DNA of 38,143 nt from an uncultured Chitinophagaceae bacterium (lineage in GTDB: Bacteria; Bacteroidota; Bacteroidia; Chitinophagales; Chitinophagaceae): positions 1 through 38,143 of the forward strand of contig CAIVCF010000036.1 in the NCBI GenBank assembly GCA_903904335.1, in the 5' to 3' direction. A model generated the notes under the pieces. It was not told the DNA's origin. It saw nothing but the letters and a program-made list of their open reading frames with translations, and ran no database searches. A program made the position numbers and the translations under genes. Positions within the stretch are counted from its first letter, which is position 1. Each line of letters begins with the position of its first letter. Of the stretch, positions 1 through 38,143 are shown piece after piece.

Positions 1-404
1 TAACCATTGCAGGGATTTTTTATTGCTATAAATGAGAGAAAAAATCTCAATAACAGAATTTGATAAAAGTCAAAACTGTTTATTCTTCTAAATTAAAAAA
101 TATAAAATGTGTATATATTTTGATATTTTATACATTTTTTTAAGTATTTTGCCAATAATTATTTAAATACATATTTTTTTAATTTGTTTAATTGAAAGCT
201 GAATCAAGACTAATACATACTTATTCAATGCATTGAGCCGTACTGAATAATATCTGATAAAGCAGCCGAACTGTATTTAATCCAATATTTTATTATACAT
301 AAATTTTTTGCCATATAGGTTTAACATTTAGCTTCTGTAGGAAATTAGAACCAAGAAGTGCATTTCTAACGCAATACTTGACAAGAAGAAAATGTTCTTG
401 TAAC
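1..404. other. AT-rich non-coding leader region
   Basis: No credible coding region is visible on either strand. The stretch is very AT-rich with long T and A runs. A small perfect inverted repeat, ACAAGAA (381-387) and TTCTTGT (395-401), lies just before the terminator-like hairpin at 405-436. No clear TAnnTTTG or sigma-54 promoter could be placed. It is probably the 5' regulatory region of the porin-glnK-amt cluster; a gene ending left of the window cannot be excluded. Confidence 0.5.
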
Positions 405-436
405 CGGAAAACAGTATTAGGGTTTTCCGCTTTTTT
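405..436 (+). terminator. intrinsic terminator-like hairpin in porin leader
   Basis: A perfect 8-bp stem, CGGAAAAC (405-412) with GTTTTCCG (422-429), has a 9-nt loop and is followed by C and six T. It ends 18 nt before the porin start codon. It is either an attenuator in the leader of porin-glnK-amt or the end of a transcript arriving from the left. No gene is visible in the preceding 404 nt, which favours an attenuator; this is inference. Confidence 0.6.
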
Positions 437-454
437 AACCTTAAACCAAAAACA

Positions 455-1537
455 ATGGTAAAAAAATTATTCACTGTATTAATGGGTATTTCAGGCACTA
501 TTTCAGCTATGAGTCAAACTGATTCTACTAAAATTGACACCACTAAAAAGGTAACTCCTCCTACTCCATCTACTACCTTTACCTATTCTGTAGATGCTTA
601 TTACAGAGCAGATTTCAATAATCAGCTCAGCAATAACAAAACCAGCTTTACCAATTCTATGAACTCTTTCGAATTGGGTATGGCTTCCATAAGAGTGGAT
701 CATTCATTTGGTAAAATTGCTGCAACTGCAGATCTTGGTTTTGGAAGAAGGGCAGAAGAATTTTCTTATAACGATGGGTCAGGATATCCAACAGGAACTG
801 GAAACAGCTTTATTACACTTGCAGCAGTTAAACAATTATATATAAGTTATTCACCATCCTCAGCAGTAAAAATCACTTTAGGTAAATGGGCTACGCATAT
901 AGGATGGGAATTATTAGATGCATATGCGAACAGAAATTATAGCATGAGTTATGGATTTTCTTACGGACCATTCTTTCACACCGGCCTTAAGGCAGATATC
1001 TCTTTAGGTGGCAAGAGCGCTTTTATGGTTGGTATAGCAAATCCGACTGATTTTTCAACAACCACTTCGGTTAATAAAGTTGTATTGGCACAGTTCAGCA
1101 CAGGTTCAAAAGATGATAAATTTAAGGCCTACTTAAATTTTCAAGGTGGAACTGGTTTCTCGCAATTTGACTTAGTATTAAATGCTGTACTGAGTAGTAA
1201 ATTCAATATTGATTATGACGCAACAATAAAGTCTGTTAAAACAGCCGGTGTTACTAACAGTTGGTCAAGCAACGCATTGTATTTTAATTACGATCCTACC
1301 AGCAAATTCGGCTTAACACTACGTGGCGAATACTTTGATGACACAAAAAGTGTTGCTGGTGTTGGAAGCAGTGTATTTCAAACAACACTTTCAGGAAATA
1401 TACACATCAATGGAAACCTCACCATTATCCCTGAATTCCGTTTAGACAAGGCGAAAGACAATATTTATCTAACCAGCGACGGTAAAGGAACAAAAAGCGA
1501 TGGAAGCTTTATTCTTGCAGCAACATATAAATTCTAA
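455..1537 (+). CDS. outer-membrane beta-barrel porin
   Basis: A 360-residue protein with a Sec signal peptide (about residues 1-20, ending near SAMSQ). The rest is made of alternating amphipathic strands with many aromatic and Gly/Ser/Asn residues, such as the YSVDAYYRADFNNQ region, and ends in a terminal Phe (AATYKF), the usual signal for outer-membrane barrel insertion. It resembles the OmpL-like/porin-2 barrel family of Bacteroidetes. It lies 21 nt before the PII gene and upstream of amt, so it probably forms the outer-membrane entry of a nitrogen uptake cluster. Its substrate cannot be read from sequence. A terminator-like hairpin precedes the start, suggesting transcript-level control. 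Confidence 0.8.
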   Translation: MVKKLFTVLMGISGTISAMSQTDSTKIDTTKKVTPPTPSTTFTYSVDAYYRADFNNQLSNNKTSFTNSMNSFELGMASIRVDHSFGKIAATADLGFGRRAEEFSYNDGSGYPTGTGNSFITLAAVKQLYISYSPSSAVKITLGKWATHIGWELLDAYANRNYSMSYGFSYGPFFHTGLKADISLGGKSAFMVGIANPTDFSTTTSVNKVVLAQFSTGSKDDKFKAYLNFQGGTGFSQFDLVLNAVLSSKFNIDYDATIKSVKTAGVTNSWSSNALYFNYDPTSKFGLTLRGEYFDDTKSVAGVGSSVFQTTLSGNIHINGNLTIIPEFRLDKAKDNIYLTSDGKGTKSDGSFILAATYKF

Positions 1538-1558
1538 ATTTTATTACTCATCAAAAAA

Positions 1559-1933
1559 ATGATTATGAAAAAAATTGAGGCTATCATTAGAACATCAAAA
1601 TTTGAAGAGGTTAAAACCGAACTCAAAAAAATTGGCATTGATTTCTTTTCCTATTGGGAAGCTTCGGGCATTGGAAATGAACATCTGAGAGAACATCATA
1701 CTTATCGGGGAACAATTTTCGATACCCAATATATTTCCCGAATTTTTATATCGATAGTATTAAAAGATGTTAATGTCAGCAAAACCATTGATTGCATTGA
1801 GAAAGCTGCCTTTACTGGTGAGATCGGTGATGGCATGATCTTCACTTATAATATTGAAGAGTCTATAAGAATCAGTAATGGTGCAAGGGGTGAAGCATCA
1901 ACTGCAGGCCCTGGAGATAATATTAAAAACTAA
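1559..1933 (+). CDS. glnK: divergent P-II nitrogen regulatory protein (GlnK-like)
   Basis: A 124-residue PII signalling protein, expected to be a trimer that senses ATP/ADP and 2-oxoglutarate and gates the Amt channel encoded next. The family shows in the KKIEAIIRTSKFEEV start, the T-loop with YRG, and TGEIGDGMIF near the end. Several usual residues differ from E. coli GlnK: the uridylylated Tyr51 position is Phe (YRGTIF), Lys90 of GDGKIF is Met, Lys85 is Glu, Arg103 of IRIR is Ser, and the Gln39 region reads GIGNEH with one extra residue before YRG. Uridylylation is therefore unlikely and nucleotide or 2-oxoglutarate binding may differ. ATG 1565 would give the standard MKKIEAI start. It sits between porin and amt, 19 nt before the latter. 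Confidence 0.88.
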   Translation: MIMKKIEAIIRTSKFEEVKTELKKIGIDFFSYWEASGIGNEHLREHHTYRGTIFDTQYISRIFISIVLKDVNVSKTIDCIEKAAFTGEIGDGMIFTYNIEESIRISNGARGEASTAGPGDNIKN

Positions 1934-1952
1934 TTCATTAACCAAAAACCTT

Positions 1953-3578
1953 ATGCTCATGTCTCGTAAAATAATATTATATACATTTTTTGCTCTCTTC
2001 ACATTTAGTGCATTAAATCTCAATGCGCAAACAACAAAAGCACCCGATCCTAATGGAGGTAACACTGGTGTGTTTGCAGATATTGATACAACAGCTGCAA
2101 AAGTGGTTGACTCAATTTCAAAATCAAAAGATTCAAGTATCGCTGCATTAAATGCGACAGTGAATAAATTAGCAACAGCCGTATCAACAATAGGTAATGC
2201 TGATGGACATAATAAAGTATCTATCAACTTTGTTTGGTTGTTAATTGGTGGATTTTTAGTGTTCTTTATGCAAGCAGGTTTTGCATTGGTTGAAACCGGT
2301 CTAACTCGTGCCAAAAATGTAGCGCATACAATGGCAATGAATTTATTTATCTATCCTGCCGGTGCATTAGGATTTTTTATATCAGGTTTTGCAATTATGT
2401 TTGGAGGTATGGGTGCATTAGGAACATTAGGTGGATTTGATGGATTAAATCATGAAATTACTGTTCATCTTTTCGGGCATGACTTTGGGTTATTTGGTGC
2501 GAAAGGATTTTTCATGAATGGAATTTATGATGTAGGTGTATTAGGCTTTTTTGTATTCCAAGTTGTATTCATGGATGCAACAGCAACTATCCCTACCGGT
2601 GCAATGGCTGAAAGATGGAAGTTTGCTTCATTTGCAATATCCGGATTTTTGGTGGGTGGATTAATTTATCCAATATATGGTAACTGGGTTTGGGGTGGCG
2701 GATGGCTTTCTCAATTAGGTGTAAACTTTGGATTAGGTCATGGCCATGTTGACTTCGCTGGTTCATCAGTAGTGCATCTTTCCGGTGGCGTATTAGCTCT
2801 TGTTGGTGCAAAAATGCTTGGAGCCAGAATTGGTAAATACAATAAAGACGGTACTGTTAATGCTATTCCGGGTCATAATCTTCCAATGGCTGTTTTAGGT
2901 GCATTGGTACTTGCTTTTGGCTGGTTTGGATTTAACGCAGGCTCAACTTTGGCAGGAACAGATTTACGTTTATCAGTTGTTGCATTTAATACACTGATCG
3001 CATCTTGTGCAGGTGCATTTGCTTCTACCTTATGGATCTGGTTTGTACGTGGTTCTAAACCAGATGTTAGTATGATGGTTAACGGATTACTTGCCGGTTT
3101 AGTTGCAATAACAGCACCTTGTGCATTTGTTTCGCCGATCGGCGGATTAATCATTGGATTACTTTCAGGTATCATCGTTGTAGAAACATCTTTCTTTGTT
3201 GAAAAGAAATTAAAGATTGATGATCCTGTTGGTGCAGTTGCAGTGCATGGTGCAAATGGTCTTTGGGGTGTATTGGCTGTAGGTCTATTTGCAGATGGAA
3301 CTTATGGTGATGGATTAAATGGCGTAAAAGGTGCTGTTACTGGTTTATTTTATGGAGGAGGTTCAGGACAATTTATCGCTGAATTAATCGGAGGCTTAGT
3401 TAATATTGCCTTCTTTGGTTTAGCAGGATGGTTAATGTTTAAACTACTTGATAAATTAGTTGGAAACAGAGTTGCTCCTGAAGTTGAATTATACGGATTG
3501 GATCTCCATGAAATGGGAATTGAAGGTTACTCTGGTGTTAGATTAGACAAAAATGCAGAAACACCATTGTCTAGATAA
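1953..3578 (+). CDS. amt: ammonium transporter Amt
   Basis: Inner-membrane ammonium channel of the Amt/MEP/Rh family. ATG 1953 is chosen (1959 also fits) because it places a Sec signal peptide (KIILYTFFALFTFSALNLNA) at the N-terminus; an in-frame ATG at 1878 would overlap glnK. With this start the protein has about 541 residues. After the signal peptide comes a Ser/Thr/Asp-rich extracytoplasmic segment of roughly 60 residues, then the channel: MQAGFALVETGLTRAKN in the first conserved helix, the pore twin-His motifs VVHLSGG and AVHGANGLWG, and the C-terminal tail (YGLDLHEMGIEGYSG) that typically contacts PII. It is adjacent to a PII gene, the usual regulatory pairing, and is followed by a strong terminator. 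Confidence 0.95.
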   Translation: MLMSRKIILYTFFALFTFSALNLNAQTTKAPDPNGGNTGVFADIDTTAAKVVDSISKSKDSSIAALNATVNKLATAVSTIGNADGHNKVSINFVWLLIGGFLVFFMQAGFALVETGLTRAKNVAHTMAMNLFIYPAGALGFFISGFAIMFGGMGALGTLGGFDGLNHEITVHLFGHDFGLFGAKGFFMNGIYDVGVLGFFVFQVVFMDATATIPTGAMAERWKFASFAISGFLVGGLIYPIYGNWVWGGGWLSQLGVNFGLGHGHVDFAGSSVVHLSGGVLALVGAKMLGARIGKYNKDGTVNAIPGHNLPMAVLGALVLAFGWFGFNAGSTLAGTDLRLSVVAFNTLIASCAGAFASTLWIWFVRGSKPDVSMMVNGLLAGLVAITAPCAFVSPIGGLIIGLLSGIIVVETSFFVEKKLKIDDPVGAVAVHGANGLWGVLAVGLFADGTYGDGLNGVKGAVTGLFYGGGSGQFIAELIGGLVNIAFFGLAGWLMFKLLDKLVGNRVAPEVELYGLDLHEMGIEGYSGVRLDKNAETPLSR

Positions 3579-3606
3579 GAATATAGCAAGCAACCAAAAC
3601 ATGAAT

Positions 3607-3640
3607 AAAAAAAGGGCCATCGTATGATGGCTCTTTTTTT
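3607..3640. terminator. bidirectional intrinsic terminator (amt / ppc)
   Basis: The stem AAAGGGCCATC (3611-3621) with GATGGCTCTTT (3626-3636) has a GTAT loop, one G-U pair, and A and T runs on both sides. It serves the convergent amt (plus) and ppc (minus). Confidence 0.9.
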
Positions 3641-3677
3641 ATTTGAGATAAAATAAGTTTAATAAAAAATTATTCAA

Positions 3678-6272
3678 CTATGCAGAATTTCTTCCTGCAT
3701 TGATAATTCCGAAAGAACAACGCATTACCAATTTCTCATACGTCTGCTTAACCGGCACATCAATTAACTGCTCTTCCAGTTCACGTACTTTTGTGATGGC
3801 ATATTGCTGAATAGTGATCAAAGGCAAAACAATTCTTTCCCGCATTTGAATCGACAATTGATCCACCGGATAATCAGCCATCAATTCTGTATGCCCTGAA
3901 AGCTTTTGTACATATTGTTTTGTGAGTTCATATTCTTCATGAATTTTATTCCATATCTCTCCATACACTGGATGTGTTGACAAGAAAGAAGTAAGCGGAA
4001 AAAAACACTTCTGCATCGCCATCTCAGAATTATCAATTAATGTTTTGAAGAATAAAGATCGATGATACATTTTTTGCAATTCATCCCACTTGCCTTGTTT
4101 TTCCAATTGCTGCAGAGCTGTACCTACTCCGTAATATCCGGTAACATTCTGTTTTAATTGACTCCACGCTCCCACAAATGGAATCGCACGCAGATCTTTT
4201 AAATTAATTTTTGAAGAAGCTCCTCTTTTCGCCGGCCTGCTGCCAATATTTGTTTCTGAATAAAAACGTAAAGGACTTGCGTGTCCTAAATATTCAATGA
4301 AGTAAGGATGTTCTTTCAACTGAATATATGATTGATAACTTTCTTCAGCCAATGATTGCAATAATTTCTCTTCATTTGGAAGTAATGTGACTTCATTATT
4401 TTTCAGCAGGTCATTATAAATCCCTGCATCAATCATCTGTTCAATGTTATACTGTGCTGCATCGATTGTCCCGAAATTAGAACTCACTGTTTGCCCCTGA
4501 ATGGTTAATTGTATTTCTTTATTTGCAATATTCTTTCCCATGGAAGCATAGAACTGATGCGTTTTTCCACCACCTCTTGCAGGCGGACCACCACGACCGT
4601 CAAAGAACACGACATCAACATTATATTTTTTTGATACAGTAGTCAATTCTTCTTTCGCTTTATAAATACTCCAGTTGGCCATCAGATAACCACCATCTTT
4701 TGTACCGTCAGAAAAACCAAGCATGATCGTCTGCTTGTTCTTTCTCATTTCTACATGTTTTCTGTACACTTTATTTTCATATAATTCAACCATCACTGCA
4801 GCAGCGTTTTGCAGGTCATCCACCGTTTCAAATAAAGGAACAATATCAACAGATAATTCTTCACTCTTCCATCCGCTTAATAATAATAATCCGAAAACTT
4901 CTATCGCATTCAATGCAGAATTACACTGACTGATGATATATCGGTTGCAACCTGCTTCACCGTTACGTTGCTGGATATTTTTGATAGCGGTCATCACATC
5001 CAAAGTATCTCTGTGTACATCATCTGTAATAAAAATATTATTACCTACAGTAGTTGTAATATTTGTAAGCAGTTCTATTTTTTTTGAAGAAGGTAAACTA
5101 CTGTAATCAGCAGGAAGGGCTTCTGTATTTAAAGCGATGGCTTCCAATACTTTTTCATGTACGCTGCTGTCCTGGCGAATATCTAATGAAGCAAAATGCA
5201 AACCAAATAGTTCTACCTTGTTAATCAATGAATCAATCAGATCAACGAACAAATTATTGTTCTCATAAATCAATAGGTGTTTGATATTTTTTAAGGTTAC
5301 GAGTATTTCTTCTTTGCTGAGATCTAAATCATGTCCCGGAATAAATAAATGTTCATACAATTTCTTTTCCAATTGAAACAATAAAATATCTACTCCTTTA
5401 AATGTCAATCTGCGTTTGAGTTTCCGAACATCGAGATAATAAGATTTAATGATGCTTCCTCTTAAAGCTTCAGCAACATGCAGTGTCGTATCTGTTTTCA
5501 CAAATGGATTACCATCTCTGTCTCCACCCGGCCAAAATCCCATCCTTACAATCGGGTTATCATAATCAACTGAATCGTGAAAATGATCTTTGATGAATGA
5601 AATAATCCTTCCCGCTGCTGGATAAAAAATATTTTCCAGATACCATATTAAACTTACAGCCTCATCATAAGGTGTGGGCTTTTGCTGTTGAAAGAAAGGC
5701 GTTCTTCCCAATTGCTGTAGGTAAGTATATATATGATGTTCGTTATTAGTGTTAACTGCCGAAGAAAGATCATGAATGATACTTAAAACTGCACCGCGAT
5801 AAAATTGTGTTGGATGTGCAGTGAGCACCAACTGAATATTGAAATCTTTTAATTTATTTTTTAATGCATCTTCTTTATGTTGTTGTTCAACAGCAACAGC
5901 TAAATTTTTCAATGTTCCCTTCCCGCTCATATCATGGATTTGTTTGAATGCAGCATCTTCCAGTGCATCAAACAAAACAACCTGGCGCTCGATATATTGT
6001 ACAAACCGAAACAGAATATCTAATTTTTCCTGTTCACTTTTTACAGAAGTTTGTTTTGCAAAAAATTCCTCGACAATTTCAACAGGGCTTTGTTTTTTCT
6101 TATAACCTTCCTCACAATTCAATAACAATAATGAAACGAGAATACCGGTCTTTTCAATACGATGAAAAGGCAACGAAGTAAACAAACTGTTGTATAATTG
6201 AAACTTGATACCTACCAGATTTTTGAAAGTCTGCAGGTTTGAGTTGTTCGACATAATTTTTTGTTTTACCAA
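3678..6272 (-). CDS. ppc: phosphoenolpyruvate carboxylase
   Basis: Carboxylates phosphoenolpyruvate to oxaloacetate, an anaplerotic cytosolic reaction feeding aspartate and so the neighbouring threonine operon. At 864 residues it is close to the family norm (E. coli 883). Visible motifs are LTAHPT with the catalytic His, GGDRDGNPF, DIRQ, the flexible-loop lysine in SDGTKDGG, GRGG...RGGG and NIGSRPAKR. Differences from the E. coli type: the His just before GRGG is Asp (FFDGRGGPPARGGG), TAHPTE reads TAHPTQ, and the usual RNTG C-terminus reads RNSA. The core Arg, Lys and His are kept, so it is probably active, belonging to a divergent PEPC branch. An internal ATG at 6254 is a possible alternative start. 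It is divergent from the thr leader. Confidence 0.93.
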   Translation of the reverse strand: MVKQKIMSNNSNLQTFKNLVGIKFQLYNSLFTSLPFHRIEKTGILVSLLLLNCEEGYKKKQSPVEIVEEFFAKQTSVKSEQEKLDILFRFVQYIERQVVLFDALEDAAFKQIHDMSGKGTLKNLAVAVEQQHKEDALKNKLKDFNIQLVLTAHPTQFYRGAVLSIIHDLSSAVNTNNEHHIYTYLQQLGRTPFFQQQKPTPYDEAVSLIWYLENIFYPAAGRIISFIKDHFHDSVDYDNPIVRMGFWPGGDRDGNPFVKTDTTLHVAEALRGSIIKSYYLDVRKLKRRLTFKGVDILLFQLEKKLYEHLFIPGHDLDLSKEEILVTLKNIKHLLIYENNNLFVDLIDSLINKVELFGLHFASLDIRQDSSVHEKVLEAIALNTEALPADYSSLPSSKKIELLTNITTTVGNNIFITDDVHRDTLDVMTAIKNIQQRNGEAGCNRYIISQCNSALNAIEVFGLLLLSGWKSEELSVDIVPLFETVDDLQNAAAVMVELYENKVYRKHVEMRKNKQTIMLGFSDGTKDGGYLMANWSIYKAKEELTTVSKKYNVDVVFFDGRGGPPARGGGKTHQFYASMGKNIANKEIQLTIQGQTVSSNFGTIDAAQYNIEQMIDAGIYNDLLKNNEVTLLPNEEKLLQSLAEESYQSYIQLKEHPYFIEYLGHASPLRFYSETNIGSRPAKRGASSKINLKDLRAIPFVGAWSQLKQNVTGYYGVGTALQQLEKQGKWDELQKMYHRSLFFKTLIDNSEMAMQKCFFPLTSFLSTHPVYGEIWNKIHEEYELTKQYVQKLSGHTELMADYPVDQLSIQMRERIVLPLITIQQYAITKVRELEEQLIDVPVKQTYEKLVMRCSFGIINAGRNSA

Positions 6273-6313
6273 TTGAAGGCAGGCGATCTTCAGGCTTGAA
6301 AATTAATAAAATT

Positions 6314-6345
6314 TTGTAAGAGTATTTAGATTTCCTTTATCTTCG
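6314..6345 (+). promoter_or_regulatory. promoter of the thr leader/operon
   Basis: TTG at 6314-6316, a 21-nt spacer and TATCTTCG at 6338-6345 match the Bacteroidetes pattern TTG-N19..21-TAnnTTTG with one mismatch. The expected start of transcription lies only a few nt before the leader-peptide ATG at 6357. Confidence 0.5.
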
Positions 6346-6356
6346 TGACCATAGTA

Positions 6357-6452
6357 ATGAAAAAACAGCAAAAAATACCATTCTTCCTTAACATAAGCAC
6401 ATCTGTGTTTATGGCTGTAATTACAGTTACAACCACTACGTTTACCCTTTAA
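6357..6452 (+). CDS. thrL: threonine-rich leader peptide (thr attenuator)
   Basis: A short reading frame of 31 codons beginning ATG AAA AAA and ending TAA, 86 nt before thrA. Its last third is dominated by Thr and hydrophobic codons: residues 20-31 read AVITVTTTTFTL, six of the last nine residues being Thr, using ACA, ACC, ACT and ACG. Threonine-operon leader peptides of E. coli work the same way: ribosome stalling on Thr/Ile codons blocks terminator formation. Here TTACCC (6442-6447) can pair with GGGTAA (6453-6458), and CGTT..CCC (6439-6447) with GGG...AACG (6480-6489), giving two exclusive folds. A strong U-tract terminator is not evident, so the mechanism remains inferred. The gene name is by analogy only. 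Confidence 0.6.
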   Translation: MKKQQKIPFFLNISTSVFMAVITVTTTTFTL

Positions 6453-6538
6453 GGGTAATATATTTCCATATCATCAATCGGGCATAACGCTGTTTATCTT
6501 TGTAAAGATTTATTCATATATTTTTCAAAATAGTTTTC

Positions 6539-8980
6539 ATGAAAGTTTTAAAGTTTGGTGGTTCTTCTGTAGCAAATGCAGAAAATATCAAAAAAGTTGT
6601 TGCTATCATCAGGCAACCCCAATATAAAAAATCAGTTATTGTATTCTCTGCTTTTGGAGGCGTGACTGATCTATTAATAAAAACAGGAACCGATGCTTCT
6701 CTTGGTAATGAAGCATATAAGGAAACCTTAACTGCTTTAGAAAAAAATCATATCGAAACTGCAAAAGGTTTATTGCCGGTAACAACACAAAGCAGTTGCC
6801 TCAGCAATATCAAACAACAATTCAATGAACTGGAAGATATTTGTGAAGGTGTTTTTAGATTAGGTGAATTATCCAAACGTACACAAGATCGTATCATCAG
6901 TTTCGGTGAATTGCTTTCGTCAAAAATCATCCATGCATATTTACAATCCACAAATGTAAATAGTGAATGGATAGACAGCAGATATCTTATCAAGACAAAT
7001 AGCAATTTTGGTTTTGCTGCTGTTGATTTTTCAATTACAAATAAATTAATCTCTAAAAAAATCAGTTCATCATCTCATTCATTATTCATTGCTCCCGGCT
7101 TTGTTGCAAGTGATGCAGATAACCATACAACAACATTAGGGCGTGGGGGTTCTGATTATACAGCATCCATTTTTGCAGCCGCATTAAATGTGGAAGATTT
7201 GGAAATATGGACGGATGTTAATGGCATGATGACCGCAGATCCACGATGGGTAAACAATGCAAGAACAATAACGCATACATCTTATCGCGAAGCGATGGAG
7301 TTATCTCATTTTGGTGCGAAAGTAATTTACCCACCAACCATTCAACCTGCGATGCATAAAGGAATTCGCATTTGGGTAAAGAATACTTTTGAACCTGATG
7401 CTTATGGAACATTGATTGAAGAATTTACAAAAGAAGAGGGGGAAATAATCACCGGCATTTCAAGTATCAATCATATTTCTTTGTTGAGTTTGGAAGGAAG
7501 CGGTATGGTGGGCATTCCCGGTTTTTCAAAAAGATTATTTGAAGCATTGGCGAATGAAAAAGTAAATGTGATCCTTATCACACAAAGCTCTTCAGAGCAT
7601 TCTATTTGTGTTGGTGTTAATTCTGCAGATGCAGCAAAAGCAAAAAAAACAGTAGATCATGCGTTTGATTATGAAATAAAAACAGAAAAAGTTGAACCGT
7701 TAAGAGTTGAAGAAGATTTATCCATCATTGCCTTGGTGGGTGACAGAATGCGCCACCATCCGGGTATTGCCGGAAGAATGTTTCACTCACTGGGAAGAAA
7801 CGGTATCAATATCCGCGCCATTGCACAAGGCTCATCTGAAAGAAATATTTCTGCTGTTGTAGCACACAACGATATTAAAAAAGCAGTGAACGTTTTACAC
7901 GAAGCTTTTTTTGAAACAACACACAAACAATTAAATGTTTTTATCGTGGGTGCTGGAAATGTGGGCGGAAAATTATTGGCACAAATAAACCAACAACAAG
8001 ATTATTTATTGCAGAATTTGAATTTACAAGTACGTGTAAGCGGAATCGCCACCAGCAAAAAAATGTTATTTGTAGAAAATGGAAATGAAATTGATCTGAC
8101 AAATTGGAAAGATAATTTATTACAAAGCCAATCGATGGATTTAGAAAATTTCGTAAACACCATCATCTCAAAAAATTTACGAAACAGCGTTTTTGTTGAT
8201 GTAACTGCGAATGCTGAAGTTGCCTCAGTCTATGATAAACTGCTGGCTAAAAGTATTTCAGTAGTTGCCTGCAACAAAATCGCAGCATCATCAGCTTATG
8301 TCAATTACAAAAAATTAAAATCATTGGCAAAAGAATTCAATGCATTATATCTTTTTGAAACCAATGTGGGCGCAGGTTTACCAGTAATAGGAACTTTAAA
8401 TGATCTGATCAAAAGCGGAGATAAAGTAAATAAAATTCAGGCAGTTTTATCCGGTACCTTGAATTTTGTTTTCAATAATTATGACGGATCAAAACCATTT
8501 GCACAAATTGTAAAACAAGCACAGGATGAGGGTTATACTGAACCTGATCCGCGTTTGGATTTGGGTGGAACGGATGTAATGAGGAAAATAATGATACTTG
8601 CCCGTGAAGCCGGAGAAAAAATTGAAATGGAAGATATTACCAATAATAGTTTTTTACCTGCATCCTGTTTTAAAGGAAGTGTTGCAGATTTTTATGTTGA
8701 AATGGAAAAGCACGAATCTCATTTCAAATCTTTATACGATGCAGCAGCAAAAGAAAAATGCAAATTAAAATTTGTTGCTAAATATGAAAATGGAAAAGCT
8801 GTTGTTGGTTTGCAACATATTCCTTCTAATTCTGATTTCTATCATTTATATGGCAAGGATAATATTGTTTTATTTTACACACAACGTTATCCTGAACAAC
8901 CATTGGTAGTAAAAGGTGCCGGTGCCGGTGCTGATGTAACTGCAAGCGGTGTATTTGCTGACATTATAAAGGCCTCCTAA
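6539..8980 (+). CDS. thrA: bifunctional aspartokinase / homoserine dehydrogenase
   Basis: Catalyses the first and third steps of threonine synthesis: aspartate phosphorylation and aspartate-semialdehyde reduction to homoserine. At 813 residues it matches E. coli ThrA (820). The aspartokinase domain (about 1-290) begins MKVLKFGGSSVANAENI and carries GRGGSDYTAS; two ACT domains follow (about 305-460, with ITQSSSEHSICVGV and INIRAIAQGSSERNIS), which normally bind threonine for feedback control; the NAD(P)-binding GAGNVGG opens the homoserine dehydrogenase domain near residue 470, followed by GTLNFVFNN and EPDPRLDLGGTDV. The extreme C-terminus (IIKAS) is encoded inside a GC-richer repeat-like segment and looks altered from the usual Bacteroidetes ending. 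First enzyme gene of the thr operon. Confidence 0.96.
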   Translation: MKVLKFGGSSVANAENIKKVVAIIRQPQYKKSVIVFSAFGGVTDLLIKTGTDASLGNEAYKETLTALEKNHIETAKGLLPVTTQSSCLSNIKQQFNELEDICEGVFRLGELSKRTQDRIISFGELLSSKIIHAYLQSTNVNSEWIDSRYLIKTNSNFGFAAVDFSITNKLISKKISSSSHSLFIAPGFVASDADNHTTTLGRGGSDYTASIFAAALNVEDLEIWTDVNGMMTADPRWVNNARTITHTSYREAMELSHFGAKVIYPPTIQPAMHKGIRIWVKNTFEPDAYGTLIEEFTKEEGEIITGISSINHISLLSLEGSGMVGIPGFSKRLFEALANEKVNVILITQSSSEHSICVGVNSADAAKAKKTVDHAFDYEIKTEKVEPLRVEEDLSIIALVGDRMRHHPGIAGRMFHSLGRNGINIRAIAQGSSERNISAVVAHNDIKKAVNVLHEAFFETTHKQLNVFIVGAGNVGGKLLAQINQQQDYLLQNLNLQVRVSGIATSKKMLFVENGNEIDLTNWKDNLLQSQSMDLENFVNTIISKNLRNSVFVDVTANAEVASVYDKLLAKSISVVACNKIAASSAYVNYKKLKSLAKEFNALYLFETNVGAGLPVIGTLNDLIKSGDKVNKIQAVLSGTLNFVFNNYDGSKPFAQIVKQAQDEGYTEPDPRLDLGGTDVMRKIMILAREAGEKIEMEDITNNSFLPASCFKGSVADFYVEMEKHESHFKSLYDAAAKEKCKLKFVAKYENGKAVVGLQHIPSNSDFYHLYGKDNIVLFYTQRYPEQPLVVKGAGAGADVTASGVFADIIKAS

Positions 8981-9001
8981 ATCCTCCGAAAGAGGACTTA
9001 A
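8972..9001 (-). repeat. short palindromic intergenic repeat, copy 1 (thrA end)
   Basis: Read on the minus strand it runs AAGTCCTC, TTTC, GGAGGATTT, AGGAGGCC. It is a pyrimidine/purine-structured unit with a small hairpin (TCCTC..GAGGA) of a style seen widely in Bacteroidetes intergenic DNA. It covers the last codons and stop of thrA. A second, inverted unit lies at 9053-9080 inside thrB. Confidence 0.5.
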
Positions 9002-9015
9002 AAAAAGTTTCAAAA

Positions 9016-9993
9016 ATGAATCAATTTATAAAAAAATATTACGATGCTTTAATCACCCCTTCGGGGGGCGGGGGGGCTGTAACCGTTTTAAGTCCGGCAA
9101 CAGTTGCAAACATTGTTTGCGGTTTTGATATTTTAGGTTTTGCGTTGAACGAACCGAATGATGAATTCACTATTTCATTCAGTGATGAAAAAGGTGTTAC
9201 CATTATTAATGATGATGAATATAACTTGCCTCTTGATTCAGAAAAAAATGTTTCAGGCGCTGCATTATTAGCACTACTCGATGAAACGCCCGATATCAAA
9301 GGTTTTCAGCTCATTAGCAAAAAAAATATTAAACCCGGAAGTGGTATCGGTAGCAGTGCTGCAAGTGCAGCAGGTGCTGTTGTTGCGGCGAATTATTTAT
9401 TGGAAAATCGTTTTAGCAAAGAAGATCTCGTTCGCTTTGCCATGTTTGGCGAAAAAGTTGCAAGCGGTGTAAAACATGCTGATAATATTGCTCCTGCAAT
9501 TTATGGCGGCGTTACTTTAATCCGTTCCATTTTTCCGTTAGACATTGTTAGCATTGATGCACCTGAATTACACGTTACTGTTGTACATCCGCAAATTGAA
9601 GTGAGAACTGCTGATGCACGCCAAATTTTAAAACAACGTGTATTATTAAAAGATGCCATCAAACAATGGGGAAATATTGCCGGGTTAGTTGCAGGCTTTT
9701 TAAAACATGATTATGATTTAATCGGCAGAAGTCTGGAAGATGTAATTATCGAACCCGTTCGAAGTATTTTAATTCCCGGTTTTGATGAAATAAAAAAGAA
9801 ATGCAAAGAAGCCGGGGCATTGGGTGGCGGTATTTCAGGATCAGGCCCTTCGATTTTTATGTTAAGCCAAAATGCAGTTGCAGCAAAGGTTATAGAAGCA
9901 GTGATGAAAGAAGTATATAACAATATGGGTTTGGCATATCATACACATGTAACAACACTTAATCAACAAGGCGTGAAATTAATTTCTGCCTAA
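9016..9993 (+). CDS. thrB: homoserine kinase
   Basis: GHMP-family kinase phosphorylating homoserine to O-phosphohomoserine, the substrate of ThrC. It has 325 residues. The family core starts at about residue 22 with VTVLSPATVANIVCGFDILGFAL; the GHMP ATP loop is PGSGIGSSAASAAGAVVA; a C-terminal GGGISGSGPS motif is present. The first 20 residues are an unusual extension (MNQFIKKYYDALITPSGGGG) containing four Gly encoded by a G6-C-G7 run. The 9016 ATG is the only ATG available before the core in this frame. The extension overlaps a repeat-like GC-rich hairpin and may have been captured from it. It follows thrA by 35 nt. Confidence 0.93.
   Translation: MNQFIKKYYDALITPSGGGGAVTVLSPATVANIVCGFDILGFALNEPNDEFTISFSDEKGVTIINDDEYNLPLDSEKNVSGAALLALLDETPDIKGFQLISKKNIKPGSGIGSSAASAAGAVVAANYLLENRFSKEDLVRFAMFGEKVASGVKHADNIAPAIYGGVTLIRSIFPLDIVSIDAPELHVTVVHPQIEVRTADARQILKQRVLLKDAIKQWGNIAGLVAGFLKHDYDLIGRSLEDVIIEPVRSILIPGFDEIKKKCKEAGALGGGISGSGPSIFMLSQNAVAAKVIEAVMKEVYNNMGLAYHTHVTTLNQQGVKLISA
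9053..9080 (+). repeat. GC-rich palindromic repeat, copy 2 (inside thrB)
   Basis: A run of CACCCC, TTC, six G, C and seven G forms a hairpin (CCCC with GGGG) in otherwise AT-rich DNA. It is roughly the inverted counterpart of the unit at 8972-9001. It is translated as ITPSGGGG in ThrB. The homopolymeric G tracts are prone to slippage. Confidence 0.5.
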
Positions 9994-10040
9994 TAAAGAA
10001 ATTTTTATGTTGCAAACTGCAAATCATTATTCATCATTTC

Positions 10041-10253
10041 TTGCGTCGCACACTTGTACTGTTGAAATTTTACTGAACAGAATTTTGAACCACAAAGGCG
10101 CAAAGACACAAAGCTTCACGAAGGAATTCTTTGTGCTACTTTGTGACTTAGTGGCTTAGTGGCTTAGTGGTTCACAAAAAAGGTTCCTCAAAGTTCAGAA
10201 CGCTGAAGTGTGCGACGCAACAAAAGCTTAATAAATATTCAAAAGCTAAGTAC
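10041..10253. repeat. large palindromic repeat element, copy A
   Basis: Perfect 15-bp inverted ends TTGCGTCGCACACTT (10041-10055) and its complement (10206-10220) enclose about 150 nt that are themselves imperfectly palindromic: GAACCAC and CACAAAG on the left answer CTTTGTG and GTGGTTC on the right, with a tandem TTAGTGGC unit at about 10149-10171. The 33 nt after the right end (10221-10253) match the flank of copy C in 24 of 33 positions, so the element extends beyond its end repeat. It separates thrB from thrC and contains no reading frame. It could act as a structured RNA or terminator-like insulator. Confidence 0.8.
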
Positions 10254-10264
10254 AAAAAATAACA

Positions 10265-11557
10265 ATGAATTATTATAGTTTAAATCATAACTCACCGCGT
10301 GTAAATTTTGCTGAAGCTGCATTACGCGGACAAGCACCTGATAAAGGTTTATACTTTCCGGAACATATTCCGCAACTGCATAAAAGTTTTATTGAAAACA
10401 TTAAATCGTTTTCAAAAGAAGAAATTGGTTTTGCTATCATGAAACCTTATGTTGGTGAAACCATTACTGACGTTGATTTACAGCATATCATTAATGAAAC
10501 CATCAACTTCGATTTTCCATTGTTAAAAATTACTGATAATATTTCTGCATTAGAATTATTTCACGGACCAACATTGGCATTCAAAGATGTGGGTGCAAGA
10601 TTTATGAGCAGATGTTTGGGCTATTTTAATCGTCATGCTTATCATAAAACAACGGTATTGGTTGCAACATCAGGTGATACAGGCGGTGCAGTTGCCAATG
10701 GATTTTTGGGCGTTGATGGTGTTGATGTAATTATTTTATACCCGTCAGGTAAAGTAAGTAAGATCCAGGAATTGCAATTAACAACGCTCGGACAAAATAT
10801 TACTGCATTAGAAGTGAGTGGAACATTTGATGATTGTCAGGCCATGGTAAAACAGGCATTCATGGATAATGACTTGAATCAAAAGATAAATTTGACTTCT
10901 GCCAATTCCATCAACGTTGCAAGATGGCTGCCGCAACAATTATATTATTTTTTCGCCTATCAACAATGGCAGGAAGATGAAGCGCCAATTATTTCTGTTC
11001 CCAGTGGAAATTTTGGAAATATTTGTGCAGGAATTTTAGCACACATAAGTGGATTACCTGTAAAACATTTTATTGCTGCATGTAATGCCAATGATGTTGT
11101 TCCGCAATATTTACAAACGGAACAATATTCACCAAAACCAGCCATAGCAACCATTTCCAATGCAATGGATGTTGGTAATCCGAGCAATTTCATTCGTGTA
11201 TTGGAATTATTCAATAACCAATTCAGTTCATTGAAAAATAAAATGAGCAGCATTAGTGTTGATGATGCAACAACTTCACAAACCATTAAAGATGTGTATC
11301 AGCAACATCATTATACATTAGATCCGCATGGTGCTGTTGCTTATTATGCTTTGGAAAATTATTTACAAACAAACAGTGGCAAAGGTTTTATTTTAGAAAC
11401 AGCACATCCTGTAAAATTTTCTGATACCGTTGAAGATGCTATTGGAATATCGATCGAGTTTCCTGAACAAGTGCAACATTTATTATCAGCCGAAAAGAAA
11501 AGCATTTTTATGCAGGCTGATTTTAATAATTTCAAGGAATGGCTGATGAATAGATAA
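10265..11557 (+). CDS. thrC: threonine synthase
   Basis: PLP-dependent enzyme converting O-phosphohomoserine to threonine, the last step of the pathway. It has 430 residues, as in E. coli (428). The N-terminus YYSLNHNSPRVNFAEAAL and GLYFPE are typical; the PLP lysine lies in HGPTLAFKDVGARF near residue 107; ATSGDTGGAVANGF binds the cofactor phosphate; SANSINVARWLPQ and ISVPSGNFGN follow. It is separated from thrB by a 271-nt gap filled by a palindromic repeat element, so it may need its own promoter or readthrough. No clear TAnnTTTG element was found immediately upstream. Confidence 0.96.
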   Translation: MNYYSLNHNSPRVNFAEAALRGQAPDKGLYFPEHIPQLHKSFIENIKSFSKEEIGFAIMKPYVGETITDVDLQHIINETINFDFPLLKITDNISALELFHGPTLAFKDVGARFMSRCLGYFNRHAYHKTTVLVATSGDTGGAVANGFLGVDGVDVIILYPSGKVSKIQELQLTTLGQNITALEVSGTFDDCQAMVKQAFMDNDLNQKINLTSANSINVARWLPQQLYYFFAYQQWQEDEAPIISVPSGNFGNICAGILAHISGLPVKHFIAACNANDVVPQYLQTEQYSPKPAIATISNAMDVGNPSNFIRVLELFNNQFSSLKNKMSSISVDDATTSQTIKDVYQQHHYTLDPHGAVAYYALENYLQTNSGKGFILETAHPVKFSDTVEDAIGISIEFPEQVQHLLSAEKKSIFMQADFNNFKEWLMNR

Positions 11558-11562
11558 GTTTT

Positions 11563-11640
11563 TTGCCACAGATTACACGGAGAAACACAGAATGTTTTTT
11601 ATAAATTATTTATCCGTGTTATTCTGTGCTTCCGTGGCAA
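11563..11640. repeat. imperfect palindromic repeat (CCACRGA type)
   Basis: Left arm TTGCCACAGATTACACGG begins at 11563 and right arm ends CTTCCGTGGCAA at 11640; the outer 7 bp (TTGCCAC/GTGGCAA) are perfect, and both arms carry ACACGGA- and ACAGAAT-like words. It lies directly behind thrC. It may serve as a terminator-like structure and is distinct in sequence from the TTGCGTCGCACACTT family, although its centre is built similarly. Confidence 0.65.
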
Positions 11641-11692
11641 TAAATAATTCACGAAGTGAATAAAAAATCATTAGTTTGGTTAAATTAGTGGA

Positions 11693-12940
11693 ATGCAAAA
11701 AAATCATTGGGCTGTATTTTTATCAAACAATTCCGATACTCAATTCTTTGCACAACAAATTTTAAATGGCAAAGCAGTTGAACCATTTACCGCATTCACT
11801 GGTTTGAAAGGTATTTTATTCTCTCCTATTTTATTAAATGAATTGATTGAAGAAGAATCACGCAGAGATTATTCTGAAGTAACAAAGAATATCAACCGCC
11901 AACTCAAATCATTATCCAGCGGAGAACAGAAAAAAGCTTTACTGGCTTATGTTTTAGCGCAGCAACCTGATTTTATTATTTTAGATAATCCATTCGATAA
12001 TCTCGACAAATCATCGCAGCAATCCTTAAAAGAAATGCTTGTTGAAATTGCCGAACATATATCTCTCATTCAATTAATCAATAGAAAAAAAGATATACTT
12101 CCGTTTATTAATAATGCTGTTGTTCTCGAAGAAAATAATACACTCAGTTTTGTAAATGATATTGCAGCATTCATCGATCAACACGATAATGGTGCAACAA
12201 ATATTTATTCAAAAAAAGTTCCCGAACCTATTCATCATTTCAAAATTGATACAACAACACTTATCCAATTCAATAATGTAACAGTTCAATATGACGAAAA
12301 AATAATTGTAAAAAATATTAACTGGATCATTAGAGCTGGTGAGTTTTGGCAATTGGTTGGACCAAATGGTTCAGGCAAAACAACATTACTCACCATGATC
12401 ACTGGCGACAATGTAAAAGGCTATGGTAAAGACTTTGAATTGTTCGGCAGAAAAAAAGGAACAGGTGAAACTGTTTGGGAAATAAAAAAGTTGATAGGTT
12501 ATGTAACGCCATCGATGACCGATCTCTTCAGCACACGCCACACTTTGGAAGAAATGATCGTTTCCGGTTTTTACGATTCCATCGGTTTATACATCGTACC
12601 CACCGAAATGGAATTGCGTTTAGCCAACGAGTGGTTGCAATTAATAGAAATGGATCATTTAAAACATACCGCATTCTGCGAACTCTCACTGGGCCTGCAA
12701 CGCAAAGTATTAATTGCAAGAGCCATGGTAAAACACCCGCCGGTATTGATTTTGGACGAACCTGCATTCGGCCTCGACGATCACAACACAGCCATGGTAA
12801 CAGCACTCATCAATAAAATCGCAGCAGAAAGCAGAACATCTATTTTATATGTTTCGCATCGAACAGAAGATGGTATTACACCACAATTTATTTTTGAATT
12901 GATACCAACTGAAAGTGGATCGATTGGTGTGGTGAAATAA
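11693..12940 (+). CDS. ModF-like tandem ABC ATPase with degenerate first domain
   Basis: A 415-residue protein with two ABC nucleotide-binding domains and no membrane segment, aligning by eye with E. coli ModF (490 residues). The second domain (about 190-415) is complete: Walker A GPNGSGKTT near 223-231, signature LSLGLQRK and Walker B LILDEPAFGLD, plus the ModF-like stretches LFGRKKGTGETVWEIKK and VSGFYDSIGLY. The first domain is shortened at its start and lacks Walker A (the aligned segment reads LSNNSDTQ), and its Walker B reads IILDNPF, with Asn for the catalytic Glu, although LSSGEQ is kept. It is likely a regulatory or translation-linked ATPase rather than a transporter subunit; no molybdate transport genes are nearby. 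A near-consensus TTAGTTTG at 11671-11678 could be its promoter. Confidence 0.82.
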   Translation: MQKNHWAVFLSNNSDTQFFAQQILNGKAVEPFTAFTGLKGILFSPILLNELIEEESRRDYSEVTKNINRQLKSLSSGEQKKALLAYVLAQQPDFIILDNPFDNLDKSSQQSLKEMLVEIAEHISLIQLINRKKDILPFINNAVVLEENNTLSFVNDIAAFIDQHDNGATNIYSKKVPEPIHHFKIDTTTLIQFNNVTVQYDEKIIVKNINWIIRAGEFWQLVGPNGSGKTTLLTMITGDNVKGYGKDFELFGRKKGTGETVWEIKKLIGYVTPSMTDLFSTRHTLEEMIVSGFYDSIGLYIVPTEMELRLANEWLQLIEMDHLKHTAFCELSLGLQRKVLIARAMVKHPPVLILDEPAFGLDDHNTAMVTALINKIAAESRTSILYVSHRTEDGITPQFIFELIPTESGSIGVVK

Positions 12941-12976
12941 TTTTTTTACCGGCTGTTGTTTTCATGGCATCACCTG

Positions 12977-13047
12977 TTGCGTCGCACACTTCAACATTCA
13001 GAACTTTATTGACATTTTTTTTGAACCACAAAGCAATACAAGCAAAG
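12977..13047 (+). repeat. repeat family copy B (half element)
   Basis: TTGCGTCGCACACTT (12977-12991) is identical to the ends of copy A, followed by CA, a TTCWGAACTTT word, a T-rich run and TGAACCACAAAGC, matching the reverse complement of copy A's right half. The opposite end is missing. It lies behind the ModF-like gene and marks the left border of the 13-15 kb island. Confidence 0.75.
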
Positions 13048-13125
13048 TAATGTTCATTTAAATAAATTACTAATTTTTATAGCTTAAATTTACTAAATTT
13101 AATAGTATACAATATTTTAATTCAC

Positions 13126-13133
13126 TACCTTTG
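13126..13133 (+). promoter_or_regulatory. -7 promoter element TACCTTTG
   Basis: An exact TAnnTTTG match 36 nt before the GIY-YIG-like gene; no good TTG -33 element is seen. Confidence 0.45.
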
Positions 13134-13168
13134 TTTCTCAAATAATTTTACACTTAAAATATCAAATT

Positions 13169-13519
13169 ATGTCAAAAGTTACAGAAGCACAATTAACAGT
13201 TACTGGTAAATCTCGTAAAGAGTATAAGTTTAATATTTATACTTTAGATACAAAGTTCGTTAAAGCTGGGGCTATTTATATCTTTACCAAACGTATAAAA
13301 CAATCAACAGGAGATAATTATAACCATGATTTTGTTTATTGTGGTAAAACAGAAGATTTATCTACGAGATTTGATAATCACCACAAAGAAGATTGCATAA
13401 AAAAGAACAACGCAAACTGTATTTGTATTTTACAAGTTGAAACAGAAAAAGAAAGAACTACTATTGAAGAAGATATTTTAAAAGGTAATAATTTTAGGTG
13501 CAACGATATGCTTAATTAA
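13169..13519 (+). CDS. small GIY-YIG-like protein
   Basis: A 116-residue protein of uncertain role. Residues 34-37 (GAIY) and 57-59 (YCG) sit where the GIY and YIG strands would be. Arg67 in KTEDLSTRF and Glu100/Glu101 in TTIEEDIL match the spacing of the catalytic Arg and metal-binding Glu of GIY-YIG nucleases, and His71/His72 follow the Arg. This suggests a single-domain endonuclease-like fold without an added DNA-binding domain. It stands alone behind its own TACCTTTG element and next to a repeat copy. It could be a selfish or defence-related nuclease or an inactive binder. The family assignment is by motif reading only. Confidence 0.6.
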   Translation: MSKVTEAQLTVTGKSRKEYKFNIYTLDTKFVKAGAIYIFTKRIKQSTGDNYNHDFVYCGKTEDLSTRFDNHHKEDCIKKNNANCICILQVETEKERTTIEEDILKGNNFRCNDMLN

Positions 13520-13660
13520 TTTTTTTGCCAATTTGAGCAAAATTTACAACCCGACTCAACATTAAGATTTTTGTTTTATGTGAGGGTTTGCGCGAGATTT
13601 TGAAGTTGCGTATATTTAAGTAATAAATGTACACAATTTGAATCAACTTAATAATATAAA

Positions 13661-14674
13661 GTGAGTATGAAACTTCAAACGAAAAAAATTATTGCAAGGG
13701 AATTTCTTGTTTTAATAGTAACTGTAATCATTGCTTCAATTTCTTTTGTATTAATTTATCCTTACAATTCTTATCGTCAAAATCAACTTGATAAGTTAAC
13801 TGACACAATTTATTCTAAATCGAAACTTGCAGATAGCTTAGCTAATTCCTACAATATTTGGAGCATTCAGCAACAAAAAGACCCATTAAAAGATTTGTAT
13901 AATGAATTTAATTCACAATTAAATTTAGCTAAGAATTATGATGAATTTAAGCAAGTAATGTCCGATCAAAAAAATAGACAAGTATTCTTTAATGAATTTA
14001 ATCCAAAAATAAATCTTGCAAAAAGTTTTAATGAGTTTGATGAGGCTTTAGGTTTTAAAAAGGACAATCAATCACAAGATGATCCATTCGCAAAGTATGG
14101 CGGAAAAATTATTTCAACAGATGCTATTGGTAAAAAAAATACTGATTCATCTACTCCAAAACCTGTAACTGATTATATAGATAATGTTTATAAAGCACTT
14201 AAATTAAAAGTAGGTGGATTTGATGTTACACCCGATGATTTTAGAAAAGCAATAACAACAGATAATAATTATAGAAATAATGTCTACAAAGCTCTTAAAG
14301 CAGAAATTGATGGTTTTAGTAAAACTCCCAGTGAATTTTCTGATGCAATAGAATTAAAAAAAAGCGAAACTTCAACCGCTGAAAAACCTCGTACATCTTT
14401 GGATGGAATATCCCTCTCTTCTTCAAATAAAAAAGGAAATGATGTAATTCCTTATTACTCGGAAATAAAAAAACAAGCCGATAAAATTTACAAAGAAATA
14501 GACACCTTAAATAAAGACAAAGAATTTATTCAGTCAAAAATATTTTCTGCAAAAGAACAAACTCATTTTGCCACAATTATTTTTATAATTTTTTTATCAC
14601 TTCTATTTATTGTACGCTATATCTTTTACAGTATTAAATGGAGCATAAAAACTTTGCAACAAAACATACAATAA
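13661..14674 (+). CDS. two-TM membrane protein with four internal repeats
   Basis: Function not recognised. The protein has 337 residues from the GTG at 13661 (335 from the ATG at 13667). One membrane segment near the N-terminus (about 16-35) and one near the C-terminus (about 302-323) flank a 265-residue loop; lysines before the first segment and in the tail (YSIKWSIKTLQQ) predict both ends cytoplasmic and the loop periplasmic. The loop holds four related units of about 28 residues: 76-103 and 106-132 (NEFNxxxNLAKxxxEF) and 173-200 and 205-232 (NVYKALK...GF..TP.EF..AI). A coiled coil (about 265-295) precedes the last membrane segment. The topology recalls chain-length regulators, but no such motif is seen. 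Followed by a small coiled-coil gene. Confidence 0.7.
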   Translation: MSMKLQTKKIIAREFLVLIVTVIIASISFVLIYPYNSYRQNQLDKLTDTIYSKSKLADSLANSYNIWSIQQQKDPLKDLYNEFNSQLNLAKNYDEFKQVMSDQKNRQVFFNEFNPKINLAKSFNEFDEALGFKKDNQSQDDPFAKYGGKIISTDAIGKKNTDSSTPKPVTDYIDNVYKALKLKVGGFDVTPDDFRKAITTDNNYRNNVYKALKAEIDGFSKTPSEFSDAIELKKSETSTAEKPRTSLDGISLSSSNKKGNDVIPYYSEIKKQADKIYKEIDTLNKDKEFIQSKIFSAKEQTHFATIIFIIFLSLLFIVRYIFYSIKWSIKTLQQNIQ

Positions 14675-14702
14675 TTTATCATAAAAAATAACAAGGATAG
14701 CT

Positions 14703-14882
14703 ATGAGCACAGAATATTTAGAAAGCCAGATTGATGACCTTACTTCCAGAGTTGAAGATTTGGAAAAAATAATTAAAGAATTAAAAAGCTTAATTCCTGA
14801 AAATTTAGATCAGAAGTTAAAAAAAATAAATTCAAAATTGGATGATATGCAAAGTTCTATTGACGATTTAGAAAATCCATAA
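14703..14882 (+). CDS. 59-residue coiled-coil protein
   Basis: A short frame starting ATG AGC ACA and ending TAA, 28 nt after the two-TM protein gene. The peptide is highly charged with heptad-spaced Leu/Ile (IDDLTSRVEDLEKIIKELK, then LDQKLKKINSKLDDMQ), split by IPEN, predicting two short helices that could pair as a coiled coil. No signal peptide or Cys. The close spacing suggests it is co-transcribed with, and may bind, the preceding membrane protein, whose loop also ends in a coiled coil. Function unknown; the coding call rests on composition and position. Confidence 0.55.
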   Translation: MSTEYLESQIDDLTSRVEDLEKIIKELKSLIPENLDQKLKKINSKLDDMQSSIDDLENP

Positions 14883-14932
14883 CTCACGTTGGGCAGGATT
14901 TGTAATCCTATCAAATAATTAAAGTAATTCCA

Positions 14933-15181
14933 ATGAACCCGAGAGTTAAAGAAGTTGTTTATGAAAGCCCGTATAAATTAGTTGTTACTTTTCTTAACGA
15001 CGAGGTAAAACTATTTGATATACAACCCTATCTTCAATATCAGGTTTACGAATTATTGAAAGATGAATCTATTTGTAAAAAAGCATTTGTGCAACATGGT
15101 ACAGTAGTTTGGAATGACGAAATAGATATGGACCCTGACAGATTATATCTTGAAAGTAAATCTTTAGCTGTGATTGAATAA
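14933..15181 (+). CDS. DUF2442 domain protein
   Basis: An 82-residue protein with the DUF2442 pattern: VKEVVYESPYKLVVTFLNDEVKLFDIQPYL at the N-terminus and a later VVWNDEIDMDPDRLYLES. Members are often paired with a DUF4160 partner and have been discussed as toxin-antitoxin-like modules, but no DUF4160 gene is visible here, so this one is an orphan. It is the last gene of the 13-15 kb island and is followed by a strong terminator. Confidence 0.75.
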   Translation: MNPRVKEVVYESPYKLVVTFLNDEVKLFDIQPYLQYQVYELLKDESICKKAFVQHGTVVWNDEIDMDPDRLYLESKSLAVIE

Positions 15182-15205
15182 TTTTTAATTAAAAAAGGTA
15201 TTCTC

Positions 15206-15246
15206 AAAAAAGAGTCAGGCATCTGCAAGATGGCTGACTCTTTTTT
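15206..15246 (+). terminator. intrinsic terminator after DUF2442 gene
   Basis: AGAGTCAG pairs with CTGACTCT and the inner CATCT with AGATG around a GCA loop, with six A before and six T after. Confidence 0.92.
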
Positions 15247-15257
15247 GCTCCGTAATG

Positions 15258-15290
15258 AACAGAACGTACAAGTGAGTGACACAAGGAACG
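15258..15290 (-). repeat. repeat family copy D (diverged)
   Basis: GAACAGAACGTACAAGTG and GTGACACAAGGAA resemble copy C (GAACTGAAAGTACAAGTG, GCGACGCAAGAAA) with a few substitutions. It lies at the right border of the 13-15 kb island, just past a terminator. The oriented core (TTGYGTC..CACTTGTAC) reads on the minus strand. Confidence 0.5.
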
Positions 15291-15320
15291 ATGCTATGAA
15301 ATATTTTGGTTCGTAAAAAA

Positions 15321-16433
15321 TTAATTCACTCCCATCATCTTCAAACAAACCGGTTTATCAACCTGAATTTGATTAGGCATTGCCACCAGCATTCCTGTAC
15401 TTTTCATGATATTGAAAACAACAATATTATTTGTATCACGATTGGCTACCAATAAAAATTTTCCTGTTGGATCGATCGTAAAATTTCTCGGATGAATTCC
15501 CAACACAGATTGATGTCCTAACTCAGTCAACAAACCTGTTGAGCCCACTCTGAAAATACTGATATCATTGGCTTTGGCACGATTGGTTGTATATAAATAT
15601 TGTCCGTTGGGTGTGATATGAATATCTGCGCTGCCCTTGTCTTCTTTACCACCTGTGTTATCCGATATGATGGTTTGAATTTCTGTTAACACGCCATCAT
15701 TGTATTGATACGCAATTATTTTTCCGCTTAACTCATTAATTAAATACGCATATTTTTTATTGGGATGAAAAGTAATGTGTCGCGGGCCTGAACCATCCGG
15801 AACATCAGTAGTTACTGCTTCTTCATTCAATGGCTGCTGATCGTTTTTGGAATCAAATTTATATTGATATACTTTATCGGTTCCCAGATCATTGGCAAAA
15901 ACATATTTTCCATCAGGAGAAAAAGTTGCACAATGCACATGCGGTTTTGATTGGCGTTCGAAATTGGTGCTGTAACCCTGATGATCGATCGTTTGTGCCA
16001 ATGGCATCAAACTGCCGTCAGCATTGGTTTTCAGCGCACTTAAATTTCCGCCGCTGTAATTGGCAACAACGATCCATTTGCCCATTGTATCCACATCAAC
16101 ATAACAGGGATCATCACCACCGCTTTCTGTTTTATTTAAAAAAGTCAATGCACCTTTTTTCTTATCAAATGAAAATGCACTCACTTCACCGGGTTTGTCT
16201 TTATGATTTTCATTCGTTACATACACAAATTTTTCATTTTTTGTGATGGCAATATATTCAGGATTGGTCGTGCCGCTGAACTTACTTACAAAAGTTGTTG
16301 CGCCTGTTGTTGAATTAAATTTATATACATGAATATCGGTTGTATAAGTTCCAATCAACAAATAAGAGTCTTTGCTTTGCGCAAATGCAACAACAGTTAT
16401 CAAAGAAAATAAAAAGGCAAGTATCTTTTTCAT
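15321..16433 (-). CDS. exported lactonase-type beta-propeller protein
   Basis: A 370-residue lactonase-family seven-bladed propeller. ATG 16433 is preferred over the in-frame 16442 because it gives a clean signal peptide (MKKILAFLFSLITVVAFAQ). Blade-like repeats run through the protein: LLIGTYTTDIHVYKF, NPEYIAITKNEKFVYVTNE, DPCYVDVDTMGKWIVVANYSGGNLS, KPHVHCATFSPDGKYVFANDLG, GPRHITFHPNKKYAYLINE and HPRNFTIDPTGKFLLVANRD. These match the 6-phosphogluconolactonase (Pgl/YbhE)-type family. Because it is exported, a cytosolic pentose-phosphate role is unlikely; a periplasmic sugar lactone is a better guess. Convergent with the DUF2442 gene and divergent from the CYTH gene. Confidence 0.88.
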   Translation of the reverse strand: MKKILAFLFSLITVVAFAQSKDSYLLIGTYTTDIHVYKFNSTTGATTFVSKFSGTTNPEYIAITKNEKFVYVTNENHKDKPGEVSAFSFDKKKGALTFLNKTESGGDDPCYVDVDTMGKWIVVANYSGGNLSALKTNADGSLMPLAQTIDHQGYSTNFERQSKPHVHCATFSPDGKYVFANDLGTDKVYQYKFDSKNDQQPLNEEAVTTDVPDGSGPRHITFHPNKKYAYLINELSGKIIAYQYNDGVLTEIQTIISDNTGGKEDKGSADIHITPNGQYLYTTNRAKANDISIFRVGSTGLLTELGHQSVLGIHPRNFTIDPTGKFLLVANRDTNNIVVFNIMKSTGMLVAMPNQIQVDKPVCLKMMGVN

Positions 16434-16531
16434 ACGTATCATTTGAAAAACAAGTTAGCAAATTAAGCGCACTTGAAAGAGGCTTACCTTGAATAATTTT
16501 AGTGAAACATTATTTCAGGGTTTTTATTCGA

Positions 16532-16539
16532 TAAATTTG
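16532..16539 (+). promoter_or_regulatory. -7 promoter element TAAATTTG
   Basis: An exact TAnnTTTG match 18 nt before the CYTH gene start, implying a short 5' leader. Confidence 0.45.
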
Positions 16540-16557
16540 GAAATATAATTACGGGAA

Positions 16558-17076
16558 ATGAATATCATCAATTTCGAATTCAAAGCAAGAGCAAACAATA
16601 TAAAACAAGCGGAAGAAAAATTGTTACAACTCAATCCCATCTTCAAAGGTGAAGATCATCAAACAGATACTTATTTCAATGTAGAAAAAGGAAGATTGAA
16701 ATTGCGTGAAGGAAATATTGAAAATGCGTTGATCTGGTACGACCGACAAAATACTGCCGATGCAAAACAATCAAATATTATTTTATACCAGCACCAGCCA
16801 TCTCCGTCTTTAAAAAATATACTCATCAAAGTACACGGCATAAAAGTTGTTGTCGATAAAACAAGAAAAATTTATTTCATCGATAATGTAAAATTTCATT
16901 TCGATATTATTGAAGGTTTGGGAACATTCATCGAGGTAGAAGCCATTGACAGCAATGGTTCCATAGGAATAGAAAAGTTAAAAGAACAATGCAGTTATTA
17001 TTTTGATTTCTTTGAATTGCATCATGCTGATTATGTAAACAATTCATACAGTGACTTACTTCTTGATAAAAATTAA
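16558..17076 (+). CDS. CYTH domain protein (class IV cyclase/triphosphatase-like)
   Basis: A 172-residue single-domain CYTH protein. The N-terminal strand reads NFEFKAR (ExExK-like), followed by DTYFNVEKGRLKLREG, WYDR, VVDKTRKIYFIDNVKFHFDIIEGLGTFIEVEA: the charged tunnel residues that bind triphosphates with two metal ions. The order and the D..EGLGTFIEVE ending fit the class IV adenylate cyclase/thiamine-triphosphatase-like branch. It could hydrolyse a triphosphate or make cAMP; sequence alone does not decide. It is a single gene, followed by repeat copy C and a terminator. Confidence 0.88.
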   Translation: MNIINFEFKARANNIKQAEEKLLQLNPIFKGEDHQTDTYFNVEKGRLKLREGNIENALIWYDRQNTADAKQSNIILYQHQPSPSLKNILIKVHGIKVVVDKTRKIYFIDNVKFHFDIIEGLGTFIEVEAIDSNGSIGIEKLKEQCSYYFDFFELHHADYVNNSYSDLLLDKN

Positions 17077-17083
17077 TTTTTAT

Positions 17084-17154
17084 GTTCAGCATTGAACTGA
17101 AAGTACAAGTGTGCGACGCAAGAAAAGTTTAATTAAAATACAAAAGCCGGTTAC
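17084..17154 (-). repeat. repeat family copy C (half element)
   Basis: It contains the exact 15-mer AAGTGTGCGACGCAA (17107-17121), preceded by GTTCAGCATTGAACTGAAAG and followed by 33 nt matching copy A's outer flank in 24 positions. It sits 8 nt behind the CYTH stop codon and before the convergent rpoB terminator. The opposite end is absent. Confidence 0.75.
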
Positions 17155-17163
17155 ATAAAAAAC

Positions 17164-17200
17164 AAAAAAGCCATCTCAAATAAATGAGATGGCTTTAATT
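17164..17200. terminator. bidirectional intrinsic terminator (rpoB / CYTH)
   Basis: The 12-bp stem AAAGCCATCTCA (17167-17178) with its complement (17185-17196) has an AATAAA loop; six T follow on the minus strand. It closes rpoB, which has no rpoC behind it. Confidence 0.93.
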
Positions 17201-17217
17201 TTATTTGAATTGGATCT

Positions 17218-20200
17218 TTATTCGAATTTAAGATCCAAACCTAAACCTCTTAATTCATGCACCAATACATTGAATGATTCAGGCACACCTGCTTTTGGAA
17301 TATTATCACCTTTTACAATTGCTTCATAAGTTTTTGCACGGCCGATAATATCATCAGACTTCAATGTCAGTAATTCCTGCAAGATGTTGGCTGCACCATA
17401 AGCTTCAAGTGCCCATACTTCCATTTCACCAAAACGCTGACCACCGAATTGTGCTTTACCACCCAATGGTTGTTGTGTGATTAAACTATATGGTCCGATA
17501 GAACGTGCATGCATTTTATCATCCACCATATGGTGTAATTTGATGATATAGATAACACCCACAGTTGCTTTCTGGTGGAAGCGTTCTCCTGTTTCACCAT
17601 CATACAAATAAGTATGACCGTTTAAAGGAATATCTGCTTTCTTACAATAATCTTCGATCTCAGTTGTTGATGCACCGTCAAATATCGGCGTTGCAAAACG
17701 CACACCCAACTTTGTTCCGGCCCATCCTAAGATTGTTTCATAGATCTGTCCTAAGTTCATACGTGAAGGCACCCCTAATGGATTCAACACAATATCAACC
17801 GGTGTTCCATCTTCCATGAAAGGCATATCTTCTGCACGAACGATCTTGGCAACGATTCCTTTGTTACCGTGACGACCCGCCATTTTATCACCTACTTTCA
17901 GTTTACGTTTAACAGCGAGATAAACTTTAGCGAGTTTCAATACACCGGCTGGTAATTCATCACCAATTGAAATATTGAATTTCTCTCTCTTGTATCTGCC
18001 TAACTCTTCATTATACTTAATACTGTAGTTGTGTAATAAAGTGTTGATCTGATCATCGGTGTGCTTATCACCTGTCCAACCTAATGGATTGATGTTTTGA
18101 TAATCGATCACTGCTAAATTCTTAGCATTGAACTTAGCACCCTTACCGATCAATGATTCACCAAAGTTGTTGCTAACACCTGCAGATGCTTTATCCTTTA
18201 AAAGAATTTGTAGTTTACCTAACAATTGTTCTTTTACATCTTCCACATTTTGCTGATGTACTTTCTCAACTTTTTCCAATTGTGCTTTTTCACGGATCTT
18301 CCCATTCTTATCTTTCTTCGCACGTTGGAATAATTTCTTATCGATCACCACACCTTCAGTTCCGTTTGGTGCTTTTAATGAAGCATCTTTTGCATCACCT
18401 GCTTTATCACCGAAGATGGCACGCAATAATTTTTCTTCTGGAGTTGGATCTGATTCTCCTTTTGGAGTGATCTTACCAATTAAAATATCTCCTTCTTTGA
18501 TTGTTGCACCAATTCTTATGATACCATTCTCATCCAGATCTTTTGTTGCTTCTTCAGAAACGTTGGGTATATCCGGTGTTAACTCTTCTTCACCCAATTT
18601 GGTATCGCGAACTTCTAATTCATATTCATCAATGTGAACTGAAGTAAACAGATCTTCACGAACAACTTTTTCATTGATAACGATCGCATCTTCAAAATTG
18701 TAACCTTTCCAAGGCATGAAAGCAACCTGTAAATTTCTTCCCAATGCTAATTCACCGTCAATGGTTGCATAACCTTCAGTTAAGAAATCTCCTTTCTTCA
18801 CTTTTTGTCCTTTCTTCACAGCAGGATTCAGGTTGATACATGTTGCCTGATTGGTCTTTATGAACTTTGTTAATTTATATACCTGCAGATCATCATCAAA
18901 ACTGATCAAACGATCAACATCATTTCTGTCATAACGAACATGAATTTCATTTGCATCAACAAACTCAACAATACCATTACCTGTTGCATGAATTTGAATT
19001 CTTGCATCACGTGCAGCCCTTCCTTCCAAACCTGTTCCTACTACTGGAACCTGCGGACGAATTAATGGAACAGCCTGACGTTGCATGTTTGATCCCATCA
19101 ATGCACGGTTGGCATCATCATGTTCTAAGAATGGAATTAATGAAGCACTCAAACCAACGATTTGGTTTGGAGCAACGTCCATATATTCTACTTCCTCTTT
19201 ATCAAGGATTGGGAAATCACCTGTTTGACGAGAAACAACTTTATCTTCAGCAAACTCACCTTTATCAGTTAAAGGAGAATTACTTTGAGCGATCTTAGCA
19301 CTATCTTCTTCTTCAGCACTTAAGAAAGTCAATTGTTTCATGTTTACTTTACCATTTTCTACTTTACGATAAGGTGTTTCAATGAAACCCATATCATTGA
19401 TAGTAGCATGAACGCATAAAGTAGAGATCAAACCAATGTTTGGTCCTTCTGGTGTTTCGATGGTACACAAACGACCGTAGTGAGAATAGTGTACATCACG
19501 AACTTCAAAGCCTGCTCTTTCTCTGCTCAAACCTCCGGGCCCTAATGCTGAAATACGACGTTTGTGCGTGATTTCAGAAAGCGGATTTGTTTGATCTAAG
19601 AATTGTGATAATTGTGATGTACCAAAAAATGAATTGATCACTGATGATAAAGTTCTCGCATTGATCAGATCAACAGGGGTGAATACTTCATTATCACGAA
19701 CGTTCATTCGTTCACGAATGGTACGAGCCATACGTGCTAAACCAACGCCGAATTGAGCATACAATTGTTCACCAACAGTTCTTACACGACGATTGCTCAA
19801 ATGATCGATATCATCAATTTCTGCTTTGCCGTTTGTTAAGCGCACCAGATATTTAATGATCTCAATAATATCTTGTTTAGTTAATACTTTCTTTTCCAAC
19901 GGATAATCCAGACCTAATTTTCTGTTGATCTTGTACCGACCAACTTCACCCAGATCATAACGTTTATCAGAGAAGAATAATTTATCGATAATACCACGTG
20001 CAGTTTCATTATCAGGAGCATCAGCACCACGCAATTGGCGATAAATATGTTGCACCGCTTCTAACTCACTGTTCGAAGTATCTTTATTTAATGTGTTATA
20101 GATAATTGCGTAATCGCCACCCACATCTTCTTTCTGAATGAATACGCTCTTTACATCCATTTCAACAATGGTGTCAATCGCAGCTTCATCCAAAACAGAA

Positions 20201-21021
20201 TCACGTTCCAACACAATTTCATTACGCTCAATACTTACTACTTCACCTGTATCTTCATCAACAAAATCTTCTACCCATGTACGTAATACACGTGCAGCTA
20301 ATTTTTTGCCGATATGATTTTTCAATAATTTTTTATCTGCTTTTACTTCATCGGCCATTCCGAATAATTCGAGAATGTCTTTATCCGTTTCAAAACCTAT
20401 AGAACGTAATAAAGTAGTTACAGGGAATTTTTTCTTACGGTCGATGTAAGCATACATCACGTTATTGATATCGGTAGCAAATTCCATCCACGCACCTTTA
20501 AAAGGAATCACACGTGCAGAATAGATTTTTGTTCCGTTTGGATGTATGGACTGACCGAAGAATACTCCCGGAGATCTGTGTAATTGAGATACAACAACAC
20601 GTTCAGCTCCGTTCACCACAAAAGTACCGCGTGGTGTCATATAAGGAATGTTACCTAAGAATACATCCTGTACAATGGTTTGGAAATCCACATGCTCTTC
20701 ATCGTTACAGCTTAAACGAAGTTTGGCTTTTAACGGAACAGCATACGTCAACCCACGTTCCATACATTCTTCAATAGAATAACGGGGTGGATCGATGAAA
20801 TAATCCAGAAATTCTAATACGAATATATTACGTGTATCTGTAATAGGAAAATTGTCCTTGAATACACGGAATAAACCTTCGTTGTTACGCTTATCAGGCG
20901 TAGTTTCCAACTGAAAGAATTCTCTGAAAGATTGTAACTGAATGTCGAGGAGATCAGGAGTTTCAGCTAAGTTTTTAGTCTTGCCAAAGCTGATCCTGGT
21001 GTTCAATGTTGTTGTTGACAT
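17218..21021 (-). CDS. rpoB: RNA polymerase beta subunit
   Basis: Catalytic beta subunit of RNA polymerase; 1267 residues, full length, ending in the typical [19 protein letters not shown]. The rifampicin pocket is conserved and wild-type in appearance ([41 protein letters not shown]), so no resistance substitution is evident. Also seen are [11 protein letters not shown], the [13 protein letters not shown] region and [10 protein letters not shown]. Unusually, rpoC does not follow: the gene ends at a strong terminator facing a CYTH gene. It is also set apart from rplL upstream by a terminator (21244-21273) and has its own promoter (21158-21186), so beta may be made as a single-gene transcript. 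Confidence 0.99.
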
Positions 21022-21157
21022 AGTATTTTGTAAAACCGGTTTTAGCTAAATAAATGAAGAGAACTTATCATTCTCCATGCCTGAAAAAAGATAGAACGGA
21101 ATTTAATGGCCACAACCGAACTATCCGCTGCTAATTAGCCCTAAATTAAAAGGACTG

Positions 21158-21186
21158 CAAAAGTACGGAATGCAACGGAATGGCAA
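21158..21186 (-). promoter_or_regulatory. rpoB promoter (TTG-N18-TACTTTTG)
   Basis: On the minus strand TTG (21186-21184) is followed after 18 nt by TACTTTTG (21165-21158), matching the Bacteroidetes promoter pattern, downstream of the rplL terminator and about 137 nt before the rpoB start. Confidence 0.6.
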
Positions 21187-21243
21187 AATCAAATTTTGCG
21201 CAATACATTATTTGCGGTATTTACCCACCTCGGCAATCAAATC

Positions 21244-21273
21244 AAAATAAAACCCCACGCTAACGTGGGGTTT
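21244..21273 (-). terminator. terminator between rplL and rpoB
   Basis: The perfect 10-bp stem AAACCCCACG/CGTGGGGTTT with a 4-nt loop is followed on the minus strand by TATTTTG. It lies 22 nt behind the rplL stop and may limit readthrough into rpoB. Confidence 0.85.
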
Positions 21274-21294
21274 ATAATGTTAGAAACAGCCTGA

Positions 21295-21672
21295 TTATTT
21301 CAATTCAACATCAGCACCGGCTTCTTTCAGCTTAGCTACTAATTCGTCAGCTTCAGCTTTAGAAATGCCTTCTTTTACTGCTTTTGGTGCGCCATCAACT
21401 AAATCTTTAGCTTCTTTCAAGCCAAGACCTGTTAATTCTTTAACTATTTTAACAACAGTTAATTTGCTTGCGCCACCGCTTTTCAGAATAACATCGAAAG
21501 ATGTTTGTTCAGCAGCAGCAGCACCGCCACCATCGCCACCTGCGGCAACAACCACTGCAGCAGCTGCTGCAGGTTCAATACCGTATTGAGTTTTCAATAC
21601 ATCTGCTAATTCCTGTACTTCTTTTACTGTTAAGCCTACTAATTGTTCAGCTAATGTTTTTACGTCTGCCAT
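21295..21672 (-). CDS. rplL: 50S ribosomal protein L7/L12
   Basis: Stalk protein of the large subunit that recruits translation factors; four or more copies bind L10. It has 125 residues: an N-terminal dimerisation helix region ([24 protein letters not shown]), an Ala/Gly-rich hinge (about 34-53), and the C-terminal domain with [45 protein letters not shown] stem-loop with arms TCCGCC and GGCGGA lies at about 21685-21713 just before the start and may adjust its expression relative to rplJ. A terminator follows the stop codon. Confidence 0.98.
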
Positions 21673-21786
21673 ATTATTAAATTTTTTCCGCCTTCATCGC
21701 TTTTGCTCCGGCGGATGTTTTAAAAAAATTTGCCTTTATTAACCCTCAGGCCTGGGTTGTTTTATTTGTAATAATTAAACGCGTAA

Positions 21787-22302
21787 TTATTCAGCAACTG
21801 CAGTTTCTGCTTGCTTTTCGTGATGATGCAATAATGCAGCCAATACACGTTTAGCAGGAGATTGCAATAGGCCGATCACTTCACCAATCAATTCATTCTT
21901 GGTCTTGATCTGAGTCAATGCCTTCAACTGATTATCGCCACTGTAAATATCGCCATTGATAAAAGCTGCTTTTAAAACAGGTTTTTCACCATTGCTTGAT
22001 TTACGGAAAGATGAAATAATTACAGCTGGTTCTTTTGGATTTTCAGAGAATAATAATGCAGTTACATTATGAAGTGATTCATAAACACCCGTATATTTTT
22101 CTCCGTCCAAAGATTCCAATGCTTTTTTGATCAAAGTGTTTTTAGCCACTTTCATCTCCACTTGTTTATCAAAACAAGCACGACGCAATTTACCGATTTG
22201 AGCTACAGTTAAAGATTCAGTATCTGTAACGTAGAAATTATTGTATTGTGTGAATTTCTCTTTGAGAACTTCAATCACTTCATTTTTTTGTTCTTTAGTC
22301 AT
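21787..22302 (-). CDS. rplJ: 50S ribosomal protein L10
   Basis: Base of the ribosomal stalk, binding 23S rRNA and L7/L12 dimers. It has 171 residues, with the family start KNEVIEVLKEKFTQYNNFYVTDTESLTVAQIGKLRR, the KVAKNTLIKKAL motif and a C-terminal helix for L12 binding. It is preceded by a hairpin in the rplA-rplJ gap that is a candidate L10 autoregulatory leader. Part of the rplK-rplA-rplJ-rplL run. Confidence 0.97.
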   Translation of the reverse strand: MTKEQKNEVIEVLKEKFTQYNNFYVTDTESLTVAQIGKLRRACFDKQVEMKVAKNTLIKKALESLDGEKYTGVYESLHNVTALLFSENPKEPAVIISSFRKSSNGEKPVLKAAFINGDIYSGDNQLKALTQIKTKNELIGEVIGLLQSPAKRVLAALLHHHEKQAETAVAE

Positions 22303-22315
22303 AACTAAATTTTTA

Positions 22316-22357
22316 TAAAACCCGGGTCATCTTCCGAAAAATTCGGAATCACCAGGA
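22316..22357 (-). promoter_or_regulatory. candidate L10 leader hairpin
   Basis: In the 56-nt rplA-rplJ gap TTCCGAA (22332-22338) pairs perfectly with TTCGGAA (22342-22348), extended on the outside by CCCGGG against CCAGG with a wobble and an internal loop. In many bacteria L10-L12 binds such a leader to repress rplJL. Conservation here was not tested. Confidence 0.4.
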
Positions 22358-22358
22358 T

Positions 22359-23051
22359 TTAGTTTGATATTGATTTAGTGTCTAATGTAATACCCGGGCT
22401 CATACTGCTTGCCATGCTTACTGCTTTCAGATAAATCCCTTTTGCAGAAGATGGTTTTAATTTGAGGATGGCATTTAATAATTCTGTACTGTTTTCAGCG
22501 ATCTTATCGGCAGCGAAAGATACGCGACCAATTGAAGCGTGAACGATACCTGATTTATCAACTTTAAATGCAATCTTTCCGCCTTTTACCTCATTAACAG
22601 CAGCAGCAACGTCATTCGTTACTGTTCCTGTTTTAGGATTCGGCATCAAATTACGTGGACCTAACACTTTACCTAATTTACCGATTTTAGGCATTACTGA
22701 TGGGGTTGCGATGATAACATCCACATCAACCCAGCCGCCTTCGATTTTTGTAATGAATTCGTCCAAACCAACAAAATCAGCACCAGCTTCTTTAGCTGCT
22801 GCTTCTTTATCGGGCGTACACAAAACCAATACTTTTTTTGTTTTACCTGTGCCGTGTGGCAGGCTTACTGTACCGCGTACCTGTTGATCTGCTTTTTTAG
22901 GATCAACACCTAAACGGATATGTAAATCAACAGAGCTGTCGAATTTTGTACAGTTAATTTCTTTTACTAATGAAGAAGCTTCTTTGAGGGAATAATTTTT
23001 ATTTTTATCCACCTTAGCTTCAGCTGCTTTTCTTTTTTTAGTCAATGACAT
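22359..23051 (-). CDS. rplA: 50S ribosomal protein L1
   Basis: Large-subunit protein of the L1 stalk, which moves deacylated tRNA out of the E site, and a translational repressor of its operon in many bacteria. It has 230 residues with the typical [34 protein letters not shown], the signature [20 protein letters not shown] and [22 protein letters not shown]. It lies 27 nt after rplK. Confidence 0.98.
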
Positions 23052-23078
23052 TTTTAAAAAGTTTTACGGGTGAATAAA

Positions 23079-23522
23079 TTAATTTTCCCAAGGGGCTTTA
23101 CCTTCAAGAGTTAATCCCATACTGCGAGCAGTACCGGCTACCATTTTCATAGCGCTTTCTACAGTAAAGCAATTCATGTCGGGCATTTTGTCTTTAGCTA
23201 TTGCTTCAACTTGCGGCCATGTTACTTTACCAACTTTAGCACGATTACTTTCTTTGGAACCTTTTTGAATTTTTGCAGCTTCCATTAATTGGATAGCGGC
23301 CGGTGCAGTTTTAATGATGAAGTCGAAAGACTTGTCAGAATAAACAGTGATTAAAACAGGAACAACTTTTCCCATCTTATCCTGAGTTCTTGCATTGAAT
23401 TGTTTGCAGAACTCCATAATGTTCACACCCTTTGAACCGAGTGCGGGGCCTACCGGAGGTGCAGGATTGGCTTGACCGCCTTTCACCTGCAGCTTCACGA
23501 AGCCGGAGATTTCTTTTGCCAT
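23079..23522 (-). CDS. rplK: 50S ribosomal protein L11
   Basis: GTPase-centre protein that binds 23S rRNA with L10 and contacts elongation factors. It has 147 residues: the N-terminal domain begins [41 protein letters not shown] and the rRNA-binding C-terminal domain ends near [18 protein letters not shown]. It starts a new transcription unit: a nusG terminator and a TTG-N19-TACCTTTG promoter lie between nusG and rplK. Confidence 0.98.
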
Positions 23523-23610
23523 TGTTTACGATTTAATTGGTGATAGCGTTTCGCTTAAAGCGAAACTCCCAAGATCAATCATTCTTTATCTAAAGAACTT
23601 TTTGGGACGG

Positions 23611-23640
23611 CAAAGGTAAGGGAATCATTTTAAATAGCAA
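23611..23640 (-). promoter_or_regulatory. rplK promoter (TTG-N19-TACCTTTG)
   Basis: TTG (23640-23638), a 19-nt spacer and TACCTTTG (23618-23611) on the minus strand give an exact Bacteroidetes promoter match, just downstream of the nusG terminator. Confidence 0.75.
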
Positions 23641-23652
23641 AAGCCTCAAAAG

Positions 23653-23678
23653 AAAAAATCCCGCTTGTGGCGGGATTT
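23653..23678 (-). terminator. nusG terminator
   Basis: AAATCCCGC and GCGGGATTT form a 9-bp stem with a 5-nt loop, followed by a T-run on the minus strand, 22 nt behind the nusG stop. Confidence 0.9.
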
Positions 23679-23700
23679 CAAATATTTCATTCTAATAAGC

Positions 23701-24303
23701 TTAAGATATTTTTTCTACCTGCATGTAACTCAACTCTACTGGAGTAGAACGTCCGAATATCTTTACAGTTACTTTTAGTTTTTTCTTTTCATCGTTCACG
23801 TCCTCAATCACACCATTGAAATCATTGAAAGGACCTTCTATGATCTTGATGGCTTCTCCAACAATGAAAGGTTCGCTGATCGTAACACCCTGATCATTCA
23901 TTTCATCCACTTTACCAAGCATCTTATTCACTTCGCTTTTACGCAATGAAATAATGTTTCCTTTGCTACCCTTGCCGTCAGTCAAGAAATGCATAACGTT
24001 ACTGATGTTACTGATATGCTGAACCATATCATCATTCAGTTTACCATCCAGTACTTCCATCATCACATAACCCGGGAAATAATTCTTTTCACGCATCACT
24101 TTTTTACCATTCTGCACTTTATATACTTTTTCCATCGGAAGGAATACCTGCTTGATCACTTCTGTCCATCCGCTGCGCTGAATATCTTTATCAAGATATT
24201 CTTTCACCTTACGTTCTTTACCACTCACTACACGCAACACATACCATTTGGTGTCGGGTTGCGGAGCAACGATTGCATCTAATACTTCTGATGATACTTC
24301 CAT
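23701..24303 (-). CDS. nusG: transcription termination/antitermination protein NusG
   Basis: Binds RNA polymerase and links it to Rho or the ribosome. It has 200 residues: the NGN domain KWYVLRVVSGKERKVKEYL with PGYVMMEV, and a C-terminal KOW domain (GEAIKIIEGPFNDFNGVIEDVNDEKKKLKVTVKIFGRSTPVELSYMQVEKI). Starts 7 nt after secE, the usual secE-nusG pair. Confidence 0.98.
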   Translation of the reverse strand: MEVSSEVLDAIVAPQPDTKWYVLRVVSGKERKVKEYLDKDIQRSGWTEVIKQVFLPMEKVYKVQNGKKVMREKNYFPGYVMMEVLDGKLNDDMVQHISNISNVMHFLTDGKGSKGNIISLRKSEVNKMLGKVDEMNDQGVTISEPFIVGEAIKIIEGPFNDFNGVIEDVNDEKKKLKVTVKIFGRSTPVELSYMQVEKIS

Positions 24304-24310
24304 TACTCAA

Positions 24311-24505
24311 TTACTTAAAAAGTGAATAAATTAATTTCAGCAATTGATTGCTGCTGAAATCCATCAACCAAACCATGGCAGTAATAATAACTGTTGCTAC
24401 CAATACGATTACAGTGCTTTGCTGTAATTGCAACCAAGTAGGCCAACTAACTTTTTCTACCAACTCATGATAGCTTTCTTTGAAATACGTTGTAATCTTA
24501 TTCAT
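24311..24505 (-). CDS. secE: preprotein translocase subunit SecE
   Basis: Short single-TM SecE (64 residues) of the SecYEG channel. The cytoplasmic helix FKESYHELVEKVSWPTW carries the conserved K-V-x-W-P-(S/T) motif and is followed by one membrane helix (TVIVLVATVIITAMVWLMDF). It lies between tRNA-Trp and nusG, as in many bacteria. Confidence 0.96.
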   Translation of the reverse strand: MNKITTYFKESYHELVEKVSWPTWLQLQQSTVIVLVATVIITAMVWLMDFSSNQLLKLIYSLFK

Positions 24506-24564
24506 TTTAATTTGGTTTTTCGTTTATTGGTTTATTAGTAAACAAACCGCTAAACATTACTCCG

Positions 24565-24635
24565 CACGGGCACTAGGATTCGAACCCAGATCAAAGGTTT
24601 TGGAGACCCGTATGCTACCGTTGCACTATGCCCGT
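24565..24635 (-). tRNA. tRNA-Trp (CCA)
   Basis: Minus-strand cloverleaf of 71 nt: acceptor ACGGGCA/TGCCCGT, T-arm GGTTCGAATCC, anticodon loop CTCCAAA with CCA. The anticodon stem has a mismatch at 27-43 and a G-U pair. The 3' CCA is not encoded. Confidence 0.93.
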
Positions 24636-24643
24636 ATGAATCA

Positions 24644-24687
24644 AAAGTCTCCGGTCAAAGTTTTTTATTCCCTTGACCAAAGACTTT
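24644..24687 (-). other. hairpin between tuf and tRNA-Trp
   Basis: AAAGTC (24644-24649) and GGTCAA (24653-24658) pair with TTGACC (24673-24678) and GACTTT (24682-24687). It may be a processing stem or a weak terminator behind tuf. Confidence 0.55.
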
Positions 24688-24733
24688 CGAATGTATGTTA
24701 TTTTCTTTTCTTGCGAAAAGATATTGTTCTTGA

Positions 24734-25924
24734 TTATTTCAAGATTTCAGTAACCTGACCGGCACCTACTGTTCTACCACCTTCACGAATCGCAAATTTC
24801 AAACCTTTTTCCATGGCGATAGGTTGAATCAATTTAACCTGTAAATTGATATTATCACCGGGCATTACCATTTCTGTTCCTTCTGGTAAAGTAACTTCAC
24901 CGGTAACATCTGTTGTACGGAAATAGAATTGAGGGCGATATTTGTTGAAGAATGGAGTGTGACGTCCGCCTTCATCTTTGCTCAATACATAAACTTCACC
25001 TTTGAATTCTGTATGCGGAGTGATTGATTTAGGCGCAACGATTACCATACCACGACGGATATCTTTCTTTTCAATACCACGTAATAATAAACCTGCATTA
25101 TCACCGGCTTCGCCACGATCCAATAATTTTTTGAACATTTCAACACCTGTAACAGTTGAGTTCAATGGAGCTTCCATCAAACCAACGATTTCTACAGCTT
25201 CACCTACTTTGATAACACCACGTTCGATACGACCTGTAGCAACTGTACCACGACCGGTGATAGAGAATACATCTTCCACACTCATCAAGAATGGTTGGTC
25301 AACCGGACGAGGAGGCAATGGAATATAAGAATCTACAGCATCCATCAACTCATCAATTTTTGCAACCCATTTAGCATCTTCAGCCATAGCACCTGTTGCA
25401 GAACCTTGAATGATCGGAGTATTATCGCCATCAAATCCGTTCTTAGTTAATAATTCACGGATTTCCATTTCAACCAATTCCAATAATTCAGGATCTTCAA
25501 CCAGATCCACTTTGTTCATGAATACAACCATACGTGGAACACCTACCTGACGAGCTAACAAAATATGTTCTCTTGTTTGAGGCATTGGACCATCAGTTGC
25601 AGCCACAACTAAAATAGCACCGTCCATTTGGGCAGCACCGGTAATCATATTCTTTACATAGTCAGCGTGACCCGGACAGTCAACGTGAGCATAGTGACGA
25701 CTTGCAGTTTGGTATTCAACGTGTGCAGTATTGATAGTAATACCACGTTCTTTTTCTTCGGGTGCACCATCAATCTCATCATATTTCTTAGCCACATTAC
25801 CCATACCTTTTTTAGATAAGATCATTGTAATGGCGGCAGTCAAGGTTGTTTTACCATGATCCACGTGACCAATTGTTCCAACGTTAACATGGGGTTTATC
25901 CCTCAAGAAGCTTTCTTTTGCCAT
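24734..25924 (-). CDS. tuf: translation elongation factor Tu
   Basis: GTPase that delivers aminoacyl-tRNA to the ribosome. It has 396 residues, with the G1 motif GHVDHGKTT near residue 19, [42 protein letters not shown], and the C-terminal domains ending [15 protein letters not shown]. It lies between tRNA-Thr(GGT) and tRNA-Trp, the tufB-type tRNA arrangement also seen in E. coli. No Shine-Dalgarno is present before the start. Confidence 0.99.
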
Positions 25925-26075
25925 TTTATTTGTTTTTTAGTTGTGTTTTAAAATTTTAAATGATTTACAAAGTTTAAAAACTATAATTTATTTTAGTAAT
26001 CAAATTACTGCTACACAGTAGCCATTCAAATCTGATTCCTGTTAATGAATCAATCTTCCTCTTTTCAAAAACCAG

Positions 26076-26147
<72 letters not shown>

Positions 26148-26240
26148 ATGTCAAAAAAAAAGATTGACGGTTAACCGTTGTTAGTTGACAGTAGAACAAA
26201 AAACTGCCATCTGCCATCTCTCATCTGACAACTTAAACTG

Positions 26241-26313
26241 AGCGGAAGACCAGGCTCGAACTGGCCACCTATAGCTTGGAAGGCTATCGCTCTACCAAAT
26301 GAGCTACTTCCGC
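26241..26313 (-). tRNA. tRNA-Gly (TCC)
   Basis: Minus-strand cloverleaf: acceptor GCGGAAG/CTTCCGC, anticodon stem ATAGC/GCTAT with loop CTTCCAA (anticodon TCC), T-arm CCAGTTCGAGCCTGG. Confidence 0.95.
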
Positions 26314-26332
26314 ATTATTAAAATCAGGATAG

Positions 26333-26340
26333 CAAAGGTA
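26333..26340 (-). promoter_or_regulatory. internal -7 element TACCTTTG before tRNA-Gly
   Basis: An exact TAnnTTTG match on the minus strand between tRNA-Tyr and tRNA-Gly; no TTG at the usual distance. It may give extra transcription of tRNA-Gly, tRNA-Thr(GGT) and tuf. Confidence 0.4.
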
Positions 26341-26401
26341 ATAGTGTTCACTACTATATTTATTATTCTGAGTCTAAAATTTAACTACAAAGATCTATTT
26401 G

Positions 26402-26483
26402 TGGGCAGTGGTGGATTCGAACCACCGAAGTCTGAGACGACAGATTTACAGTCTGTTCCATTTGGCCGCTCTGGAAACTGCCC
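26402..26483 (-). tRNA. tRNA-Tyr (GTA)
   Basis: Minus-strand 82-nt tRNA with acceptor GGGCAGT/ACTGCCC, anticodon loop CTGTAAA (GTA) in stem CAGA/TCTG, and a long variable arm (GTCTCAGAC) as expected for bacterial tRNA-Tyr. Confidence 0.95.
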
Positions 26484-26488
26484 GATTG

Positions 26489-26561
26489 AGCCGAAGAAGG
26501 GAGTCGAACCCGCGACCTGCTGATTACAAATCAGCTGCTCTACCAACTGAGCTACTTCGGC
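26489..26561 (-). tRNA. tRNA-Thr (TGT)
   Basis: Minus-strand cloverleaf: acceptor GCCGAAG/CTTCGGC, D-arm GCTCAGTTGGTAGAGC, anticodon stem CTGAT/ATCAG with loop TTGTA around TGT, T-arm CGGGTTCGACTCC. Only 5 nt separate it from tRNA-Tyr. Confidence 0.95.
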
Positions 26562-26599
26562 TTAATATTATTATTTTAAAGACCTAAATTCTATTTCTT

Positions 26600-26654
26600 T
26601 TCCCGGCTTTCCCGATTACAAATCGATAACACTACCAACTGCAGCTATTTCGGT
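26600..26654 (-). pseudogene. decayed tRNA-Thr(TGT) copy
   Basis: Read on the minus strand it keeps CCGAA, TAGCT.CAGTTGGTAG of the D-arm and CGATTTGTAATCG of the anticodon arm, aligning with the intact tRNA-Thr(TGT) 39 nt further on. The T-arm and 3' acceptor half are lost. It is a broken duplicate lying between the cluster promoter and the first intact tRNA. Confidence 0.65.
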
Positions 26655-26688
26655 AAAAAATAAAGAACTACCCCGTTTTTCGGGATGG

Positions 26689-26717
26689 CAAAGGTAATGG
26701 AAAACTTAAATCAACAA
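26689..26717 (-). promoter_or_regulatory. promoter of the tRNA-tuf operon
   Basis: TTG (26717-26715), 18-nt spacer and TACCTTTG (26696-26689) on the minus strand, ahead of the tRNA cluster and downstream of the raiA terminator. Confidence 0.65.
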
Positions 26718-26854
26718 AATTCTTGAAAAGAAAAATTTAAGGTACTTGTCAACAGTGAGCAGAGATTGTATGAAAAGCTTTACTGCAAAGGGTTTTACAA
26801 TAAAGCATTAAAATCATTTTATTAAAAAATGTTCCTTTATTGGCATAATAGAAA

Positions 26855-26882
26855 TAAAAAAGTCCTGCAAAATTGCAGGACT
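26855..26882 (-). terminator. raiA terminator
   Basis: AGTCCTGCA/TGCAGGACT, a 9-bp stem with a 4-nt loop, is followed by TTTTTATTT on the minus strand. The 329-nt stretch 26562-26890 holds this, the tRNA promoter and the tRNA remnant; nothing else coding is seen. Confidence 0.9.
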
Positions 26883-26890
26883 GTTAGTTT

Positions 26891-27190
26891 TTACGCGGCA
26901 AGTTTTTCTTTTTTTCGTTTTATTTGAGTGACGATAGATTCCAATGCTGTATCAAATGACTCTTCAAAAGACTTTGACGAAGCTTTCACAAAAAAATCGT
27001 GTCTCGGAACGTGTACCCTTATCTCAACAACCTTGTCTTTAATATTATGTACCACATTGTCTAACTTTAAAAACACATCCAACTTCAATATTCGGTCATG
27101 AAATGTGTTCAATTTTTCAGCTTTACGAGATACATAGTCAATCAACTTTAAATCTGCATCAAAGTGCACAGTTTGAATGTTAACGTTCAT
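26891..27190 (-). CDS. raiA: ribosome hibernation factor (short HPF/RaiA family)
   Basis: A 99-residue protein of the HPF/RaiA fold (beta-alpha-beta-beta-beta-alpha). It begins MNVNIQTVHFDADLKLIDYVSRKAEKL and has KDKVVEIRVHVPRHDFFVKASSKSFEESFDTALESIVTQIKRKKEKL. It binds the decoding centre of idle ribosomes. It lacks the C-terminal dimerisation domain of long HPF, so it is the short type. It lies behind the Xer gene in the rpsU-xer-raiA run that is common in Bacteroidetes, with its own terminator. Confidence 0.92.
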   Translation of the reverse strand: MNVNIQTVHFDADLKLIDYVSRKAEKLNTFHDRILKLDVFLKLDNVVHNIKDKVVEIRVHVPRHDFFVKASSKSFEESFDTALESIVTQIKRKKEKLAA

Positions 27191-27381
27191 AACAACTCAC
27201 GTTTTAAAAGTGAAAAAATAATATTTAAAAGAACTTCAGATAACTTATAGTTGACCGTTAAAGTTATATGGCACTATAAATTTAAAGTATTCAAATCGAA
27301 TAAAGAATAACCAATTTGCTTTTTTAGGAAATATTTTGATGGATTAACATAATGAGTTTGCCTGCTCATCCGGGTAAGAAT

Positions 27382-28284
27382 TCAAGCTTTGGGATGTGCT
27401 TTATTAAAAACCTCTTTCAGCTTCTCAATTGTGTTATGCGTATAGACCTGCGTGGCTGCAAGACTGCTATGACCCAACAATTCTTTTACAGCATTAAGAT
27501 CGGCACCATGATTCATTAAATGTGTTGCAAAACTGTGGCGAAGTATATGCGGACTCTTCTTTTGAATGGTTGTAACCTGCGATAGATATTGCTTTACAAA
27601 ACCGTATACTGAACGGGCTTGCAATGGCTTTCCTTTTTCATTCACGAAAATATTTGATACCTGCAATTTGAATTCAGCATGTTTATCTGCAATATACAAT
27701 TGCAAATCGTCCATCAATCCTTTTTCAACAGGAAGAATACGTTCTTTATTTCCTTTCCCTAAAACTTTTATTTGTTGATAGGATGGATCAATCTGTGTTT
27801 CTTTTAAATTGATCAACTCACTCAACCGCATACCGGTACTGTAAAATAATTGCAACACCAAACGCTCTGTTCTTCCTTTCCAATCATCAGTGAATGTTAC
27901 ATGCTCAAATAAAGTATCTATATCCTTTTCTTCAACAAATGAAGGCAACCGTTTACTGATCTTTGGTGAAATAATTACAGCCATTGGTGTTTCAGTCACC
28001 ACGCCTATTTTCATTTGGTGTTTGAAGAAAGATTTTAAGGAAGATATTTTTCGATTGATGCTTTTCGCGGTCATCTCATCTCCTTTTAATTCTGCCAACC
28101 AGCTTCGAACAAAAGAGCCGGTTATCTTTTCAATGGCAGGAGCATCAAATTGACTCATCAAAAAGCCGAAGAATTGTTCCAGATCGTTTTGATAAGATAT
28201 AATAGTGTACTGCGAATATCTCTTTTCAAATTTCAGATAATCGAGAAAAGTATTGATCTGTGGATATGCTTCAGTTATAGACAT
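27382..28284 (-). CDS. tyrosine recombinase XerC/XerD family
   Basis: A 300-residue site-specific recombinase of the Xer type, which resolves chromosome dimers at dif. The N-terminal SAM-like domain spans about 8-95 (FLDYLKFEKRYSQYTIISYQNDLEQF). The catalytic set is visible: Arg in STGMRLSELINL, Lys in LGKGNKERILPV, HxxR in HILRHSFATHL, His in LLGHSSLAATQVYTH and the Tyr nucleophile in the same segment. XerC or XerD cannot be decided by eye. Housekeeping rather than mobile: it sits in the conserved rpsU-xer-raiA order. A terminator hairpin from the rpsU side ends in a T-run that touches the ATG. Confidence 0.93.
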   Translation of the reverse strand: MSITEAYPQINTFLDYLKFEKRYSQYTIISYQNDLEQFFGFLMSQFDAPAIEKITGSFVRSWLAELKGDEMTAKSINRKISSLKSFFKHQMKIGVVTETPMAVIISPKISKRLPSFVEEKDIDTLFEHVTFTDDWKGRTERLVLQLFYSTGMRLSELINLKETQIDPSYQQIKVLGKGNKERILPVEKGLMDDLQLYIADKHAEFKLQVSNIFVNEKGKPLQARSVYGFVKQYLSQVTTIQKKSPHILRHSFATHLMNHGADLNAVKELLGHSSLAATQVYTHNTIEKLKEVFNKAHPKA

Positions 28285-28320
28285 AAAAAAGTAGCCTAAA
28301 GTTATTCACTCGAGGCTACT
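28285..28320 (-). terminator. rpsU terminator abutting the xer start codon
   Basis: AGTAGCCT (minus strand 28320-28313) pairs with AGGCTACT (28297-28290) around a 15-nt loop, then TTTTT runs directly into the xer ATG at 28284. Confidence 0.75.
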
Positions 28321-28346
28321 GAAATATGATTGGGTATAAAAGATTC

Positions 28347-28544
28347 TTAATCTTCTAATTTTCCACTTGCCAATTGCTGCTTGTAGATTGCTTTCAACAC
28401 CTGACCACGGCGAACAACCGATGGTTTGGTGAAAGTCTGGCGCTCTCTCAACTGCAACAAAGTTTTACTTTTTTCAAACTTCTTTTTGTACTTCTTCAGC
28501 GCTTTGTCGATGTTTTCACAATCTTTTGAATCAATAATAAGCAT
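28347..28544 (-). CDS. rpsU: 30S ribosomal protein S21
   Basis: A 65-residue bS21 protein near the anti-Shine-Dalgarno end of 16S rRNA. The sequence MLIIDSKDCENIDKALKKYKKKFEKS, RERQTFTKPSVVRRGQVLKAIYKQQ is typical of the Bacteroidetes form. Unlike every other gene checked in this window it has a perfect ten-base Shine-Dalgarno (TAAAGGAGGT, 28563-28554) nine nt before ATG. Family knowledge: in Bacteroidetes ribosomes bS21 helps hide the anti-SD, so such an SD lets free or bS21-poor ribosomes boost rpsU translation. Confidence 0.97.
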   Translation of the reverse strand: MLIIDSKDCENIDKALKKYKKKFEKSKTLLQLRERQTFTKPSVVRRGQVLKAIYKQQLASGKLED

Positions 28545-28553
28545 AACGTAAAT

Positions 28554-28563
28554 ACCTCCTTTA
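28554..28563 (-). promoter_or_regulatory. perfect Shine-Dalgarno of rpsU
   Basis: TAAAGGAGGT on the minus strand is fully complementary to the conserved 3' end of 16S rRNA, with 9 nt to the start codon. It is exceptional in this window, where genes such as tuf, rpoB and rplK have only AT-rich leaders. Confidence 0.88.
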
Positions 28564-28580
28564 GGTGATTAAATGGGCTG

Positions 28581-28610
28581 CAAAAATAGAGTTTCTGGTT
28601 GAATTTCCAA
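28581..28610 (-). promoter_or_regulatory. rpsU promoter (TTG-N19-TATTTTTG)
   Basis: TTG (28610-28608), 19-nt spacer, TATTTTTG (28588-28581) on the minus strand; expected transcript start leaves a leader of about 30 nt carrying the SD. Confidence 0.65.
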
Positions 28611-28653
28611 ATATCAAATGCTAAATAATAAAAGTTCGGATTAATTTGCAGCC

Positions 28654-29244
28654 ATGTTTTCAGGAATTATTGAATGTACAGGAATCGTTGAAAAGGTTGA
28701 ATCGAAGGGTTCTAACAAGACTTTTTGGATCAAATCACCCATCGGTAACGAATTGAAAATTGATCAAAGCCTTGCTCATAACGGCGTTTGTTTAACAGTA
28801 GAAGAAATCGCCAATTCCATTCACCGCGTTACTGCTATTGAAGAAACCTTGCGCAAAACAAATCTTCACACCCTGCAAATCAGTTCAGAAATAAATTTAG
28901 AAAGATGTATGCTGATGAATGGGAGATTAGACGGTCATATTGTTCAGGGGCATGTTGATTGCACCGCCACCTGTACCCACAAAAAACAATTAGATGGCAG
29001 TTGGGAATTCAGTTTTGAGTTTGATAAACAATTTGCACATTTAGTTATTGAAAAAGGTTCTATCAGCATCAATGGCACCAGCTTAACCTGTTTCAATGTT
29101 TCGGAAAATAATTTTACCGTTGCCATCATTCCTTACACATTCGAACATACCAATATCAAACATGTTGTTGCCGGGAGTATTGTAAACATTGAGTTTGATA
29201 TTATAGGGAAATATATATTGCGCAGGATGGAAACAGGAAAATAA
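28654..29244 (+). CDS. ribE: riboflavin synthase
   Basis: Dismutates 6,7-dimethyl-8-ribityllumazine to riboflavin, the final step of the pathway. It has 196 residues in two lumazine-binding halves: MFSGIIECTGIVEKVESKG and the second half beginning near LDGHIVQGHVDCTATC, each with the typical SLAHNGVCLTV / SISINGTSLTC segment. It is divergent from rpsU; a near-consensus TTAATTTG at 28641-28648 lies only 5 nt before ATG, suggesting a very short leader. No other rib genes are near. Confidence 0.96.
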   Translation: MFSGIIECTGIVEKVESKGSNKTFWIKSPIGNELKIDQSLAHNGVCLTVEEIANSIHRVTAIEETLRKTNLHTLQISSEINLERCMLMNGRLDGHIVQGHVDCTATCTHKKQLDGSWEFSFEFDKQFAHLVIEKGSISINGTSLTCFNVSENNFTVAIIPYTFEHTNIKHVVAGSIVNIEFDIIGKYILRRMETGK

Positions 29245-29307
29245 TTCTATACGGTTTCTTTGAATAATTCAATAAACCCTTATTTTTATTTCTTCAAAAA
29301 GAAACCG

Positions 29308-29601
29308 ATGAAAAAACATTTTGTGTTATATCTCAATCCTCCACGACCAACGTTTGCACAAGATATGTCAGATGAAGAACGAAGTATCATGCAACAGCAT
29401 GTGATCTACTGGAATAATTTGATGAATGATGGCTATGTTCTTGCATTTGGACCGGTGATCGACCCTTCGGGTGTTTATGGTCTCGGGATTGTTGAAGCTG
29501 AAAATGAAGATCAGGTAAAAAAATTTATTGCCGATGATCCTGCCAATGGATTGAACAGATATGAATATTATCCCATAATGGCAATAACGCCCAAAAAATA
29601 A
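29308..29601 (+). CDS. YCII-related domain protein
   Basis: A small protein of about 97 residues with the YCII (YciI-like) fold: KKHFVLYLNPPRP, MQQHVIYWNNLMNDGYVLAFGPVIDPSGVYGLGIVEAENEDQVKKFIADDPA and YYPIMAI. The His in QQHVIYW and the Asp in ADDPA are the conserved active-site pair proposed for the family. ATG 29308 is chosen over 29260 because it matches the family start. The biochemical role is unknown. It lies between ribE and an exported carbonic anhydrase, all in the same direction. Confidence 0.82.
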   Translation: MKKHFVLYLNPPRPTFAQDMSDEERSIMQQHVIYWNNLMNDGYVLAFGPVIDPSGVYGLGIVEAENEDQVKKFIADDPANGLNRYEYYPIMAITPKK

Positions 29602-29621
29602 AAACTTTTAATTTAACCGAT

Positions 29622-30326
29622 ATGAAACTTCTAAAATTTTCTGTAATTTTTGTTATCACTGTATTATTGCTGTCAAATAATTTTTTGATGGCACAAGACC
29701 ATCATGAAGCAAGCACAAAAAAACCTGATCCTGATACTGTTATTGCCTGGTTGAAAAAAGGTAATACAGAATTTGAAAAAAATGAAAATATCAAACATGC
29801 GATCGATCCAAAGTTAAGGATGGAATTAGCGAAGGGTCAAAATCCTCAAGCAATCATCTTAACTTGTTCCGATTCAAGGGTTTCTCCGGAACTTATTTTT
29901 AATAAAGGATTGGGTGACCTGTTTGTGGTTCGTGTTGCGGGCAATATTACAGATGATGCGGTCTTGGGCAGCATCGAATACTCAGCCGAACATTTGCATA
30001 CGCCATTGATCGTTGTAATGGGTCATACCAACTGCGGTGCTGTTGCTGCTGCAGTAAATGATCAAAATGACAAAGACGTTCACACTGCAGACATTAATAA
30101 CTTAATACGTACTCTGACTGATAAGATTCAACAATCAGTTCTTTTTGCGAATGAAAAAGATCCTGACCCGGTAAGAAATGCCTTGGTCTCCAACATTAAA
30201 TACAACACGATTATTTTACGCAATGCTCATCCAACATTAAGTAATTTGATTAATACGCATGAATTAAAAGTTGTAGGCGCTGTATATCATTTAGAAACAG
30301 GAAAAGTGGAGTGGTTGAATTTTTAA
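29622..30326 (+). CDS. exported beta-class carbonic anhydrase
   Basis: Hydrates CO2 to bicarbonate with a zinc ion. It has 234 residues including a signal peptide (about 1-24, VIFVITVLLLSNNFLMAQ), so it acts in the periplasm. The zinc ligands lie in LTCSDSRVSPE (CxDSR) and MGHTNCGAV (HxxC); NKGLGDLFVVRVAGN and GSIEYSAEHL are further family marks. It begins 20 nt after the YCII gene and is followed by a strong bidirectional terminator. Periplasmic beta-carbonic anhydrases may supply bicarbonate, for example to a carboxylase such as PEP carboxylase; that link is inference. Confidence 0.93.
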   Translation: MKLLKFSVIFVITVLLLSNNFLMAQDHHEASTKKPDPDTVIAWLKKGNTEFEKNENIKHAIDPKLRMELAKGQNPQAIILTCSDSRVSPELIFNKGLGDLFVVRVAGNITDDAVLGSIEYSAEHLHTPLIVVMGHTNCGAVAAAVNDQNDKDVHTADINNLIRTLTDKIQQSVLFANEKDPDPVRNALVSNIKYNTIILRNAHPTLSNLINTHELKVVGAVYHLETGKVEWLNF

Positions 30327-30352
30327 ATACAGTTTGTATACATCATTAAAAT

Positions 30353-30382
30353 AAAAAGGAGTTGAATGATCAACTCCTTTTT
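30353..30382. terminator. bidirectional terminator (carbonic anhydrase / M14)
   Basis: GGAGTTGA/TCAACTCC with an ATGA loop, A-run before and T-run after, between convergent genes. Confidence 0.93.
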
Positions 30383-30403
30383 ATTTATATAGCTAAATTA
30401 TTT

Positions 30404-32905
30404 TTATTCTCCCACCAAGAAAACAGCATTGCAGAAAAGCATTTTACCATTTTCCCAAAACATCCTGAACAATGGATTATCAGCAAAGAAAATAAATGAT
30501 CCACTGCCGCTTTCAGTTACACCGAATAACACGCCGTCCTTTAATTTATTCTTCACTTTAAACCCTGTAAAACCCGCTGTATAGCTGTCTTTTTTCAATA
30601 CACCCACATTCCATCCCTCTTTTAAGAATTCGTAAATACCGGGATCCTGTTTTAAAGTATAATAATAATCAGAATAACCATAACCGAGCGGATGCGTGTT
30701 ATCAATATTCACTTTATAAACAGCACCGGGAATAAAATCTGAGAGGTAATCTTTCTCACGGTCGGTATAAACTTTCAAATTCGCATACTCTTCTTTATTC
30801 TCTTTTGCATCAGATTTTTCTTCTTTGGTTTTAATGCCCCAATCGCCGCTTGCCAATGCCGAAACAGCACCCTGCACTGCAATGATCTTTCCGCCGCTTT
30901 TTTCAAAATCTTTTAATTTTTCAGTGATCGTTTTATCATTCAGGTTACGATAATAACCATCAGGGATGATCAATACCGTATAATTTTTAAGATTTAATCT
31001 TCCCAGATCATTCGCTAAAATTTGAGTAACAGGATAATCTAATGTTTGATCAAACAAATTCCATATTTCTCCTGCATCGCCTGCTGCCACCTGCTCTCCT
31101 GTTACCAACGCCACTTTCGGCGCATGAATTATATGAACATCGGGACTGCCGAAATCTGCACCCTTATCCATATAACCGGTACTCACAGGGTCGACCTGTA
31201 CATTGAATTTCATAGAAGCACCCGCAACCAATGTTTCCCAATTAATATGGGTATTACTTGTTTTTAAAACGATGAGCGTCCCGCGCTCATAATTCTTTTT
31301 GTTATAGGTAAAAGGGTTATCAGCATAACGGACCTTCACATCATTCTTTAATAAATAAGCCAGAACCTGAACACTGTTGATGGATGTATAAGGAATCAAA
31401 TAACCATAAGCAGAATTTGCTACAACAATATCTTTTACAGAAGATGCGGTTCCGTCCTTTCTTTCTTTTAATGCATAAGCTTCTACACCATACGCATAAG
31501 GAATGCTCCATGCGGTGATATCATAAGTAGCACTGTCACTCAATTTACTTTTTTGTTCAAACAAAACTTTTGCCAATGAACTTCTGGGTTGATACATCGA
31601 AACTGCTATGGCATTATCATCCAACTGCGCTTCTTCTTCTTTGTTGGTAAAATAACGATAGCCTTTTATTTTGCCTGATATCGCTCCATACTCAATTCCG
31701 TTTCTGTCCAATAAAGTTTTTATGGCTGCAATCTTATTGGCTTCTTTACTTGTAACGATATAGGTTTTGTATTCATCATTTTTTGCATTGCGGTTATCAT
31801 CAAAGAATTTTTTGTATTCATCAATTAATTTTTGTGCATTCTTTGATGATACTTCAATGGTCGATAAACTTGTTGTGAAGTGATGGGTGGCACGATCCAC
31901 TAAAGTAAGTGTGTCGCCGCTTTTTTGTTTAACACCCAATCCTGCGCTGATACCGCCTTGCTCAAAAGTCATCCCGATCGCCCCGTTATAGGTAGGATAA
32001 GTATCTCCGTATGATGGATAAAAAAGATCGAAACGTTCTTTCGTAAAAAATAACCATCCGTTAGCGTCAAAATATTTAGCGTGATTCCTTCCGATCATTT
32101 CCTGAAAATCTCGTTGCCATTGTGTGATCACTTCATGGTAAGGTTCTGCAGCAGGTGCAAAATAATAAGGTTGGTTATACCCCTGTTCATGAAAATCAAC
32201 ATGTACCTGCGGCATCCATTCATTATATTTTTTAATGCGTTGCTGTGTTTCAATTTGTGTTTGCCATGCCCAATCACGGTTCAGGTCAAAATTGTAATGA
32301 TTGGTCCTTCCCTGCGGCCATGGTTCAGAATGTTCTCTTGCCTGCGGATCAACATTATAATTTTTACCTACTGCAATATTGTACCAGTTCACATATCGGT
32401 CTCTTCCATCAGGATTGATGCATGGATCAATGATCACAATTGTATTTTTCAGCCACTCTTTTGTTTGAGCATTATTGGGATCGACCAATGCAAACAATGT
32501 AAGCATGGCCGCTTCGCTTGATGCAGGTTCATTCCCATGCACATTATAACTTAACCAAACAATGGCAGGTGAAGCATCTGTTAATGGCGCCATCCTGTCT
32601 TTGGTTAATCCGGCAATGCGTAAATTATTTTTTCTTATCACATCTAATTTCTGCAAATTTTCAGGTGATGCGATATAAGCGATCATCAACTCTCTGCCTT
32701 CATTTGTTTCACCATACTTTTCTGTTTTAACCATATCGGGCTTTGCCTGAGCCACTGCTTTGAAGTACTCGACAATCTTATGATGCCTCGTATATCTTGT
32801 CCCGATCTTATAACCAAGAAACTGTTCGGGGCTTTGCACTGTTTGTGCAACAGTTGCCATACTAATAAATAAGGTGAGTGTAAAAAGGGAGATTATCTTT
32901 TTCAT
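30404..32905 (-). CDS. secreted M14-family zinc carboxypeptidase
   Basis: An 833-residue exported metallopeptidase. A signal peptide (MKKIISLFTLTLFISMATVAQ) is followed by the M14 catalytic domain: zinc ligands in YNVHGNEPASSEA (HxxE), substrate pocket CINPDGRDRYVNWYN, the third-ligand region VHVDFHEQGYNQPYY, and a probable catalytic Glu in GMTFEQGG. The remaining ~450 residues form a large C-terminal part with a glutamine-amidotransferase-like segment (LIIPDGYYRNLNDKTITEKLKDFEKSGGKIIAVQGA), as in other long Bacteroidetes M14 proteins. It probably trims peptides outside the inner membrane for nutrition. Confidence 0.92.
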   Translation of the reverse strand: MKKIISLFTLTLFISMATVAQTVQSPEQFLGYKIGTRYTRHHKIVEYFKAVAQAKPDMVKTEKYGETNEGRELMIAYIASPENLQKLDVIRKNNLRIAGLTKDRMAPLTDASPAIVWLSYNVHGNEPASSEAAMLTLFALVDPNNAQTKEWLKNTIVIIDPCINPDGRDRYVNWYNIAVGKNYNVDPQAREHSEPWPQGRTNHYNFDLNRDWAWQTQIETQQRIKKYNEWMPQVHVDFHEQGYNQPYYFAPAAEPYHEVITQWQRDFQEMIGRNHAKYFDANGWLFFTKERFDLFYPSYGDTYPTYNGAIGMTFEQGGISAGLGVKQKSGDTLTLVDRATHHFTTSLSTIEVSSKNAQKLIDEYKKFFDDNRNAKNDEYKTYIVTSKEANKIAAIKTLLDRNGIEYGAISGKIKGYRYFTNKEEEAQLDDNAIAVSMYQPRSSLAKVLFEQKSKLSDSATYDITAWSIPYAYGVEAYALKERKDGTASSVKDIVVANSAYGYLIPYTSINSVQVLAYLLKNDVKVRYADNPFTYNKKNYERGTLIVLKTSNTHINWETLVAGASMKFNVQVDPVSTGYMDKGADFGSPDVHIIHAPKVALVTGEQVAAGDAGEIWNLFDQTLDYPVTQILANDLGRLNLKNYTVLIIPDGYYRNLNDKTITEKLKDFEKSGGKIIAVQGAVSALASGDWGIKTKEEKSDAKENKEEYANLKVYTDREKDYLSDFIPGAVYKVNIDNTHPLGYGYSDYYYTLKQDPGIYEFLKEGWNVGVLKKDSYTAGFTGFKVKNKLKDGVLFGVTESGSGSFIFFADNPLFRMFWENGKMLFCNAVFLVGE

Positions 32906-32937
32906 AGATCAATAATGAACGGTGAATGTAATGAAAG

Positions 32938-32975
32938 AAAAAAAGCAGCCCAAATTATTAAGGCTGCTCTTTTTA
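32938..32975 (-). terminator. intrinsic terminator
   Basis: AGCAGCC/GGCTGCT stem with A- and T-runs, behind the 134-residue protein gene and ahead of the M14 gene on the minus strand. Confidence 0.88.
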
Positions 32976-32995
32976 ATTGATTAAAGAATTAAATA

Positions 32996-33400
32996 TCACA
33001 CATGTTCTTTTGTCAAATGAACTTTGGTCATATCCAGATAATGGTTCTGTAATTGATGAATATAATGGACATCAGGATGATGCCTTTTATCTTCCCTGTA
33101 CCACATATCAAAATGTGAAAAATCATTTGCTTTGTGCAATAAAAGCCGGAATGATTCTTTCTTATATTTTACTGAACCATCGGGCAATGATTCTTTCGAG
33201 AAACCAAGAGCGGAAAGGGTTTCATCATTGATGGGAATGGGTTGCAGGTGGTCGATATCAAACCAGAATTCCTGCACTTCAGTTTCCACACATACTTGTT
33301 TTTCATCGCCATTCAGGTGTGTTACTTCACCTTCCCATATTTTACCTTCGTACTCGGCACGTACAAGGTCGCCAACTTTAATGTCGTTGAATTTGATCAT
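32996..33400 (-). CDS. uncharacterised 134-residue Bacteroidetes protein
   Basis: No known function. The N-terminal half looks like a small beta-barrel (KVGDLVRAEYEGKIWEGEVTHLNGDEKQVCVETEVQEFWFDIDHLQPIPI), reminiscent of SH3/Tudor-type folds; the middle contains LGF.....DGSVKYKKESFRLLL and the end carries VHYIHQLQNHYLDMTK, a motif recurring in Bacteroidetes hypothetical and phage-associated proteins. It has no signal peptide and is cytosolic. Single-gene unit with its own terminator. Confidence 0.75.
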   Translation of the reverse strand: MIKFNDIKVGDLVRAEYEGKIWEGEVTHLNGDEKQVCVETEVQEFWFDIDHLQPIPINDETLSALGFSKESLPDGSVKYKKESFRLLLHKANDFSHFDMWYREDKRHHPDVHYIHQLQNHYLDMTKVHLTKEHV

Positions 33401-33473
33401 AAGGCAATCGTTTTTTATTGCAGATAAGTTACAACTGTTTTCGATAATTGCAATTATTTTATCCGGAAATTCC

Positions 33474-33509
33474 GAATAAAAAAAGCCGATATAAAAAAAT
33501 ACCGGCTTT
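33474..33509 (-). terminator. intrinsic terminator
   Basis: AAAGCCG (33482-33488) pairs with CGGCTTT (33503-33509) and is followed by a T-run on the minus strand, 12 nt behind the membrane-protein gene. Confidence 0.8.
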
Positions 33510-33520
33510 GTACATCAATT

Positions 33521-33982
33521 TTAATACAACCCTCTGAACCAAGGAATACCTTCAAATCTGAAGGGCCAGGGAATACTTATTAAAATAATAATTAAAGCAA
33601 GAATGTATAAAGTTGCTAATTTTTTATTTTTTTTCACAGGCGGTATATCTTTTTTGGCTATGCTTCTCGAAATGGTAATCAATATCGCTGCGAGAACCAT
33701 TCCTGTAATATGTTCCACTGCCCAAAACCGCATGACAGCATCTTTCATCACCTCAGCCCCGAACTGCGAGAAATAGGCAAAGCCCTTATCTCCGAAAAAA
33801 TATTGATACAATCCTATCAATAAATTAAGATGTACCACAATCAATAAACGGAGGTTCCATTTTTTTTCATACTCCGTGAAAGGAGAATTGGCATTTACCA
33901 AACTCCTGAAAAGATTTATAACCAATAATAACAAGATGAGCCAACGTAATAAACTGTGTAATCCTAATAATCCATTGTACAT
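33521..33982 (-). CDS. four-TM membrane protein
   Basis: A 153-residue inner-membrane protein with four predicted helices (about 3-26, 44-63, 85-106 and 124-140). Conserved-looking His residues fall within or beside the helices (His9 in GLHSLLRW, His51 in VVHLNLLIG, His91 in AVEHITGM), the pattern expected of a heme-binding or cytochrome b-like protein; relatives in Bacteroidetes are often labelled that way without proof. It ends SIPWPFRFEGIPWFRGLY. No partner genes are adjacent. Confidence 0.72.
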   Translation of the reverse strand: MYNGLLGLHSLLRWLILLLLVINLFRSLVNANSPFTEYEKKWNLRLLIVVHLNLLIGLYQYFFGDKGFAYFSQFGAEVMKDAVMRFWAVEHITGMVLAAILITISRSIAKKDIPPVKKNKKLATLYILALIIILISIPWPFRFEGIPWFRGLY

Positions 33983-34110
33983 AAAATGCAGAATTAGATG
34001 GTGAAATAAAATAACAATAGAATATTGGACTTGTTTTACAGAAGATACCGATGCAAATTTAATCTACTACTAAGGTAGAGTGCAGAAATGATATTCCAAT
34101 TATTTTGTAA

Positions 34111-35208
34111 CTATTTTACCCAATCTGCAAGAAATAAATTGATACCATGCCCTCCCCCATTATTTCTATTGGATGAAAATATTATTTTTTTTCCATCCGG
34201 ACTAAACATCGGAAATGCGTCAAAACCTTTATCCCGGCTGATCTTTTCTAATCCCTTGCCGTTAATATCGGTTAAATACATGTTGAAAGGAAACCCATAT
34301 TTATATTCATGATTGCTGCAGAAAATAATGTGTTTACCGTCGGGCGTAAAATTAGGTGCCCAGTTGGCCTGTTCTAAAAATGTGATCTGGTGCTGATCGG
34401 TTCCATCTGCATTAGCAACAAAAACTTCCATATGTGTGGGCGCCACTAAATTTTCTTTCAGCAAAGATTTATATTCATCAATTTCTTCTTTTGTTTTCGG
34501 GCGGCTTGCACGCCAAACAATTTTCTTCCCATCGGGGCTGAACCATGCACCGCCATCGTAACCTAAAGTATTGGTAATGCGTTTTACTTTATACGTTTTC
34601 ATATCCATCACATACAGATCAATATCACCATCACGAACAGAAGTGAAGATCATTTTTTTACCATCGGGAGATAAAGTTCCTTCGGCATCATATCCTTTTT
34701 CCGTAGTTAATTGTTTGATAATTTTTCCGCTGGTATCGGCTAAAAAAATATCATAACTATCATACAAAGGCCATATATATTTATTGCCGTATTTAGAACG
34801 ATCGGGTAAAGGCGGGCAAGTATCAGCTCCTAAATGTGTTGACCCATAAATAAAATGTTTGCCATCGGGTAAAAAATAAGAACAGGTGGTTCTTCCTTTT
34901 CCTGTGCTTACCATGCGATATTTAAAAGGATCGCCAAATTTTTCGGGCACTTTACCAATGAATATCTGATCGCAATTAATTCCTTCTTTTGGATTATTGC
35001 GTTGAAAGATGATATACTTTCCATCATAACTCCAATAAGCTTCTGCGTTGTCTCCGCCAAAAGTAAGCTGCTGAATATTTTTGAAATGCTTTTCATTCGC
35101 ATATTGTATACTATCGGTTGGTGTTTGCTGTACAGAGAATCTTACTCCGAAAGAAGATAAAGCAGCTAATAAAAAAATCGCTGAAACAATGATCAAGGGT
35201 TTCTTCAT
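34111..35208 (-). CDS. exported PD40 (TolB-like) beta-propeller protein
   Basis: An exported propeller of about 365 residues. ATG 35208 is chosen since it opens a signal peptide (MKKPLIIVSAIFLLAALSSF); the frame continues upstream to 35259. WD40-like PD40 repeats recur: WSYDGKYIIFQR, LPDGKHFIYGS, SPDGKKMIFTSVRDGDIDLYVMD, SPDGKKIVWRASR, TPDGKHIIFCSN and SPDGKKIIFSSNRNNGG. Similar to the TolB C-terminal propeller but without the N-terminal TolB domain. The role is unknown; it probably binds a protein or ligand in the periplasm. It is divergent from the TPR lipoprotein gene. Confidence 0.87.
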   Translation of the reverse strand: MKKPLIIVSAIFLLAALSSFGVRFSVQQTPTDSIQYANEKHFKNIQQLTFGGDNAEAYWSYDGKYIIFQRNNPKEGINCDQIFIGKVPEKFGDPFKYRMVSTGKGRTTCSYFLPDGKHFIYGSTHLGADTCPPLPDRSKYGNKYIWPLYDSYDIFLADTSGKIIKQLTTEKGYDAEGTLSPDGKKMIFTSVRDGDIDLYVMDMKTYKVKRITNTLGYDGGAWFSPDGKKIVWRASRPKTKEEIDEYKSLLKENLVAPTHMEVFVANADGTDQHQITFLEQANWAPNFTPDGKHIIFCSNHEYKYGFPFNMYLTDINGKGLEKISRDKGFDAFPMFSPDGKKIIFSSNRNNGGGHGINLFLADWVK

Positions 35209-35286
35209 AAATGTAAAATAAAAGGTAAAATTATGGTTGTATAGGATAGCTTTTGTCAAAAATCAGTCATTCATCAAAAAGCATTC

Positions 35287-35294
35287 TATTTTTG
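35287..35294 (+). promoter_or_regulatory. -7 element TATTTTTG just before TPR lipoprotein
   Basis: An exact TAnnTTTG match only 4 nt ahead of the ATG at 35299, which would make the transcript leaderless or nearly so. No TTG at the expected distance. Confidence 0.4.
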
Positions 35295-35298
35295 CTGC

Positions 35299-36102
35299 AT
35301 GAAACAATTTATTTCTGCTGCAGTTGTTATGATATTTTTTTTACAAGCTTGCAACAATGATACTGATAATTCTGAAGATAAAAAAAGACTTACAAAAAAT
35401 ACCGCTTTATTGCATCAATTAGAACAGCAGATCGCTAAAAACCCCGACAGCAGCGGCTTGCGGCTAAAATTAGTGGATGCATTAGACAGTTTGAACAATT
35501 ATAAGGAAGCCACTGTACAGATGGATTCATTGATCAAAAAAGACAGTTTGAATTACGGGCTTTGGTTCAGAAAAGCCAAATTAATGGAAACAGCAAAAGA
35601 TACTTTTAATGCTATCTTATCTTACACCAAGGCAATTAAAATTTATCCTTCACCGGACGGACAATTGCAATTAGCAAATTTACTTGCCGAATCAAAAAAC
35701 GAAAATGCATTGGTGCTTTGCCAACGTGTGCAGGAACTTCATTTGGGAAGGGATTATTCGGCACACTGTAATTTTATTGCCGGCATTTATTTTGCACGTA
35801 TCGGCAATAAAGAAAAAGCGCAGCAATTATTTGATGCATGCATCAATGATAATTTCGGATATATGGAAGCTTATTTGGAAAAAGGCTTTATTTATTATGA
35901 TGATAAAAAATATCCCGAAGCGTTAAAAATATTCAAGATGGCTGCCGATATCAATAACACCTATGCCGATGCATATTACTGGCAGGCAAAATGTTTTGAA
36001 GCCATGAACAAAAAAGAGGATGCCATCAAAAACTACCAAACATCTTTAGTACTTGATAAAGAATTAAAAGAAGCCAAAGAAGCCTTAAAAAGATTACAAT
36101 AA
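35299..36102 (+). CDS. TPR-repeat lipoprotein
   Basis: A 267-residue lipoprotein. The signal sequence ends in a lipobox (FFLQAC, Cys18), so the protein is anchored by lipid. After a polar linker come about five or six tetratricopeptide helix pairs (for example NYKEATVQMDSLIKKDSLNYGLWFRKAKLMETAKDTFNAILSYTKAIKIYP and the final YADAYYWQAKCFEAMNKKEDAIKNYQTSLVLD). TPRs make protein-protein contacts; the partner is unknown. It precedes rpe by 75 nt and may be expressed separately. Confidence 0.88.
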   Translation: MKQFISAAVVMIFFLQACNNDTDNSEDKKRLTKNTALLHQLEQQIAKNPDSSGLRLKLVDALDSLNNYKEATVQMDSLIKKDSLNYGLWFRKAKLMETAKDTFNAILSYTKAIKIYPSPDGQLQLANLLAESKNENALVLCQRVQELHLGRDYSAHCNFIAGIYFARIGNKEKAQQLFDACINDNFGYMEAYLEKGFIYYDDKKYPEALKIFKMAADINNTYADAYYWQAKCFEAMNKKEDAIKNYQTSLVLDKELKEAKEALKRLQ

Positions 36103-36176
36103 TATTTTATTTCGAAGCTATGTTTTAACTTTACACTTAATTCTTAATTATTAATTCATCATTTTTAATTTATACA

Positions 36177-36824
36177 ATGCCAATCATAGCTCCCTCATTA
36201 TTAGCCGCAAACTTTTTAAGATTAGAAGATGAATGCAGGATGCTGAATGAAAGCAAAGCCGATTGGTTTCATCTGGACGTGATGGATGGAAGATTCGTTC
36301 CCAATATCAGTTTCGGTTTGCCTGTGATAGAACATATAAGAAAAGCAACCACAAAAACATTGGATGTTCACTTGATGATCGAAGAACCCGGAAAATTTGC
36401 AGAAGATTTTAAAAAAGCAGGAGCCGATATTTTAACGGTGCATATTGAAGCTTGTCCGAATCTGCACCGCAATATTCAGCAAATAAAAAGTTTGGGTATG
36501 AAAGCAGGTGTGGCAATAAATCCGCATACAACCGTTCAACAACTCGGTGATATCTTACACGAAATAGATCTCGTTTGTTTAATGAGTGTGAATCCCGGTT
36601 ACGGCGGACAAAAATTCATTTCTCATACTGTAGGAAAAGTGCGTGCATTAAAACATATGATCAAAGACAGAGGATTAAAAACATTGATAGAAATTGATGG
36701 CGGCGTTACCCTCGAAAATGCACCTGCCATTTTACATACCGGTGCCGATATTTTAGTTGCCGGAAATACAGTTTTTAAATCAAGCGATCCGAAAGGAATG
36801 ATCGCAAAATTAAAAGCGTTGTAA
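36177..36824 (+). CDS. rpe: ribulose-phosphate 3-epimerase
   Basis: Interconverts ribulose-5-phosphate and xylulose-5-phosphate in the pentose phosphate pathway. It has 215 residues in a TIM barrel with the family marks IAPSLLAANFLRLEDE, WFHLDVMDGRFVPNISFG, LDVHLMI, VNPGYGGQKFI, IEIDGGV and ADILVAGNTVFKS. The metal-binding His and Asp residues in LDVMDG, VHLMI and IDGGV are all present. The 36825-37075 gap that follows is AT-rich and appears non-coding. Confidence 0.97.
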   Translation: MPIIAPSLLAANFLRLEDECRMLNESKADWFHLDVMDGRFVPNISFGLPVIEHIRKATTKTLDVHLMIEEPGKFAEDFKKAGADILTVHIEACPNLHRNIQQIKSLGMKAGVAINPHTTVQQLGDILHEIDLVCLMSVNPGYGGQKFISHTVGKVRALKHMIKDRGLKTLIEIDGGVTLENAPAILHTGADILVAGNTVFKSSDPKGMIAKLKAL

Positions 36825-37075
36825 TTTTTTACTGATAATTCTTTCAATAAATGAAAGATAGTAACAGTTGCTATTTACAATGTTCTTATTGCCAAAAATT
36901 ATTTCACTATTTCTTTACATCATCACTCCTTCATTTTTTTGAACTTTGCTTTTATAGCTTTCCACATCTGTTGATAAGAAGTGTTAGGTTTTATTCGTTG
37001 ATTAAAATTAAATTTGAATTGGAAGGAGTTAGTTAGTACGAACCCATATATTCTCATCATTAAACGGGCAATCAT

Positions 37076-38056
37076 TTGACAGACACAATCATTAACCTCG
37101 AATCCGTTAATCCGATTGAATTCTTCGGTGTAAACAACGGAAAATTAGACCTGCTCAAAAAGAAATTTCCTTTATTAAAAATTCTCTCCCGTGGTACGCA
37201 AATAAAATTAAGCGGCGCACCGGAACAAATTGACAATGCCAAAGAGAAGATTGATCTCATCCTTCAATATCTCGAACGCAACGGTCATTTGAGTGAGAAT
37301 TATTTTGAGCAAATTCTCGGCGGCGATGATGCCGAAACGATCGACAATTTTGTTGATAAAAATCCGAATGACATTTTAGTGTTTGGTCCTAACGGCAAAA
37401 CAGTAAGAGCAAGAACAGCCAATCAGAAAAAAATGGTGCAGGCTGCAGACCACAACGATGTTGTGTTTGCCATTGGCCCTGCCGGTACCGGCAAAACTTA
37501 TACTGCTGTTGCATTGGCAGTACGTGCATTAAAAAATAAAATGGTGAAGAAAATTATCTTAACACGCCCAGCTGTTGAAGCAGGCGAAAGTTTAGGTTTT
37601 TTGCCGGGTGATCTGAAAGAAAAGATCGATCCGTATTTACGCCCTTTATACGATGCATTGGATGATATGATCCCTGCAGATAAATTGGGTTATTATATGA
37701 CCACACGCACCATCGAAATTGCACCATTGGCTTATATGCGTGGAAGAACTTTGGATAATGCTTTCATCATTTTAGATGAAGCACAAAACACCAACGATCT
37801 TCAGTTAAAAATGTTTTTAACACGTATCGGTGCCAATGCAAAAGCAATTATTACGGGAGACCCTACGCAAGTTGATCTGCCGAGAAATATGCGCAGCGGT
37901 TTGGATAAAGCCATTCGTATTTTGGATAATATTGATGGCATTGCACATATTGCATTGAATGAAGAAGATGTGGTTCGTCACCGTTTGGTGAAATCGATTA
38001 TTAAGGCTTATGAAAAAGAGCATGAAAAAGAAGAACAGGCACATGGGCATCGTTAA
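37076..38056 (+). CDS. phoH: PhoH family ATPase
   Basis: A 326-residue PhoH/YbeZ-type P-loop protein. An N-terminal KH-like region (about 20-65, LLKKKFPLLKILSRGTQIKL) is followed by the ATPase domain with Walker A GPAGTGKTYTA near residue 139, LTRPAVEAGESLGFLPGDLKEKIDPYLRPLYDAL and Walker B FIILDEAQNT. PhoH proteins are linked to RNA metabolism; the exact role is unsettled. The start is TTG at 37076: an in-frame stop lies 15 nt upstream and the first in-frame ATG would remove about 120 residues. A terminator follows. Confidence 0.94.
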   Translation: MTDTIINLESVNPIEFFGVNNGKLDLLKKKFPLLKILSRGTQIKLSGAPEQIDNAKEKIDLILQYLERNGHLSENYFEQILGGDDAETIDNFVDKNPNDILVFGPNGKTVRARTANQKKMVQAADHNDVVFAIGPAGTGKTYTAVALAVRALKNKMVKKIILTRPAVEAGESLGFLPGDLKEKIDPYLRPLYDALDDMIPADKLGYYMTTRTIEIAPLAYMRGRTLDNAFIILDEAQNTNDLQLKMFLTRIGANAKAIITGDPTQVDLPRNMRSGLDKAIRILDNIDGIAHIALNEEDVVRHRLVKSIIKAYEKEHEKEEQAHGHR

Positions 38057-38074
38057 AAATGTTTGTTGATAAAC

Positions 38075-38105
38075 AAAAGGCAGCATAGTGCTGCCTTTTG
38101 TTTTA
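38075..38105. terminator. intrinsic terminator after phoH
   Basis: AAAAGGCAGCA/TGCTGCCTTTT with a TAG loop, then G and TTTT; usable in both directions. Confidence 0.92.
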
Positions 38106-38143
38106 TATAAGTTTTATGACTGCTCTTATCAATCATCCTGTAA

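Follow-up and report, generated by a model that had tools for sequence, protein, structure and literature searches.

The locus described here raises the question whether a short reading frame rich in threonine codons, located in front of a threonine biosynthesis operon, is a regulatory leader, and by which output it would control the genes behind it. The window, by which we mean the whole 38,143-nt stretch of DNA analysed, comes from an uncultured Chitinophagaceae bacterium (genome G000, 3.1 Mb). Its thrABC operon spans positions 6539-11557 on the plus strand and consists of thrA, encoding aspartokinase/homoserine dehydrogenase I (6539-8980; matched by NF006959 with 1028.8 bits, the cut-off being 726), thrB, encoding homoserine kinase (9016-9993; NF002288), and thrC, encoding threonine synthase (10265-11557; TIGR00260). 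Chitinophagaceae isolates and Bacteroidetes MAGs are among the titled relatives of its ThrA. A phosphoenolpyruvate (PEP) carboxylase-like gene on the minus strand (3678-6272; 500.5 bits versus a cut-off of 815) is divergent from thrA, and the leader sits in the intergenic region common to the two genes. PEP carboxylase supplies the same pathway as the thr genes.

The leader ORF (6357-6452, plus strand) starts with the ATG at 6357-6359, ends with the TAA at 6450-6452 and encodes the peptide MKKQQKIPFFLNISTSVFMAVITVTTTTFTL, whose C-terminus reads TVTTTTFTL. On rereading the sequence we obtained the same figures as a preliminary description of this DNA: the frame has 31 codons, six of the last nine encode threonine, four of these are consecutive, and 86 nt separate the leader stop codon from the thrA ATG at 6539. 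The regulatory codons (ACA GTT ACA ACC ACT ACG TTT ACC) occupy positions 6423-6446. None of 5,000 dinucleotide shuffles of the region 6273-6538 contained an ORF with six Thr in its last 12 codons and two reached five, while the whole window, on both strands, contains a single further ORF (15 codons or longer) with five Thr in its last 12 codons. A search of NCBIfam with the leader peptide returned no family. At the gathering score, Rfam matched five tRNAs only in the window, and the Thr_leader family (RF00506) was absent among the matches up to E 5 at positions 6300-6560.

ThrA was found in 131 of the 195 genomes of the family at E 1e-150, and 110 of the upstream regions were fetched; the other 21 genomes, with the lowest-scoring or partial matches, lie outside the ORF count. 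With a cut-off of at least four Thr in the last 12 codons, a threonine codon-rich leader ORF, as is characteristic of ribosome-mediated attenuators, is present in 98 of the 110 upstream regions, as against none of 109 control stretches taken 450-900 nt upstream; among the reverse complements 1 of 110 passed, and among shuffles 15 of 550. The commonest ends of the peptides are Thr-Thr-Arg/Leu or Thr-Ile-Arg. The 12 regions below the cut-off are L025-L027, L081 (at a contig end), L110 and seven others, and Ile-rich versions of the leader occur among them (L047-L049, L085). L025-L027 represent one genus of the family without the thr leader, and L025 has a hairpin ACCCG..CGGGT followed by a T-rich tail instead. 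We also inspected 115 further loci, of which 80 came with record titles (some of these records repeat the first set) and 35 from the order. Fifty-two of them pass the cut-off, including one (L177) in which no leader was seen by eye. Among these further loci the leader ORF occurs in Chitinophaga (4/4 isolates), Chryseobacterium (2/2) and Hymenobacter (5/5 isolates), and also in Cloacibacterium, Flagellimonas and Solitalea; Sinomicrobium and the acidobacterial MAGs are without it, and it was found in 0 of 20 upstream regions from sibling families of the order.

The putative promoter of the leader (6314-6345, plus strand) consists of TTG at 6314-6316, a spacer of 21 nt and a -7 box of the Bacteroidota type, TATCTTCG, at 6338-6345, as had been proposed. 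The TAnnTTTG -7 box is cited in PMC7366714. Among the 104 leaders used here and wherever 104 are counted below (six of the 110 upstream regions were dropped), a box of the form TA[CT][ACT]TT(N)G precedes the leader in 82, versus 8 of 104 control stretches, and in 49 of those 82 a TTG lies 15-32 nt upstream of the box. A palindrome, TAACRN(1-2)TGTTR, is absent from the window and from all control stretches and lies upstream of the leader -7 box in 31 of the 104 leaders; it is possibly a regulator site or part of a -33 element.

Three RNA structures, P0, P1 and P2, accompany the leader ORF. P1 (6442-6458, TTACCC-TTTAA-GGGTAA) carries the stop codon in its loop, as is the case in most leaders; its 5' arm comes from the last Thr codon with its neighbours, its 3' arm from the bases after the stop codon. 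Through P1, the regulatory codons overlap with a conserved hairpin, another characteristic of ribosome-mediated attenuators. In a MAFFT alignment of 85 rows, which was not fitted to any structure, 89.7% of the P1 cells pair, and shifting the partner ruins the pairing. Changes on both sides were counted in 31 cells versus 7.8 in shuffles, a value reached by none of 500 shuffles; two of the five covariation measures on this alignment do not beat the shuffles, namely the pairs changed on both sides (4 versus 3.1) and the further pair types (8 versus 7.2). In 19 of the 85 rows a Thr-to-Ile change (ACC to ATC) is accompanied by G to A in the 3' arm. Both the conservation of the Thr-rich frame in relatives (98/110) and the compensating changes in its stem, to which the preliminary description had pointed as a check, are thus observed. 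That description had also drawn two mutually exclusive pairings, of which TTACCC with GGGTAA is P1 and is real. The second, CGTT..CCC with GGG..AACG, is possible in the window, whose leader is the only one of 104 to contain its elements, and we rejected it as a feature of the family.

P0 (6392-6427) comprises two hairpins (6392-6413 and 6414-6427) that lie within the ORF, where the Thr codons begin. Compared with codon shuffles, the 104 leaders have a mean z of -1.9 at this place, with 72% below -1 and none above +1, and perfect 5-bp stems occur in 65 of them versus a mean of 15.6 and a maximum of 27 in 200 shuffles. P2 (6480-6492, GGGC-ATAAC-GCTG) is weak in the window (3 bp, -1.6 kcal/mol). 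Its alignment, A5, was fitted to the model and contains 101 rows, three of which are second, spurious matches; the input was 100 preselected loci, with L202, L206 and L213 added and with near-identical loci, L025-L027, L081 and L110 among those omitted, and 98 of the 100 matched the model (L029 and L086 did not). In this model-fitted alignment the inner pair of P2 is UA in 23 rows, CG in 15, AU in 11, GC in 4, wobble in 3, unpaired in 20 and gapped in 25, while at the other three pairs of the consensus GGGC..GCYG only 1 to 3 rows have both bases changed. In eight relatives P2 is apparently swapped for a different hairpin in the same place, as judged by eye. In a position-anchored average of pairing over 96 leaders, P1 alone exceeded 0.12; this method misses P0 and P2 and stops before the thrA start.

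Between P1 and P2 lies the motif CATATYA. Leaders often have it twice, with a typical distance of 17-18 nt from the first base of the start codon to copy 1 and from that of the stop codon to copy 2. Copy 2 of the window is CATATCATC (6467-6475). Within 40 nt after the stop codon, ATATYA was found in 91 and CATATYA in 73 of the 104 leaders; with a looser pattern copy 2 was found in 98, its ATAT starting 14-18 nt past the end of the stop codon in 88 and at 15 nt in 46. The copy 1 site of the window (6372-6383, AAAATACCATTC) is decayed and does not match, whereas the site reads AATATCACC in L005 and AATATCATC in L011, and many other genera have CATATYA there. The strict motif occurs within the ORF in 53 of the 104 leaders, compared with 0 of 104 controls and a mean of 5.1 and a maximum of 12 in codon shuffles. 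With a looser pattern plus a start codon, copy 1 could be placed in 57 leaders; counted from the first base of the start codon, its distance is 18 nt in 41 of them and 15-18 nt in 53. Eight of the 53 strict matches, two of which (L007, L008) are near-identical, are off the CAT codon frame, which points to the nucleic acid and away from the peptide. Since the leaders share descent, the fixed distance alone is weak evidence; that the motif is kept amid diverged neighbours is stronger. CATATYA also follows P1 in 3 of 4 Chitinophaga isolates, in two Chryseobacterium, and in Cloacibacterium and Flagellimonas. A search of 29 genomes with the pattern RTG-N(11-15)-CATATYAYYTCNTC yielded eight sites in six of them, and to judge by coordinates one of these sites (G004, L334) falls at a thr leader.

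The distribution of the module was determined with the covariance model R1, which describes P1-CATATYA-P2; its 21 rows were picked by hand from the 46 of alignment A2, and these 46 had been chosen from the 85 of alignment A1. With stricter filters, R1 matches 105 of the 195 family genomes, once each, and 98 of these matches lie 40-199 nt before the ThrA match on the same strand. Of the other seven, five were found by reading to have a thrA start just downstream (G012, G013, G095, G153 and G044), one (G053, L348) precedes a ThrA-like frame with a diverged start, and one (G074) is at a contig end. Thirty of the 131 ThrA-bearing family genomes have no R1 match. At class level R1 matched 4 of 198 genomes, namely the window genome itself and three taken as chance; because R1 is tuned to the family, this is compatible with diverged forms elsewhere in the class, such as that of Chryseobacterium, which was seen by the ORF search. 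In the window genome R1 and the pattern ATATYAYC..GGGC..GCYG match once each, at thrA, and the idea of a general module that serves other operons was therefore rejected. For the other matches of R1 or the pattern, the contexts of 17 loci and of the three at class level were read by eye, and those without thrA were taken as chance.

Of 106 thr leaders, a scan for hairpins followed by a T-tract gave 10 a score of 8 kcal/mol or more, in eight cases through P1 and its T-rich tail, and gave 61 a score of zero, whereas 14 of 15 hisG leaders reach at least 12 kcal/mol in the same scan (13/13 in the family and 1/2 in the rest of the order). A strong U-tract intrinsic terminator between leader and thrA, as classical attenuators have, was thus not found in the thr leaders. 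For the window this agrees with what had been noted, with the reservation that a lax scan flags P1 followed by TATATTTCCA (one found versus 0.1 in shuffles), which counts against a reading without terminator. When the 5' arm of P1 was blocked, as a stalled ribosome would do, the freed 3' arm paired downstream with a mean of 0.58 versus 0.64 in base shuffles (five per leader, here and for the thrA start), and 41 of 96 leaders were above their shuffles. As the freed arm has no excess of downstream pairing, there is no sign, among these 96 leaders, of a selected, mutually exclusive antiterminator such as classical attenuators have. Hence, of the classical thr attenuator envisaged in the preliminary description, the Thr-codon leader with overlapping RNA structure is supported, but the pair of mutually exclusive structures is not (1/104 for the second pairing, 41/96 in the blocking analysis). 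Classical intrinsic-terminator attenuation would still explain the region if P1 were a weak terminator or if the scans had missed a terminator/antiterminator pair. The lax-scan hit, the eight leaders in which P1 with its T-rich tail scores 8 kcal/mol or more, and the Hymenobacter homologues, which look classical, all point that way; against them stand the 61 zero scores beside the strong hisG terminators and the pairing of the freed 3' arm, and we consider this explanation unlikely.

Translational attenuation, in which translation of the leader would alter access to the thrA start, was put forward in the preliminary description as an alternative and suits a leader without an intrinsic terminator. 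On average, the thrA start pairs slightly more with the module than shuffled starts do (0.081 versus 0.056), but only 48 of 95 leaders exceed their shuffles, so that no clear sign of sequestration was obtained in these 95; moreover, the start is less paired overall than shuffled starts (0.43 versus 0.51), and the length from stop codon to thrA, 63-240 nt, is unconserved. The stretch from P2 to thrA is likewise unconserved save for a weak A-rich patch. Control on thrA translation is thus not favoured, and we hold it to be quite improbable. The conservation of CATATYA amid diverged neighbours, with hairpins on both sides, and its recurrence after P1 in Chitinophaga, Chryseobacterium, Cloacibacterium and Flagellimonas, would also be expected if the motif were a single-strand site for an endonuclease or an RNA-binding protein, access to which is governed by the ribosome; the chance that such mRNA processing or protein binding is the right explanation seems small to us. 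Finally, the ORF might be a product of chance or a remnant, with thrA driven from TATCTTTG at 6495-6502, a perfect TAnnTTTG downstream of the ORF, which L004 and L011, of the same genus, also have. A perfect box downstream of the leader is present in only 4 of 104 leaders versus 82 with the upstream box, and both ORF and RNA are conserved; a start downstream of 6452 only, which had been named as the contrary case, thus does not appear to be borne out by the sequences, and we regard this explanation as very improbable.

In the explanation that we prefer and consider likely, the region is a ribosome-mediated Thr-codon leader controlling thrABC, probably at the level of transcription and with a non-canonical ending. 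We take transcription as the probable level of control since no result implicates the thrA start. The transcript would begin downstream of the -7 box but ahead of the leader ATG. With ample Thr-tRNA, the ribosome would run to the stop codon and leave, P1 would re-form, and the RNA polymerase, then near CATATYA/P2, would stop or be stopped ahead of thrA (OFF). At a shortage of Thr-tRNA, the ribosome would stall on the Thr codons in or just before the 5' arm of P1 and keep it open, and with P1 held open the polymerase would continue into thrA (ON). Stalled ribosomes would thus very probably switch the thr genes on at threonine shortage; we infer the sensing of threonine and its direction from thr attenuators already known and from the Hymenobacter leaders. 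Since P1 would be opened by a ribosome resting at the stop codon as well, the switch would depend on quick release. In the window, the weak P2 and the decayed copy 1 speak against this explanation; in the wider set, so do the two covariation measures of P1 that do not beat the shuffles, the 12 upstream regions below the ORF cut-off, the 30 ThrA-bearing genomes with no R1 match and the 0 of 20 in sibling families.

For the ending, our guess is a factor-dependent (e.g. Rho) or pause-type termination. The C/G ratio is 0.94 far upstream but 4.67 over the ORF's last 30 nt; one may speculate that Rho would fit such a C-rich, G-poor leader, although the Thr and Ile codons by themselves would yield that composition. 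It may likewise be guessed that polymerase pausing at CATATYA would fit a site just downstream of the start and stop codons. A tentative suggestion, possible rather than probable in our view, is to regard CATATYA as a new RNA-encoded signal, perhaps a pause site of the Bacteroidota RNA polymerase, which halts the polymerase as first the start codon (copy 1) and then the stop codon (copy 2) exits. If this were true, pausing at CATATYA would lock ribosome and polymerase in step and, together with P1/P2, replace the intrinsic terminator of classical attenuators.

The enterobacterial thr attenuator (thrL) has a Thr/Ile-rich leader peptide just before thrA and regulatory codons beside RNA structure. 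The window leader resembles thrL (RF00506) in these features and presumably works alike; it differs from thrL in having no Rfam Thr_leader match, no strong U-tract terminator and no antiterminator that could be found, and in its additional CATATYA/P2 module. The Hymenobacter thr leaders (L240, L243, L244, L246 and L257) share with it the Thr-rich ORF before thrA and a possible P1-like hairpin around the stop codon. Unlike the window leader, they were read by eye as having the pairings 1:2, 2:3 and 3:4 with a final T-run and are without CATATYA; in the terminator scan four of the five score, with 6.8 to 19.8 kcal/mol, L246 being the exception. As the Hymenobacter leaders read as classical, classical thr attenuation seems to be present in the phylum, and the family of the window would have a variant with another ending.

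In our search of the openly accessible literature, no published thr leader of such kind was recognised for Bacteroidota; Vitreschak et al., in 2004, are said to have mentioned Bacteroidetes/Chlorobi. For a 2010 survey (PMC2965389), the leader-peptide systems known outside Proteobacteria and Actinobacteria were ermC and the Firmicutes ones that the survey added, and a 2013 survey (PMC3766115) considered the amino-acid leader motifs of Rfam to be mostly gamma-proteobacterial. Leader-like sORFs of Bacteroides thetaiotaomicron are mentioned in PMC7366714, and for Flavobacterium psychrophilum a section of PMC9723704 describes strong clues of leader-peptide attenuation in front of amino-acid operons. 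The latter resemble the window leader in belonging to Bacteroidota, amino-acid operons and leader peptides; in contrast to the window, the 5' elements named in that section include those of pheA and hisG but none of thr. According to PMC1262725, the Mycobacterium cys leader peptides have a codon run near the stop and no obvious terminator, like the window leader, and were proposed as possibly Rho-dependent; no conserved, potentially terminating hairpins were found in them, whereas P0, P1, P2 and CATATYA are conserved here.

Leaders of other operons in related genomes, before hisG (L319-L332) and ilvD (L301, L304, L308, L309), are like the thr leader in position and in having an ORF rich in the corresponding residues (His or Ile/Val). 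They are unlike it in their GC-rich hairpin and U-tract, which were found by scan in 14 of 15 hisG leaders, also before hisG of the window genome, and by eye in the ilvD leaders. Thus one Bacteroidota family uses leader peptides at its thr, his and some ilv operons; the thr version has no strong intrinsic terminator, yet a motif is conserved in it at set distances from the start and stop codons, which makes it a testable case of ribosome position steering the polymerase without a U-tract terminator. Upstream of ilvD, the four loci listed encode Ile/Val-rich leader peptides followed by GC-rich hairpins and T-tracts, as judged by eye; at the ilvD of the window genome itself (L305), no such leader was seen by eye. 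Among the His-rich leaders before hisG, that of the window genome is L328 (G000:C123, about 1365-1475), with the His leader peptide MKQTTHIHHHHLPIG and a strong terminator. By eye, many of the hisG leaders show CATAT or CATAC near +15; the sequence there encodes His-Ile/Thr, possibly a peptide-level feature.
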